Shown here: in pieces, positions 1 through 64,000 of the stretch
Numbering within the stretch: the first letter of the stretch is position 1
Layout of the letters: the number at the start of each line of letters is the position of its first letter
Assembly (NCBI GenBank): GCA_012845835.1
Contig: JABAKD010000028.1
Coordinates: 13,206,717 to 13,270,716 of the forward strand
Reading direction: 5' to 3'
Length of the DNA stretch: 64,000 nucleotides
Origin: Undaria pinnatifida
Taxonomy: Eukaryota; Sar; Phaeophyceae; Laminariales; Alariaceae
Program-made: the position numbers and the translations under genes
Notes under the pieces: generated by a model
What the model was told of the DNA's origin: nothing
Databases searched by the model: none
Seen by the model: only the letters and a program-made list of their open reading frames with translations

Positions 1-335
1 GGTCTAGTTCATAGAACCGAAGTTTCTCCCCAATTTCTGCATAATACGGCTCAGCAGGGTGGGCTAGTGTTAAGGTACGGCCTTGAAGGGCCGGTAGTTG
101 CCTGATTAAATATGTTATTGGCGGTTTTCATGTCATAGGAGGGCGTTCTATATTCGGGGTAGTCCGGAGACGGAGAGACAGTTACCTCTTGTCTCAGTTG
201 TCACCATCGGTTCGAACAAATGACACGAACAAGCTGCTTTTCTCCCGCTTTGAGCTATGAAATTGAGTAACACCCGGGGACATGTCTACTTGGCCGATCT
301 TTGGGAATACTCTGTGTCTCACCCCAAGCAACTTA
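1..335 (+). mobile_element. diverged LTR fragment (same family as the 26414-39048 element)
   Basis: The first bases (ggtctagttc, then tagaacc, gggctagtgtta and gtacggcc) align in order with the 3' LTR at 38698-39048. The match resumes near the end (gggaatactctgtgtc versus gggggtactctgtgcc). Divergence is much higher than between the two LTRs of the full element. No internal coding region follows, so this is either a solo LTR or the 3' LTR of an element lying left of the window. The right boundary is approximate. Confidence 0.65.
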
Positions 336-1060
336 AAAGTCGTCTCTCAGGGTCCTGAGGTAGTTGTTGGATTGTTCAGCTGGTCCCGGGTTTTCCTCGC
401 CGGCGTTGTGCGCAAAATCCACCTTCCAAGGTAATCGCTCCTCATTGTGCCATATGCTCTTGACCCCGCGAACAAGAGCCGCGGTTCCTGGTGATGCGTG
501 CTACGATAGAGGTTCTTCACTTGTTTTCTGAGGTTATTCAATTTGGGAGCTTAAGACCTCTTTCAAAAACGGAATTGGGAGAAAACTTGAAGCTGCTACA
601 GGATACAACGAGAATCGTGCAAAAAAAAAAAGGCCTATTATTTATTTATTTTCCGACCATTTTGGGTTAAGGAGCCCCGTCATTCACAAAACATTTCAGA
701 CGAAAACTGCCGCCTCCATCGTAGCACGCGTCCGGTAAGTTATTTTAATTCGTGCCAATACCCGGACAAGGTATCCAACTCGCGCCTAGCCTAGAGGTAT
801 ACTTCGAAGTAGGTAACTTTCAGGCACGTAATGGAGGTCGTATATATGGAAGTACCCAGTTTTAGATACAGTCGTGGTCCGCGTTTGTGCGGTACCTTTT
901 GGTTCTGTGCCCCAGTCCAGGGCGTTGACAATCGCTTGTCATGACCTTGCTCGTCTTACAGGTACTGCTACTATACCATCCCCAGATATTGCGCGGTAGT
1001 TTAGTCCGGGTATCGTCCCTTCCTTGGCAAAGGCACAGCAATAACATGAGAGCACGACAC
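336..1060. other. no gene recognised
   Basis: No coding region, RNA gene or clear element was recognised here. There is a short poly-A run near 620. A motif around tcgtagcacgc at ~500 and ~725 recurs near 63125, which suggests scraps of another dispersed repeat. Confidence 0.4.
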
Positions 1061-1069
1061 ATCGGCAAC

Positions 1070-1240
1070 CCCGGTGGTTCAATAACAAGCCGCGTAACTA
1101 TTGAGGTTGATGTCTTAGGTTCGAGCCCTGCAAGGGACTCTTTCGCACTACTAGTAAGTGCCAGGTCGAAATTTGAGTGAGCTCGAGTCGGCGAAAATCG
1201 ACGCAATCCGTCGATTATAAGCAGCTCAAAAGTGGTCATA
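1070..1240 (+). mobile_element. possible tRNA-derived SINE fragment
   Basis: The stretch contains ccccggtgg followed about 45 bases later by ggttcgagccc, a perfect match to the RNA polymerase III B-box consensus GGTTCGANNCC. The head resembles the head of the SINE family seen at 19251 and 20620. No tail was identified, so it may be a degraded copy or a chance tRNA-like sequence. Confidence 0.35.
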
Positions 1241-1339
1241 ATGCTGAACCCTATTTTTTAATAATTTATTACATCTACTATCCTCGCATTATTCTCGCCC
1301 TTCCTCCCAATCAATAGTAACTCAGGTCCGGAGTCACAT

Positions 1340-1597
1340 AGTGGGCCCACTGCGGTACGTGCCTTCATTTTCATCGCGAGAAGAATTGAGAATTTTTTTC
1401 CTCGTCGACTCGCGTCGATTTGTACCCACCCACGCTGCTAGGTTCTCTCAGTACTCAGTTGACCATTTTTTGTTGTTGCTTTTTTGCAATACAGTCAAAT
1501 CTCACCATGCATGGTGGGAATCGAATTCAAGGACCAACACTTAAGTCTTGTACTTCGTAGTATTCGAGGGTAACCACTATAGACCACCGGGGCGACC
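1340..1597 (-). mobile_element. tRNA-derived SINE, diverged copy
   Basis: Read on the minus strand it starts ggtcgccccggtgg, has a B-box-like gaattcgattccc, and ends in cgcgatgaaaatgaaggca. That matches the tail cgcgataaaaattgaaggc of the better copies at 19251 and 20620. The order head, B box, tail is conserved. The middle is strongly diverged. Confidence 0.45.
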
Positions 1598-1599
1598 TG

Positions 1600-2260
1600 C
1601 TCCTATGGGCGAAAAAAATTGAGGCACACACCAGGGATATCATAGAAGTCCCTGAGAGGGGCGCAGGGTTGTCGGTGTTGGGAATCGCTCTCCTCATAGT
1701 TCCTGGTGTCTCATGTATCTCTCTTCGGTTCGCTGCTTAGGCACAACAGCAAGACTGAGAATATCACACTCTATGGAACATCTTCGACTCCGTAGAATGT
1801 ACAAGGGATATAATCGCATGGAATCTAAAACAAAATGATCTACATGCAGAACCAGTACAATAGTGTACACCACACCAACCTAGTGCCAAGGGTACTACTA
1901 ATACGTATGGACCGTCTTCATGGTCACCTCCCCATGTATGCCGAACGAAGTTAACGCAGTTGAACGTTAATACAATACGACACACACGCATTCCTTTAAA
2001 CATAAAGCTGTTGTGCTGGCCTGCATATTTCCCCCTCGTGCTCATCTGTCATTACAGGTGGCATTGCATGGCCGGGGATTGGGATAGCATACACCTCACA
2101 TCAAAAATGGTCATAATAGAAAACTAACCTAGAGCGCTATGATCGCAGGATGATCTAGAAGACAAGCTTTGTATATTTTTAATGTTATAATTTTCTGAAA
2201 AAAAATGTCTGAACATGTCAGCTGTGAGTTCGATATGTTTAGGGTTGATACTCATGCATT
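1600..2260. other. no gene recognised
   Basis: No convincing coding potential or repeat was seen. The longest open frame (93 codons, minus strand) has no recognisable feature. Confidence 0.4.
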
Positions 2261-2263
2261 TGG

Positions 2264-2560
2264 CCATCACTTGGTTTTACTGGACGGAGAGGGTTCTCTT
2301 AAACCAAGTGATCTACAAATAGGAGAAAAATAGGGCAAAATAAGTTGTTGTCTTCGTAATCGTCCTGCGATCACAGCACTCCCGCTGGAAACCTGCTGTC
2401 TTCAAAAATTGTCCTGCGATCACAGCAGCGCTCCTCTAATCGGATCGCTGTTGTGGTCGCAGGACGATTTAGAACAAAACACGTTTTTTTTTTTCAAGTT
2501 TTTTATTCGGGCAGGGTGGGCGGAGGTCTCTTAAACAATTGATCTAAAAGTAGATAACAT
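2264..2560. repeat. cluster of short inverted repeats
   Basis: The 22-base block around gtcctgcgatcacagca occurs twice in direct orientation (~2360, ~2408) and once inverted (~2446-2471). Flanking it, atcacttggttttac (2264) pairs with taaaccaagtgat (~2298). Transcribed, this would form nested hairpins. It could be the remnant of a small inverted-repeat transposon. Confidence 0.5.
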
Positions 2561-2584
2561 CAGAAATAGAACTCGTTGTCTTTT

Positions 2585-2745
2585 TTTTTTTTTTTTTTTT
2601 TTTCTCCGGCGGATGGGGAAATAAAGCTTTTTTAGCTCACCACACTTCCACGTATGTATTTGCATATGCGTCGTGTGTCGATTTAACTCAGTTGCTTTCG
2701 CAGCCCAACGCTAGCTGGCGCACCCTTCGGATCCCGGAAGTTGTC
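2585..2745 (+). repeat. dispersed repeat D, copy 1
   Basis: A T-rich run is followed by ctccggcggatgggg, aataaagctt, cacacttccacgtat and acgctagctggcg. The same blocks occur in the same order at 11390-11540 and 45010-45160. It contains AATAAA, so it may be the 3' tail of a longer element. No coding region was seen. Confidence 0.6.
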
Positions 2746-2884
2746 TTTTAAATCGTACTGCTATCCCAGCGCTCCGGTTAGCTTTCCAAGACAACCTGCA
2801 ATAAGGTCGTTTCTCAGTCGGCGGGGTCTTGGCCGCGATTGTTTTCTCAACCATTCGGGTTTATAAATTCCGAATTCCTACGTG

Positions 2885-4507
2885 AGGCCATTTCTTACAC
2901 AACATGGTGCAGCTCGATGTGGGCTTCAGTCGAAAACGGCCCAAGGCCATTTCTTATGCAGTCGGATTCCACCAGTCGAAAACGGCCCTTTTCGACTTTA
3001 CTCTTTTTCGACTGAATTATATGTTCGTTCTTATCGTCAGTCGAGTCGATTTTAACTTTTTTGAGCTCTTCCTAGTAGAGAGAGGCGGTTGGTGTGAGGG
3101 AGTACTACTGCTGTACAGCAGTCGAATTCGGCTGGCAGCTCTATGCTTCGCGCTTTCTCCGCGAGCAACGGCTCGACGAACCTTCGTCCCAGCGAGTTGG
3201 TGGCTTTGGGCTTACTTAGCCGAAAGCCGCCAAAGCTACGTTCGTGAAGTTGCACTCAGCCCAGAGCCGCTAAAGCTACAGCAGGCGCAGCCGTTGTTAG
3301 CAGCAAGGATTCGAGACCGCGCGCTGCTGCCATCGTGTGATACACGCTGCTGGCGAGCGAAACTAGGAATGCGCCACGCTGACTTTTTGCGAGAAGCAAC
3401 AGCTGGGATACTGCAGTGTGGTACTTGGTATAGGTGTGTGGCCGTGTGGCCGCGTGGGTGTGTGTTTGGTGGTGGGATGAGCGATGCGATCGGTTAAAAA
3501 AACACAGGAGAAAACTTTTTCGACTGAGGTTTTCGACTGGAGGATCCAGCCGAAAAAGTCGAGTTTTTCGACTGGATCCGCCAGTCGGAATTCTCAGTCG
3601 AAAAAAGTTGAGTCGAAAAAGCCCTTTTTTGACTGCGTAAGAAAGCCCGATTTGGGCTTCAGTCGAAAAAGGCCGTTTTCGACTGACAAATCCGACTGCA
3701 GAAGAAATGGTCCATTTCTTCAACAGTCGGACTTGTCAGTCGAAAACGGCCTTTTTCAACTGAAACCCAAATCGAGCATTCTTATACAGTCGAAAAAGGG
3801 CTGTTTCGACTCAAATTTATCGACTTGAGTTTTCCGACTGGGGGATCCAGTCGAAAAACTTGACTTTTTCGACTGGATCTGTCAGTCGAAAAACTCAGTC
3901 TAAAACATTTTACACCTTTTTTTAACCCATTGCATCGCCTATCCCACCATAAAACACACACCCACACGCCCACACACATAGCAGGTACCACACAGCAGTA
4001 TCATGCAACAGCGCCGACGCTGCCTAGGCTATCACTGCGTTCCTTCTCGCTGCAAGTCAGCATGGCGCACTCCTAGCTCCGCTCGCCGGCAGCGTGTATC
4101 ACACGACAGCAGTAGTGCGCGTTATCGATGCCATTTGCCACTTACTTACGGCTACGCCTGCTGTAGCTTTGGCGGCTCTCGGCTGAGTGTACCGCCACGA
4201 ACGCAGCTTTGGCGGCTTTCGGCTAAGTAAGCCCAAAGCCACCAACTCGCTGGGACGAAGGTTCGTCGAGCCGTTGCTCGCGGAGAAAGCGCGAAGAACA
4301 GATCTGCCAACCGATTTTCGAGTGCCATGCAGCAGTACTCCCTCACACCAACCGCCTCTCTCTACTAGGAAGAGCCCAAAAAAGTTAAAATCGACTCGAT
4401 TGACGATAAGAAGAAGGAACAGATAACTCAGTCGAAAAAGAGTCCAGTCGAAAAAGAGTCCAGTCGAAAAGGGACTGGCGGAATCCGACTGTATAAGAAA
4501 TGGCCTA
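2885..4507. mobile_element. foldback element F, copy 1
   Basis: This is a ~1.6-kb near-palindrome. The left arm (2885-~3700) recurs as its reverse complement in the right arm (~3700-4507). The outer ends read ggccatttcttatgcagtcg on the left and its complement (ending aaatggcc, followed by ta) on the right. The centre (3500-3910) is packed with CAGTCGAAAA and its complement TTTTCGACTG in alternating orientation. The left end is duplicated or scrambled, with a second ggccatttctt at 2886 and 2945. An ORF of about 85 codons is kept in the arms (see 40109-40498). No transposase was seen, so mobility in trans is inferred. A second copy lies at 39858-41455. Confidence 0.75.
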
Positions 4508-4562
4508 ATAGTTATTTTGGGAAATTACCACTCCAGATCGAAGCACTTGAAGTCTTGCCACA

Positions 4563-4925
4563 GTTACAAGGCTTACTTTGGGTAAGCTATTATTATAGGT
4601 TAACCTTTTGCAAGTGGCCAAACGGACTAATACCCCATTAATACCCTGACAAATGGCGTCGTCGACAGACCATGGGGTTTGGGTCGTGGGTTCGAATCAC
4701 ACCATCCACAATACTAAATTTGTTCGGACTTTCCCGATGTCCAACTTGAAAAATACGCTCCCCGGTATCTCCAGGAAATGAAACCGCTTGGATGTTGATA
4801 GGTCCGCCCGTATATCCGGCTGACCCGTTATCCCGCCGTTTCAGGGGGTGGAGAATGTTACAATGCTTAGTTTGGGTAACCTTTTGCAAGTAGTCAAACT
4901 GACTAATACCCCACTAATACCTTAA
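4563..4925 (+). mobile_element. tRNA-like SINE candidate between direct repeats
   Basis: A ~70-bp block (ttgggtaa, ccttttgcaagt, actaataccccattaatacc) occurs at 4563-4650 and again at 4858-4925. Between them lies a tRNA-like unit with a B-box-like gggttcgaatc near 4690. The arrangement could be a SINE inside a duplicated target or a tandem repeat of a longer element. Its body does not match the 19251 SINE family. Confidence 0.4.
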
Positions 4926-4939
4926 CACCACCACCCGCA

Positions 4940-5290
4940 GGCGATAGAGGGCGCGAAGCGGGCTGGCACCGCATCGCTAGCGTGAGTTGTGTCCCCACCC
5001 AGCATGCTAGCGAACAAATGTACCAACAACGCAGCTTGCAAAGATGAGTATTGAGCTGAAATTCGTCAAACTCACGGCTGACGTCCTTGAAAATTAGTTA
5101 TAAAATGGGCTGAATCGGTGGATGTCTGCCCAGGAACTAGGCTGTTGAAACAACTCGAGACGTGTTAGCGAGGCAGGCGTACAAACATTCCTCAGCTCCA
5201 GAGTGACTGGAGCTGTCCTGTGACCACGAACTTGATCATGCGCGTTAACGTGAAAACAACAGCAATAACAACAAACAGAGGTGCTTTGGT
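4940..5290 (+). repeat. family B fragment joined to dispersed repeat E
   Basis: Positions 4940-5185 carry family B landmarks: the ggctggcaccgc block, aaaatgggctgaatcggtgg, gtctgccc and caactcgagacgtgttagcg. Positions 5186-5290 match repeat E (cctcagctccagagtgactgg, then tgtgaccacgaacttgatcatgcg), which also occurs at ~15780, ~16280 and ~17470. The join shows one repeat inserted in or fused to another. Confidence 0.55.
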
Positions 5291-5322
5291 TGTCATGCCT
5301 CTAACAATGAGTAATTAATACT

Positions 5323-5660
<338 letters not shown>

Positions 5661-5896
5661 TTCTTATTATTTTTTCGCCCTCCGACAATGTAGCATAGAT
5701 GCCTTTCCTATATAAATCGAATATTCTTCCATAAAGCAGCAGTAGTATCTAATATGAAGTCGAATAATCGCACCATAATGCAATGGTATCTTCCGCCAAC
5801 TATTTGCCCATTTCCTTTCCCCACATCTTGTCCTTTTTTTATCTATTATTTCCTTTCCCTATACTTCGAAGTATATGTTTTAGCTGAGAGTCTACC

Positions 5897-6600
5897 TTAA
5901 TCTTTATCAATATCGCCACCCCAGGCCAGTGGCCGTAGTCCTCTCAATTCTTCCTCCCTTCCCCTCGAGGCCTGACGATCCCTCAGAGATAGCCCATATC
6001 GATTAACTCTGCGCGAAATCGCGACGTGAGTGGTCACAGAGGTGATTTGGAATAGTCGCTCCTTGCACACGCCTTTCCACGCTAGGGGCGATGCGTCCGT
6101 CCCTTCAACGATGCTCGCCGCCACCTGATCTATCATGTCGCTGCCTTCTTTACCATAGCGCCCAAAGCTTTCCACCGCGAGGGTGGCGAGTTTTTAGCTG
6201 CGTTCATCGAAGGATACCTGTCCCGGACAAGCGCAGTGGTTGCGCTTGCGCGCCTCGGAAGTAGAAGCCGCTGATCCGTTTCGGTCCGCGCTTCCTGCCC
6301 GCATGTGGACCCCTGGTTGTGGGTCCGCATACGTCACGTCGAAGAGTATCGACTTGTCGCGATGCTCCCATGCCGTAGCATCTATTAGTTCACCTGCCTC
6401 AATCACGATGTCCATTTGCAAATCCCCGTCTGCGTGGAACGGGGCTCCGCTTTCCACGTGGTGGCGAATGGACATGCTCTTAAGGGTGCGGGAGAGCGCG
6501 TGCACAAGGGGTTGGTGCTGGTTCACTTGCGCGCCCGATCGGTGACACAATCGTGCATGCCGCGTATTAACCTCCGCTATAACCGCAGCATGGGCACCTC
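5897..6600 (-). pseudogene. LINE ORF2 3' end (RT C-terminal/nuclease-like region), frameshifted
   Basis: The minus-strand frame 6550-6194 reads HHVESGAPFHADGDLQMDIV, then ILFDVTYADP, then SEARKR and GQVSFDERS. It continues after a frameshift in the frame ending at 5897 with VESFGRYGKEG, IDQVAASIV and KGVCKERLFQI. I recognise this as the C-terminal part of non-LTR retrotransposon polyproteins. The D...ILFDVT pattern could be a restriction-like nuclease core, but that is tentative. The upstream RT is missing, and at least one frameshift and stop break it. It was probably a 5'-truncated insertion. Confidence 0.55.
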
Positions 6601-6727
6601 GCCGCCAGGAATTCCTTTATCTCCAGGAATCGTAGTCACGAACTCTGATGCAGGGATGGTTATAGCTGAGTCTATAGGCCTCGCAATTAGGAAGGCGGTA
6701 GCCCCTGATCCCGATTGACTCCGTATT

Positions 6728-7275
6728 CATGCGTGATGAATTCCGAAGTCAGCTGACAAACGGTTGGTTGTACAGTTTCACTACAGATCGAAACACTACA
6801 CACTCCACCGTCATCGCAAGAGAGCGCGCCGCGGGTCGGCGACGCACAATCATTGTGGTCTGCGCCAACCCCACGGTAACAGCAAAAAAATGGGATGAAT
6901 CAGTGAATGTCGGCCAGAATACGAGGGTGTTAAAGAACTCGAGGCATGTTAGCGAGCGGTACAAACAGTAGTAGCGCATGTGTTGTCGTGCTCGTATTAG
7001 TATGTATATATATATGTGTGATGGATTCCGAATTCGGTGGATAACCGTTAGTTGTAAATTATCACTACACACTCCCCCGTGATCGGGAGAGAGCGTCGCG
7101 GGGCGGCGCTGAACCATCATTTGGTCTGTGCCAACCCCACGCTAATAGCGAAAAAATGGGCTGAATCGGTGGCTGTCTGCCGTTATACGAGGCTGTTGAA
7201 ACAACTCGAGACATGTCAGCGAGGCGTACAAACGGTAGAGTGCGTTTGTTGTCGTGCCTCCATTAATACAAATAT
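6728..7275 (+). repeat. family B repeat, two tandem copies
   Basis: Two head-to-tail units of ~270 bp share gtgatgaattccgaa, caaacggttggttgta, cactccaccgtcatcgc, gagagcg..cgcgg, aaaaaatgg..tgaatc, gtctgcc, aactcgag.catgttagcg and gtcgtgc.tc..ttaatac. There is no conserved reading frame, so it is non-coding. A MITE or satellite-like element moved in trans is the likely nature. Confidence 0.7.
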
Positions 7276-7284
7276 ATATATATA

Positions 7285-8285
7285 TATATATTATAAAAAT
7301 TAAAATACACTCCAGCTGTGAGATCGAATATTTTGTCGAAAATTATCTTTGCAAGCTGTGTGTGATACTCCGATCGCGCGTATTACGGGTTGTGTGTCCT
7401 CATTAAGGATATAGGTCGGCGACTGCCCTTGCAACTACAGTGTAGCTACCAGGGTCAACAGGGTGATGTTAGGCAGACTGTGCGCGGAAACTATAAAACC
7501 CGTTTCTGAGGGGGACAAAATCTGACAGCTGTGGAAGGAAATGCATCAGTTTATCAAGTGAATCCTGTAAGTCGAATATCCGGTGAGGGGAGGGCGGAGT
7601 TTTGAAGGACGTGGGGGCCTGATTTCGATCAAAAGGGGGACGGGAGGGGGGGGGAAGGGGGGAAGGGCACTGGTGGGGCAGGTCTATTTGTGCGTGGAAA
7701 CTATAAATATTTCTTGTGGGGGAGGGGGAATGTGGCGGGGGCGGGCGGGGGCGGGGGGGGGAGGGCTTTAGGTCGCATAGATGTAGGGGTTGGCTATACG
7801 CGGGGTGCTAGGTCTAGGCGATGGTGCGGGTGTTCGGTGAAAGAGGTGGCGTTGGGGACGGGGGTGGGTGGGAATTGCAGCAGCGGCATGGACGGCTCTG
7901 AAACGATAACGAGGCGATATCCAGGGCGTGGAAGTGTTTATTACTCTGGCGGATTTCGATAGTAGGTGCGGTGTTTATGCAGGAGAAAGCGATGGGAACA
8001 AAAAAAAAAATGGCGGGGGAGGGGGAGGGGGGGGGAAGGGTTTGCGAGAGGTTTAGGTCACATATAATATTAAAATCAAGGATTTGGTCGACACTGCTGA
8101 TGTTCACCACATTGTGTGTGATCTTTCGATCGCGCGTATTAATCATATATATAGGGGCCTACTATACGCGCGGTGCTGAGTCTAGGCGATCGTGCCGGGT
8201 GTGGGGAAGAAGGGGTCTTTGGAGGGGGGGAGGGGGGATGAATGAAAGCTACGTCATGGATGGCTAGAAAGATAATGACGTTATA
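7285..8285 (+). mobile_element. family C element, left arm with G-tracts
   Basis: It starts with the family C terminal sequence (tacactccagctgtgagatcg at ~7306, gtgtgtgatactccgatcgcgcg, ggttgtgtgtcctcattaaggatatagg). Internal modules follow: gggggacaaaatctgacagctgtgg, gaggggagggcggagttttgaaggacgtggggg, and the gtgctaggtctaggcgat unit. The modules are separated by G-runs of 6-9 or more. The inverted counterpart lies at 9880-11165 with C-runs, so the two may be arms of one ~3.9-kb foldback element split by family B copies at 8308-9440. Confidence 0.6.
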
Positions 8286-8307
8286 TCAACGGCTTATTAG
8301 TGTTTAT

Positions 8308-9440
8308 ATATGTGATAAATTCCGAAGTCAGCGGACAAACGGTTGATTGCAAATTGTGTAATTTTTCACTCCAAATAAAAAAAGTAGTCCACCGTCATCG
8401 CGAGAGAGCGCGCCGCGGGTCGGCGCCGCACCATCATGGTGGTCTGTTCCAACCCCACGATAATAGCGAAAAAATGGGTTTAATCGGTGGCCGTCTGCCC
8501 AGTAACGAGGCTGTCAAAACAACTCGAGACATGTTAGCGATGCGGTGCCAGCCCGTTGCGCGCCCTTTAGAGCGCGCGCGGGGGTGGAAAGAAGTTTGAT
8601 CTCGAGTGATAATTTCCAAAGAAGCCGGTTGGCCGCCCGATTCGCAATTCATCCCACATATACTTACTGATAGAGGCACGACAACAAATCACTACTGTGT
8701 GTACAGGTCGCGAAAACATCCAGCGTGTTTGACAGCCTTATCACTAGGGAGACAGCCACCTATTAAGCCCATTTGTTCGCTAGCATACAACCCACGCTTG
8801 TGGTGAGGCGCCGACCGCGGTGTGCTCCCTCGCGATCGCCGGCGGGTGGCAAGTGTTTCGATCTGCAGTGCTTTGTTTCATCAACCGGTTTGTCCGCGGA
8901 ATTTGGAACTTATACTACGTAACTGGAGGCCTGACAACAACAGCATTCGCTTTTCCACTCTGTACATGTCTCGAGTTCTTTAACAGCCTCGTATTCCCGC
9001 AGACAGGCACCGATTCAGCCCATTTTTTCGCTATTAGCGCGAGGTTGGCACAGAGCACAATGATGGTCGGCGCGGCGCTCTCTCTCGTGTTCACGGTGGA
9101 GTGTGTAGTGCTTCGATCTGGAGTGTTTTCTTACGACAAACCGTTTGTCAGCTCAACTCGGAATTCATCACACATGTATACTTATTAATAGAGGCACGAC
9201 GACAAAGGCACTACTACTGTTTTTACGACTCTGAAAATGTCTCGAGTTCTTTAATTTAGAAGATTCGTGTTCCGGCAGACAGCCACCGATTCAGCACATA
9301 TGTTTGCCATTGGAGTGGGGTTGGCACATACCACAATAATGGTGCGGCGCCGACCACCGCGCGCTCTCTCGCGATGACGGTGGAGTGTGTAGTATTTAGA
9401 TCAGGAGTGATAAATTATGGTCTGTCCTGTTGAATTTTCC
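8308..9440. repeat. family B array, one plus and three minus copies
   Basis: The plus copy is at 8308-8550. Minus copies are at ~8600-8815, ~8850-9195 and ~9195-9415. They are identified by cgccgaccgcgg or its complement, tgtctcgagttctttaacagcctcgta, gacag.caccgattcagcccattttttcgc, and terminal gaattcatcacacat. The head-to-head change of direction at ~8560-8600 shows separate insertions rather than one tandem expansion. Confidence 0.65.
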
Positions 9441-9880
9441 CCCAACTGTCAACGCGAACCCCACTTTTTCTCGCTTGTTTTAGACAGGTGAAACGCGAAA
9501 AAAGTTGAGAAGAACCGCACGGTCGAGAAGCATCAAAATCCGGTGTAACAAAAAATCGGTGAAAATGGCCGTTTTAGGGCGAAAATTACCCCGATATCAC
9601 CCCGAAGCGACAATTATTGACCTGAAACGGAACATGTTACCCCGAATATTGCCCCACAACGCCCTGGATGAACAGCAGCTACGCACCTAAACGAACGCAA
9701 GTGACAGATTTGTCACTTGTGTCGAATATCCGAGCTTCGTTTCCCTCTCCCTGTCAGCACCCTCGCCCCAAAACCAGCTCGACAACGCCAGAAAGACCAA
9801 CATTGCCTCCTAACCACCTCCGACAACCCCGTCTCGCTCTAGTCTCGTTATCAAATGCAAACGATGCAAATATTTGTTCA
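9440..9880. other. no gene recognised
   Basis: There is a short plus-strand open frame (9505-9690) with no recognisable features. No repeat family was identified. Confidence 0.35.
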
Positions 9881-11165
9881 AACGCCCCACTTAAAATTGA
9901 AATCGGCCAGAGTAATAAACACCTCTACGCAGTTGATTCGCCCCCCCCCCGCTCCAACGCCCCCTCCTTTCCCACCACCGGCACGATCGCCTAGACCTAG
10001 CACCACGCGTATAACAAGCCCCTACATATCTTTGATTTCACAGCCGGAGTGTAGTCGAATATTTTATGTGACCTAAACCTCTTACAAAACCCTTCCCTCC
10101 CCCCCCCCTCCGCCCCGCTCTGCCTTGCTCAAACGCCGCACCTAAAATTGAAATCCGCCAGAGTAATAAACACTTTCACGCACTGGATATCACCTCATTA
10201 TCCTTCCTTCCCCCCCCCCCCCGCCCCGCTCTGCCTCGCTCAAACGCCGCACCTAATATTGAAATCCGCCAGAGTAATAAACACTTTTACGCACTGGATA
10301 TCACGTCATTACCTTTTCAAAGCCATCCATGCCGCTGCTCCCCCCCCCCCCCCCCCCCCCCCCCCCCCGCGCCCCCAACGCCCCCTCCTTCTCCACCACC
10401 CGCACCATCGCCTAGACCTAACACCACACGTATAACGAACCCCTACATCTGTGCCACCTAAAGCCCCTCCTTCCCTCCCCCCCCCCATCTCCCCCACCCC
10501 CAGCCCCTCGAACACTCTGCCCTCTACTCACTGACTGGTTGTACGACGTACAGGACATACATGATAAACTGGTGCATTCTTTCCAAAACCGTCATATTTA
10601 TCCCCTCAGAAGAATGTATAGTTTCCACGCCCAGATTGAGCTGCCCCACCCGCCCCGCCCCCGCATCAACCCCCCCCATAACAAACTGGTGCATTTTCCA
10701 AAACCGTCAGATTTATCCCCTTGAAGGATTTGTAGTTTCCACGCACAAATTAAGCTGCCCCCCCCGCCCCCCCCCAAACCCCCGTTTTCCCCCTCCCCCC
10801 CCCCAACCCCGCTCCCTTTTGATCAAAACCAGCCCCCCACGTCCTTCAAAAGTCCGCCCTCCCCTCACTGGTTGTTCGACTTACAGGAGTCACTTGATAA
10901 ACGGATGCATTTCCTTCCACAGCTGTCAAGATTTGTCCCCCTCAGAAGCTTACGGGTTATATATTTTCCGCGCACAGACCGACTAACATCACCCTGTTGA
11001 CCCCGATAGCAACACTGTGGTTGCAAGGGAAGTCGCCGACCTATATCTTTAATGAGGACACACAACCCGTAATACGCGTGATCGGAGTATCGCAAACAGC
11101 TTGCAAAGATGAGTTTCAACAAAATATTCGATCTCACAGCTGCAGTGTATTTTCGCTTTTTATAA
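9880..11165 (-). mobile_element. family C element, right arm with C-tracts
   Basis: This is the reverse complement of the 7285-8285 type of arm. The modules cgcctagacctagcaccac, gataaactggtgcattctttcc, ccccctcagaagc, cctatatctttaatgaggacacacaacccg and cagctgcagtgtatttt run outward to the terminal sequence at ~11160. C-runs of up to ~30 (10341-10368) replace the G-runs. The proline-rich reading frames here are artefacts of the C-runs. Confidence 0.6.
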
Positions 11166-11390
11166 AATATATTCCATCAACTAAATACAATATCGCGGCG
11201 GCTGGTGCTGCCACTCAAGTCAGGTGACTGCGAGTCTTGCCGCTGCAGCTGCCAAGGTCACGGCGATTGCTGTGTCGGCTACTGCTGCTGCTGCTGTGGT
11301 CCTCCTCGTCTCCTTCATAACATGTGTCGTTGTCATGTTGTAGTGGCTTGTCCGCAGCGAGTGGCGGTGGAGGGGCCGCTTTTCTCCCGC
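11165..11390. other. no gene recognised
   Basis: The Cys-rich plus frame (from 11205) and its antisense have no recognisable domain. There is a short CTG-rich tract near 11285. Confidence 0.3.
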
Positions 11391-11540
11391 CGAAACGACC
11401 ATCTGTTTTCTGGCGGATCGGAAAAATAAAGCTTTAGCCCACACTTCCACGTATTTTCATACGCGTCGTGGGTAGAATTAACTCAGTTGATTTCGCAGCC
11501 CAACGCTAGCTGGCGCTCCCTTCTTCTTGTTCGGGAGCTG
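11390..11540 (+). repeat. dispersed repeat D, copy 2
   Basis: It carries the same ordered blocks as at 2585 and 45010: ggcggat, aaaaataaagcttta, cacacttccacgtattttcatac and aacgctagctggcg. The T-rich head is missing here. Confidence 0.6.
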
Positions 11541-12225
11541 CCACGCTTCTTTTGTTGAGGACGCCCAGGCCCAGCCATCTCGGGCTTGGCTGGGTCCTCG
11601 GTGGGGTCTACGTATGGCACTCACTGCTGTACGTATGGTGTGTCGTGTGGTCGTGTGTGCTGTGTGAGCACACACAAACTTTGACGGGCCATATCTCCTC
11701 CGAATGATTTTTTATTCAAGAAAAAAAAAAAAAAACTCCCCTAACTGCAGGTTCAATTCGCCCAAGTACGTTGAGTTTAGCGATCATGTCTATCGGTGCG
11801 TTTCTCCCAACAAAAGCTAACTCTGAGGCCACCTGGAATGAGGTTTTCTGCCCATTTCTCCGTTGTATCTCAGCGAAAAAAAAAGTTGAGTTGGGTCGCC
11901 GCGCAACCCTCGACTTGATACGCTCAAAACTGGGCTCGAAAAAAAAAAGGACCTCACACTCGACCAACTAAAACAACACAAAATCTGGCAAAATCTCGAC
12001 GGAATCGCGATTTTCTCGCCAACCAAGAAAAAACAAAAAAATCTGCCCAATGCCATTAGAACGATCCGCCTGAAACACAGGTTTCTTACGATATAAGGTA
12101 CGATATAAGGTACGATATAAGGTATAAGGTATGTCACCAGGGGGTACGTCAGTCACTCGGAACAAATCGAGAGTGATTTTGGAAATTCGTGTGAAAATTT
12201 AACCGGACGGACTATACCACTACTG
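11540..12225. other. no gene; short 12-bp tandem repeat at 12089-12132
   Basis: No coding region was recognised. At 12089-12132 the unit ggtacgatataa is repeated about three times. Poly-A runs occur at ~11720, ~11880 and ~11940. Confidence 0.45.
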
Positions 12226-12372
12226 CACTAACCGTGTGTCCGCTGACTTCAGAATTCATCACACATACACACAACCCGTAATACGCGCGATCGGAGAATC
12301 ACACAGCTTGCAAAGACGAGTTTCGACAAAATATGCGATCTCACAGCTTGAGTGTATTTTCCTTTTTATAAT
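12225..12372 (-). mobile_element. family C terminal fragment
   Basis: It contains cacaacccgtaatacgcgcgatcggag, cacagcttgcaaagacgagtttcgacaaaat and ctcacagcttgagtgtatttt, the standard outer ~130 bp of family C in right-end orientation. A family B terminus (cttcagaattcatcacacat) abuts it at ~12245. Confidence 0.6.
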
Positions 12373-12690
12373 ATACTTAGTATTAGTGCACGTCCACACA
12401 AGCACTTACTGCTGTTTGTACGGCTGGTAAACATGTCTGGAGGTGTTATTGTACAGCCTCGCGTTCGGGCAGACAGATACCCATTCCACCCATTGTTTTG
12501 CTACTAGCGCGGGGTTGGCACATACCACCACAATAAAAAAAAAAAAAAACATACCACCACAATGATGGTGCGGCGCCGACCCGCGGCGCGATCTCTCGCG
12601 ATGACGGTGGAGTGTGTATAGTGTTTCGATCTGGTGGAGTGAAAGTTACAACTAACCGTTTGTCAGCTGAATTCGGAATCATCACGCATG
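12372..12690 (-). repeat. family B copy
   Basis: Landmarks are acatgtctggaggtgtt, cagcctcg, ggcagacaga, ggttggcacataccac, gcggcgccgacc, the catcgcgagag complement, and the terminal gaattcggaatcatcacgcat. An A-run at ~12534 is flanked by a duplicated cataccaccacaat, which suggests a small slippage or insertion. Confidence 0.6.
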
Positions 12691-12694
12691 TATG

Positions 12695-14255
12695 CTTCTA
12701 GATTAGTAAACATTACCAGGCAGGTGATATAAAGAGATGTCTTCTTGCTACAACCGTCAGATTTGTCCCCTTCAACTTTAAGGATTTATAGTTTCCGCGC
12801 ACATATTGAAATCCCCCCCCCACCCCCCCCCCGATCCCTCCTGTTCAAACGCCCCACCTAAAATCGAAATATACCAGAGTAGTTAACTCTACCAACCAGC
12901 TGATATCATCTCGTTATCCTTTTAGCCATCCATGCCGTAGCTCTAACTCATTTCAACCTCCCCCCCCCCCCCCCGCCCTTTTTTTTTCCCCGCCCCCAGT
13001 TTGTTCAAACGCCCCACTTACAATCGAAATCGGCTAGAGTAATAAACGCTTCTTCTACGCAAGTGATATCTCGTCATTTTCTTATAGCCATCCATGACGC
13101 AGCTTTCATCCCCCCCCCCCCCCCCCCCCTCCCTCCAACGCCCCCTAATTCCCCACCACCCGCACGATCGCCTAGACCTAGCACCACGCGTATAGCAAGC
13201 CCCTACATATATGATTAATACGCGCGATCGGAGTATCACACACAATTTCAAAAATATGAGTTTCGACCAAATCTTTGATCTCACAGCTGGAGTGAATTTT
13301 TATTTAATATGTGACCTAAACCTCTTGAAAACCCTTTTCCCTGCCCCCCCTTTTTTTTCCCGCTCTTTTTTGCTCAAACGCCCCACCTAATATCGAAATC
13401 CACCACAGCAACAAACACTTCCACGCACTGGATATCACCTCATTATCGTTCTAGAACCATCCAAGCCGCTGCTGCAATTCCCACACACACCCCCGCCCCC
13501 AACGCCCCCTCCTGCCCCACCACCCGCACCATCGCCTAGACCTAGCACCGCGCGTATAGCAAACCCCTACATCAATGAGACCCCTCCCCCGCCCCCCCCC
13601 CCCCCTCCCCCCTCCCCCACCCCACCCCCTCGAACACTCCGCCCTCTACTCACTGGTTGTACGACTTACAGGATTTACATGATTAATTGTTGCATGCTTT
13701 CCAAAACCGTCACGTTTGTGTATAGTTTCCACGGACATATTGAGCTGCCCCGCCCGCCCCGCCCCGCCCCCCCCCATGATAAACTGGTGCATTCTTTCCA
13801 AAATCATCAGATTTATCCCCCTGAAGGATGTACAGTTTCCACGCACCAACTGACCTGCCCCACCCGCCCCTCCCCCTTTCCCCACCCCTATCCCCGCTCC
13901 CTTTTGGTGAAAAAACCAGCCCCCCACGTCCTTCAAAACTCCGCCCTCCCCTCACCGGTTATTCGACTTACAGGGTTCACTTGATAAACGGATGTATTTC
14001 CTTCAAATACAGCTGTCAGATTTTGTCCCCCTCAGGAATGGGTTTTGTTTCCACGCACAGACTGACTAACATCACCTTGTTGACCCTGATAGCTACACCG
14101 TAGTTGCGAGGGGAGGCGCCGACCTATATCCTTAATGAGGATACACAACCCATATTACGCGCGATCGGAGTATTACACACAGCTTGCAAAGATGAGTTTC
14201 GACGAAATATTCGATCTCATCACAGCTGGAGTGTATTTTTATTTTCATAATATAC
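12695..14255 (-). mobile_element. family C right-arm sequence, tandem modules
   Basis: C-run-separated modules repeat. The cgcctagacctagcacc unit is near 13170 and 13535. The atcgaaat..ccagagtaataaac unit is near 12865, 13023 and 13395. The outer terminus ends at ~14250 (ctcatcacagctggagtgtatttt). An internal terminus at ~13205-13300 (atacgcgcgatcggagtatcac, cacagctggagtgaattt) suggests two nested or tandem elements. Confidence 0.55.
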
Positions 14256-14261
14256 GTATGA

Positions 14262-15050
14262 TAAAGGCACGACAGCAAACGCACTTCTACTGACTTTTGC
14301 GACTCTGAAAATGTCTCGAGTTCTTTACCAGATATTTCCGGCAGACAGCCACCGATTCAGCCCGTTTTTTCACTATTAGCGTGGGGTTGGCACATACCAC
14401 AATGATGGTGCGGTGCCGACCCGCGGCGTGCTCTCTCGCGATCACGGGGGAGTGTGTAGTGTTTCGATTCGGAGTGAAGATTTACAACTAACTAACCGGT
14501 TGTCCGCTGACTTCGGAATTCATCACACATATATAGGCACGACTACTACTACTGTTTTCAAGACTCTGAAAATGTTTCGAGTTATTTAGCAGACTCGTAT
14601 ATTCCGGCAGACAGCCACCGATTCAGCCCATTCATTCGCTATTAGAGTGGGGTTGGCACAGACCACAATGATGGTGCGGTGCCGACCGACGGCGCGCTCT
14701 CTGACGACGACGGTGGAGTGTGTAGTGGGCGTGTGCAGTGTTTAGATCTGCAGTAAAAGTCTACAACCAACCATTGATCGGCTGACTTCAGAATTCATCA
14801 CACACATATATACTTATTAGTAGAGGCACGACAACAAACGCACTTCTACTGCTGTTTGTAAAACTTTGTACGACTCGTTGACATGTCTGGATGTGTTTTA
14901 CGGCCTCATATTCCGGCAGACATTCACCGATTCAGTCATTTTTTTTCCTATTAGCAAGGGGTTGGCGCAGACCACAATGATGGTGCGGCACCGACCCGCG
15001 GTGCGCTTTCTCGCGATCACGGTGGAGTGCGTAGTGTTTCGTCGGCATCT
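14262..15050 (-). repeat. family B array, three tandem minus copies
   Basis: Units start at ~14262, ~14540 and ~14815, a spacing of ~275 bp. Each has the gcacgac..caaacgcac head, the gtctcgag-type block, the ttccggcagacagccaccgattcagcc block, ggttggcac..accacaatgatggtgcgg, and the gaattcatcacacat terminus except in the last, which is cut by a purine tract. Confidence 0.65.
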
Positions 15051-15055
15051 CTAAG

Positions 15056-15170
15056 CGGCCGGGGGGAGGGGGAAAAGGGGAGGGCGGGGGGGAGTAGGGG
15101 GGAAGGGGAGAGGGCGGGAGGGGGAAAGGGGGAAGGGGGAAAGGGGGGGAGGGGGAAGGGGGGGCGTATT
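15056..15170 (+). repeat. purine (G/A) tract
   Basis: About 115 bases are almost entirely G and A (ggggagggggaaaagggg and variants) with few interruptions. It is low-complexity, and could form triplex or G-quadruplex structures. Confidence 0.85.
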
Positions 15171-15362
15171 GCCCAAGAGGCTGAAGTCTGGGTTTGACCA
15201 CCATCGTCATTAAGGTTGTGGGCCTTCTAATGGCGGTCACAAGATAGCATAAGACCGCTCTGAATTCTTCGCCGTGTTTCGTTCTCTCCACAGTGCCACT
15301 GATGATGCACTTGATACCCTCTATGAGCCCAATGCCGTCTTTAGTTCCTAGGGTCTGTTAGC

Positions 15363-17300
15363 ATGACATTTTCTCTTTTTTTGCTCTTCTTTTCCTTTCC
15401 TTGCTTCCTCTTTTTGTCTTGTCTTTTCTTGCTTTCCTGGTCCTTTTTCTTTCTTTTCTTTCCTTCCTTTTTCGTTTTTCTTTTTTGTTTCGCTTTCTTC
15501 TCTTTTCTTTCCTTCCTTTGTCTTCTTTTCTTTTCTTTTTTCTTTTCTCATTTTGGCTTGCGTCTGTCGTGCGTATGCGTGTTGATGTATACCACGTGTA
15601 ACAAATACGTGGTAGTCTTTCTTGGGTGGCAAGCGGTATACTCAGTATGCACCGGTATGGACCTGGCACATCGCAGACTGACTCCCGATTTCACTTTTAC
15701 ATGTTTCTGGTGGAGACATGAATTGCGTCAGCTGTGATATATGCGTGTACCACCTTGCGTTGTTCGTGTTTTTCCCTGGGGTATTCCTCAGCTCCAGAGT
15801 GACTGGAGCCTGTACTGTGACCACGGACTTGATTATGCGAGTTAATGTGAGATTAACAGCAACTGTTGCAACAGTGTTTCGATCTCGAGTGATAATTTTC
15901 AACCAACCGTTTGTCCGATGAATTCGGAGTTCACCACACATATTTTTTTGTTTCGCTTTCTTCTCTTTTCTTTCTTTTCCTTCATCTTCTCTTCTTTTTT
16001 ATTTTTTTGCTCCAATTGACTTGCGTCCGTCGTGCGTATGCGTAGTGATATATATCACGTGTAATATATACGTGGTAGTCTTTCTTGGGTGGCAAGCGAT
16101 ATTCCTCGTAGTCGGTTTCTCCAGGCGTGAGAAATGAGACGTATGCACCAGAACGGACCTGGCACATCGTAGACTGAATCCCGATTTCACTTTTATATGT
16201 TTCTAGTGGAGGCATGAATTGCGTCAGCGGTGATATATGCGTGTGCCACCTTGGGTTGTGAGTGTTTTTCCCTGGGGTATTCCTCAGCTCCAGAGGGTAT
16301 GGGGGCAGGGGGGGGGACAGGAGGAGTAGAAGGGAAACCGCGGTAGATGAAAGTAGGAAGGAGACCGCAGACAGGGTAGCAAGGTACCAGGCCGACTAGT
16401 AGGTGGAACCTTTCTATCTATGCCACTCGTACCGCCAACTGCTGCGGCTGCTCGGAATGTGTTGTCTTGGTAGTTTGATTTTTCCGTGAATTTATTTTTT
16501 TTCTTTTTTTCTTTTCCCTTCTTATCCTTATGAAGGGAGTCTTGCATGGTGGGTAGGTGACGAGCCTGTTTTATTTGGCCCTCCCAGTCTTCCTTCTTTT
16601 ACTTGTTTCTTTTTTCCGGGGTATTTTTTCCCTTTCTTTCCCCCTTGCATGTCCATTTTGGCTCATGCTCGGGGTATGTTCCTATCTCCCGTGCTTTGGC
16701 TCCCCTTTTTATTTATTTATTTATTTATTTTGTCTTGGTTTCTTTCGTTGTTTCTCTCTTTTACAAGGTATTTTGGTTTAATGAGAAGAACACAAAGGGG
16801 GGAGGGGGGGAAACAGGAGGAGTAGAAGGAAAGCCGTCCAAGGGAATGGGGGCAGGGGGGGCAACAGGAGGAATAGAAGGGAGACCGCGGTGGACGAAGG
16901 CAGGAAGGAGATGGCAGACAGGGTAGCAAGGTACCAGGCCGACTAGTAGGTACATAGCACTTTTCGTCTTTTTCTGGGGTATTTTTTTCCCCTTTGTTCC
17001 CTCCTTGCGTGTCCAGGTTTTTGGCTCGTGTTCGGATTATCTTTTTTTGGTTTTACTTTACTTTATTTTATTTCATTTTATTATGTTTCTTTTCCGAGCT
17101 TTGGCTCTCCTTTCCGGTTGGGTTGTTTCTTCGATTTCCCCTTCGTTTTGTTTGTTTCACTTTTTGTTTTATTTTTACCTTTGTTTTTATTTGTTTTCTT
17201 ATTTTGTTTTTGTTTTTTGTTTTTGTTTTTGTTTTTGTTTATTTCGTATTTCTCTCTTCCAATGTATTTCTGTTGCTGACGTATGTATGTTGTGCCTGTC
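15363..17300. repeat. pyrimidine-rich region with duplicated repeat E
   Basis: Polypyrimidine stretches lie at 15363-15550, ~15950-16010, 16490-16520 and 16980-17260. Repeat E (tgcgt.cgtcgtgcgtatgcgt, ttcttgggtggcaagcg, ttcacttttayatgtttct, ttccctggggtattcctcagctccagag) occurs at ~15555-15860 and ~16020-16290. A purine-rich block (acaggaggagtagaagg through aggccgactagtagg) occurs at ~16300-16410 and again, partly doubled, at ~16800-16950. Long reading frames here are compositional and no gene was recognised. Confidence 0.6.
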
Positions 17301-17574
17301 GTACCCAGTACTAGGGCATGACATTGCGTTGTCGAATGCATTACGATGCATTATCTCTGTGTCGTGGCTTGTGACCACAGAGCTGATCTTCCTAGGGTGA
17401 AGAATCAGTACGGACACTGGGTGTGCTGGATGTCGACGAGTAGAAGAACGGTTTGATGTGAAGAACACACACACAGAGTGACTGAAGCCTGTACTGTGAC
17501 CACGGACTTGATTATGCGAGTTAATGTGAGAACAACAAAAACAACAACAATAATAACAACAACAACTCATTTGT

Positions 17575-17800
17575 AAGGGCACGACAACGACCAAGATCAC
17601 TACTATTTCTACATACAGCTCGCGAAAATATCTGGAGTCTTTAACAGCCTCGTATTCCGGCAGACAGCCATCGACCCAGCCCATTTTTTCGCTAGCATGC
17701 TGGGAGGGACACAGCCCACGCAAGCGACGCGGTGCCAGCCCGCTCCGCGCCCTCTCTGCTCTAGCGCGCGCTGGAGGGTGGCAAATGTTTCGATCTGGAG
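17575..17800 (-). repeat. family B copy (Cla-type variant)
   Basis: It has ctcgcgaaaatatctggagtctttaac, the ggcagacagccatcgacccagcccattttttcgc block, and the variant ggtgccagcccgctccgcg segment also seen at ~4945 and ~8540. A repeat E fragment lies immediately before it (17468-17560). Confidence 0.6.
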
Positions 17801-17904
17801 CGGTATTTTGCTCAAAAACGTTTACGTAGGAATTCGTAATTTATAAGCCCAAATGGTTGAGAAAAATGTCGCGGCTAAGAGCCCGCTGACTGGAAAACGA
17901 CCTT

Positions 17905-18218
17905 TTTATTTTTATTTCTTTTCGCACTCTTCTGCTTTCCAGCTTGTGGACAAGCCGTGGTCACAGGTGTCGTCCCTTCTCCCCCCCGGTTCTTGCCTTC
18001 AATTTTTATCGCGCATAGGGTTCAGCAATCCCACTGCTCGTCGAATTTTAATCGAGTGTTGCTAATTCACGCTCTCGCGTTTTCCGCAAGTCAATTTGTG
18101 CGCAAGAAGAAGTCCCCACGAATATATACGAGTATGCACTTGGCGGGATTCGAACTCATGAAACTGACTCATACCAGGCTCGACGATAACCTGATACGCC
18201 ACCGGGGCGACCGGCTCT
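17905..18218 (-). mobile_element. tRNA-derived SINE, copy 1
   Basis: On the minus strand it begins ggtcgccccggtggcgtatc (A-box-like), has gagttcgaatcccgc (B box) about 55 bases in, and continues with the body shared with the 19251 and 20620 copies (gggacttcttcttgcgcac, gcgcgataaaaattgaaggc, ccacggcttgtccacaagc). It ends in an A-rich tail, seen as a T-rich run at 17906-17930. It is non-coding and depends on LINE machinery in trans. Confidence 0.75.
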
Positions 18219-18229
18219 AGGGTTAGGGT

Positions 18230-18480
18230 TAGGCCTTATTGCAGTTTTTCTGGCTTCGCGTACTTTTTTTTTTTTCCCGGCGGCAAGAGAAACAAGCGGG
18301 GATGCTGCAAGCCGCAAATTGACCCCGGCACATGGGTGCTCTATGCGGAGTTCTCGCGATAAAGATGCGCCATCGCGCCGCCGCACGCCTTTAGTATATC
18401 TCTGGTCAGCACACCTTTGGTTTCTTGAACGCAAGCGGCCTCGCTAGGTAAAATACACGAGAGGGGTTTGTTCACAAATC
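18230..18480. other. no gene recognised; two telomere-like units at ~18222
   Basis: The sequence ctagggttagggttagg sits directly beyond the SINE head. Two TTAGGG units are too few to call an interstitial telomere. A T-run lies at ~18266. Confidence 0.3.
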
Positions 18481-18581
18481 TTCATCTCAAAAGGTCGAGC
18501 TCACAGTTGACGTACGTACACAGGCAGCAAGCAGTATTTACAGCACTCGATTACATAGTCTAGGTCTATAGTCTACATTTA

Positions 18582-20580
18582 TCAACATGTTTGCTGTTGT
18601 ACGCGTGCGTGCATCCACCAACTTGCTTTAGTGCTGCATGAAAATGCTGCTGCTGCTGCTGCTTTTCTGAGGCTCACCAGGGTATCGGTCCCCCAGCCAT
18701 TTTTCACCTCCAGCTGCTGTTGTTGCATCCCTCGCGTAGTAGTAGTGGTGTTAGGCCCACGCGTTCCACCGCCAGCTGCAATGATGGCACCAAGACAACC
18801 GCTATCCTGATCGGATATAGTGTCGGCAAGATGTTGGTGCGCTACCTGTATCGAAGACTCCTCAAACGGCTCGGAATATTCCGCGAGGACAACGCCGCCA
18901 ACGGTAGCACAAATGAGCACAGCAGCGATGCAACATATCCGCGCCCAAGTGACATTAACCCTAGAGTCGCGTGGGAGAGGCGGATGGTCCATATACGGCT
19001 GACGGTGCCAAGCGAATGCCGATTGACGTATTAGTTGCTGGAGAAAACAAAAAGGAGTGTCAACGTGTTGGCAATGGTGGAGTCAGGCGTCAAGCACGCT
19101 GTGGAAACGAGCAGGGCACCGTCGTATAATCTGATGAATCTTATTCGACGCTCTGTGTGTGTTCTGCGCACTGAGCTAATAATTTCACCCATTGTATCCA
19201 GCCCAACCATTGTAACAGTGTTCGTGCCGATGCCTCCCAGACAGATAGACGGTCGCCCTGGTGGCGTATCAGGGTATCTATCCTCGAACCTCGTATAGGT
19301 CGGTTTCGTGAGTTCGAACCCTCCCGAGTGCGTACTCGTGCAAATTCGTGCGGACTTTTTCTTGCGCACAAATTGACTTGCGGAAAGCGCAAGGGCGTGA
19401 GTTAGCAACCCTCGATGAAAAATCGACGAACAGTGGGATTGTTGAACCCTATGCGCGATAAAAATTGAAGGCAAGAACCGAGGAAGAAAAGGGACGACAC
19501 CTGTGACCACGACTTGTCCACAAGCCGGAAAGTAGATGTGTGTGAAAAAAAAAAAAACAGACGAGCTATCATATTCTTTTTTACTACTGTGGTCACAACC
19601 TACGAAAGAGAGATACACAATAGTGCAAATGCAGCAAGGTGGTTTGCCCATGCAATGCCGACGTTCGCTAAGACTTGCAAGGGTTTACAGAAAAACACGA
19701 AGGCCTCGGCTCGTCGTTGGTAGAGGCGAAACCTGGCGTGGTCTGGCTGGTGACTCCTTCACTGCTGTAAATACCGCATGATGAGGTGGTGGGGAGGCGT
19801 TTTATTTATAACCCGACGCCGAGGAGTTTATTCCTCGACGGTTAAACGAGGACATCGACATGGAAGAGAGCCCCATGGGGGCGATGTGAGGAGTAGAGAG
19901 GCTGGTGGTGGCGTGGGTAGACACACACTCGAGTCCCAAGCGGATTGTTGGGGTTAAATGGGACGGCTGCACCCCGCCGACACAATTCCAGGCACGTACA
20001 GGGCAGCACGAAGAATGGCAAGCCAAGAAAAGGTTATAAGGAGTGGACTTGGCCGTCAAGGAATCGATATGCTGCATGTCTACTTGTTCCAAGCAATTCG
20101 TTGACAAGCATCTCATGACGATGCAATCGATCTCTGTTGTCTGCTTACTGAAAAGCAGTTAATTTTCCCGTAGCGTACGCACCAACGATAACGCACCGAG
20201 GATGCCGAGGCGAAACCAAATTTCTGGCAAAAGTTACAAGACTTGGTCGTACATATCTGAACGAAAGAGCATTGTTTGTACTTATAAACGCTCACGCACG
20301 GACTGGTCGGAGGGCGGACGGGTGCAGCAGCGGCGGTGGAGTTCCTAGAGCATACCGGCGTGATGTGAGACAAAAAAAATATGGTAAACGACTTCTTCTG
20401 TCGTTCGCTACCAATAAGAAGCTTGCCTTCACCTCTCTCTTTCACCTGTAATATCGCATACACACAACTGCGCTCACACAAATGACCGGAAACGGATACC
20501 CGTAGACTATTCATATACCCTAAACGCCAACCCAGCGGTCCAGGGTACACAATTTTCTTGTCCACACCCACAACCTCCAT
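18582..20580 (-). CDS. possible two-exon gene, unknown function, one membrane segment
   Basis: Exon 1 is 20580-20446 (45 codons from ATG, phase 0) and ends at CAG|GTGAAA. Exon 2 is 19037-18582. It follows a strong acceptor (tttttgttttctccag), stays in phase 0 and ends at a stop, giving 196 residues. Exon 2 starts QLIRQSAFAWHRQP. It has a hydrophobic segment (ICCIAAVLICATVGGVVLA, about residues 80-98), then an acidic stretch, a Thr run (TTTTT) and a Gln run (QQQQ). The intron (~1.4 kb) holds the SINE at 19251-19557. I do not recognise the family. The compatible splice phase supports the model, but it was built by eye and could be chance. Confidence 0.3.
19251..19557 (+). mobile_element. tRNA-derived SINE, copy 2, with poly-A tail
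   Basis: The head is ggtcgccctggtggcgtatc. The B box is gagttcgaaccctcc. The body matches the copies at 17905 and 20620 in the same order, and the element ends in 13 A at 19545-19557. The bases acaga occur just before the head and just after the tail and may be part of a target duplication. Confidence 0.8.
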
Positions 20581-20619
20581 TTCGCGACAAACCGGACTCA
20601 GGCTATAACATATCCACCC

Positions 20620-20915
20620 GGTCGCCCCGGTGGCGTATCAGGTTATCCTCGAGCCTGGTATAGGTCAGTTTTGTTGGTTTGAATCCCCCCGAGTGCATAC
20701 TCGTATAAGTTCGTGGGGACTTTTTCTTGGGGACAAACTGACCTGCGGAAAGTGCGGGAGGGTGAGCTAGCAACACTAGATGAAAGATCGACGAGTAGTA
20801 GGATTGTTGAACCCTATGCGCGATAAAAATTGAAGGCGAGGACCGGGGGGAGAAGGAACGACACATGTGACCATGGCTTGTCCAGAAGCCGGAAAGTAGA
20901 CGTGTGCGAAAAAAA
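20620..20915 (+). mobile_element. tRNA-derived SINE, copy 3
   Basis: The head ggtcgccccggtggcgtatc is intact. The B box is altered (ggtttgaatcccc). The body and tail match copies 1 and 2, ending in 7 A at ~20909-20915. It is ~296 bp. Confidence 0.8.
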
Positions 20916-20989
20916 TATATACCAGGTATATATAGACTATAAATATAAAGACTATATCGTAACATACCGGTATTATTACGCTTTTGTAA

Positions 20990-21775
20990 AAATAAAGATA
21001 CAGTCCAGCTGTGAGATCGAATATTTTGTCGAAGTTCATCTTAGCAAGCTGTGTGTGATACTCCGATCGCGCGTATTACGGGTTGTGTGTCCTCATTAAG
21101 GATATAGGTCGGCGACTCCTCTTGCGACTACAGTGTAGCTATCAGGGTCAACAGAGTGATGTTAGCCAGTCCGTGTGCGGAACCTATCAAATCCGATTCT
21201 GAGGGGGACAAAATCTGACAGCTGTGGAGGAAAACGTATCCGTTTATCAAGTGAATAATGTAAGTCGAATAACCGGGAGGAGAGGGCGGAGTGGGGGACT
21301 AGTTTCGATCAACAGGGAGCGGGGTTGGGGGGGGAGGAGGGGGGGGACGGGTGGGGCAGCTCAATTTGTGCGTGGAAACTATAAATCCTTCAAGGGGATA
21401 AATCTGACGGTTTTGGAAATATTTCACCAGGTTATCAAGGGGGGATGGGCGGGGGCGGGACAGGCGGGGCAGCTCAATCTGTGCGTGGAAATTATACATC
21501 CTTCAAGGGCATAAATGTGACGTTTTTGGAAAGAATGCACCAGTTTATCATGTATATCCTGTAAGTCGTACAACCAGTGAGTAGAGGGCGGAGTGTTTGA
21601 TGCTATGTTGACCCTGATAGCTACACTGTAGTTGCAAGGGGAGTCGCCGACCTATATCCTTAATGAGGACACACAACCCGTAACACGCGCGATTGGAGTA
21701 TCACACACAGCTTGCAAAGATGATTTTCGACAAAATCTTCGATCTCACAGCTGGAGTGTATTTTCATTTTTTACT
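20990..21775. mobile_element. family C element, compact complete copy
   Basis: This is the clearest single family C element. The left terminus (cagtccagctgtgagatcgaat..., 21001-21200) recurs inverted at the right (21600-21770, ...cttcgatctcacagctggagtg), giving ~170-bp terminal inverted repeats. Between them lie G-tract modules (caatttgtgcgtggaaactataaatcc, ataaatctgacggttttgg) in one orientation only. It has no coding capacity. The outermost bases are AT-rich, so the exact ends and target duplication are unclear. Confidence 0.75.
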
Positions 21776-21779
21776 TCGT

Positions 21780-22700
21780 ATAACATAGCATAGGGTGTGC
21801 GTGGCGGTCGACTTCGGCGGTCGTGGTACACCCAACCGGCAATCGTGAAAGTTCCTAAATGATCTACCGTTCGACAGGCATATTTTTAATGACCGACGGG
21901 GAGTGTCGTAAGCGAGAAACGGCGAGCGTCATGTCCGCTCTCAACCATCCTCCCCAACCCGAGTTAACGTCTGACGTCACTGACGCTTTCACCGTGAGCA
22001 TCCTCGACCCAATTAAAGAAGAGGTACCAGTTGAACCACGCCGTCACCGCAAGCAAGCGTGGATCGTGCGAGTCGGCCGAAGTCTCGGCTGCTTTTGAAG
22101 TCGCATGTACCACGAGGGAGGATGCGCGAGAACTCGTACGCACCCAACCCCTCTCCCCGTGAAAATACCACGCGTAGAATACCATACGGACGGCGTTCGC
22201 AAACCTGCAGAAGGTGACAGACGCAGGAGTACACAGTTATGTCGAGGGATAATGTTGCGCCGAAAGAGTAAACGAAACGCCGAGAACGAACAGCGGGGTT
22301 TTTACAAGCACTCTTGGAAGACACATTCGGGATGGGAGGGAAAAAAAAGGTAAGTGAACACTTCGTTAGGGATGAGGATGGTACGTTCTTTCCGGACAAG
22401 GTGGACATTCGTGAATGATAGGCGTTTTTTTCTGCAAACTCTCTATTATCCCGCATAATCGCCTACGGTCAACCCTACACCATCATCGGGCAATTCCCCA
22501 AACGACCGCTTGGACTATAGCTTGGAGATGAACCCACTTTCGACTGAATAACGGGCGGGGTAATCCGGAGTATGCCGAATTTGAAGGTGCAGCGGGGGGT
22601 GCTACATTATTCTTGTGTTTATCACAATAATGTGTATCACCGGTGCCAGGCCAAACTCTCTGTCGGTCGAATTGCTGAAACGCGAACATCCCTAAGTCAC
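21780..22700. other. no gene recognised
   Basis: A 79-codon plus frame (21859-22098) reads plausibly but has no domain or splice support that I can defend. An antisense frame overlaps it. No repeat family was identified. Confidence 0.3.
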
Positions 22701-23240
22701 TACCAGGTAGTTGTTTTCACGTTACACTTGTCGAAGTTTGAACTTTGGAGAACGGGTGGTGTCCCCCAGCAGAAACTAACAGTGGAAATACGCGACCAAC
22801 AAGGTCCTCCACAACAAGAAGGATCTTTTTGATTGCAATAGTACAAGGGGAATTAACTTGCTGCTCATGCAGGCAAGGTACTGTTGGAACTCGTCGCGTC
22901 AGGCCTTAGCAACTACTACCAAGAAGGGGAGTCCTTCCCGGGGAACAGCAGTGTCGTTTCGCTTGGCGCGGTAAACAATGGATATGGTTTTCGGTGCGTC
23001 GACTGCAAGAGCTCAGACGAGGGAGGAAAATCCCCCTTGAATATGTTCTTCATCGATCTGCAGAATGCGTACGACTCGGTCGACCGAGAGCTATTGTTGT
23101 TGCGGGTGGTGCTCGCACACTTTGATGTACAAGCCAAGATGTTTGCAGTTTTCGGAGAGTTCCACGACGGATTGCGGACTCGTGTGTGCACGGACGACGG
23201 CGAGCACTCGAAGTGGTTCAACATCGCAATCAAGCGCCAG
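22700..23240 (+). pseudogene. LINE reverse transcriptase fragment
   Basis: Three frames together show non-LTR RT motifs in order. VLHNKKDLFDCNSTRGINL (~22770-22860) matches the lysine-rich/RGISL motif. AAHAGKVLLELVASGLSNY follows at ~22862. FFIDLQNAYDSVDRELL (~23050-23095) is the first catalytic-Asp motif. TDDGEHSKWFNIA (~23195-23230) comes next. It then stops matching before the palm YADD motif, so the fragment is truncated at both ends and frameshifted. Confidence 0.7.
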
Positions 23241-23329
23241 TATGATATTATAGGCATTAAACTAGCCGAACTTCTTAGTGAGTGGCAGCTTCCTTTATCC
23301 ACAAACGCCAGGCGAGCCCATCAATCGAG

Positions 23330-24060
23330 TACCCGGAGGTTGAGCTACACTGTGCGGGGCGGTATCGAGGCAGGGGGTCAAATGAAATGTCAGCGTACCG
23401 GGGATGGGGCATTCGAATAAAGATTCAACAGTGCGAGTTGCCCCTTTTATATTGTTCAAAATACTTTAAAGCATTTCTGAACCGAAGGTTGGACCCTACT
23501 CTGTGGTGCTGGCGTTGTATACGAACCTCAGCTAAGGATGTACACCGTGCGGAGTGGTGTCGAACCGGGAGAAGTCGGTTTTCGTCTCCGGTTTGTTGGA
23601 GTTGATGGGGTATGGAAGGATTTCTGGAATAAGTATGGAGCCCCATCCCCATCGGGTGCGTTGGAAAGCCCCCCCTCCATTCGCTGGCCTATATTCGCCC
23701 GGAGTGGCTCTTGATCTACGAGCTGCACAGCCAATCAACGATGAGTCAATGTGAACAAATGATTGTCACACCATGCTGGGCTGTGTCGACCCGCGGGAGA
23801 AATCGGATATCGTCCCCGGCTTGTCAGTATTTCTGAAACGGGCATGAGATTCTAACATCCCGTGGTTGCGCTGCCCTTATGTCTGAGCCCAAGCCAATCA
23901 GCGGTAAGCCAATACGGTTGGGTTTCCACGATGTGCGGGGCGGTGTCGACCCGGGGGATCATCGTCATTGTTCCCGCTCATTTGGAGCTGTATAGGTTCG
24001 GGGGATATTTGAACTGGGATTAGACTCAATCTCTTTGGTGTGCGACAGCAATACCAAGGG
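23330..24060. repeat. diverged tandem repeats around gtgcggggcggtgtcga
   Basis: Blocks resembling tgcggggcggtgtcgacccgggrg start near 23350, 23548, 23785 and 23935. Each is followed by a tcggttttcgtctccgg-like stretch. Spacing varies from 150 to 240 bp. The repeat is old and non-coding. Confidence 0.45.
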
Positions 24061-24129
24061 TACGCGCGGTAAGGAAGGCGCCGGTCGGTACGGGACGGTA
24101 ACCCTTTAGCCCCCGCAGGCGGCATTTGT

Positions 24130-24470
24130 TTTAGGTCTTCCCGAGCGACGACACGGGAAAATGTTCCCGTTCGCTTACCGCGGGGCGGGAATGGGACGGG
24201 AAGGCGGGAAACGATTTGGTTGACGGGACGGGACGGGAGTCCACGATTTTTTGGCTGGCAGGGATCATGGAACGGGTCGAGAAGAGCTCGGGATATCGGT
24301 CGGGGACACAGTGTGGAAATTGGTCGGGAACGTGTTCGAGAATCGGTCGGGAACATAGTCGGGAGAGCGATCGTGCACACAATCAGGAAATAGGTCGGAA
24401 CCATAGTCGGGATATGGCCGGGAGATGCAGTGCGGAATGATTGGGAACACGATCGGGAACACAGGCTGGA
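24130..24470. repeat. GGGACGG / GGTCGGGAAC minisatellite
   Basis: Short units related to gggacggga (24185-24240) pass into irregular units of ~18-22 bp containing atcggtcgggaacatagtc (24290-24460). A related gggacggga-rich stretch recurs at 25200-25450. Confidence 0.6.
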
Positions 24471-24724
24471 GGCAACGGTTATATAAGAAGAGGAAAAAGG
24501 TACCGAGTGGTATTTGTCATTTGCCCAAACGTACTATATCGCCGCTTTTATTTTATGTGAAAAAAAATACATTCTTCATTTTTTTTATTTTAGTATCTTC
24601 GAAAAAAGTTTCAAGCACTTATTGGTCGACTCATAGTTGTAAAGTTTATAAAAAAATACTGAAAGGCGGGGGTGGCGGGGTATTAACAAAATTCAAAAAT
24701 CAAACGGCCAAACAATCTCTGTGA

Positions 24725-24935
24725 GATTGTCTTCACATTACACCATTTTCTTTCTACCCAACGACATCATCAGCACACCCAGTGTCCGTGCTGATTCCTC
24801 ATCCTAGAGGGCTACAAATTATTATTATGTTTAATATGTGGTCACAGACTTTGAAACAGAGTAAACAAAAACCAAAACAAGCAGTCGCAACTCATCAAGG
24901 TAAAGCAAGTGAAATGCCAGCAGCGCACGGGGTAC
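24725..24935 (-). repeat. dispersed repeat H, inverted relative to 39440-39620
   Basis: Segments cccaacgacatcatcag, cgtgctgattcctcatc, gtggtcacagact.t.aaacagagtaaac and aagcaagtgaaatgc match the reverse complement of 39440-39620 in the same order. It is non-coding. Confidence 0.6.
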
Positions 24936-25019
24936 GAGAACACAACAAAACAAGCCAGATCAAAAAAAGAAGAGGAAAAAAAAATAGATTAAAAAAGTTG
25001 ACAATAGAAAAAAAAACTA

Positions 25020-26413
25020 CATAATACCTACCAGGTACGATAGACTACTGATGATGCATCTGGTTGATGTATTCAAAGTTGAATAATCCAAATGGGAACA
25101 ATCGAGTTGCATCCATAGTCTACATACACAGTCAAGCATATGATGGGAAAAATATTGTCTACAACCCATTGTAAATGGGATGGGAACATCTGCCACTTTA
25201 AGTCAGTTGCGGGATGGGAGAAATGGTGAGCGAAAGTCGGGACGGGATGGGAACAACTGAGCGGGCAGTGGGACGGGAAAAGTCAGGAATACATATTATT
25301 ATTACGGCGGGACGGCAAACAGTCGGGACGGGAACAAGATGCTGTAAGTCGGGACGGTAGACGGCGAGAACAGAGACCGAGGTCGGGAAGGGGTCTGGAA
25401 GTCGCGGTCGGGAACGAAATACACTCGTGATTCCAGTTCTCGTCCCGACCCGTTACCTTCTATACTCGTGAAGATAGTAACCCCAGCCAATCAATCAGAG
25501 ATCGGCCGGTAGGGTGTTGGGATTTCCACACTATAAGGGGAAGTACCAACCCGGATGATATCCGAGTGTTCGTCCTACCGCTGTGGGAGTTGTAGAGATG
25601 TGGATGGATTCCGATCCCGGGATGTGACCCTATATCGTGCCCGCGGGCCCGCGTGTGACGCTTACTTCGCGAATTAATCCCGGCCAATGAGCGATCAGAA
25701 AAGAACGGCGTGCTCTTATTTTTTATTTGCGTCCAAAACACCTCCACCATGGTCCAGCCTGAAATTATCAACTAACTGTAAAAATCGTAAGCGCTGTCGT
25801 TGCGTACTGTATCTTCAAGAAGTGAGCGATCTACACAGCTAGCAACAAGGAGCTACATTGCAATAACGTTCGAGGAGTTGAATGACCAAGGCAGCGACAC
25901 CACCGTTTTTCGCGCGTGAAACACAGTCAGCACGTCTCTCCACGATCAGACTACACACAGACAGTCGAGGCTCGGATGGATCTAGGTGATGCTAATTCTA
26001 TGCTGTATTTTAGAAGCTGGCTCAGTACGAGCCCCTCAGTGGCTACGAAATGAACACGCAGCAGATATGGCCCGTCACCTTGCTGGCTCGGATGCTTGAT
26101 TGAGGAAAAACATCATAAGAACACACTCGACACGCTTCGTCGCCAGACTAAGGGATCGGTCGGCGTGTGCTCGGATATGTATTATCGAAATCGGATGAAG
26201 CTCGGAATTGGATGTTCACTTAATAAACTGTAGCAAGTAGTCAATTGTTAGTCTATATTGACTCTTGGCATCATTGCATGACATACTGTACCCGTAGACT
26301 ATGTTTGTGTGTGGATAACATTGATTCGAACAATTCGAAGCGCTGCCCTGCCCTACCCGAAGCATGGGCGCCATGACGGCACCCATGCGGAGCCCTTGTA
26401 ATAATTATTTTCA
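25020..26413. other. no gene recognised; G-rich repeats at 25200-25450
   Basis: Beyond the gggacggga-like minisatellite there is no coding region or element that I can name. The stretch runs up to the 5' LTR at 26414. Confidence 0.35.
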
Positions 26414-26690
26414 TGGTCTGGTGTTAAGATACGGCCTCGAAAGGCCTGTAATTATCCGAATTTGAGATCATTTGGATGGGTTTCGTATGATAAAGTTGGC
26501 GGTTTATATTCGGGAAAGTTAGGAAGTAGATCGGAGGCACGTGCCTCCGATCTCAGAAGCTATCCCGGGCTCTGGTGGAAACGAATAAAGCTGCATCTCT
26601 ACGAAGGAACGAAAGCGAGTACTCTCCAAGGACCTGCTCAATTGACAGACCTGCAGGGGGCAATCTGTGTCCCCCACCTTTAACTTCACA
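26414..26690 (+). repeat. 5' LTR of the NADAR gypsy element
   Basis: It starts tggtct and ends acttcaca (TG...CA). Compared with the 3' LTR it lacks about 74 bp just after tggtct. It contains a perfect 26-bp palindrome at 26528-26553 centred on CACGTG. Confidence 0.85.
26528..26553. promoter_or_regulatory. perfect 26-bp palindrome in the LTR, CACGTG core
   Basis: Each half is agatcggaggcac. The centre forms CACGTG, the E-box/G-box core bound by bHLH and bZIP factors in other eukaryotes. It is preserved unchanged in the 3' LTR (38886-38911) although the flanks differ. A regulatory role is inferred. Confidence 0.5.
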
Positions 26691-26882
26691 TGTGGCGTCG
26701 ACGAGCTTGGTCATGCTATTGTGGCAGCGTTCCTCCAATCTCTCCGATTTTTTTTTCGTAGCGATTTTGCTTTTGCTTTCCATCGAGCCCACAACCCCTG
26801 TTCCTTCTCTGGTGGCTTCTCAATGGAGAGAGCGCCCTTCCTCCTACAACGGCGACCACAACAGCAGTGAGATGGCAGGGGC

Positions 26883-27086
26883 CCCTCCTGTTGGTCGCCG
26901 GACACGTACCTCACGGACGACACCTTCCTAGTACGTGCGGACGACACTGCTCTGCGGAGCACACTCCTCGTCTCGAATTTTGGTCCCTCCTGTTGGTTGC
27001 TGGGCACGCACCACACAGACGACACCTTCCGAGTACGTGCGGACGACACTGCTCTTCGGAGCACACTCCTCGTCCCGGCCTTTGGC
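26883..27086. repeat. 102-bp tandem duplication in the element leader
   Basis: The block beginning ccctcctgttggt and including gtacgtgcggacgacactgc and cggagcacactcctcgtc occurs at 26883 and again at 26985, two copies with few changes. Confidence 0.8.
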
Positions 27087-28195
27087 CGCATCAGCTCACC
27101 GCCAGCTGGTCATAGACCACTCCGCAGTGGAACTGCCCGAGCCCCACCCATCAGACTTGTTTGCTCCGCGCTCTGCCAGCATGTCGCACAGCACATCTCC
27201 GCGAGTTGCCAGCACAAGCCCCAAGATCGGCCATAGACTTGTACTTTTTTTGAGCTTCGGGGCTCTGAGGCATATATGCACGACACGCCACGGACAAGCA
27301 TACTGGAATCAACCCTTCGAATGGCCTTCGACGGGGACTTCGCTTGCTGAGAGAGCCCATCGACCAGCATACACCTTTGCTGTCGGAGCCAGATCGCCCT
27401 TCGCGGGACCCCCTTGGACTACGGGCACCGTGGTCTAGGAGCTCATGTGGGGGCTCCTTCCTTGTGATCCTACCTGGGAAGGAACAGGCGGTGCTCGTGG
27501 AATATTTGGGCTTTTTCGTTTGGCAAATTTTCCAGTACACGCATTTTCGTATGGGTTTCAGTACCTACGTCGATCCGTCTTGCGCGTCGAACAAACTGCT
27601 GCTCCCTTTCTGCCAAAATTAGTACAGCTACTAATTTGACGCACCTCGAACCCCTCTCCGATCTTTCTTGATCAACAGCGTTGCACAACTGTGCGTCGCT
27701 TAGCTTCAACCACCATCATTTTTGCAGAGGTACCAACTACAGCGCAGCATAATGGGCTCGCTGTCAATGCATTTTACTGTACAGCAGCCAAGCCGCCTAC
27801 TTTGCTCCTGCTCATCCACCACATAGCTCGACCCTTCACTGCCCCAGCGTCCACAGTTACAGCACCGCAGCTCTGACTCCTCCACTGCTGTGCAAGTGCT
27901 CCTTGCAAGTTCAATTCGAGAGTTATTTTTTCGTCCTGGCTCCCCCGTGACTAGAACTTGAATCTAGTGAACGCTGAAACTCTGTGCTGGCTTTTTTGGG
28001 CGAGGCTGTTGGCGTGTGCGATGCCCTATATTCCACCATTCATGGGTACGCGGGGACTATAATACCACTTTCTGTGTGGGCACAGCTGCGACAGTGCGGC
28101 ACTCTGCACTGTTGTCAATGCAATTGTCCCTTGATCGGTGAGAGTGGGTACGGATTTTTTTTCAGCTGTCCGGGCGTTAGGCCGTCTTCCTGCCG

Positions 28196-28440
28196 GTACA
28201 TGTGCTGCCCCTCCACAATGCTGCTACTAGGATAAATGCTGCAAAACTTTTGACAGGGTCCCACAACGCTGCTAGGATAAATGCTGCAAAATTTTTCACG
28301 GGGATCCACAATGCTGCTAGGATAAATGCTGCAATTTGTTTTTCGGGGCTCCACAATGCTGCTAGGATAAAAGCTGCAACTTGTTTTACAAGGTTCCAAG
28401 ATGCTGCTAGGATAAATGCTACAATTTTCTTTTTGCAGCT
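28196..28440. repeat. 45-bp tandem repeat, five copies
   Basis: Units start at ~28212, 28261, 28306, 28351 and 28396. Each contains ccacaatgctgctaggataa and atgctgcaa. The 45-bp period equals 15 codons, so frames on both strands stay open. Plus-strand peptides repeat HNAARINAA, and minus-strand peptides repeat CSIYPSSIV. It is probably non-coding leader. Confidence 0.85.
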
Positions 28441-28699
28441 GTCACGACGGGTACTGTCAGTTGCAATGCGGTTTACAGTTGGCGGAGATGCTGAGCACTA
28501 TACTACTGTGGGCGCAAACGCTGCCTTTCTGCTGCTGTTGGTACATGTGCACCCTTCACGATAATGCTAGGGTCTACGCTGGAATTTTTTTTCTTCTTCT
28601 CTGCACATGTTCGGACAGCTACTGCCCGTTACAGAGCGCTTACTACACAGCTGTAATCAGCTCTACTGTAGGCGCGACCGTCCCCCTTTAGTTCGGTCG

Positions 28700-29400
28700 G
28701 GGGAAACTACCTTGTTCGGGGGGTTATACTGTCCGTTTTTTATACGGTTGGTGCGCGAACGTATACTGTCCTACCCCCCCCTACACTACTGTGGGGGCAG
28801 ATGCTGCCCGTTTCTATACGGTTGGCTGCGCGATCCTTCACTGTGCTACCCCCCCCCTACACTACTGTTGGGGTGGATGCTGCCCGTTTTTTATACGGTT
28901 GGTGTGCGATCCTCTACTGTCCTACCCCCTCTTACACTACTGTTGGGGCAGATGCTGCCCGTTTTTTTCATACGGTTGGCGGGGCGAACCTTTATTGTGC
29001 TACCCCCTACACTGCACCTAGGGTAAATGCTACCTGTTTTGGTGCGATGAGCCTCGACGTGTCAGACGACCCTTTACTATGCTGCCCCCCTACACTAGGT
29101 TAAATGCTGCCTGTTTTGATACGATGAGCGTCGGCGTATTGGGCGAGCCTTCATTGTGCTACCCCCTACACTGCACCCAGGTTAAATGCTGCCTGTTTTG
29201 ATGCGATGGGCGTGGGCTTCTTGTGCAGCCCTTTACTGTGTGATGCCCCAATACACTGCACCTAGGTTAAATGCTGCCCGTTTTGGTGCGATGGGCATGG
29301 GCGGTTTGGGCGACGCTGATGCCTGTTTAACTGCGATGGCTGCAGACGTACCTTTACTGTGTTGCACCCCCTGCACTGCGGTTAGGGTCAGTGCTGCCCA
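28700..29400. repeat. ~75-85-bp degenerate tandem repeat, at least seven copies
   Basis: The block atgctgcccgtttt preceded by ctaccccc.tacact recurs near 28800, 28876, 28951, 29025, 29103, 29184 and 29270. Later units drift in sequence and length. It lies just upstream of gag. Confidence 0.8.
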
Positions 29401-29719
29401 GTTTTGGCTGCTTTTACTGCGGTTCGTGCGGGCGGTACCCGTATACCCTACGGTCAGACTGGGCCCTGCTCTTATGTTGCGGTTTTGGTGGATGGTACCC
29501 TTCTTACTGCTGTACTCCTCTTATACGGCTAGTTGGCGTGGCTGCTACCATCACTGATGCTGGACGGAGTCGAGGCCCATGTCTTGCTGTTTGCTGAAAC
29601 ACAGATATATCGCTACTTACAGCAGAGACACCACAACAATATATCTGCCTCCATAGCTTCTTTACGCGTCGTTCCCATCCCGCCACCTCCTTCCGCCCTC
29701 CATACAGACAACAAGCAAC

Positions 29720-31730
29720 ATGTCTACCAGTGACGAAGCGGGCTACTCGGGGCAGGCTGAGGTCTTCCACGCACCCCAACCTGGATGCCCACGAGACAAG
29801 GAGAGCTCGCTCGAGATCCCGCGACTCGAGAAGGGGGGAACCACCGGAGGCGGGTTCCGGTGACGAGACAGAAGACGGAGTACCATACCTCCACCCGGAC
29901 CCACCAACCAAGAGGGTCGACTCGCCGGTTGGCGCAGAGAAGAAGACGGATCAACCCCCACCGGACTCGGGGGCGTCTCGACGCCAGCTCTCGCCAGCCC
30001 CGGGGGAGCGCCACGAGCTGCCCCCCCCTACGCTCGACAGGGCACCACCGCCGCTCTCCGCGCTCGACAGAGCGCAACCGCCAGAGCTTCCGGGACCGGG
30101 GCGCCCATGATGCCTTCTTGGACTTGGCACACGCGGCGGCGCGGGCCCAGCGGGCGCTCGACGACGTCAACCAGGCGATAGCACGCCGACGTCGGTTTGA
30201 CGAAGATATCGAGCAAGCGAAGACCGCTGCGCGGGAGGCGCCCCTGGTAGCGAAGAGGGCGCAACAAGCCGTCGCCCAACCAGTTGCGTCGGCTGCGGCG
30301 GGAGCTACCGCGCCCCCCTCGCTTTCGTCGCGCCCGCAGGGCGTCGCATCCCAGCGATCACGACCCCGGAACGACGCCTTCACCAAGGGCATCGTCGCGT
30401 GCATAGCCTCTGCGCCGAGGGTAGACTTCTCCTCAGCGTTGGTGACCGCGGTGGTGGAAACGGCCTGCGCCCGCCTCTCGTCACAGAGGCCAGCGTCGGG
30501 GGAAGCGGACGTTCTTTCAGTGGAAGCGGCCTGGACTCGCGTGGATTGTACGCCCTACGCTAGACAGACGAGAGCCGCCCCGACCCTTGCCCTCGTCAAG
30601 GCCCTGCTGATAGCCCACGTCGAGGACCCCGACCCTGTCGTTTTGCCGAACCCCGGAGGAAGAGTTGGCACAACGAAATCGTGGAGGTGGCGGCAAAAAT
30701 GGTGGGGGTGGCGGCCACCACCACCGCCGCGGGGGAGACAGCGCATCGGGTGCTGGTGTGGCTGAGGGCGCCGCCGATGGGGCAACTTTGGTCCAACAAC
30801 CGGGTTGGCCGCAGCTCTGGCGGAGGCAACGGAGGGCGGAGGAATGGCGCGAGAGGACGTTCAGCGTGGGACGGCTCGTCAACCTCCTCCCACTCGTCTT
30901 CGTTCTCGAGCACGGACGACCACAGCGAGGTGGCCGTGGTAGCAGGCAAAAAGGTGTCAAGAGCCGTGGCAGGAGGAGCATCTGGGCCTGAGGCTTTCAC
31001 CCTCCTGTTGCGTCTGCTGATCACGCACTTCGACGGGGTTGACACGGAGGAGGGCTACACTGAGTTTCATATTTTTGAAATGTGTAACGGCATGCCTTTT
31101 TCTGATTTCAGTTGGGAGTTTCGCGTACTTGTGCCGACCGCTACGGGGAGTGAGCGTGTTTTGTCTCCGACGACGGATGTGGTATTGGAGGTGGTTCAGG
31201 TGGCGGCGAATGAGCAATTTCCGGCTCTCCTGCCTGCTTTGTACCTTGGTTCGAAGGCAACGTACCCGCGGCCATACGCCGCGTTGGATGCTATGTGGCG
31301 GGATTTTAGTCACTAAGAAGACACCTGCCGTCAGTGCTCCCTGTTTCTTCGACGGAAGCGCGGTCATGCGCCCTGTCGGGGCCCCGGCCCGCCGATCATA
31401 GGCGCGGCCAGGGCCAAGTGCCGTCCCAGTCGCTTTCGTGGTAGCCGGGATAGAGCCATCATTCAACTATCATGCCCATCGATGATTTATCTGCCCCTTG
31501 GCTTGACCACACATCGATCTGCTGGCCACTTGAAGAGCATCATTATGCAGAAGGTTTCGCCGTTAAGGCCTCGTTTTAGACAGACGATCCTCCCTTTTGG
31601 AGCGGCCTCCTTTCACCTCGCGCTGATGCCCTCCGAGAAAACCGGGGGCTTTGCCTCAACTGCCACGAAGACAACCATTCCTTCAAGCATGGTAGGCATC
31701 CTTTCATTACTGCGAGTGGCTGCTTGAACC
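29720..31730 (+). pseudogene. gag: gag of the NADAR gypsy element, frameshifted
   Basis: The reading starts at an ATG at 29720 (in acaagcaacatg) but soon hits a stop at 29861. The Pro/Asp-rich N-terminus continues in the next frame (29730-30110). An Ala-rich helical segment (FLDLAHAAARAQRALDDV) is in a third frame (30110-30765). A capsid-like part containing FHIFEMCNGMPFSDFSWEF ends at 31316. A zinc knuckle CLNCHEDNH follows at ~31652, with the last Cys replaced (CX2CX4HX4G). At least three frameshifts separate these pieces. Gag would form the particle and bind RNA, but this copy cannot be translated whole. Confidence 0.7.
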
Positions 31731-33099
31731 CTGAACTTGGCCAACTTGGCGACGATGACGCACACCGACGTTTACACACACGCATGGTCTGCTACCGCCG
31801 AGACGACAAATCTTCTCGCCCGAACAACCACAAGAAAAATCGCAGGTAAACTGCCACAAGGATAACACATACGCACGTCGGATCACGATGGTGGTATCCC
31901 GTGCTCGCCCGCCTCTTCTGCCTCCGCTCCTGCCCCTTGAATGCGATTTGGATCCGCCCATAACCCAGGCGGAAATACTCACGCGCGCCAGCTTGGCACA
32001 CTCCGTAACGGCAATCGACAGCTCGATGGCGGTACGGCACCGTCGACAACACTGTCGGGGGGCACCTATTTCGTTTTCAGAAGATGCTTGTTTTCTGTTG
32101 CTAGCCTGTCCAATAACGCAGCACAGATTGCTTCTGTCAAGAGCCCACGGGGTCTACGCCGTCTGCAGACGATTCTCACGGCGTATTACCGGCGGCGGGA
32201 ACTAGCGCGTCGAGCGTGGTTTCCCCAGCCAGGTAATTTGTTTTTCTTTCGTTTTTTTTCGACGGTGAGAACGCGCGTTTCCAGCGACGTTCCCCTCGGT
32301 CATGGTCTGAGTTCAGCGACAGGAACCGCGCTTCCAGCGCTGTCTCCCTCAGCCGAGGCATAAACTCAGCAATGGGGATACCCGCTCCAAACGCCGCCCC
32401 CATCAACCATGGCACGGCAGCCTGCGCTTTGCGCGCTCCCCCCCCAGGCACGCGTCGCGCAACAATATAGCTGCGGCGACGGCGCGTCACCTTTTTACGC
32501 GTATGTGTTCATCCCACCCTCTCCCTGACCAGGCGATGGTGGTCGGTTTGAAGTATGGGACGGTCGACCCTCGAAACAATTTTTCTGACCACGAGGTGGC
32601 GGTCGATTTGAGGTGTGGGAAGGCCAACACTAAAACACCGAGATCTTTTGCGAGGCTCGATCCGGTGTTTGTTCGCGATAACAGCGGGCGCTCTGTCCAT
32701 TTTTTCCATCAAGGAGGAGTCGACAAGATTAGCTACCTCGTCTCCCTTCTCCAAGAGGCATAACGGAAGAGAGCTTCCTCGGGTAACAATATTATTGCCT
32801 TGCCCGAGCCCCGCTTCAGAAGACGCTCACAGGGTCTACGGACCCTGCTTCGTTTTTTATCATGCTAACCCAAGTGTTTCAGGCTACGTCTGCCCCAGTG
32901 GCACGGGAAGAAGATCCGACACTGCGCGACAGGCCAGTGGTGACTCCACGGCCTCCAGCCAGATCAGCTGGACGCTATTCCCGTAAATTTACGGAGGAAT
33001 CGCGCCCCTCGTCAAGCAGAAAGAGCTCAGAGCCCCTGCCCCTTCGGACGCATTTAGAGCAGTTTTCTTGCGATTATACGCCAAAACTCGAACAGGCCA

Positions 33100-33650
33100 C
33101 GACGAGAGAAACCGTGGTTTCGGACTCACGTCATGCTCCCGAGGCCTGGTGTTCCTTAGGGGGACACTACAGGCCCAAAGAGCCGAGGACTGGTGTTCCC
33201 AGAGGGGGACATTGCAGACCCAAATGCCCAGCGAGGCTACCGACGGGTTGGCACCGTCGGTGTTGGACTCTTTTTCGGGTGCAGCGAGGGCGGCTTCTTA
33301 CGAGTTTCCGCCAGCAAGTGAGGAGAACCCGAGGCGAGAAACCCCAGGTTCGGACTCGCATCTTGCTCCCGAGGCCTGGTGCTCCCGCAAGGGGACACTA
33401 CAGACCCAAAGAGCCGAGGACTGGTGTTCCCAGAAGGGGACATTGCAGACCCACAAATGTCCAACGAGGCTACCGACGGGTTGGCACCGTCGGTTTTTGC
33501 CATTTTTCGGGCGCAGTTAGAGCGTATTCTCGCGCTTTTCCGCCAACGAGCGAAGAAAGACCCGAGGCGAGATACCACGGGTTCGGATTCGCGTCGTGCT
33601 CCCGAGGCCTAGTGTTCCTGAACGGGGACATTGCAGGCCCAAATAACACC
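33100..33650 (+). repeat. ~230-bp tandem repeat between gag and NADAR
   Basis: The block cccgaggcctggtg recurs at 33138, 33368 and 33601, giving about 2.4 units. Inside each unit a ~45-bp subrepeat (ctggtgttcccagaggggga, cattgcagacccaaa) is doubled. In one frame the units encode EATDGLAPSV repeats, a possible linker between Gag and the NADAR domain. Confidence 0.8.
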
Positions 33651-33684
33651 GCAGCTTTTGACCCTTCTCTCGCGTACTCCACAG

Positions 33685-34165
33685 CCAAAGTGGTGTTATT
33701 CTGGCAGCCCCCATCCTATTTTCCACCGTGGTCTCCTTCGTCGTTTGCCGCGGACAACGTGTCATATTCTTGCGCGGAGCAGTACATGATAGCCGAAATA
33801 CCAAGCTTTTGCAAGACCATCGAGCAGTGGGGCTCATCATGTCGTCGCTTCGTCCAAGCACACGCAAACGAATCGGTCGAGGCGTGCGCAACTTTGACTC
33901 CGCTGTTGGGGACAGGGAGAAGCAAACCGCCGTGTTATCTGGCACCTACGCCAAATTCACGCAAAATCCAGCCATAAAATAAAATCAACTTTTGAGCTCT
34001 GACAACAAGCTTGTGGCTGAATTCAGTCCTCTGCACCCAGTGTGGGGCATTGGTCTCCGGGCGGGTGGTCCCAGGGCCAACAGCCCATGCCAGGGGAGAG
34101 GAAAAACTTGCTCGGTGAGGCACTTTCTGCCGTTCGCGAAGCTATTCGCGACAATGAGACAGGGT
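33685..34165 (+). pseudogene. NADAR domain (DUF1768/YbiA-like) within a retrotransposon, broken
   Basis: The order of motifs fits the NADAR fold over its whole ~155 residues. VLFWQPPSYFPPWSPSSF and YSCAEQYMIAE are in one frame (33688-33800). IMSSLRPSTRKRIGRGVRNF and YAKFTQNP follow after a frameshift, then a TAA at ~33978. NKLVAEFSP and VWGIGLRA are in the same frame, and KNLLGEALSAVREAIRDNE comes after a second frameshift near 34105. NADAR proteins act on ADP-ribose-type N-glycosides: YbiA in the riboflavin pathway, and others removing ADP-ribose from guanine in DNA. The acidic residue usually four before WG is His here. With one stop and two frameshifts this copy is inactive. It sits just upstream of RNase H, where RT would be expected. 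Confidence 0.85.
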
Positions 34166-34429
34166 CGGCGCACCCGGCCTCCCCTAGTCGGTTCCGCACC
34201 TGCACTGTGAATGCAAGAACCAAGGAATTCCGTCCGCGCCGCAACCGGGCCGTTAACAGCGGCCAGCGCTCGCAAAACTTCCCCTTCGGCGTTTCCGACC
34301 TACTTCTCGGGCGCGTTGGCCCAATAGTAGAAGTGGAGTTTTGGAGATAGCTTCTGGCGTCGGCCCTAACCTTGAGCTGTCAGAACGCGGCCCCTGTTTC
34401 GTCAAGGGTACTGTGACGCTGGATGACCT

Positions 34430-34760
34430 TTTGTTCACTATGAAAATCGCTTATATCAGTCGAGCAACGCTCGACTCGGAGAGGCACTGGACTCCTCTAG
34501 ATTTGGGGACCGGCAGCATTGTTTGGGCTCTCAAACGACTTCGAGGGTACTGTGGGGAACAAAGGTCCGCATATCCTCCGGCCACAAGACACAGGCGAGC
34601 ATTGGCAAAGTGGGGACCCTCAATGCACGAGTCCAGCGGTAGCTTGAGTTCGTCATCGCGTCCGACCGCACACTCGAGTTCCGCAAAGGCAGCACCAACA
34701 GCATCGCCGATTTTTCTGGCCCGTTTTCCAGAGCCTGCTACGCAGTACAACCGCAGTGGC
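34430..34760 (+). pseudogene. pol: RNase H domain of gypsy pol, degenerate
   Basis: One frame reads AYISRATLDSERHWTPL and SIVWALKRLRGY, the RNase H entry of Ty3/gypsy pol. After a frameshift near 34560 the next frame reads SIGKVGTLNARVQR, a stop, then LEFVIASDRTLEFRKGS and NSIADF. The usual Glu in the LE.GSIVWA motif is Gly here. No RT palm (YXDD) was found in the ~270 bp separating this domain from NADAR. Confidence 0.75.
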
Positions 34761-34864
34761 TTGACAAACTTCAACCTCGTGGGGGTGACAAGCCCCAACC
34801 CCTTTGGAGATAGCGGTATCTACCTCCTACGGACCCGCGAGCTACGCGCTCCTTCCTCGCCAAT

Positions 34865-35040
34865 CCCAGGGGTCGACTTGGGTGGACTCGCGCCCTCGCC
34901 GAAAGCACTGTCTTGGGTGGGCTCGTGCCCCACACCGAAAGCATAGCTTTGGGTGGACTCGAACCCCTCGCCGCAAGCACTGTCTTGGGTAGGCTCGTGC
35001 CCCGCATTGAACATGCTGCCTTGGGCGGGCTCCCTCTCAC
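34865..35040 (+). repeat. 36-bp tandem repeat in the RNase H-integrase linker
   Basis: About five units built on gggt.ggctcg.gcccc...gaa.c.c encode a 12-residue peptide repeat (for example LGGLVPHTESIA, LGRLVPRIEHAA). The period keeps frame. It lies between RNase H and the integrase region. Confidence 0.7.
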
Positions 35041-35779
35041 CTCTACCGCGTTTCACGATTATCGCACACACGAGCCACGTATAAGGATTGAAAGCTTTTC
35101 TGCTTCCCCGGGGAGTTTCGTTGCTCGTGTTTCTGCCTCCGTCGCCACTACCGAAGGCTGTACCGGCCGCGGGTCGATCTCACCTGACGCTGACACCGTT
35201 TTTGCTTCGGTTTTTGCCATACCCATCGAGGGCGGCACGGGCTCCCAGCCCTGGCTGCAGCGACGCCCATCGCACAGCTGACTTATCTATCCCGGCGTTC
35301 TTTACAGGAGACGGTCCTCGCCGCGATCACCGGTTCAACTGTGTCCGTCTCCGCCATGCTTGGCACTCCAACACCTCCGTCGTCGACGACGCGCCGACGA
35401 ACAGCGACAACAACGGGTAATGCACCCCCGCCGTAGATTATGGATTCGGGCCCGGCGGGGCCCCTCGGCCATCTTCCAGACGAGGTACAACCCCGTCGCG
35501 AGTCCCACCGCCGCGGCCGACCCCGTCGACCGCCGCGACCCCTGCTCTTGCCGACTCGCCGGTCCGCACGGTGCCACTACCGTCCGACCGCGACCACGCA
35601 GAGCCTATATGGGAACTCCTCTCTTACGGTACACGCCTTCTCTTGGTGATACGCCGACTGCATATACAAGGTCGGACGCCCTCGGCGACGCTGCTGAGTT
35701 GCGGTTTGCTGATCCCGTCGCGCGTTATTCACATGACGATTGGAAGCGAGAGCAGCACGCTGAGCCGACGCGCCACGCC

Positions 35780-37560
35780 ATGATGAGTTACGTTTCTACC
35801 GGCCGGCCATCGATCCTGCCGCTCGACTTTTTGGCGTGCTACCTCTCGCACAAGCGTCCATCCCTCTCAGACCTCAAGGAGTTGGCGGGCAAGGGTCGAC
35901 TACATGCAACCGATGACGACATCGTCCTACTCGTCCGCAACCCGACACTGCCACCAACAAGGTCTGACAAACCAACTCTGTGGTGCGAGCTGCTTGCTTG
36001 CTAAACGACGAGTCAGTTCGCATCTACGTTACCCTGCTCATGCGCCTTTGGATCATGCAAGCTTGTCACTCGACGGCCTCTTGTCATCTTGGCACCACGC
36101 GCACGTTGTCCATGCTGGAGCGGTTTTACAGGTGGATTGGCGTGAATATGTTCACCCGGTGATGGCTTCGCCACTGCTTGAAGTGCCAGGCGCGGAAAAC
36201 CCCATGGCTGACTGTCCGCTGGCCCATCATCACAATGCCTCTGCCGGAAGGTCCAGGTGCCGCCGTCAGTGTTGGCTACTTCCGCCCCCTTGCAGTCACC
36301 CCACGAGGAAACACCTACATCCTGCTGTTCACCGATCGCTTCAGTCCTCGGGCCGACATATTCTCCGTCACTGCCGCTAAGTTCACCGCGGAGGGTACAG
36401 CCAATATCCTGGTGAACCAATACATCCCCTTGTGGGGGTGCCCGCGCACCATACTCTCGGACAACGGACCCCATTTCTGCTCCAAGCTTTCACAAGCTGT
36501 ATATTAGCTGTTGGGTGTGCACAAGCTTGCTACAAGCTCCTATCATCGCAACTATAACGGGGGCGTTGAGCGGGTAGATCACACTGTGGCCCAAATGCTG
36601 GCTATGGTCGTCAACGAGCGACAGGACGATTGGGACTTGCATCTGCTCCACGTCGAATTCGTTTACAACAATTCAGTCAGCGCGGCGACAGGTCTGGCGC
36701 CTAACGAGGTCTACATGAACAGACTCCCACCACTCCCCCTAACGGTTTTCGACCGCACTGGCGTCGTGGGACACCAGAGTTTGCCCCGTGACCACCTGGC
36801 CTATTGAAAATTGGCCACCGATCGGCAAAAGCGCGCAAAAGACATTGTCCGCGCACACCACGCCCTCACCGTTTCTCGTTTTAACTACATAAACTCCGCC
36901 CTCGCCGACGCACTGCGTCCAGCACTAAACGTCGCTACGGATGGTTGGGCATGGGTGTACGATTCTGCCTATACCATCCGCCAGGGTGTGCAGGCGAACA
37001 CCGACGCCAAGGTACTCAAGGCCAAACTCGCGCTTAACTGGACGGGCCCGTACAAAATTCTGGCAGTCGGTCCCAGCTCCGCCGCCGAGACCCCGGACAG
37101 TTCGCCGCTGGGGAGCAACCTCCTCTATTTGGATCTCCCTTCCGACCTGCCTGGTTCGGACGCTCGTTGGCGTGTGGCCATTGAACGCTTCAAACCCTGC
37201 GCCAACCCCCACGACAGGGAGGACATGCCCAAATACCTACCGGCGGGGTTGACACAGTACGTGCTCAACAACTTTTCCAAGACGTCCCCGCCGTACCACG
37301 TCACTCAAGACGACGTTTCGACTCCCCTCCAACGGCTGGAGTGGAGCAGATCACTGGTCATCACTCGGTACGGGGGCGAGGTGGCGTCTTCGCGGTGCTA
37401 TACAAGACGCATTGGGTGGGAATCTCCCACATCTTACGTTATTGGGCCGGAACCCCGGACAAGCACCGCCAAACCAACCGCCTCCACCGCCGAATGCGGA
37501 TCGGGGCGGTACAGCGTGAGCTCTCCCGCAACAACGGAGAACGTTTCCTAGCGCCGGGCT
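35780..37560 (+). pseudogene. pol: integrase with GPY/F module and chromodomain remnant, mutated
   Basis: A pre-integrase linker (DLKELAGKGRLH, DDDIVLLVRNP) leads to an HHCC zinc-binding region (CHSTASCHLG...HCLKCQARKT, ~36060-36200). The core follows (SVGYFRPL, YILLFTDRFS, TILSDNGPHF, NGGVERVDHT, 36260-36570). The first catalytic Asp (usually SVDYFGPL) is Gly; the second Asp and the Glu are present. Stops interrupt at 36001, 36505 and 36805. The GPY/F module is LNWTGPYKIL (~37040). A chromodomain-like RGRGGVFAVLYKTHWVG is at ~37358-37410, its second half apparently deleted. The enzyme would insert cDNA into chromatin, but this copy is dead. Confidence 0.8.
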
Positions 37561-37624
37561 ACGCCTGTGTTCCCCGCGCCGATTAGCTCCGTCGCTACCA
37601 CGACACAGTACTCCCTAAGGGAGC

Positions 37625-37861
37625 CCACTTTGGTACAAGGGAGACGATGGGTTATGGTGGCTTGGACAAATCAGCGCGAGCATTACCGAGGACAAGGTAT
37701 ACCTGGTCCGCTTTCTGGACGACCCGGGACCGATTAAACTTCCTCTTTCTCCGGCGCGCTACACGATTCTGACGGGAGCCGTACGAGGCTCTTGGTGCTT
37801 GCAACTTCACATCGCCAGTGCGTTCCCTCGGGGAATCCAACGTAACGTAGACGAATCTTGA
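37625..37861 (+). pseudogene. C-terminal tudor-like domain of the gypsy pol
   Basis: An open frame reads KGDDGLWWLGQIS, VYLVRFLDDPGPIKLPL and ARYTILTGAVRGSW, and ends at a TGA at 37859. The W-x-G-x-I...YLVRFLDDPG pattern resembles tudor/agenet-like barrels. The link is by pattern only. Together with the chromodomain remnant it would give the polyprotein two histone-reader-type modules at its end. Confidence 0.45.
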
Positions 37862-38459
37862 GGCTCGGCCATGGTCAGTTGGCTTTCAAGCCGCTACCGC
37901 TCCTCGATATGTCTTCATTTTTTAGAGTTATGAGGTTTGAGCCTTTGTCTTTGGGTTGTTCGTAGTGTCCCGAGGGCCTCTGTCGAGTTTTGGGGCGGTT
38001 CTTTCCATATTTTTTCTTCTGTCCTGCCGAACCCCCTGCTCAGTGCCGGTCCAGGGGTCGGGTAAAACGCCGCTACCTGAGGCGCAGGGCTGTCGCTTTT
38101 CGTCATTGTTCAATTTCGCCCTGCCGAAGCCCTCCCCAGCCCAGAGCCGTGGGGCGACCAGGGTACCCTGTTCACGCGTAACGTGGTACAGGGCTATGTA
38201 TGGGTCTGTGTGTCATCTTTTATCTTTCATGTGTTGTATTTGTTCTACTTTGTTTTTCTCGTCTAAACACTTCCTCCCCTTGCGGGGCTGAAAGGTGTTG
38301 CCACCTTCCATCCCGGGTTTTTGTCGTTTCCTCGTCTAACCCCCCGCCTTGCCGATGGCCCGCGGGAGGTTTTTCGCATCACTTCTGTTTTGTGTTAGCG
38401 CCTGTGTTCTCCTCCATATCGACGAGGGCTCGCCTCGCCATAGTACATTTTCTGTGGTT

Positions 38460-38575
38460 GGTTTGCCGTAGAGCCTTTCCTGCCCCCACCGCCACACCGG
38501 CGGCATGCGGCAAATTTTACAGTCTTTTCTGCCCCCCCCGCCACACCGGCGGCATGCGGCAGGTTTTTCATGAGT
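38460..38575. repeat. ~48-bp tandem duplication in the 3' untranslated region
   Basis: The block ctgcccccaccgccacaccg plus gcggcatgcggca occurs twice (~38480 and ~38528). It contains small palindromes (gccacaccggcggc, gccgcatgcggc-like). No coding region was seen. Confidence 0.7.
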
Positions 38576-38697
38576 AACTATTGCCTTGTTGAAGAGTCTG
38601 CGTTTCTTTCTACAGCTTTTCTTCGCGTGTTCCTGGCTCCATAGCCAGACGTTTAGAGGTGTGGGAGTGGGTTTTGAGGAGTCGCATCTTCGACTCA

Positions 38698-39048
38698 TGG
38701 TCTAGTTCGTAGAACCGGAGTTTCCCCTAATCTCCCATATTTCTGCATATATATTATGCGACTCATCAGGGTGGACTAGTGTTATGGTACGGCCTCGAAA
38801 GGCCTCTAATTATCCGAATTTGAGATCATTTGGATTGGTTTCGTATGATAAGGCTGACGGTTTATATTCAGGAAAGTTAGGAATTAGATCGGAGGCACGT
38901 GCCTCCGATCTCAGAAGCTATCCCGGGCTCTGGTGAAAACGAATAAAGCTACATCTCTACGAAGGAACGAAAGTGGGTACTCTCCGAGGACCCGCTCAAT
39001 TGGCTGACCTGCAGGGGGTACTCTGTGCCCTCCACCTTTAACTTCACA
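38698..39048 (+). repeat. 3' LTR of the NADAR gypsy element
   Basis: 351 bp, TG...CA (tggtctag ... acttcaca). It is full-length relative to the 5' copy and carries the same 26-bp palindrome at 38886-38911. The sequence aataaag at 38941 may be the polyadenylation signal. Confidence 0.85.
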
Positions 39049-39059
39049 CTGGCTTGTTT

Positions 39060-39625
39060 TGCTGCCAGTACGCTAGCATTTCACTTCCTCTACCTTGATG
39101 AAATGCGACTGCTTGGTGCACTCAGACAGTTGGTAGCTCCTTTATTTCTCTCCCCACCGACCTTATGCCGGTGAAGCTTCGTCTTTTTCGTGGTGTTTTA
39201 TTAGTTTTTGTCCGCGACACAGCAGTTATCTTCTTCGTGTTGTTTTGTCTGTGCAATAGGTATTTGTTCCTCTTAAGAACGTATGTATTGTGTTCTTCTT
39301 GCAGCCTTTCCTTTCCGATCTTTTTGCATCACATTCTTCAGAACACCTGTCGTTTGTTTTGCTTCGTTTTTAATTTTTTGATTTTGTCATTTTTCTCATT
39401 GTTTTCTGTATGGTCTAGTCTACTTGTTTTCTTGCTCTTTCGTGCCCGGTACGCTTGCATTTCACTTGCGTTACCTTGATGAATTGGGATTGTTTGGTTT
39501 ACTCTGTTTTACAGTCTGTGACCACATAATTTGTTCATCTCTACGATGAAAAATCAGCACGCGGACGCTGGATGTATTGTTGATGATGTCGTTGGGAAGA
39601 GCGCTTTAATGTGAGGACAACACAC
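39060..39625 (+). repeat. dispersed repeat H, with internal duplication
   Basis: The blocks ggtacgcttgcatttcactt and taccttgatga occur at ~39065-39105 and ~39447-39480. The segment 39440-39620 is the inverted counterpart of 24725-24935. The interval between is T-rich, and the long open frame at 39165-39479 there is compositional. Confidence 0.55.
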
Positions 39626-39669
39626 ACTATTGATACATACAGCAGTCTGTGACTGACCACGAAATTAGA

Positions 39670-39800
39670 GTCGCCGACCTGTATCCTTAATCAGAACACA
39701 CAACCCGTCATATGCGCGATCGGAGTATCACACATAGCTTGCAAAGATGAGTGTCGACAAAATATTCGATCTCACAGATGGAGTGTATCGTAATTTTTAT
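39670..39800 (-). mobile_element. family C terminal fragment
   Basis: It carries gtcgccgacctgtatccttaat, acacaacccgtcatatgcgcgatcgg, cttgcaaagatgagtgtcgac and ctcacagatggagtgtat, the outer ~130 bp of family C in right-end orientation. It lies next to the foldback element at 39858. Confidence 0.65.
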
Positions 39801-39857
39801 AATAATTTGTATCCCTCTAGGATGAAGGGGCAGCACGAATACTAAGGCTAATTCTTA

Positions 39858-41455
39858 TAGAGTCGGATTTGTCAGTCGAAAACGGCCTTTTTCGACTGAC
39901 AGAAGCCCAAATCGGGCTTTCTTAGGCCATTTCTTATGCAGTCGTCGGATTCCGCCAGTCGAAAACGGCCCTTTTCGGCTGGACTTTTTTTCGACTGGAT
40001 TCTTCTGGTCCTTCTTCTTATCGTCAGTCGAGTTGGTTTTATTGTTCTTGTGCTCTTCCTAGAGGCGGTTGGTGTGAGGGAGTACTGCTGTACAGCAGGC
40101 GAAATCGGTTGGCAGCTGTGCTTCGCGCTGTCTCCGCGAGCAACGGCTCGACGAACCTTCGTACCAGCGAGTTGGTGGCTTTGGGCTTCACCGAAAGCCG
40201 CCAACGCTACGTTCGTGGAGTTGCACTCAGCCGAGAGCCGTTAAAGCTACAGCAGGCGCAGCCGTTGTTGGCAGCATGGGATCGCTACCGCGTGCTGCTG
40301 CCGTCGTGTGATACACGCTGCTGGCCAGCGGAACTAGGAATGCGCCACGCTGAGTTGCTGCGAAAAGCAACATCAGGGATAGCCAAGCCAGCGTCAGCGC
40401 CTTGTATGATACTGCAGTGTGGTACTTGGTATGGGTGTGTGGCCGTGTGGCCGTGTGGGTGTGTGTTTGGTGGTGGGATGGGCGATGCGATCAGCTGAAA
40501 AAACTCGTGAAAAACTTTTTCGACTGAGTTTTTCGACGACTGGAGGATCCAGTCGAAAAGGTCGAGTTTTCGACTGGATCCGCTAGTCGGGATTCTCAGT
40601 CGAAAAAAGTTGAGTCAAAAAAGCCCTTTTTTAGCGACTGCGTAAGAAAGCCCGATTTGGGCTTCAGTCTAAAAATACTGTTTTCGACTGACAAATCCGA
40701 CCGCATAAGAAACGGCCTTACGCAGTCGCAAAAAGGCTTTTTCGACTCAGCTTTTTTCGACTGAGAATTCCGACTGGCGGATCCAGTCGAAAAACTCGAC
40801 CTTTTTTCCAGTCGAAAAACTCGACCTTTTCGACTGGATCCTCAAGCCGAAAAACTCAGTCGAAAAAGTTTTACACGTGTTTTTTGAACCGACCGCATCG
40901 CTCATCCCACCACCAAACACACACCCACACGGTCACACGGCCTCACACCCATACCAAGTACCACACTGCAGTATCTTACAAGGCGCTGACGCTGGCTTGG
41001 CTATCTCTGATGTTGCTTTTCGCAGCAACCAGCGTGGCGAATTCCTAGTTTTGCTGGCCAGCAGCGTGTATCACACGACGGCAGCAGCGCGTGGTATTGA
41101 TCCCATGCTGCCAACAACGGCTGCGCCTGCTGTAGCTTTGGCAGCTCTCGGCTGAGTGCAACTCCACGAACGTAGCTTTGGCGGCTTTCGGCTAAGCCCA
41201 AAGCCACCAACTCGCTGGTACGAAGGTTCGTCGAGCCGCTGCTCGCGGAGACAGCGCGAAGCACAGCTGCCTACCGATTTCGCCTGCTGTACAGCAGTAG
41301 TAGTAGTACTCCCTCACACCAACCGCCTCTAGGAAGAGCACAAAAACTACAAAAAAAAGCAACTCGACTGACGATAAGAAGAAGGACCAGAAGAGTCCAG
41401 TCGAAAAGGGCCGTTTTCGACTGGCGGAATCCGACTGCATAAGAAATGGCCTAAT
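39858..41455. mobile_element. foldback element F, copy 2
   Basis: The arms, ~39924-40690 and ~40690-41455, are reverse complements. The ends are ta|ggccatttcttatgcagtcg and its complement |ta, consistent with a TA target. The centre (40500-40870) is a cluster of alternating CAGTCGAAAA/TTTTCGACTG hairpins, often as CAGTCGAAAA...GGATCC... units. An extra module (agtcggatttgtcagtcgaaaacg) lies outside the left end at 39858. No transposase is present. The arms match copy 1 at 2885-4507 closely, so the family is or was mobile. Confidence 0.8.
40109..40498 (+). other. ORF conserved in the arms of the foldback element
   Basis: The frame reads AVSASNGSTNLRTSELVALG, ESRQRYVRGVALSREPLKLQ, QAQPLLAAWDRYRVLLPSC, DTRCWPAELGMRHAELLRKA. 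The opposite arm (minus strand, 41264-41001) and the left arm of copy 1 (in the 2904-3497 frame) keep the same peptide with substitutions and few indels. No known domain was recognised. It may be a captured piece of host gene rather than an active protein. No start context or promoter is evident. Confidence 0.35.
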
Positions 41456-41884
41456 AAGTGTATTATTGGTATCGTTGGGTAGCAAGAACATGATAAAATA
41501 TGATCTACGACCTGGTACATGTAGTAACTGCTGTTCCAGAAATGCAGTCAGTCGTACCTACCTACAGAACAAGGTAGAAAGCTAAATACCAGGTATACCA
41601 GTGCGCATTACACGAGATTATTGAAAGATAAGAGACAAAACTTCGATTTCACAGATAAAGAGTAATTTTATTTCCATAATAAAGACAGGCGAGAATGAAC
41701 AATATGTTGGTGATATAGAGTCTAGACGTACTACCCATTGGCCCACGTAGTCACGTGACTGCGCGGGCCAGTGGGTCGTGCTATATAACCAACAAAATAT
41801 GTGTTTGGGAGTCCGCCAATTGACCCTCACCGACTTCGTGAAAGGGATCTCCGGGGCTCTCAGCTTGGGCCAGTGGGTAGTGCT
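41456..41884. other. no gene; short palindrome near 41740
   Basis: The segment gcccacgtagtcacgtgactgcgcgggc (given as gcccacgtagtcacgtgact and gcgcgggc) around 41742-41770 is partly palindromic, and gccagtggg is repeated at ~41769 and ~41870. No coding region was seen. Confidence 0.35.
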
Positions 41885-42589
41885 ATATTATAAAAATTAA
41901 AATACACTCCAGCTGTGAGATCGAAGATTTCGTCGAAACTCATCTTTGCAAGCTGTGTGTGATACTCCGATCGCGCGCATTACGAGTTGTGTGTCCTCAC
42001 TAAGGAAATAGGTCGGCGACTCCCCTTACAACTACAGTGTAGCTATCAGGGTCAACAGGATGATTTTAGTCAGTCTGTGCGCGGAAACTATAAAACCCGT
42101 TTCTGAGGGGGACAAAATCTGACAGCTGTGAAGGGAAAAGGGGGCCTGGTTTTGATCAAAAGCGAGCGGGTTTGGAGGGGAGCGGGGGGGGGAAGGGAAG
42201 GGGCAATTTGTGCATGTAAGCTATAAATCCTTTCGAGGGGATAAATCTGACCGTTTTGGCATCAGTATATTATTGGGGGCGGGGGGGGGGGGGGGGGGGG
42301 TTGGGCGGGCGGGGGGGGTTTGGGCGGGCGGGGCAGCTCAATATGTGCCTGGAAACTATACATTTTTTTGAGGGGATAAATGTGACAGTTTTGGAAATAA
42401 TACATCAGTTTATCATGTACATCCTGGGGTAAGTCGTACAATCAGTGAGTAAAGAGAGGGTGGAGTGTTCGAGGGGGTGGGGTTGGGATGGGTTGGGGGG
42501 GGAGGGTGGGGGGTGGGGGGGGGGTGGGGGGGCGTGGTGGGGGGGCGGGGGGGGGCGGGAAAGGGCTTTAGGTGAGGGGTTTGTTATAC

Positions 42590-43400
42590 GTGTGGTGCTA
42601 GGTCTAGGCGATGGTGCGGGTGATGGGGAAGAAGGGGGCGTTCGAGGCGGGGGGGGGGGGGGGAACACAGCGGCATGGATGGCTCTCGAAAGATAATGAG
42701 GTGATATCCTGTGCGTGAAGTGTTTATTAATGTGGCGGATTTCGATATTTGGTGGGGCGTTTGAGTAAGAGAGAGGAAGAGGGGGGGGGGGGGGAGAGAT
42801 TTTTAGGAGGTTTAGGTCACAAATAATATTCAAATACACTTCGACTGTGAGATCAAAGATATGTAGCAGCTTGTTATACGCGTGGTGCTAGGTCTAGGCG
42901 ATCGTGCAGGTGGTCGGGAAAGAGGGGGCGTTGGAGGGGGGGGGGGGGGAGGGGGGGGGGGGGGGGGGGGGACACAGCGGCATGGATGGCTCTCGAAAGA
43001 TAATGAGGTGATATCCTGTGCGTGAAGTGTTTATTAATGTGGCGGATTTCGATATTTGGTGGGGCGTTTGAGTAAGGGAGAGCAAGAGGGGGGGGGGGGG
43101 GGGGGGGGGGGATTTTTTAGGAGGTTTAGGTCACAAATAATTTTCAAATACACTTCGGCTGTGAGATCAAAGATATGTAGCAGCTTGTTATACGCGTGGT
43201 GCTAGGTCTAGGCGATCGTGCAGGTGGTCGGGAAAGAGGGGGCGTTGGAGGGGGGGGCGGGGGGGGGGGGGGGGGGATAATTGAAACCTTCGTCATGGAT
43301 GGTCAGAAAGATAATGACGTGGTATCAACTGCGTATAGGTGGTTTATTACTCAGGCCGATTTGATTGTGAGTGGGGCGTTTGGACAGACTAGGCGGAAGG
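42590..43400 (+). repeat. ~290-314-bp tandem units inside the left arm
   Basis: The block gtggtgctaggtctaggcga recurs at 42592, 42882 and 43196. It is followed each time by a G-run, then an acagcggcatggatggctct-type block (attgaaacc..tcatggatggt in the last), and ataatga.gtg.tatc. The unit length differs mainly by G-run length. Confidence 0.8.
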
Positions 43401-43540
43401 GGGGGTGGGGGGGGTGGGGGGGGGGGGGATCGGGGGACGGAGGGGCGGGGGGGGGGGGAAGGGGTGCGGGGTTTGTTATGAAAAAGAGGTCAGTGGAGGG
43501 GGAGGGGAGGGGGGGGGGGGGGGGCGGGACATTTCAATAT

Positions 43541-44040
43541 NNNNNNNNNNNNNNNNNNNNNNNNNNNNNNNNNNNNNNNNNNNNNNNNNNNNNNNNNNNN
43601 NNNNNNNNNNNNNNNNNNNNNNNNNNNNNNNNNNNNNNNNNNNNNNNNNNNNNNNNNNNNNNNNNNNNNNNNNNNNNNNNNNNNNNNNNNNNNNNNNNNN
43701 NNNNNNNNNNNNNNNNNNNNNNNNNNNNNNNNNNNNNNNNNNNNNNNNNNNNNNNNNNNNNNNNNNNNNNNNNNNNNNNNNNNNNNNNNNNNNNNNNNNN
43801 NNNNNNNNNNNNNNNNNNNNNNNNNNNNNNNNNNNNNNNNNNNNNNNNNNNNNNNNNNNNNNNNNNNNNNNNNNNNNNNNNNNNNNNNNNNNNNNNNNNN
43901 NNNNNNNNNNNNNNNNNNNNNNNNNNNNNNNNNNNNNNNNNNNNNNNNNNNNNNNNNNNNNNNNNNNNNNNNNNNNNNNNNNNNNNNNNNNNNNNNNNNN
44001 NNNNNNNNNNNNNNNNNNNNNNNNNNNNNNNNNNNNNNNN
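43541..44040. other. assembly gap, 500 N
   Basis: Exactly 500 N, probably an arbitrary gap size. It is flanked by G-rich sequence on the left and a C-run on the right, the expected failure point inside a long inverted repeat. Confidence 0.99.
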
Positions 44041-44172
44041 CCCCCCCCCCCCCCCCGCCCCCCGCCCCCCGCCTCGAACGCCTCCTTCTTCCCATCACCC
44101 GCACCATCGCCTAGACCTAGCACCACACGTATAACAAACCCCTCACCTAAAGCCCTTCCTTCACCCCCACCT

Positions 44173-44207
<35 letters not shown>

Positions 44208-45009
44208 CCCCGCCCCCGCCCCCACCCCCCACCTCCCCCCCAACCCATCCCAACCCCACCCCCTCGAACACTCCACCCTCTCTTTACTCACTGATTGTAC
44301 GACTTACCCCAGGATATACATGATAAACTGATGTATTATTTCCAAAACCGTCGCATTTATCCCCTCAAAATGTATAGTTTCCAGGCACATATTGAGCTGC
44401 CCCCCCCCGCCCCCCCCCCCCCCCCGCCCCAACCCCCCCCCCCCCCCCCCCCGCCCCCAATAATATACTGGTGCCAAAACCGTCAGATTTATCCCCTCGA
44501 AAGGATTTACAGCTTACATGCACAAGTTGCCCCCTCCCCCCCCCCCCCCTCCAAACCCGCTCGCTTTTGATCATAACCAGGCCCCCACGTCCTTCAAAAC
44601 TCCGCCCCACCCCCCTCACCGGTTATTCGACTTACAAGATTCACTTGATAAAAGGATACATTTCCCTTCACAGCTGTCAGGTTTTGCCCCCCTCAGAAAC
44701 GGGTTTTATAGTTTCCGCGCACAGACTGACTAAAATCATCCTGTTGACCCTGATAGCTACACTGTAGTTGTAAGGGGAGACGCCGACCTATATCCTTAAT
44801 GAGGACACACAACTCGTAATGCGCGCGATCGGAGTATCACACACAGCTTGCAAAGATGAGTTTCGACGAAATCTTCGATCTCACAGCTGGAGTGTATTTT
44901 CATTTTTTATAATAATATCCCCTCCTTTTTTGTTCCGCCCTGTTTGTTTAAACGCCCAACTTAAAATCGAAATCGGCCAGACTAATAAACACCTCTACGC
45001 AGTTGATAT

Positions 45010-45160
45010 CACGTCTTTTTTTTTTTTTTTTTATCCTCCGGCGGATGGGGAAAAATAAAGCTTTACCTCACCACACTTCCACGTATTTTCATACTCGTCG
45101 TGTGTCGATTTAACTCAGTTGCTTTGGCACCCCAACGCTAGCTGGCGCACCCTTCGAGTC
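45010..45160 (+). repeat. dispersed repeat D, copy 3
   Basis: A T-run, then ctccggcggatggggaaaaa, taaagctttacc, cacacttccacgtattttc and acgctagctggcgcaccctt, in the same order as the copy at 2585. It is inserted between two family C segments. Confidence 0.65.
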
Positions 45161-45164
45161 CCAT

Positions 45165-45695
45165 TGTTCCCCTAAAAATAATGTATAGTTTCCACGCACA
45201 GATTGAGCTGCCCCACCCGCCCCCCCCCCCCCCGCCCCCAACCCCCCCCCCTCCCCCTATGGTAGTTTCCACGCACAAGTTGAGCTGCCCAGCCCCCGCC
45301 CCCCTCTCCCTTTCTCTCCCCCCCCCCCCCCCCAACCACGTTCCCTTTGGATCAAAACCAGGCCCCCACGTCCTTCAAACCTCCGCCCTCCCCTCACCGG
45401 TTATTCGGCTTACAGGATTCACTTGATAAACGGATGCATTTCCTTCCACAGCTGTCAGATTTTGTCCCCCTCAGAAACGGGTTTTATAGTTTCCGCGCAC
45501 GGACTGACTAACATCACCCTGTTGACCCTGATATCTACACTTTAGTTGCAAGGGAAGTCGCCGACCTATATCCTTAATGAGGACACACAACCCGTAATAC
45601 GCGCGATCGGAGTATCAAGCACAGCTTGCAAAGATGAGTGTCGACAAAATATTCAATCTCACAGCTGGAGTGTATTTTCATTTTTTATAATATTA
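45165..45695 (-). mobile_element. family C right-end segment
   Basis: C-tract modules (gtttccacgcacagattgagctgcc, cccccacgtccttcaaacctccg, ccccctcagaaacgggtttt) lead to the terminus at ~45670 (tcaatctcacagctggagtg). The left arm is absent, so it is truncated. Confidence 0.65.
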
Positions 45696-45699
45696 TTTG

Positions 45700-46458
45700 T
45701 TCAGGGTGTGGCCATATATCAGCGATGCTTTTGTGTTGTACAGTCCCTGCCCCACAACCCTTTTGCTGCTTTTTTGCGGTTACTGTTGTCTCAAGACCAA
45801 AGCTTACGCTAATGAAGCCACAACTTGTACTAGTTAACCCTCAGCGATCACCGAGTGGTAGTTGTACGAACAATATAGACTACCGTAGTACTACATGGTA
45901 AGCAGTAGGTGACACGTGTACCATTCTCTTGCTCTGCTCTTGTGTACTTTTCCAATCGTTGGAAATTTTGATGAGATTGCTTAGTTCACCACCCCCTTGG
46001 ACGATCGGAATTCAATTTAGCATACTGCGCGTACCTCGTAGTTATGTCCTATTCGGATACCAACATTCCTGCGCGCTTCTCCGGGCGGTTATAATCGATG
46101 TCCGCCGGTTGTTCGTAAAGACATCTATACCATTTTACACCATATTTCATGTTTCTATATATATTTTACCCACCTGGGCTCCACGCGCACCAGTTTTGGA
46201 ATTCTCATATCTGGTCGCCACAAAGTACTAGTCTGTGCCATCCTCCACGTACGTATTCACCGCAAGTAGACGAAGCCGGGCGCTCGTCTATAGGCGACGA
46301 TAGACGATAAAGCGTCGACGCCATGGCGCCTACCTCAAAATCATCCGTTCTACGCCATACGTACTATTAATAGCTCATTGTTACCCCTCCCCCAGACCAC
46401 AGCTGCACCTTGACGTGCAATGCTTCCCCCACTTGCTTTGAATCGCGCCGAATCACAG
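45700..46458. other. no gene recognised
   Basis: This is intergenic or intronic sequence upstream of the first recognised sulfotransferase exon. I found no earlier exon encoding the start of that protein. Confidence 0.35.
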
Positions 46459-49400
46459 AAAGGAGGCACTACAAACTTGCGCGGGAATCTGCTGATGCAT
46501 CCCATGGTACGGGGTGTGCCGAACGAGGTGCATTTTTTCGACCAGCCTCCCTCAGAGTGAGACGTACTGTCGGTCGTGTTGCTGTTTTGTTGCTGTTACG
46601 TGAGAAAATATGGCGGCGATGGTGTTGACTGTGACTCGTGCTAGGGTAGGAAATCTTGTTTCTATGCTAGGAAACATTGTTGATATGGCAGTAAGCATTG
46701 TGCACATGCCTACCAGCACGCACCAACTACGGAAGGAAGCGCGCCGCACCTTACTCGGTGTTGTTGGATCATTTGCTACACTGACGCTACGATTGGGCTC
46801 GCGAAATCGGTTCTACTCTGGTGATGAGTCGGTAACCCGGCGGTGCCGTTCCATGAAGATACACTCTATGTAGTCGATGCATAAGCAGGGAAACACATTG
46901 GATACGTTTGGCTTTCGATATTTTGCTGTGACGAAAAAGTGGACCTTGTCAACGCCCTTCTTGAACTCGTACGAATAGTAAAGCAAGGCTGCCAATAACT
47001 TGTTTTCCCGAAATGGCCGCAATAGTATGTTGTAAGAAAGTCTACGTGGAGCGCACGCCGCCAACGATTTTGATCAAAAAACGTTTCAAACCAGGCAGTA
47101 GGATCAATGTAGCAACAGCTCCCTTTAGTCGCCTGCCCGGTTGTATTCTTTGCGTTTCTATGACGCGCTGTGTTGATTGCTCCCTTCGATCGTCATTGTC
47201 TCGCCTACTACGCGTACGCCAACTGCCGCTGTAGCTCTGGTTTCGTTTTTTTGCGCTCTGAATTTCGTGCATGAGTCATAACCTGCTGCTAGCCTACATG
47301 GCCACGGTGTCGTCAGTAAGTGTTCTCTACCAAGAGTGCATCAAAACAATATCTTCTCTGTCCCAAGAAATATTCTAGATCGGCTACTACTCTACTAACC
47401 CACCGGGGGGGTCTAAACATTAACACTATTCTGCACGTCAAAAATTTCCCCATTTTCCCGATCGGTGTGTTCCACATTTAATTTTCGGCTTGCTCCAGCT
47501 ACCCAAAGGTTGGCCAGTGGGAGGGGGATGGTCTACACGAGGACATCGGTTTTGAGGGGGCAGGATTAATATTGTCCGAGTACGCCAAAATGTGTGTCAA
47601 GCAGGTACGAGCACCTGCGTGTGAACAAATTGCTTCGAAAGCGCCCAAAATGTGTTATATGTAGGTATAATACGTTTGTCCGTTGATGCTGTTGCGGCTT
47701 CCACACATACATGTTGGAGAAACGAACAATAGGCGGTTGACGTGTAGACTGAATCACGCATGCCCCTGTTGAGGATCTGGACCAGACATGAAATGCAGAA
47801 AGAGGGCGAACTGTCTTGGTGCGGAGGGCTCCACGTCTAGGCCAGTAAAGCCACGATGAACGCCAGCGAGCCAGGGATTTTTGCTGGTAACGCGAGCAGA
47901 CAAAGCAATGTAGCCGGTGTCGAGGCATGGTAGAATATAGTTCTGCTAATTGTACGATAGCGATGACAAATAACTTTTTGGGGGCTCTTCATTTCAAAAC
48001 TCTCCACCTCAAATAATCATGGATGTGGAGCAAAAACCAATGAGCACACAGCCCGACGAGCTATATCACACGGCCCAGGTCACGGCAACTCACGAATCAC
48101 GCCGCCACGATATTGGGCGGTTCGTTAGTTTATAGATTTGGAGTCCCGTCGAGCTGATATGTTTTGACCACGAAGTGGTGCAGTAGCCCTGTCGTAGCGT
48201 GCTTCTGGATTGTCAGATTGCCCATTGCAGCCAGATGTTTGTTCCTTTCGTCGCTCGTCCGTGGGGTGTCTATGGATATTTTTGCCTACTGCGAAAGCGT
48301 GGCTCCTGCTGACTGCATGACACGCGTCAGCACAAATAGACGACTCGAGATATAAGTAAGATATTACGACTGCTGTAGACGCCACACAGAATGTAACTAT
48401 AACAAGGTGATTGGATTTCGGTAGATGAGCCGTGTAATGACGGTTTCACGATGATTTAGCGAGTAGTGGTGGTTGTTGAGATATGGTGTATCATTGCTGT
48501 GGCACGATAACTGGTGTTGCCAAGCTTCCGCACAATCTATGCAGGGTATGGGATTGATGAACCCGCCACTGAAACCGGAATCAGGCAAGCCATGGTGCAG
48601 TGACCTATATATGCCACCCTTATCTATCTCCTCCCGAATCCCTGTTGGCCGTCCCGAACGTGGACGTCAAGGGGACAGCATTGCCCGCTCAACAAATGTC
48701 AGGCGCGTTTCGGACAGGCAAGGTAATGCTCGACGCCAGCCCGCGGTACGCGTTTTCCCCGCTAGCGCCTTACAGAATAAAAATGGTCCGTCCTGGCGCA
48801 AAGTTCGTCTTCGTTGTTCGAGATCCTACAGACAGGTGTGTTGGGCCCCTTACCCAGCCATCAGGTTCAGATAACATGTGATTGCGTGGGTACAGGTTGA
48901 TGCTAGGTTCCACCCGGTGCTGCATTACGTGAGCGGGGAACTTTTTCGAGATAGAATAAAAGGCGTCCCATATCCCAGATTGCGCAGGATTTAAATATTT
49001 AGTGCTGAAGGCACGATGAAGGCGCGATGGCTCTATGTTGAACATGCGAGGTTATACGCGATATGTCGGGTTAGCGATATATGAAGGTGGTGCTTAACCT
49101 ATTGCTGCTATCGGCACTATTCGGCGGAAACGAATATCACACACAGGGGCGCGTTATCTTAGTCTTCGAAGGCAACGGAATGGACAACAAACTATCCGAG
49201 GCAACACATTTATAAAAGAAAAAACTACAGAAAGCTACAAAGGCGTCCCTCTGTCCCTTTTTGAACGCAAGCGCTCGCACTACTCCACACGTGCCGGACG
49301 TGATAGGCAGACAGCGTGGTGAGACTCGTTGGGGGGTACGTGCAGTGCCTTGTACCTAAGTAAGATATTCTCATACACCTGCCTCGTTTCTGATGCAGAT

Positions 49401-52376
49401 ATTTCTCGCAGCTGCGGATGGATTTTTGTAGGGGAAAACCGGGCAAAGGTTTCCCCTCGGTGGACGCAATGGTAACCGCAAGGTATCACCACAACGGAGG
49501 GGCTAAGGCGTACCTGGCTATGGTGAGCAGGGGTGGGCGCATATCCACACAGCGTGCACTTAATGTTAATCTTTACAACAAGAGTGATACATTGCGGTTA
49601 CCGTTGCGTCCACCAAAGGGAAGTCTTTGCCCGGTTTTCCTGCGTTAAAACCCAGTTATACGGAGTGATATTGATTGTTTTCCTGTCCTTTCTTGTTGGC
49701 CACCGATTGGGTTCCTCATTAGAAAATTGCATTGTACTCGAGGGTACGTCCCCGTTCCGCTCCCACGGCAGCTCGCGTTTTGCCAAAGGTAACAGAAATA
49801 GACCTGCAGGCTAAGCGATTGCAGCCAGGGTCGTTTGCCAAGAGTAGCCCGCCGGTTCAACAGCGATTTCACCGTGTAGAGGTTGCTCACCCAGCCCACC
49901 CATTTTCATAACGCGGAGAATCACCAAAACGTTTGAGCTGTAAGGATGATACGTTTTGAATCGAGGTTCAATTGCTATCCGCAAACTCAAAATTCGTATT
50001 GCTCCTATTCAATCAGGCGGAAGTGGCATATCAGCCGTACACACCGCTCTGTCGAGGGGAGAACGCGTCTTCATCCGATTTGTGGAAATGCTATAAGGCA
50101 CTGGACGTGTATGACCCACTCTACAGAGGCCTGTACGCCGACCAGCTAGAGAGGTGGTTTAGGGTGTTCGATCGTTTCCAGGTGAGGAAAATCCTTGGTG
50201 ATCGTGGTGCATGGGCCAAAGTACGCTATACGAGCGACTATAATGGGCTAGAAAATCCTCGTTCATATTGAGCATTCACCAAGCTCCCCACATAGCATAT
50301 GGTTACACACGGGGTAGGGTCTATCAGGAACATTTGAGCCTCGGCATGAATAGTCTGCTAACGACTGATTCTACGATAGCCCCCCCCCAAAACCGGCGGT
50401 TTTCTTTAACGAACGTTTCATGGCTGCTCGACACGAGGAAGGATGCTATGAAAAGAGTATCTGCATATATTATCTTGTTTGCGGAGGACTATCGAACGAT
50501 GACGTCCGCGTGGTAAGGGGGGCCGTATTTCAGGAGATACGGCCAGGCGCTGGTTTCAAAACCGGCGATTTCGTTAAAGAAAAGTTGGGGGGGCTACCGT
50601 AGAACCACACTAACACGTTTGCGGTGCGGTGATCCTTAAGGCGTCGTTATGCTATGCGGTTCGATCGATATATCATGTTGACGAGGCACACCATCCAGTA
50701 GCGTATCAGATCATGTGAAGGCATACCGCATTTCGCGGTGAGAGTGGCATGGTCGCGGGAGACCCTTGGAACACCCCTGAGTTTTCCTGCGAGAAGCACG
50801 GGTGCTTCATCGGCCCTAGCACCCGCAGCACGTTTGGGGCCGTAGTAGTGGCCCTCGAAGCGGCACGCTCCGGGACTTGACATACGCATCTCTTCCCTCT
50901 CCGCCGAAATGTATTGCCACAGACCATGGTCATCGACTGGTCTGAGTTGCTCGAGGACTTTACTGGCGTTACGACCGCAGTGGCAAAGTTTGCTGGTCTG
51001 CCCCAACACAGCTTCAAGTATGACCCTTCAAACGAACATAAGACTGGCTGCTCCATCAGAGACCACGCCATTGGCAACGACTTCTTTGCGGAGGGGGGAA
51101 GGTTAGTCAATCTTTTTATTAAATCATGGGTGTATTGGCGTCGGGAAATTTAAAATGTTTGAGCAGTCCCGTATCTCTTCATATTTCTTGGTCTAATATC
51201 GCAAACGGCAAGCAGAACCTTATCGCCGTTCCTCGAACACGACATGTTTGGGTTTACATATTTTACAACCCTACCCGTGGCTGGCTACTATAAAGCTGCA
51301 TCGGCGAACAGCCGCTGTAAGTGTCCGATTGTGTTCGCTGGTGGTGGGCAAAGCAGGGGTGCTTGGTACGGCTGAAAAACGTGCAAACGGTATTGTGAAC
51401 AACCCGTTCGAGCGAAATTAGCGAGCGTACGAACGGCATCCGCGAACGGCAACCCCAAATCTTGAAACCCGATAACGCAGGGTAGTGATAAGTTGTGTTC
51501 TGACATTCAATGAACGATGCAACGTAGGGGTTTCCTATATTGGATAAAGAGGCTTCTCCCGGAGGGCAATTAAAAATATATTACACGAACGGCGCAAACA
51601 TTTGTGAACGAAAGCGAACGGGTTACGCGTGACGCGTATCCCTGATTGAAACGGGGCTTCAAAAGCACTCTGTTGACGATCGAAAACTTCATGGGCACCA
51701 CGTGTAGTTGCTGTATTCCTCTATTCCTCGACGAGCGTACTTTTGATGTCATTTTCGTCAGAGTCTGCACCTCCAACATCTGATGTAGGGCGTAGAGGGG
51801 TTGAACGAGTCACCTCATAGACAGAAGGCGTTTCGATATTTATTGATGTAGACACATGCTATGAGTTGCGCTTGCCTGCTTCGCGTTCGGTCGATGGTCG
51901 TCCTCATCGAAGCACATTTTCTCTAACATTTCCAATATCGTGGAAATATTTTCGAAATCTGCATCGAATGTGGATGCGTTCCTTCAAAAGTAGGAATTTA
52001 GCAGAGTGGTAAAAACACGAAAAGCTAATTTTTTCTTCGTTCATCATTTTTCAGGCATTTTACGCAGTTGGATCAAGCTTATTTATATGGAAAGTTTGAA
52101 AAACCGACTGAGCTTGCTTGACGAAACATCATATTGGTGGCCCCGCGTCCTCCGCACGCCGGACCGTGCAGCAGGAATATCAACAACCTTAGGAATAATA
52201 ACCATCTGCAGAAAAACTTCCCGCGATAATTCGTCTCGCCGGTCCCACGCGTTGATTTCGAACCCTCGTTCAGGTACGATATGATGGTGGACGAGGAGGA
52301 ACTATTTCGTGAGTGGTACCGGCCGCACAACGAGCGCCTCTACAAGCTCCTCGACCGCAATCTCATGTGGCGGTAG
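46459..52376 (+). CDS. PAPS-dependent sulfotransferase, five recognised exons, 5' end missing
   Basis: It would transfer sulfate from PAPS to a carbohydrate or small molecule, probably in the Golgi. Exons: 46459-46556 (KGGTTNL, the 5'-phosphosulfate-binding loop, then HPMV and EVHFFD); ~48640-48835 (GKVMLDASPRY, APYRIK, FVFVVRDPTDR, the 3'-phosphate-binding region); 50017-50181 (YRGLYADQLERWF, phase 0 at both ends); 50923-51101 (MVIDWSELLED, AKFAGLPQHSF); 52274-52376 (MMVDEEELFREWYRPHN, ending LMWR-stop). The last two introns have matching phases and GT-AG ends. Exon 48835 ends in phase 2 while 50017 starts in phase 0, so an exon is missing between them. The start exon was not found. Introns of 0.7-1.2 kb suit a brown alga. 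It may be a functional gene or a decaying copy. Confidence 0.7.
46813..47064 (-). pseudogene. possible second sulfotransferase exon, opposite strand
   Basis: The minus frame contains LLAALLYYSYEFKKGVDKVH followed by FFVTAKYRK. This resembles the segment after the PAPS loop in sulfotransferases (leucine-rich helix, then VHFF). The GTT loop itself is absent, and an acceptor-like acaag precedes LLAALL. It lies inside intron 1 of the plus-strand gene. It could be a relic copy or chance similarity. Confidence 0.3.
49433..49640. mobile_element. MITE-like inverted-repeat element in a sulfotransferase intron
   Basis: Left ggaaaaccgggcaaag followed by ggtggacgcaatggtaaccg (49461-49480) pairs with right cggttaccgttgcgtccacc and ctttgcccggttttcc (~49594-49640). 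The arms are ~60 bp around a ~90-bp loop. It has no coding capacity. Confidence 0.65.
50380..50593. mobile_element. MITE-like element with TA target duplication in an intron
   Basis: The ends read ta|gccccccccaaaaccgg and the inverted ttggggggc|ta, with inner arms ttctttaacgaa and ttcgttaaagaa. A perfect 8-bp-stem hairpin (ggccgtat/atacggcc) sits at 50521-50544. It lies in the third sulfotransferase intron. The TA duplication suggests a Tc1/mariner-type enzyme in trans. Confidence 0.7.
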
Positions 52377-53018
52377 CTTTCCCCTGGTGTGGACGAACGC
52401 GCAATGCTGCATCCATTCCGTGAAAACTTGGCAGTACTCTGACGATCTTTCACAGACCCCATTTAATTTCGCACGGGATGTTAAAGTATGTCCAGATCAC
52501 ACCAAATTCGGCACAAAATAGATGCAGAAGTTTTTCACACTGTTGGGGTTCGAAGGTGATGGCGGCGCCATGTTGACTTCCTGAGGAGGGGCGGGTGAAT
52601 TCGATCTCGAGAGCAGACGGGCAGACACGGATAGTTGAAATCTAGTTGTTGCTTATGGGGCGTTCTTCCGGTGTTGGTGACGTTTGTGGTCAAATGTGCG
52701 GCCAATGTACTGCTGTAGATGGTACTATATCGTCTCTGTGGGCAAAATCGACGTTTAGTCCAAGCGAGGGAAAACATGTGTTGTTGGTTACTTTTACCTC
52801 GTGGTTTTGGCGGCGTCGAGTGTTTGAGGGGGAAATTTGGTGTATATTACAGGGGTGGGGCGGCATGCCGTGGTTGACAATGTTGATCACCTCGGCTATC
52901 ATGCGCAGCATGACGTAGAATGCCAACGTTGCGTGGTTTGTACCGTTTAGGATAAATTGAGATCTCCAGCGCGCCCAACGCTCTACACAATCTTACTTAA
53001 CATATTACAAGCTGCTTT
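52377..53018. other. no gene recognised; downstream of the sulfotransferase
   Basis: It probably includes the 3' untranslated region. The open frame at 52646-52918 has no recognisable domain. No element was identified. Confidence 0.35.
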
Positions 53019-53260
53019 GTGATCCATGGGTCTCGCCATGGGGCCGCATACGACTCCTTTAAACCCTGTGAGAGACCCATCGAGAGACCCATGGGAAACC
53101 CTTACGACTCCGTCGGGTCCCATGCATGGGGTGCGTATCCGATCCCACGGAACCCAATGGGGCTCCATGGGGTATTTATCCGACCCCACGGGCCAGCACA
53201 GGCCGCATTGAGACCAATGGGGTCCCATGCGACCCCGTGGGAGGCCACTAAACTTCCTCC
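53019..53260. repeat. palindrome-rich minisatellite (ccatggg / gggtccc)
   Basis: About 240 bp built from overlapping copies of ccatgggg, gggtcccatg, gagagaccca and cgaccccacggg, many self-complementary. Period is irregular, ~12-25 bp. No frame is meaningful. Confidence 0.65.
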
Positions 53261-53690
53261 CGGAAAGAAATGACGAAACTATACATCACCCCGTACGGCT
53301 TAAGTACCTCACTCAAAATGGAGTTGTCTTCCCCGCGCTCCTCGAGCTGAGTCAGTATGGTGTATGCCTGATGCAGAGAGTGGTCTGTCGCGACACATAG
53401 AGCGTGCCACATGCCACCAGGTACCTCGTATGGTATCTATGTGTTTAAACATCAGAGGGACTTAGGAAGATGGCATTTCCCATATTGCGTTGCGTTCTTT
53501 AAGATGGTCAAAGTGTGTGTGTGTGGAATTCGTGCTCGCCACGTCCAGCTCCTTGTGATGTAAAATGTGTCGATGCGAATATTTCAATGTCTGAGGTCAG
53601 TAAGTCATTGGACACCTGGCCCTACACGTCATATCAACCAGTCTTGCGTTTTCGTCGTGTGGCGGAAGACCTTGTGTGATATTTGGGATG
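53260..53690. other. no gene recognised
   Basis: It separates the minisatellite from the 5' LTR at 53691. The last four bases (gatg) are the target duplication of the gypsy element. Confidence 0.4.
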
Positions 53691-53949
53691 TGTACCGCTG
53701 TGGTCGTATCATTGGGCATTTTACCTTACATAGAATGGTTGGATACATTTTGTCAGGGAGTTCATTGTCGTTGTTGGCGATTGTTGTGAGCTCTTGAGAT
53801 ACGAACGGGAAGGTCCATGGCCGATGGCATGGCACTTCCCCGTATGATAACGAACGAACTATTGCATTGTGGACAAACGCACTCCGAGCCTACGACGCGA
53901 AGTCCTCGGAGCTGGTACCGCCGGGCCCGCAGTCGTGCGAGTCGGTACA
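53691..53949 (+). repeat. 5' LTR of the deleted gypsy element
   Basis: It begins tgtaccgctgtgg and ends gagtcggtaca. It preserves the uninterrupted site (gtatgataacgaac) into which the copia element inserted in the other LTR, so it serves as the empty-site control. Confidence 0.85.
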
Positions 53950-53989
53950 ATTCAATAAAATTGGGTAAGTTCTGCTTGCTACCCAAAAC

Positions 53990-55016
53990 GTGACCAACTT
54001 TATTTTCGGAGGCTGGAAAGCACTGTTTCGCGTGCTGGTATGGGACACCAGCCAGAAGCGATGGAAGGCCCTGCAGCAGCAAGAAGAGCACAAGCGCAGG
54101 GCGCTGACGAAGTCCATTCTGCAAGCTGGGCAACCCGAAAGATGGAAACCGAGCCGGCGGCCGGCTGAAGCCGGAAATCCATTGACGATCGGGGGAGATA
54201 GGCTGCCTTGGTTGGGTGGTGATGTTGTTACCTTCAAAGATATGCGTGTTTTTCTTGTTACCTACACCGAGTGCGAGCAGCAGATGCATATCACAAACCA
54301 AGATGGAAGAGATCGGGTACTCGCGTGGAAGCGAGAGCGGGTAGATTCGGTGACCCAAATGATGGTGGCTGATGAGAACTACGATGATACCTGGGTCGAC
54401 CTCTCCGAGGTAGAGCTAATTTTGAATGCAAGGGCTCAAAATATTTGCTGGCGTTGATATGCGGCAGACGAGCGATAAGGAGTTTTGCCTTCAGATACTC
54501 CGTGTGCTGAAGATGGATGCGAGCGTGCCGGTAGATAGCAGGGTGCTCATGCAAAAACATGCCCTGCGGAAATACCTTGCTGACAGCGGGCTCACGGAGG
54601 TGGTGAGGCCCGACGGTCGGCCATACACGCTAAAGCATCGCAAGGTGCTGGTTGAGGCAACAGCGGCAGCAATCGAGCAACTCGAGTTCCGCCGCAAGGT
54701 GGAAAACAATATGCGTTTCCATCTCGTAACGCATGACCCTGGCACGTTGTTCAACATTATTGCCAAGCAGCAACAGCACCCAGCTGCGACTGAGGCCAAT
54801 GATGCTGAACGTCGGCAAACATCGACACGGCGTGATGATAGGTCCATAGCTGCTGCGGGAACCAAAACGCATGGAAGCGCTGCTGACGAGCACCACTCAC
54901 GCAAGAGTACCAAGGCTGCTGGTGAGAAAGCAGAGCGGAATCGTCGGTACGACAACAACGAGTGTTTCGTATGTGGCAAGCAGGAACATAAGCAATGGGA
55001 CTGCCCCCAAAGCTAG
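53990..55016 (+). pseudogene. gag: gag of the deleted gypsy element, one frameshift
   Basis: The first frame (53990-54457, opening at a GTG) holds a basic, Gln-rich segment (QKRWKALQQQEEHKRRAL) and MRVFLVTYTECEQQM. The second frame (54426-55016) continues with a capsid-like helical part (EFCLQILRVLKMDASVPVD) and ends with a perfect CX2CX4HX4C zinc knuckle (CFVCGKQEHKQWDC) just before TAG. The shift lies between ~54400 and 54440. An ATG start was not found upstream, so the N-terminus may be damaged. Confidence 0.7.
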
Positions 55017-55039
55017 CAGGGTAAGGCGCTTAAGCGCCC

Positions 55040-56303
55040 ATGACCAGCGACACGGCCAGACCCCCACACAGCAGCAGCAGTCCACAAACGGTCTCGCTCG
55101 GCATACCCGGAGCAAGAAAACTGGGATTGCCCCTGCGTCTGCCACTCCTCGAGCTAGTGGGTACCAGACCGCCTCAAAAGCGGTGGTTACGAACACCGAA
55201 TCTGCTTCGCATGAAGCGTCTACACAGAACGACGAAGACTACGTGTACATTCGCGTGCCAGTGGATAACGGTGGCGCCAGTGGATAACGGGCTCACCGAG
55301 ATGGTGCAGCACCAGGTTTCCAAACGTCCTGGGCCACAGCATGCATCATCAATTCTTCACACCGTTCCGGTGCAGCCGGCGGCAACTGCATCACAACAGT
55401 GGCGTGGAGATACCAGCACCGTGTATTCCGCGCGTGTCGAGGTCGTGCAGCCTGGCAGATGTGATGAGACGATCGTGAAATTGGTAGAGAACGAACGGCA
55501 TGTGGAGGTCCTGACGAAGCATCTCGCGGGACGTCTTGCAGTTCTTGGTTCTTCGGCGGCTGCTGAGGTCAAAGTTCTAAGGGATTCTGGTTCAAGCATC
55601 ACAGCAATGTCGGCGGAGCTGGTACAGGCCCTGCGGGACAGGTGGGGATGACGCAAACCGCGTGAACGCAGGCGTTTGTTGGGCATGCGCGTGTGGTGAC
55701 GTCGTTGGGCCAGGAATGTGATATTGAGACGCAACTGTGTCCACTCCACTTACCGATCGATACACCATGAGGACCAGTCCGATTTACCATGCCGTTTATC
55801 GTGCTCCCTGAGGGAGGCGATGTGATTATCATCGGGCAGAAGAAGTTGAGAGAGAAACTCGGCATAGACGTCATGGCGCAGCTCAAGGCCTCTGTGCTGA
55901 AGGCACAAGGGCGTCAAGATGGCGTTGGGATAGAGCTTACAGCTCATTCTGTGGGCTAGCCCAGCGATGGTCTGTGCTGCGAGCGGTGATGGCTGTTCCA
56001 GCGTTCGTGCCAGTCGGCGACGCGCCAGGCGACGTGGACGATGAGGTCGAACTGACGGTGCCGTCTCAACAACCCATGATGTTCCAGCATTCCGAGGTGA
56101 AAATGCGGGATCGTGCGGGCGAGTTGAAGATGGCTGTCGATAACGCTGTTGATCATGGATCCCCGCCGGAATGTGCCAGGATCCTGCGCGATATCGACTT
56201 TTGCACTCACCTTGACGTTTTTTGTCGGTCGTTGTCGGGTGACCCACCTGCACACAAGAAGCCTGGGGTGGTCCGGTTTCATTCAGAGGCAAGGGTGGTG
56301 TGA
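55040..56303 (+). pseudogene. pol: retropepsin region and pol N-terminus, broken
   Basis: VKVLRDSGSSITAMS (~55570-55610) is the DSG-type aspartic protease active site (D-S-G in place of the common D-T-G). FIVLPEGGDVIIIGQKKL (~55796-55850) is the protease C-terminal part. HLDVFCRSLSGDPPAHKKPG (~56210-56265) is the spacer that leads into RT in this type of pol. Stops at 55649, 55768 and 55957 and a frameshift break it. RT proper is absent beyond ~56300. Confidence 0.65.
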
Positions 56304-56329
56304 GCGAACTCTCCACCTGAACGTAATCG

Positions 56330-56557
56330 CCTGCGGTGGAGTGCGAGAGAGTCGTGCCCCGACTGCCGCTCGGAAGTGACTACGAGTTTGTCGTCAAGGT
56401 GGCCTGAGAAGGGCCGGAGGAGGCGGAGAGCACCTGGAAGCCGGTGTCACGCGTGTTTGATGGCGCGACGACCGTGCTGCGAAAAGAGCTCAAGGTGCTG
56501 CGGCTGAAGATGGATCAGAAGCGGGGACTTGTACAGCGGTATGGGATGCGTGTTTGA
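56330..56557 (+). pseudogene. pol: C-terminal chromodomain of the gypsy pol
   Basis: The frame reads LPLGSDYEFVVKVA, a TGA at 56405, then EEAESTWKPVSRVFDGATTV and a Lys/Arg-rich tail to TGA at 56557. DYEFVVK...ESTWKPVS is the chromodomain signature of chromoviruses; the premature TGA lies close to the usual Trp. It would target integration to modified histones. Confidence 0.65.
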
Positions 56558-57057
56558 TCATATTGTGGTTTGGGGGAGATCCCGAATTCTGAATTACTGA
56601 TTTTCGGTTTATCTAAATTTTAAATTTCGAGTTTTTTCTGACTTGGAATTTCCGCGCCAGGCGCTGATAGCGCCTGACGCAGCCACAGCTAGCGGTGCGC
56701 CGCCGAGGTTGTGTGTGGACAGAGCATGTCCGGGGTTGATGGTTCCAGTTTACAGGGGTGGCTACTGTGCTGAAATACACATTCTGTATATGGTCTGGGT
56801 CTCGGCAAGTTGCATGTGCAATTGGAGGTGTGACGCGTGGTGCGTGGTTTGGTTAAAGATGCTTTGGTGCCGACGCGACTGCTGAACAACCGTTGTTCAC
56901 GGTCAGTAAACGTGGTAGAACATAAGTCGCGATGAACCTGACCGGGATACATGTTGGACTTGGCAATTGACCAACGTACGGACAGCTATGTTTATCAAAT
57001 CCACTCGGTCTGAGCCAACTTGCGGTTGGTGGCCGGATATGGGCTTTTGGAGGGTGC
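56558..57057 (+). other. 3' untranslated region of the gypsy element
   Basis: There is no coding signal. A hairpin gcgccaggcgctgatagcgcctgacgc (stem gcgccaggcgc/gcgcctgacgc, ~56651-56680) is visible. Purine-rich ggagggtgc precedes the 3' LTR. Confidence 0.45.
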
Positions 57058-57225
57058 TGTACCGCTGTGGTCGTATCATTGGGCATTTTACCTTACATAA
57101 AATGGTTGGATAAAGTTTGTCAAGGGGTTCAATGGTCATTATTGGCGTTTCTTGTGAGCTCTTGAGATCTTGAGATACGAACGGGAAGGTCCATGGCCGA
57201 TGGCATGGCACTTCCTCGTGTGATA

Positions 57226-57425
57226 TGTTAGTTTGGATCGTCACAGCACGACGGTTACAAATGTTCGTAGAGTCCAAGCCTGGATGCCCTGACGAGTGTT
57301 CTTATCTTCGTTGTATTAGAGGACAGAGAGGAGAGAAGGAGCAGAGAGCGGAGTGCTGAAGCTCTCCTCTCATGAGATACATTGCATAAAAACGCCTACG
57401 ATTGTATACGTAACCCTCTACAACA
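57226..57425 (+). repeat. copia 5' LTR, inner segment inverted
   Basis: The first 36 bases (tgtt..., gatcgtcacagcacgacggttacaaa) match the 3' LTR directly. The remainder (57262-57425, tgttcgtagagtcc...ccctctacaaca) matches the 3' LTR only as its reverse complement. The segment is bracketed by ggttacaaatgtt and aacatttgtaacc, inverted repeats that could have mediated a flip. It lacks 15 bp (gaccgcgaggcggtc region) present in the 3' copy. Confidence 0.8.
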
Positions 57426-57469
57426 TTTGTAACCGCGTGAAATAGAGGTTCTGGTACCAGGAGCTAAGG

Positions 57470-58396
57470 ATGTCTGCACTGGAGAGAGACTCCTCGAATG
57501 CGATTCAGCACCTGAGGAATGAGCTTCAGTTGGTGATATAGGAGAGACAAGCATCGATGATGAACGATATAAGGGAGATGATGGCCTAGTCCATGAGGAA
57601 CAACGGCCCGTCGGAGTCCAGCAGCGCTGAGGGCAGCGCTGCTGTAAGGGCCAGCCCGCGAGGGGCTGAACCCACTACTGTGGGGGGGAACGGCGTTGAG
57701 AATAGCGCTGCTGAAAGGGGTAGCCAACAAGGGGCTGAACCCACTGCTGCGGCACGACGAATTTCTTCTGCTGGTGCTGCTACTGCCGGAGGCGGAGCGC
57801 GAGGATATACAACAGCAGCAAGAGAGACGACTCTTCGTGAGGATGCCCCGCGTAGTTTTGGGGTGACGGGACGCAAGGGACCCGCTGTTCCTGTCGATGT
57901 TGGCCCAGCAAGGGGTCAGACAGACCAGCAGTTGGGAGTGGGAGGATATGATATGCCTCTACCTAGACTTGCTCTCAAACACACCGCTGTCACACAATTT
58001 AGTGGGAAAAAGCCGGAATTCACTGCCTGGACCAGAGACGCCAGGTACTACGCGAAAGGTGGAGGCCGCGGTAAAGGAAAAGGTGGACGTCTGGGACGGC
58101 ATGGACGCGGCGTTAGAGGCAACAAGGAGGACGGTGGTGGCTCGGCCGCGGCTGCCGGCGGTGAAAGCAGCAGTGCCAAAGATGCCGATGGTGGTACCTC
58201 CGAGGTGAAATGCCACAGGCGTGGCAAGAAGGGCCGTTGGAGGGTCGACTGCACGGAGGAGCTATGCAGCAGATGCCGCGGACGGTGGCACGCTGCTGAT
58301 GTCTGCCCCACGTCAAAAGAGGAAGTTGTGCTGGCGGCGTCATACAACGATGCTGATGATAATACGGTCGAGGGCTCAACTTTCAAGGCCGGATAG
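57470..58396 (+). pseudogene. gag: copia gag, internally deleted, two stops
   Basis: It starts with ATG at 57470 shortly after the primer site (MSALERDSSNAIQHL). In-frame TAG codons lie at 57539 and 57587. An Ala/Gly/Ser-rich stretch follows, then FSGKKPEFTAWTRDARYYA, the start of a copia Gag domain. This jumps to a Gly/Lys/Arg-rich segment and the zinc knuckle CSRCRGRWHAADVC (CX2CX4HX4C), so most of the capsid domain is deleted. It ends at 58396. Confidence 0.7.
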
Positions 58397-58429
58397 CCAG
58401 GGGCATGAAGTAATGTTTCTGACCGAAAG

Positions 58430-58612
58430 GGAGAAGCGGAGTCGGCTTGGCAGGTAAACGATGAGGCCTGGCTTTGCGATAGTGGAGCGTCTACTCACAT
58501 GACGCCTTCCGCACACTGCATGGTCATTTATAGAGAGTGCAATTTGAAACTGCGGATTGCCGACGGCTCAACCCGCATGATCGAAGGATATGGCGATATT
58601 TACTTTGTCTTT
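58430..58612 (+). pseudogene. pol: copia aspartic protease fragment
   Basis: WLCDSGASTHMTPS (58469-58510) is the copia protease active site (DSGA.TH). The frame goes on with LKLRIADGSTRMIEGYGDI and then meets a stop near 58613. It lies in the same frame as gag, as expected for a Ty1/copia polyprotein. Confidence 0.75.
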
Positions 58613-58884
58613 TGATCCGGAAACGGTCTTGTACGAGTAACGCTGACGAATGTTGCGCACGGGCCAGACCTCCGATATCATATTTTTCCTTACCCACTCT
58701 CGTGAAGCACGGTCACACTTTTGAAGGACGTCCCGCAAGGATTGTAGTCAAGCTCAAGTCTGAGCGTTCGATCGTGTTTCCGTTGACCAAGAACCTGTAC
58801 AGCCGTTACGGCTACCGGGCCGACTGCAGCACTAGAGGAGATGCCTGTGCTGTACTCGCCCCGGGAAAACTGCCAAACAAGCCC

Positions 58885-59594
58885 GTTGTTAACATAAACG
58901 ACTACCACGGCGCGGCCGGACACTCCCACGAGGCACTGCTCCGCAAGACCGCGGAGCAGCAAGGGGTCGTCCTCGAGGGAAAGCTGCTGGAGTGCAAAAG
59001 GTGCTCCATGGCGAAGGGTCTCCGTCGAGGTATCAAGCAGTACATACACACTCGAGCAGATAAGAAGCTCGGGAGGTTTTTGTGGAGTTGAGTGGGTCTA
59101 AGGTGGTAAAATCTCACGGCGGTCAGCGTTACACTCTCATCGTGCGAGACGAGTTTTCACGGTATTCGTGGGTGTACTTTTTGCGCCACCAATTGGACGC
59201 CTCGGAAACGTTCAATTAGTTCCTCTCGGATACTCGTGCAGATGGTGTCCCGTCACAGGTGGTGACCGTCCGATCCGATTGGGGCGGTGAATTTTGTGGG
59301 GGGAAGTTTGGCGACCTATGTAGATCGCGATGCATTAAGCAAGAATTCACAACGGCCGACAGTCCCCAATTCAATGGGGTAGCCGAGCGCGCGCTAGGTT
59401 TGATTGAGACGGCCGAAATGGCGGGTCGAATCCAAGCTCGTGAGCTTTTTGCCGGCGCGCAATTGCCGGCAACTGAATCGTTGTGGGCTGAAGCGTCGCA
59501 CTGGGCGTGCGATGCTCTGAACCGCACGGCAACGTCCGCTAACCCCGCAAACAAGTCGCCGTACGAGATGTGGTACGGTAAACCCCCACGGTAG
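58885..59594 (+). pseudogene. pol: copia integrase, DDE residues present, frameshifted
   Basis: The pre-integrase zinc region (YHGAAGHSHEALL ... CKRCSMAKG, H-H-C-C) is in one frame to 59091. The core continues in another: RYTLIVRDEFSRYSWVYF (first Asp), a TAG at 59217, VVTVRSDWGGEFCGGKF (second Asp), and QFNGVAERALGLIETAEMA (Glu). It ends at 59594 with SPYEMWYGKPPR, the standard C-terminal motif. All three catalytic residues survive although the frame does not. Confidence 0.8.
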
Positions 59595-60500
59595 TGCCTT
59601 TACCTTTCCTCAAGCCTGACTACTGCAAGGTGAAGAGGGAAAACAAGTCTCAGCCGAAGCACAGGAGTGTTTTTACCTGGGCCTTGCGCCTAACCACACC
59701 CGAGACGCCGTACGAATGCCGACCAAACACCGTAATCTGCATATCACGCGCCATGTCACCTGCCAACGCTTGTCGCCTTCACCATCCGTACCGGTCCAGA
59801 TGCATGACTCCCTATTCCAGGAGGAGGGGGGATCCGAGGCCGACGACGAGAGCACGTCATATGGAGGTGGGGGGGGGGGAGGGGTTGATGTACGAGCAGG
59901 ACCAAGGTCTGGCTCACCTGACCGACCTCGACATGACGTGGGGGTTTGATCTGCACGCGTTTGTGCCGGACCGCTCACAGGAGACACCTGCTGCCGGCGA
60001 TGTTGGTGATCTGCACGCCTGCTTGCAGGAGCGCTTACGGGAGGCACCTGTCGACGGCGATGCTGGCGACAAAACAGTCGAGACGATGGACTCGTCTCGA
60101 GAGGGCGCGGTAGACACCACCTCGCTCCCGGCAGGGAGGGCCGAAACAGTCGAGACGATTGACTCGCCTCAAGAGAGCGCGGTAGATGCCACCTCGGTCC
60201 CGGCAGGGACGGCCGAAACAGTCGAGACGATTGATTTGTTTCTAGGAGGCGCGGTGGACGCTTCCTAGGTCCCAGAAGGGAGGGCCGAAAGCGACTCAGA
60301 CGCATCAGCAGCCTCCGGCACAGACCAAGGGAACTGCGAAGGTCCCCCCGCGGTCCTGTCGGGTAGGGCAGCTCACGAGCTCAGTAGCTGGGGACGACTG
60401 CCCCCGACAGTAACGGGCCGGACCCGGGGTCAGAGGCAATGCCTGCAGGATGAATCTGCTCAGCGTCATCGTGTGATCGAGAACACGATGTCTGCGGCAG
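59594..60500 (+). pseudogene. pol: integrase C-terminal region and linker with peptide repeats
   Basis: Following LPFLKPDYCKVKREN, an acidic linker contains two ~20-residue repeats (HAFVPDRSQETPAAGD, HACLQERLREAPVDGD) and three 24-residue repeats (ETVETIDSPQESAVDA, S.PAG.A, ~60070-60265; 72-bp DNA period). It passes without an RT palm into the RNase H side at ~60540, so the RT core is deleted. Confidence 0.65.
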
Positions 60501-60539
60501 TGAAAAAGTGGACCAGGTTAGGGAGACAGGCCGTACAGG

Positions 60540-61206
60540 GAGGCTGTGGGCAGTTCCATGTGGCTATCAATCATGACGCGACCAGACATTTTGAACGCGG
60601 TGCGTGCTGTGGCGCGCCATTCATACAACCCCACCGACAGGCACTGGAAAGCAGTTCTGAAGATCATGGCATACCTTCGCGGGACAAGGGGTATTGGTTT
60701 GACTTTGTAAGGGGTTTGGGATTGAAACTGACTGCATATAGCGATGCTGACTACGCTGATAAGTCGAATGACAGGCGCTCGGTGTCGGGGACGGTTATTA
60801 CCTTGCGGGGTGCTGCCGTCGGTTGGGCAAGTAGCACGCAGAGGTGCGTTACGTTGTCTACAGCAGAGGAAGAGTATGTAGCTTTGGGTGAAGGGGTGAA
60901 GGAGGCTCTGTTTACGGGGGCAGTATTATCTTTCATTTGTCCAGAGCTAACCGGATCATGTGTCCGAGTTTTTGAAGAAAATAGGGGGCCATATCACTGG
61001 CTGAGAACCCTCTTAGTTCCGCGCGGAGCAAGCACATAGACGTGCGGTTCTATTTCGTCCGAGAGCTACTTCGTGTAAAGATAATGGATATTCAATTCGT
61101 AGCTTCGCAAGAGCAGCACGCGAATAATTTGACGAAATTTCTTGCTGCGACCCCTTTCAAATCTCACCGTAAATTGTTGTTGAACCTGCCGTTGGGTGAT
61201 GAGTAA
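60540..61206 (+). pseudogene. pol: copia RT C-terminal edge and RNase H, frameshifted
   Basis: MTRPDILNAVRAVARHSYNP and YLRGTRGIGLTL (60575-60710, one frame) are the RT/RNase H junction of copia. LTAYSDADYADKSNDRRSVS, GWASSTQRCVTLSTAEEEYV and LGEGVKEALFTGAV (60728-60940, next frame) form RNase H. After another shift near 60990, SARSKHIDVRFYFVRELL and QEQHANNLTKFL lead to a TAA at 61204. The upstream YVDD palm is missing. Confidence 0.8.
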
Positions 61207-61530
61207 GAGGTGTGAGCATTATTCGATGAGTACCGTGTTTGAGTCATGCGAGGATTAATTTGTCAGGCCGCCACCCCACGCTACTTTGAGGGGTATGGGC
61301 GAGTAGGGCGCTACTTGGTATTCTAGCTTATGGCCATGAAATCGTTAGAATGCAGCCATTGTTACAATAACAATGGCTTGGATGGTGTAAGACAATGTAA
61401 GACATATTGGGGGTTTTGACCCGGTGGCCGGGGTTCCTCCTGCGGGACTGTCATTAGCTGTTCTTTGGTCCTAGATTTTTTTTTTGGCTTCCCGCTCGGT
61501 CTCGTCACTGCTGTGAAGAGCCAGGGTGGG

Positions 61531-61745
61531 TGTTGGTTTTGATCGTCACAGCACGACGGTTACAAATGTTGTAGAGGGTTGCGTATACATTCGTAGGCGT
61601 TTTATGCAATGTATCTTATGAGAGGAGAGCTTCAGCACTCCGCTCTCTGCTCCTCCTCTCCTCTCTGTCCTCTCATACAACGAAGATAAGAACACTCGTC
61701 AGACCGCGAGGCGGTCAGGGCATCCAGGCTTGGACTCTACGAACA
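61531..61745 (+). repeat. copia 3' LTR
   Basis: 215 bp, tgttggttttgatcg...ggactctacgaaca, preceded directly by the purine tract and followed by the target duplication. Its inner 179 bp (61567-61745) are the reverse complement of 57262-57425. Confidence 0.8.
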
Positions 61746-61888
61746 TAATAACGAACTATCGCATTGTGGACAAACGAAATCCAAACCCACAAGGGGTTGT
61801 GGTACCACCGGGCTCGCGGTCTCGCGAGTCGGTACAGATGCAATGAACCCTGCATCCAAAGCAGGTTGATCTGATCCCACCTCTAGAC

Positions 61889-62413
61889 TTGAACGATGGG
61901 CTACTCAAGTGTATTGACTTTTGTCGAGGGGTGCAAGATAATTCTCTCGACGTGTGTGTGCCTTTCGTATACCGTCATAAACCTTCGCCCACATTTCTTC
62001 AACAGAAACTGGGTCTTTCTGGCTGTGAAAAGGAAAAAATATACGACAAAATACCTGGCAATACGGTCCGACGTGAGCAATGCGATAGCACCTTCGTTTG
62101 CCAGCTCCCCCTGCGGATTGATCGAGAAACAATGGTCCACAGTATTACAATCCATGCATGCGTGGAAGTGACGCCGATGGGCTGTAGTGCCAATCGCTAC
62201 ACTGATAAGTCCACCCTCAACCCGTACGAAATGCGTCATTTGCCGAGTACGAGCTATAGTCAGTCGTAGATGAAATGTGTCCACGAACAAGAGTTGACCT
62301 GCGAGGACGCCAACGAGGCGTGCCCGTGTCTCGGTGGCGTGAGACGACTGGGAAACGGTACTCAGTCGACACCTCTCGCTCGGCGGCGATGACAACGAAC
62401 CTGGACTCTTCAA
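61889..62413 (-). other. unassigned ORF, minus strand
   Basis: A 170-codon open frame (62413-61901) contains RLVGVLAGQLLFVDTFHLRL and NEGAIALLTSDRIARYFVVY. A second minus frame (62463 onward) begins MTTYEKEDVGRTYNVLCLAI. Neither has a domain that I recognise, and an overlapping plus frame (61889-62269) is equally open. It could be exonic host sequence. No splice model was supported. Confidence 0.2.
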
Positions 62414-62469
62414 TTGCCAAACACAACACGTTATACGTTCGACCCACGTCTTCTTTCTCGTAAGTAGTC

Positions 62470-63260
62470 ATTTTAATGTACGTGGTGTGTTTGAATGGGT
62501 GGTGGACGCTGTTCGATAGACGTTTTGTTGAGCAGGGTGACGTGGTGTCGTAAAACTTCCCACAACTGTAATGTCGAGCTAGGCAGCAAAAAAGGACACC
62601 GACCGCAGCCACATGTCACTCCAAGAGCTTCACATTAGGAGAGCGTGCACTCGACGGAGTTGACGGGCTCAAATGTTGATGAAGGGCAGCGATCGCAACA
62701 CAGCATTATCACACACGAGTCAAGCTATTTATAAAACCAAGCATTTGTTACAGCTGGGCATCAACTTTCTACGCAAACGCGCCCCCTGCCTTGCCGATAC
62801 CTCGAGCTATGCTCTGTGCCGGGGTCTTTCCTCGCCGTTGGCAACGAGCAAGCATATCAAACCCCTCCCCACCACTCTCACGATTCGCTTTCGACAATCG
62901 CGACGACATGGTATAAAACAAACGATGTTGCTCCAAGTAATAAGCTGATGGAAATGTTTGCCCCACCTCGCTGATGTTCTTGCCGCACTGGTGAAGAGAC
63001 AACGGGCTAAAGACTGCTACCACAACCTATGCATTCGCAGAACTAAACCACACTAGGCAAACAGAACCATTTGAGAGTGAACCGGACTTCAGAAAAACAG
63101 GTTATAAGACCAACGGAGCTTCTACGCGTGCTACGATATAGGTATCACATTGGCGCTGGGACGTTTCTGAGTGACGGGGTTCCTTAAAACAAATCGCACG
63201 AATTTCAGTCTCGTGTTTGAATACATGTTGCGAACCTGGGCCATGAGATATTTCGTGGGG
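62470..63260. other. no gene recognised
   Basis: No coding region or element was identified. A stretch near 63120-63186 shares tcgtagcacgc and taaggancccgtca motifs, inverted, with 660-735. Confidence 0.35.
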
Positions 63261-63268
63261 CATCACCG

Positions 63269-64000
63269 TTAGATCTTCTCTAAATCGTTCTGAGTAAAGT
63301 CTATACAGCGCCTCAAATGAGATACCTTCCGAAAGGTTGGTCCCCTCTTTCGTAGAGTCATCTTAGCCCCACGCTCCCCCTTGCCACCATCTCCCACTGG
63401 CCTTCCGCTGCCTCTCCCGGACATTCTGCCGGGAGTGGCGCTGCTGCTGGTGCTGAAGAGTCTGTTTTTCTTTTTAGCAGTCTCTAAATGCTCCTGTGGC
63501 CGCAACTTTCGCATGCTTATCCCATCACCGATATCCTTGCTAGACTTGCTGCTCAGATACCCCGTCGGAAGTGTACGCTGACATTCGTCAGGTGCATCCC
63601 ACGGGAAAAGCGATGATGAGAAGGATCAGGTCTGATGCCCACGGCATCGCTACTCCCACCGTTTCCAATACCGCTGGCTCGCCAACCGTCCACATCGTCG
63701 TAATCAGAACGACGGATGGTTCGCCGGAATTCCAGGCTACCATTCGCCGGAACAGTCAATCGGGGACATGGCTTGGACGGGGCGGTCTTGGGAACGTCAG
63801 TCTCTCCACTGTCGGTGACCGGGCGCGGTGAGTAGGGACGCCTTCCTTGCGCGTTGAAGATGTGAGGCGGCGGAAGTTGAGGAAGCGGCTGCAATCCATG
63901 GGGGCTAGTGTGGATGGGCCATGCGTCTGGCAAACGTCGCAAACTACACGGTGTCGGCTGAGGGAGAAGGTGGCGCGGTCTCTTCGTCGGGTAAAGGGGC
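63269..64000 (-). other. possible exonic sequence, unknown protein, open to the window edge
   Basis: A minus frame stays open from the window edge to 63553 (Pro-rich, QPLPQLPPPHIFNAQGRRPY, then EFRRTIRRSDYDDVDGW). A second frame runs from ~63626 to 63269 (DECQRTLPTGYLSSKSSKD, RKLRPQEHLETAKKKNRLF, Ser/Gly/Arg-rich, then RKRGPTFRKVSHLRR). Both look like low-complexity coding sequence and could be two exons of one gene, but no splice pair was confirmed and no family was recognised. Confidence 0.25.

What the first reader, a model, noticed from the sequence alone, without database searches (positions are those of the whole stretch)
33685..34165. NADAR (DUF1768/YbiA-like) domain carried inside a Ty3/gypsy retrotransposon
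Between two LTRs, downstream of gag and upstream of RNase H and integrase, the sequence encodes a full-length NADAR domain (motifs CAEQYM, RKRIGRGVRNF, YAKFTQNP, VWGIGL, KNLLGEALSAVRE), now broken by two frameshifts and a stop. NADAR enzymes process ADP-ribose-type N-glycosides, and some bacterial members remove ADP-ribose from guanine in DNA. A retroelement carrying one could counter a host ADP-ribosylation defence or act on its own cDNA or RNA. That role is inference. I am unsure whether such a fusion has been described in this lineage.
Basis: partly seen in the sequence, partly recalled or inferred. Interest (0 to 1): 0.88.

Follow-up and report, generated by a model that had tools for sequence, protein, structure and literature searches.

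The report
Broken NADAR gene in kelp retrotransposon
A jumping element in a kelp genome carries the wreck of an enzyme domain whose relatives strip ADP-ribose from DNA and RNA bases; intact relatives of the element in the same genome still carry a working-looking version, a combination already reported in another brown alga.

Summary
Window 33690-34152 is a NADAR (PF08719) domain broken by two frameshifts and a stop, inside a 12.6-kb LTR element (LTRs 26414-26690, 38772-39048), upstream of RNase H and integrase. It is no one-off: 150 NADAR matches were scored in the same 511-Mb genome (inferred: the kelp Undaria pinnatifida). At least two Gypsy families, A and B, have intact copies ordered gag, NADAR, protease, RT, RNase H, integrase, with catalytic residues kept.

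The window copy belongs to a derivative of family A that lost 2.1 kb (protease active site, RT, start of RNase H). The 39 other places scored (of 824 candidates) share that junction, so the derivative multiplied without its own RT, probably through family A proteins. All 13 derivative copies examined share one NADAR frameshift.

NADAR-Gypsy elements were published for Ectocarpus in 2025 (PMC12477816), so the kind is known. New here: the kelp families, signs of purifying selection on NADAR before the break (dN/dS 0.19-0.37, A versus derivative) against near-neutral drift within the derivative (0.80), and a hint (AU p = 0.0145) that A and B acquired NADAR separately. Function in transposition remains inferred.

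The parts
26414..26690 (+). 5' LTR, 277 bp, TG...CA
   Evidence: 92% identical to 38772-39048; 92.8% and 92.4% identical to the 3' LTRs beside two family A copies
30696..32050 (+). gag remnant, several frames, limits approximate; degenerate zinc-knuckle-like motif at 31652-31699; about 460 bp missing at 30948/30952 relative to family A
   Evidence: blastn to L009 and L012; gag assigned by position and by a knuckle-like motif in the L009 frame; no Pfam hit
33045..33643 (+). about 230-bp segment upstream of NADAR in three tandem copies (third partial); single in the two family A copies compared
33690..34152 (+). NADAR (YbiA-like) domain, broken: two frameshifts and one stop (33980-33982)
33803..33976 (+). 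NADAR middle piece, profile positions 50-107
   Evidence: Pfam PF08719 E = 4.3e-8
34440..34446 (+). deletion junction: 2,087 bp of family A (protease active site, RT, start of RNase H) absent
   Evidence: L009 5891 and 3803 meet here; 39 other scored genomic places span it; 12 of 12 fetched copies contiguous, 2 of 2 intact copies split
34446..34559 (+). RNase H remnant
   Evidence: PF17917 E = 1.2e-4, profile 33-70 of 105
36040..36144 (+). integrase zinc-binding domain (H2C2)
   Evidence: PF17921 E = 4.7e-5
36295..36495 (+). integrase core, first part; the frame stops at 36505-36507 and reopens in 36508-36804
   Evidence: PF00665 E = 8e-6; the reopened part gave no rve hit and is assigned by homology to family A pol
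36808..37858 (+). C-terminal pol region, broken
   Evidence: homology to family A; only a non-significant Agenet match at 37646-37723, E = 0.21
38772..39048 (+). 3' LTR, 277 bp

Best explanation
Shown: the stretch is the decayed NADAR domain of an LTR retrotransposon that derives from a Ty3/Gypsy family (A) whose pol frame carries a NADAR domain in its N-terminal part. The derivative lost the protease active site, RT and part of RNase H in one deletion and still multiplied, so it was presumably copied by family A proteins in trans (inferred; shared LTR). In intact A copies NADAR keeps its catalytic residues and shows signs of purifying selection (with a sampling bias); in the derivative it changes near-neutrally. 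Most likely mechanism (inferred): NADAR enters the virus-like particle as part of Gag-Pol, ahead of the protease, and removes ADP-ribose from guanine bases of the element's RNA or cDNA, so that reverse transcription is not blocked. Because it acts in the shared particle, copies carried in trans do not need their own. My estimates: identity 0.95, trans-mobilised derivative 0.75, nucleic-acid de-ADP-ribosylation 0.4.
For: NADAR Pfam match in the window and 150 scored matches genome-wide, best E 1.4e-49, 14 of the 150 in frames of exactly 2473 or 2371 aa. Domain order in four further copies; protease motif after NADAR and YxDD in RT in L009 and L010; in 40 more copies protease follows NADAR in 40 and RT in 39. 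Deletion mapped, present in 39 other scored places and contiguous in 12 of 12 fetched ones. LTR shared with two family A copies. Residues equivalent to P. nicotianae E43, K50, E125 and W133 kept in A, 10 of 13 ligand-site residues identical; their role is from passages of PMC11543638. dN/dS A versus derivative 0.19-0.37 over 13 comparisons, within the derivative 0.80 over 78 pairs. Variants shared by two or more of 36 intact A copies: 7 synonymous, 4 nonsynonymous, neutral expectation 3.4 nonsynonymous per synonymous (binomial 0.004). NADARs remove ADP-ribose from guanosine in DNA and RNA in vitro (passages of PMC11543638, PMC11125620, PMC11833690).
Against: No activity, particle or packaging was observed. 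E. coli YbiA is linked to riboflavin intermediates, so the substrate may be a metabolite; PMC11125620 reports that NADARs outside DarT operons do not act efficiently as antitoxins in its cell assays (passages). The 36 copies come from top-scoring, stop-free hits, which favours conserved sequences; their singleton variants give a weaker signal (24.5 synonymous, 42.5 nonsynonymous). The 13 dN/dS comparisons share one reference and are not independent, and they include change after the break. One older B copy (L011) has lost the E43 equivalent. Whether the alga has a guanine ADP-ribosyltransferase is unknown: four tries with one family did not complete. Family A and B NADARs differ at 52% of sites, RTs at 20%.
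Confidence: 0.7

Rival explanations
1. NADAR in these elements acts on a metabolite or on NAD/ADP-ribose pools (house-cleaning, comparable to dUTPase in some retroviruses, from general knowledge) and not on ADP-ribosylated nucleic acid.
For: E. coli YbiA cleaves riboflavin intermediates, as stated in PMC11543638 (passage); family A and B NADARs are of the YbiA type with the last-strand glutamate; E. coli YbiA is less active on RNA than E. coli C7 NADAR (PMC11833690).
Against: Position in pol suggests co-packaging with nucleic acid (inference); the NADARs tested in PMC11833690 and PMC11125620 acted on guanosine-ADP-ribose in vitro (passages).
Confidence: 0.25
2. NADAR serves as a structural or RNA-binding module of the precursor, and catalysis no longer matters.
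For: No direct evidence; retroelements do recruit folds for binding (general knowledge).
Against: Equivalents of E43, K50, E125, D130 and W133 are conserved between families A and B despite 48% overall identity, one older B copy excepted.
Confidence: 0.15
3. The NADAR in the window is a recent one-off capture of a host or bacterial gene.
For: None found.
Against: Same position and a shared lesion in 12 sister copies; NADAR with protease downstream in 40 of 40 further fetched copies.
Confidence: 0.01
4. Families A and B did not inherit one NADAR but acquired it separately (or one replaced it) in the same slot. This concerns origin and can be true beside the best explanation.
For: A groups with standalone brown-algal NADARs (98/80) and is 57-61% identical to the ten best bacterial ones, only 48% to B; one-clade test rejected, p-AU 0.0145.
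Against: The neighbouring protease (52%) and protease-RT stretch (55%) are about as divergent between A and B as NADAR (48%), so no sharp break marks a swap; groups were named after seeing identities; the branches between A and B are weak and the bootstrap had not settled; same slot is more simply explained by descent.
Confidence: 0.35

Closest known systems
Gypsy-12_Ec32 lineage of Ectocarpus sp. 7 (PMC12477816, Genome Biol 2025)
   Different: Here in another brown alga, two families with 48% identical NADARs, and an amplified RT-less derivative with a dead NADAR; Pfam recognised no chromodomain in the pieces scanned. The Ectocarpus sequences themselves were not compared.
Standalone NADAR proteins of brown algae (P0204 Pylaiella littoralis, P0215 Ectocarpus sp.)
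   Same: Closest named relatives of the family A NADAR in the list, 60% and 54% identity; on the same supported branch in the tree (98/80).
   Different: Proteins of 248 and 241 aa as listed, not pol frames.
PDB 8bau (inferred to be the Phytophthora nicotianae NADAR, because it carries the 13 residues that the paper names) and E. coli YbiA (2b3w)
   Same: Same family; catalytic residues conserved with 8bau (E = 1.7e-14; YbiA 2.1e-4).
   Different: Free-standing enzymes.
NADAR-like ORF1 of Tx1 LINEs of Crassostrea gigas (as reported in PMC12477816)
   Same: NADAR in a retrotransposon.
   Different: LINE, ORF1, distant; not examined here.

Membership tests
NADAR / YbiA superfamily (PF08719) | significant profile match | tested here: met
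   window middle piece E = 4.3e-8, 34.0 bits against cut-off 35.1; intact family A copy E = 9.5e-51
NADAR / YbiA superfamily (PF08719) | catalytic E43, K50, E125 (P. nicotianae numbering) | tested here: met
   intact copies of A and B: met, except L011. Window copy: E43 and E125 positions kept, K50 and W89 positions changed, frame broken
NADAR / YbiA superfamily (PF08719) | enzymatic activity on ADP-ribose derivatives | not testable with these tools
   needs protein
Ty3/Gypsy LTR retrotransposon | LTRs, and RT before RNase H before integrase | tested here: met
   RVT_1 and RT_RNaseH in L009, L010, L011 and L012; H2C2 and rve after them in L009 and L010. Window: both LTRs. Intact copies: only the 3' LTR of two copies was fetched and seen
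Ty3/Gypsy LTR retrotransposon | own reverse transcriptase in the window copy | tested here: not met
   no RT or protease hit in the element; deletion mapped
Ty3/Gypsy LTR retrotransposon | target-site duplication | tested here: not met
   flanks differ; old or rearranged copy
NADAR-Gypsy lineage of brown algae (Gypsy-12_Ec32 type) | NADAR in N-terminal region of pol | tested here: met
NADAR-Gypsy lineage of brown algae (Gypsy-12_Ec32 type) | RT groups with the Ectocarpus NADAR-Gypsy lineage | not tested
   Ectocarpus element sequences not at hand
NADAR-Gypsy lineage of brown algae (Gypsy-12_Ec32 type) | C-terminal chromodomain | tested here: inconclusive
   no Pfam hit at E 0.1 in L009:426-1844; a divergent domain is possible

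The most novel reading that the evidence does not exclude
Brown-algal Gypsy elements took up NADAR more than once into the same slot before the protease, and it works as a particle-borne eraser of guanine ADP-ribosylation on the element's own RNA or cDNA. That would imply an unknown nucleic-acid ADP-ribosylation defence, or damage pathway, in brown algae, and non-autonomous relatives that ride on the eraser in trans.
Probability: 0.15. Interest if true: 0.8.

Novelty: new member of a known kind. Interest (0 to 1): 0.42.

Why it matters
If the autonomous families need NADAR and their trans-carried derivative does not, the kelp genome offers a natural comparison for asking what the enzyme does for a retrotransposon. 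It would link nucleic-acid ADP-ribosylation, known mainly from bacterial toxin-antitoxin and phage defence, to mobile elements of eukaryotes. The kind itself is already in print, so the added value is the comparison and the signs of selection.

Tried and rejected
One-off insertion: rejected. Chance motif resemblance: rejected. RT hidden elsewhere in the element: 30 of the 80 plus-strand stop-to-stop pieces of 50 aa or more were scanned in Pfam and gave no RVT hit, and tblastn with family A and B protease and RT against the whole element found none. A NADAR swap seen as a sharp identity break between A and B: not found. Short NADAR pieces against solved structures gave nothing significant (best E 0.69 and 2.4). 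A standalone host gene nearer than family A in this genome: of 1679 candidates 150 were scored with P0215, and the best-scoring ones are family A places; a gene split by introns could be missed. A DarT-family transferase in the genome: not completed. Literature: 'NADAR + retrotransposon' (104 papers, 20 listed), 'NADAR domain + Ty3' (1), 'NADAR + YbiA' (11), 'DUF1768 + retrotransposon' (0), 'NADAR + Gypsy + brown alga' (2), 'Undaria + NADAR' (12, 5 listed). Among what was listed, one paper, PMC12477816, treats NADAR in retrotransposons; its supplements were not read. No structure model was made, because the profile match was decisive.

Full report
Where it is. The window lies at C35:13206717-13270716 of a genome of 511,146,479 bases in 68 contigs. 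Contig C34 is 16,510,065 bases long, exactly the scaffold N50 printed for the Undaria pinnatifida assembly in PMC7058681, whose scaffolds total 511,280,173 bases (passages seen).

The observation. An LTR pair of 277 bp, TG...CA, stands at 26414-26690 and 38772-39048 with 254 of 277 bases identical (16 transitions, 7 transversions, K2P 0.089). No target-site duplication was seen, and by eye the polypurine tract is weak. Between the LTRs NADAR spans 33690-34152: an N-terminal piece in one frame, a middle piece in a second frame that meets a stop at 33980-33982 and reopens in the same frame, and a last piece in a third frame. The middle piece matches Pfam NADAR at E = 4.3e-8 (34.0 bits, cut-off 35.1) and the following one continues the profile at E = 0.14; the frames of the first and last pieces gave no hit. 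Against 5.8 billion proteins the middle piece finds 132 matches among 133 candidates at E <= 0.001; of the 120 listed, all at E <= 1.7e-13, 118 carry PF08719. RNase H, integrase zinc domain and integrase core follow.

Not a one-off. PF08719 in the same genome gives 150 scored matches out of 1454 candidates, best E 1.4e-49, all 150 above the curated cut-off; 9 lie in open frames of 2473 aa and 5 in frames of 2371 aa. The control search over 14 named genomes rang in 3, E. coli among them. The copies fetched fall into two families. In four of them, L009 and L012 (family A), L010 and L011 (family B), Pfam finds NADAR, then RT, then RNase H; in L009 and L010 also integrase zinc domain and core, in that order. 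Frames upstream in L009 (717 aa, cut by the end of the stretch), L010 (898 aa) and L012 (512 aa) gave no Pfam hit; I take them as gag from their position and, in L009, a zinc-knuckle-like motif. An aspartic-protease motif lies between NADAR and RT in L009 and L010, and their RTs carry YxDD; Pfam protease hits in L010 and L011 are below threshold. Of 40 further copies (L013-L052, chosen from the stop-free matches, mostly at the top of the list) 40 have protease and 39 have RT downstream of NADAR; 28 are family A and 11 family B by RT. Conversely, of the 150 best RNase H hits in the genome one has a listed NADAR within 6 kb upstream. Both lists are cut at 150, so this shows only that the best-scoring other Gypsy-type elements lack a listed NADAR.

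What the window copy is. Compared with L009, window 33655-34440 matches L009 6667-5891 and window 34446-34923 matches L009 3803-3349: 2,087 bp are absent, from pol residue about 652, just before the protease active site (671), to about 1348, inside RNase H; against L012 the gap has the same length. tblastn with family A and B protease and RT finds nothing in the element. About 460 bp of the gag part are also missing at 30948/30952, seen against both L009 and L012, and a segment of about 230 bp ahead of NADAR is present three times in tandem. The 441 bases across the deletion (34200-34640) find 824 candidates in the genome; 40 were scored, the window itself among them, and all 40 span the query from base 1-3 to its end, the 39 others at 91-94% identity. 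The scored ones are the best candidates, so this is a lower bound on copy number, not a proportion. The 12 best of the 39 others were fetched; 12 of 12 run contiguously across the junction, while both intact copies split there. The window LTR is 92.8% and 92.4% identical to the 3' LTRs next to the L009 and L012 copies. So the element belongs to an RT-less derivative of family A that multiplied, presumably with family A proteins.

State of NADAR in the derivative. In the window and all 12 fetched copies (13 of 13) one single-base frameshift near the C-terminus is shared and the residue equivalent to W89 is changed; the first frameshift of the window has a counterpart in 1 of the other 12 copies; an A-rich tract varies in length between copies. 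By eye, database proteins from unnamed contigs (for example P0006, P0020, P0163, P0184) read through the same C-terminal shift. The domain was therefore already broken when the derivative spread.

Selection. Counting codons in the intact frame, L009 against the 13 derivative copies gives dN/dS 0.19-0.37 (dS 0.30-0.58), whereas the 78 pairs within the derivative give 0.80 as a ratio of means. The first figure mixes change before and after the break. Among 36 intact A copies (L030 and L045 were left out, L002 is the same place as L009) variants seen in two or more copies are 7 synonymous and 4 nonsynonymous, against a neutral expectation of 3.4 nonsynonymous to 1 synonymous (binomial 0.004), while singletons are 24.5 and 42.5, which is nearer to neutrality. 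The copies were chosen from stop-free, high-scoring hits, which biases toward conservation, and the 13 comparisons share one reference. RT and integrase were not measured for comparison.

Catalytic residues. The intact A NADAR matches PDB 8bau (E = 1.7e-14) and E. coli YbiA 2b3w (2.1e-4). With an offset of two, the 8bau chain carries all 13 residues that I took from the passages of PMC11543638 on P. nicotianae NADAR, so I take it to be that protein; family A has the same letter at 10 of the 13, including E43, K50, E125, D130 and W133. Family B keeps these five in the alignments, except L011, an older copy that has lost E43. In the window copy the K50, W89 and D130 positions are changed. From passages of PMC11543638, PMC11125620 and PMC11833690, NADARs remove ADP-ribose from guanine in DNA and RNA in vitro, while those outside DarT operons are poor antitoxins in cells.

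Origin. Family A NADAR is 57-61% identical to the ten best bacterial loci (nine Myxococcota, one Planctomycetota) in the scan of bacterial and archaeal genomes, which kept 80 of 106 relatives, 60% and 54% to proteins of Pylaiella and Ectocarpus, but only 48% to family B. In a tree of 51 rows (6 of 57 rows dropped beforehand: five frameshifted, one partial; 23 of the 80 bacterial loci used) A groups with the brown-algal proteins (98/80) and B lies apart on weakly supported branches. Holding A and B together is rejected at p-AU 0.0145, and together with the brown-algal proteins at 0.0166. Against this, the groups were named after I had seen the identities, the bootstrap had not settled, and between A and B the protease (52%) and protease-RT stretch (55%) are about as divergent as NADAR (48%), while RT is 80%, RNase H 76% and integrase 69% identical. 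Separate capture is possible, not shown.

What is known. I found no print record for Undaria in one search (12 papers, 5 listed, whose titles concern seaweed products), and no mention of an RT-less NADAR-Gypsy derivative in the passages of PMC12477816 on non-autonomous elements (12 of 14 places shown).

Mechanism. The best-supported picture: NADAR travels in Gag-Pol into the particle and acts there as a hydrolase; nucleic-acid ADP-ribose is the substrate best supported by the biochemistry of the family, but a metabolite is a real rival. The derivative, copied in shared particles, would not need its own enzyme, which fits the contrast in selection. All of this beyond the sequence facts is inference.

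Noticed in passing
39693-41997: Nested long inverted repeats (arms 270, 182, 112 and 64 nt, 89-94% complementary) just downstream of the 3' LTR: perhaps a foldback element or hairpin-RNA locus.
   Followed up: no
42275-45333: G-rich then C-rich runs, a 314-bp unit in about 2.5 copies at 42644-43426, and a 500-base N gap at 43541-44040; the strong GC-skew switch may reflect an assembly join.
   Followed up: partly
28222-29325: Tandem repeat families (45-bp and about 80-bp periods) in the 5' part of the element, ahead of gag.
   Followed up: no
L009:7845-7847 and L003-L008: In family A, the gag and pol frames are in register, split by one TGA in L009 and in 6 of 7 near-identical copies checked (L001 differs at that offset): a possible stop-codon readthrough for Gag-Pol. 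In L010 (family B) the frames are out of register.
   Followed up: partly
L133-L139: NADAR relatives (45-51% identity) on seven IMG/VR contigs of 22-462 kb, so long contigs classed as viral also carry fairly close NADARs.
   Followed up: no
PMC7922944: An Ectocarpus stress gene, Esi0017_0056 (391 aa, DUF1768 at 132-291), was studied in Arabidopsis; the term 'transpos' does not occur in the main text. Whether it derives from a NADAR-Gypsy element deserves a check.
   Followed up: no
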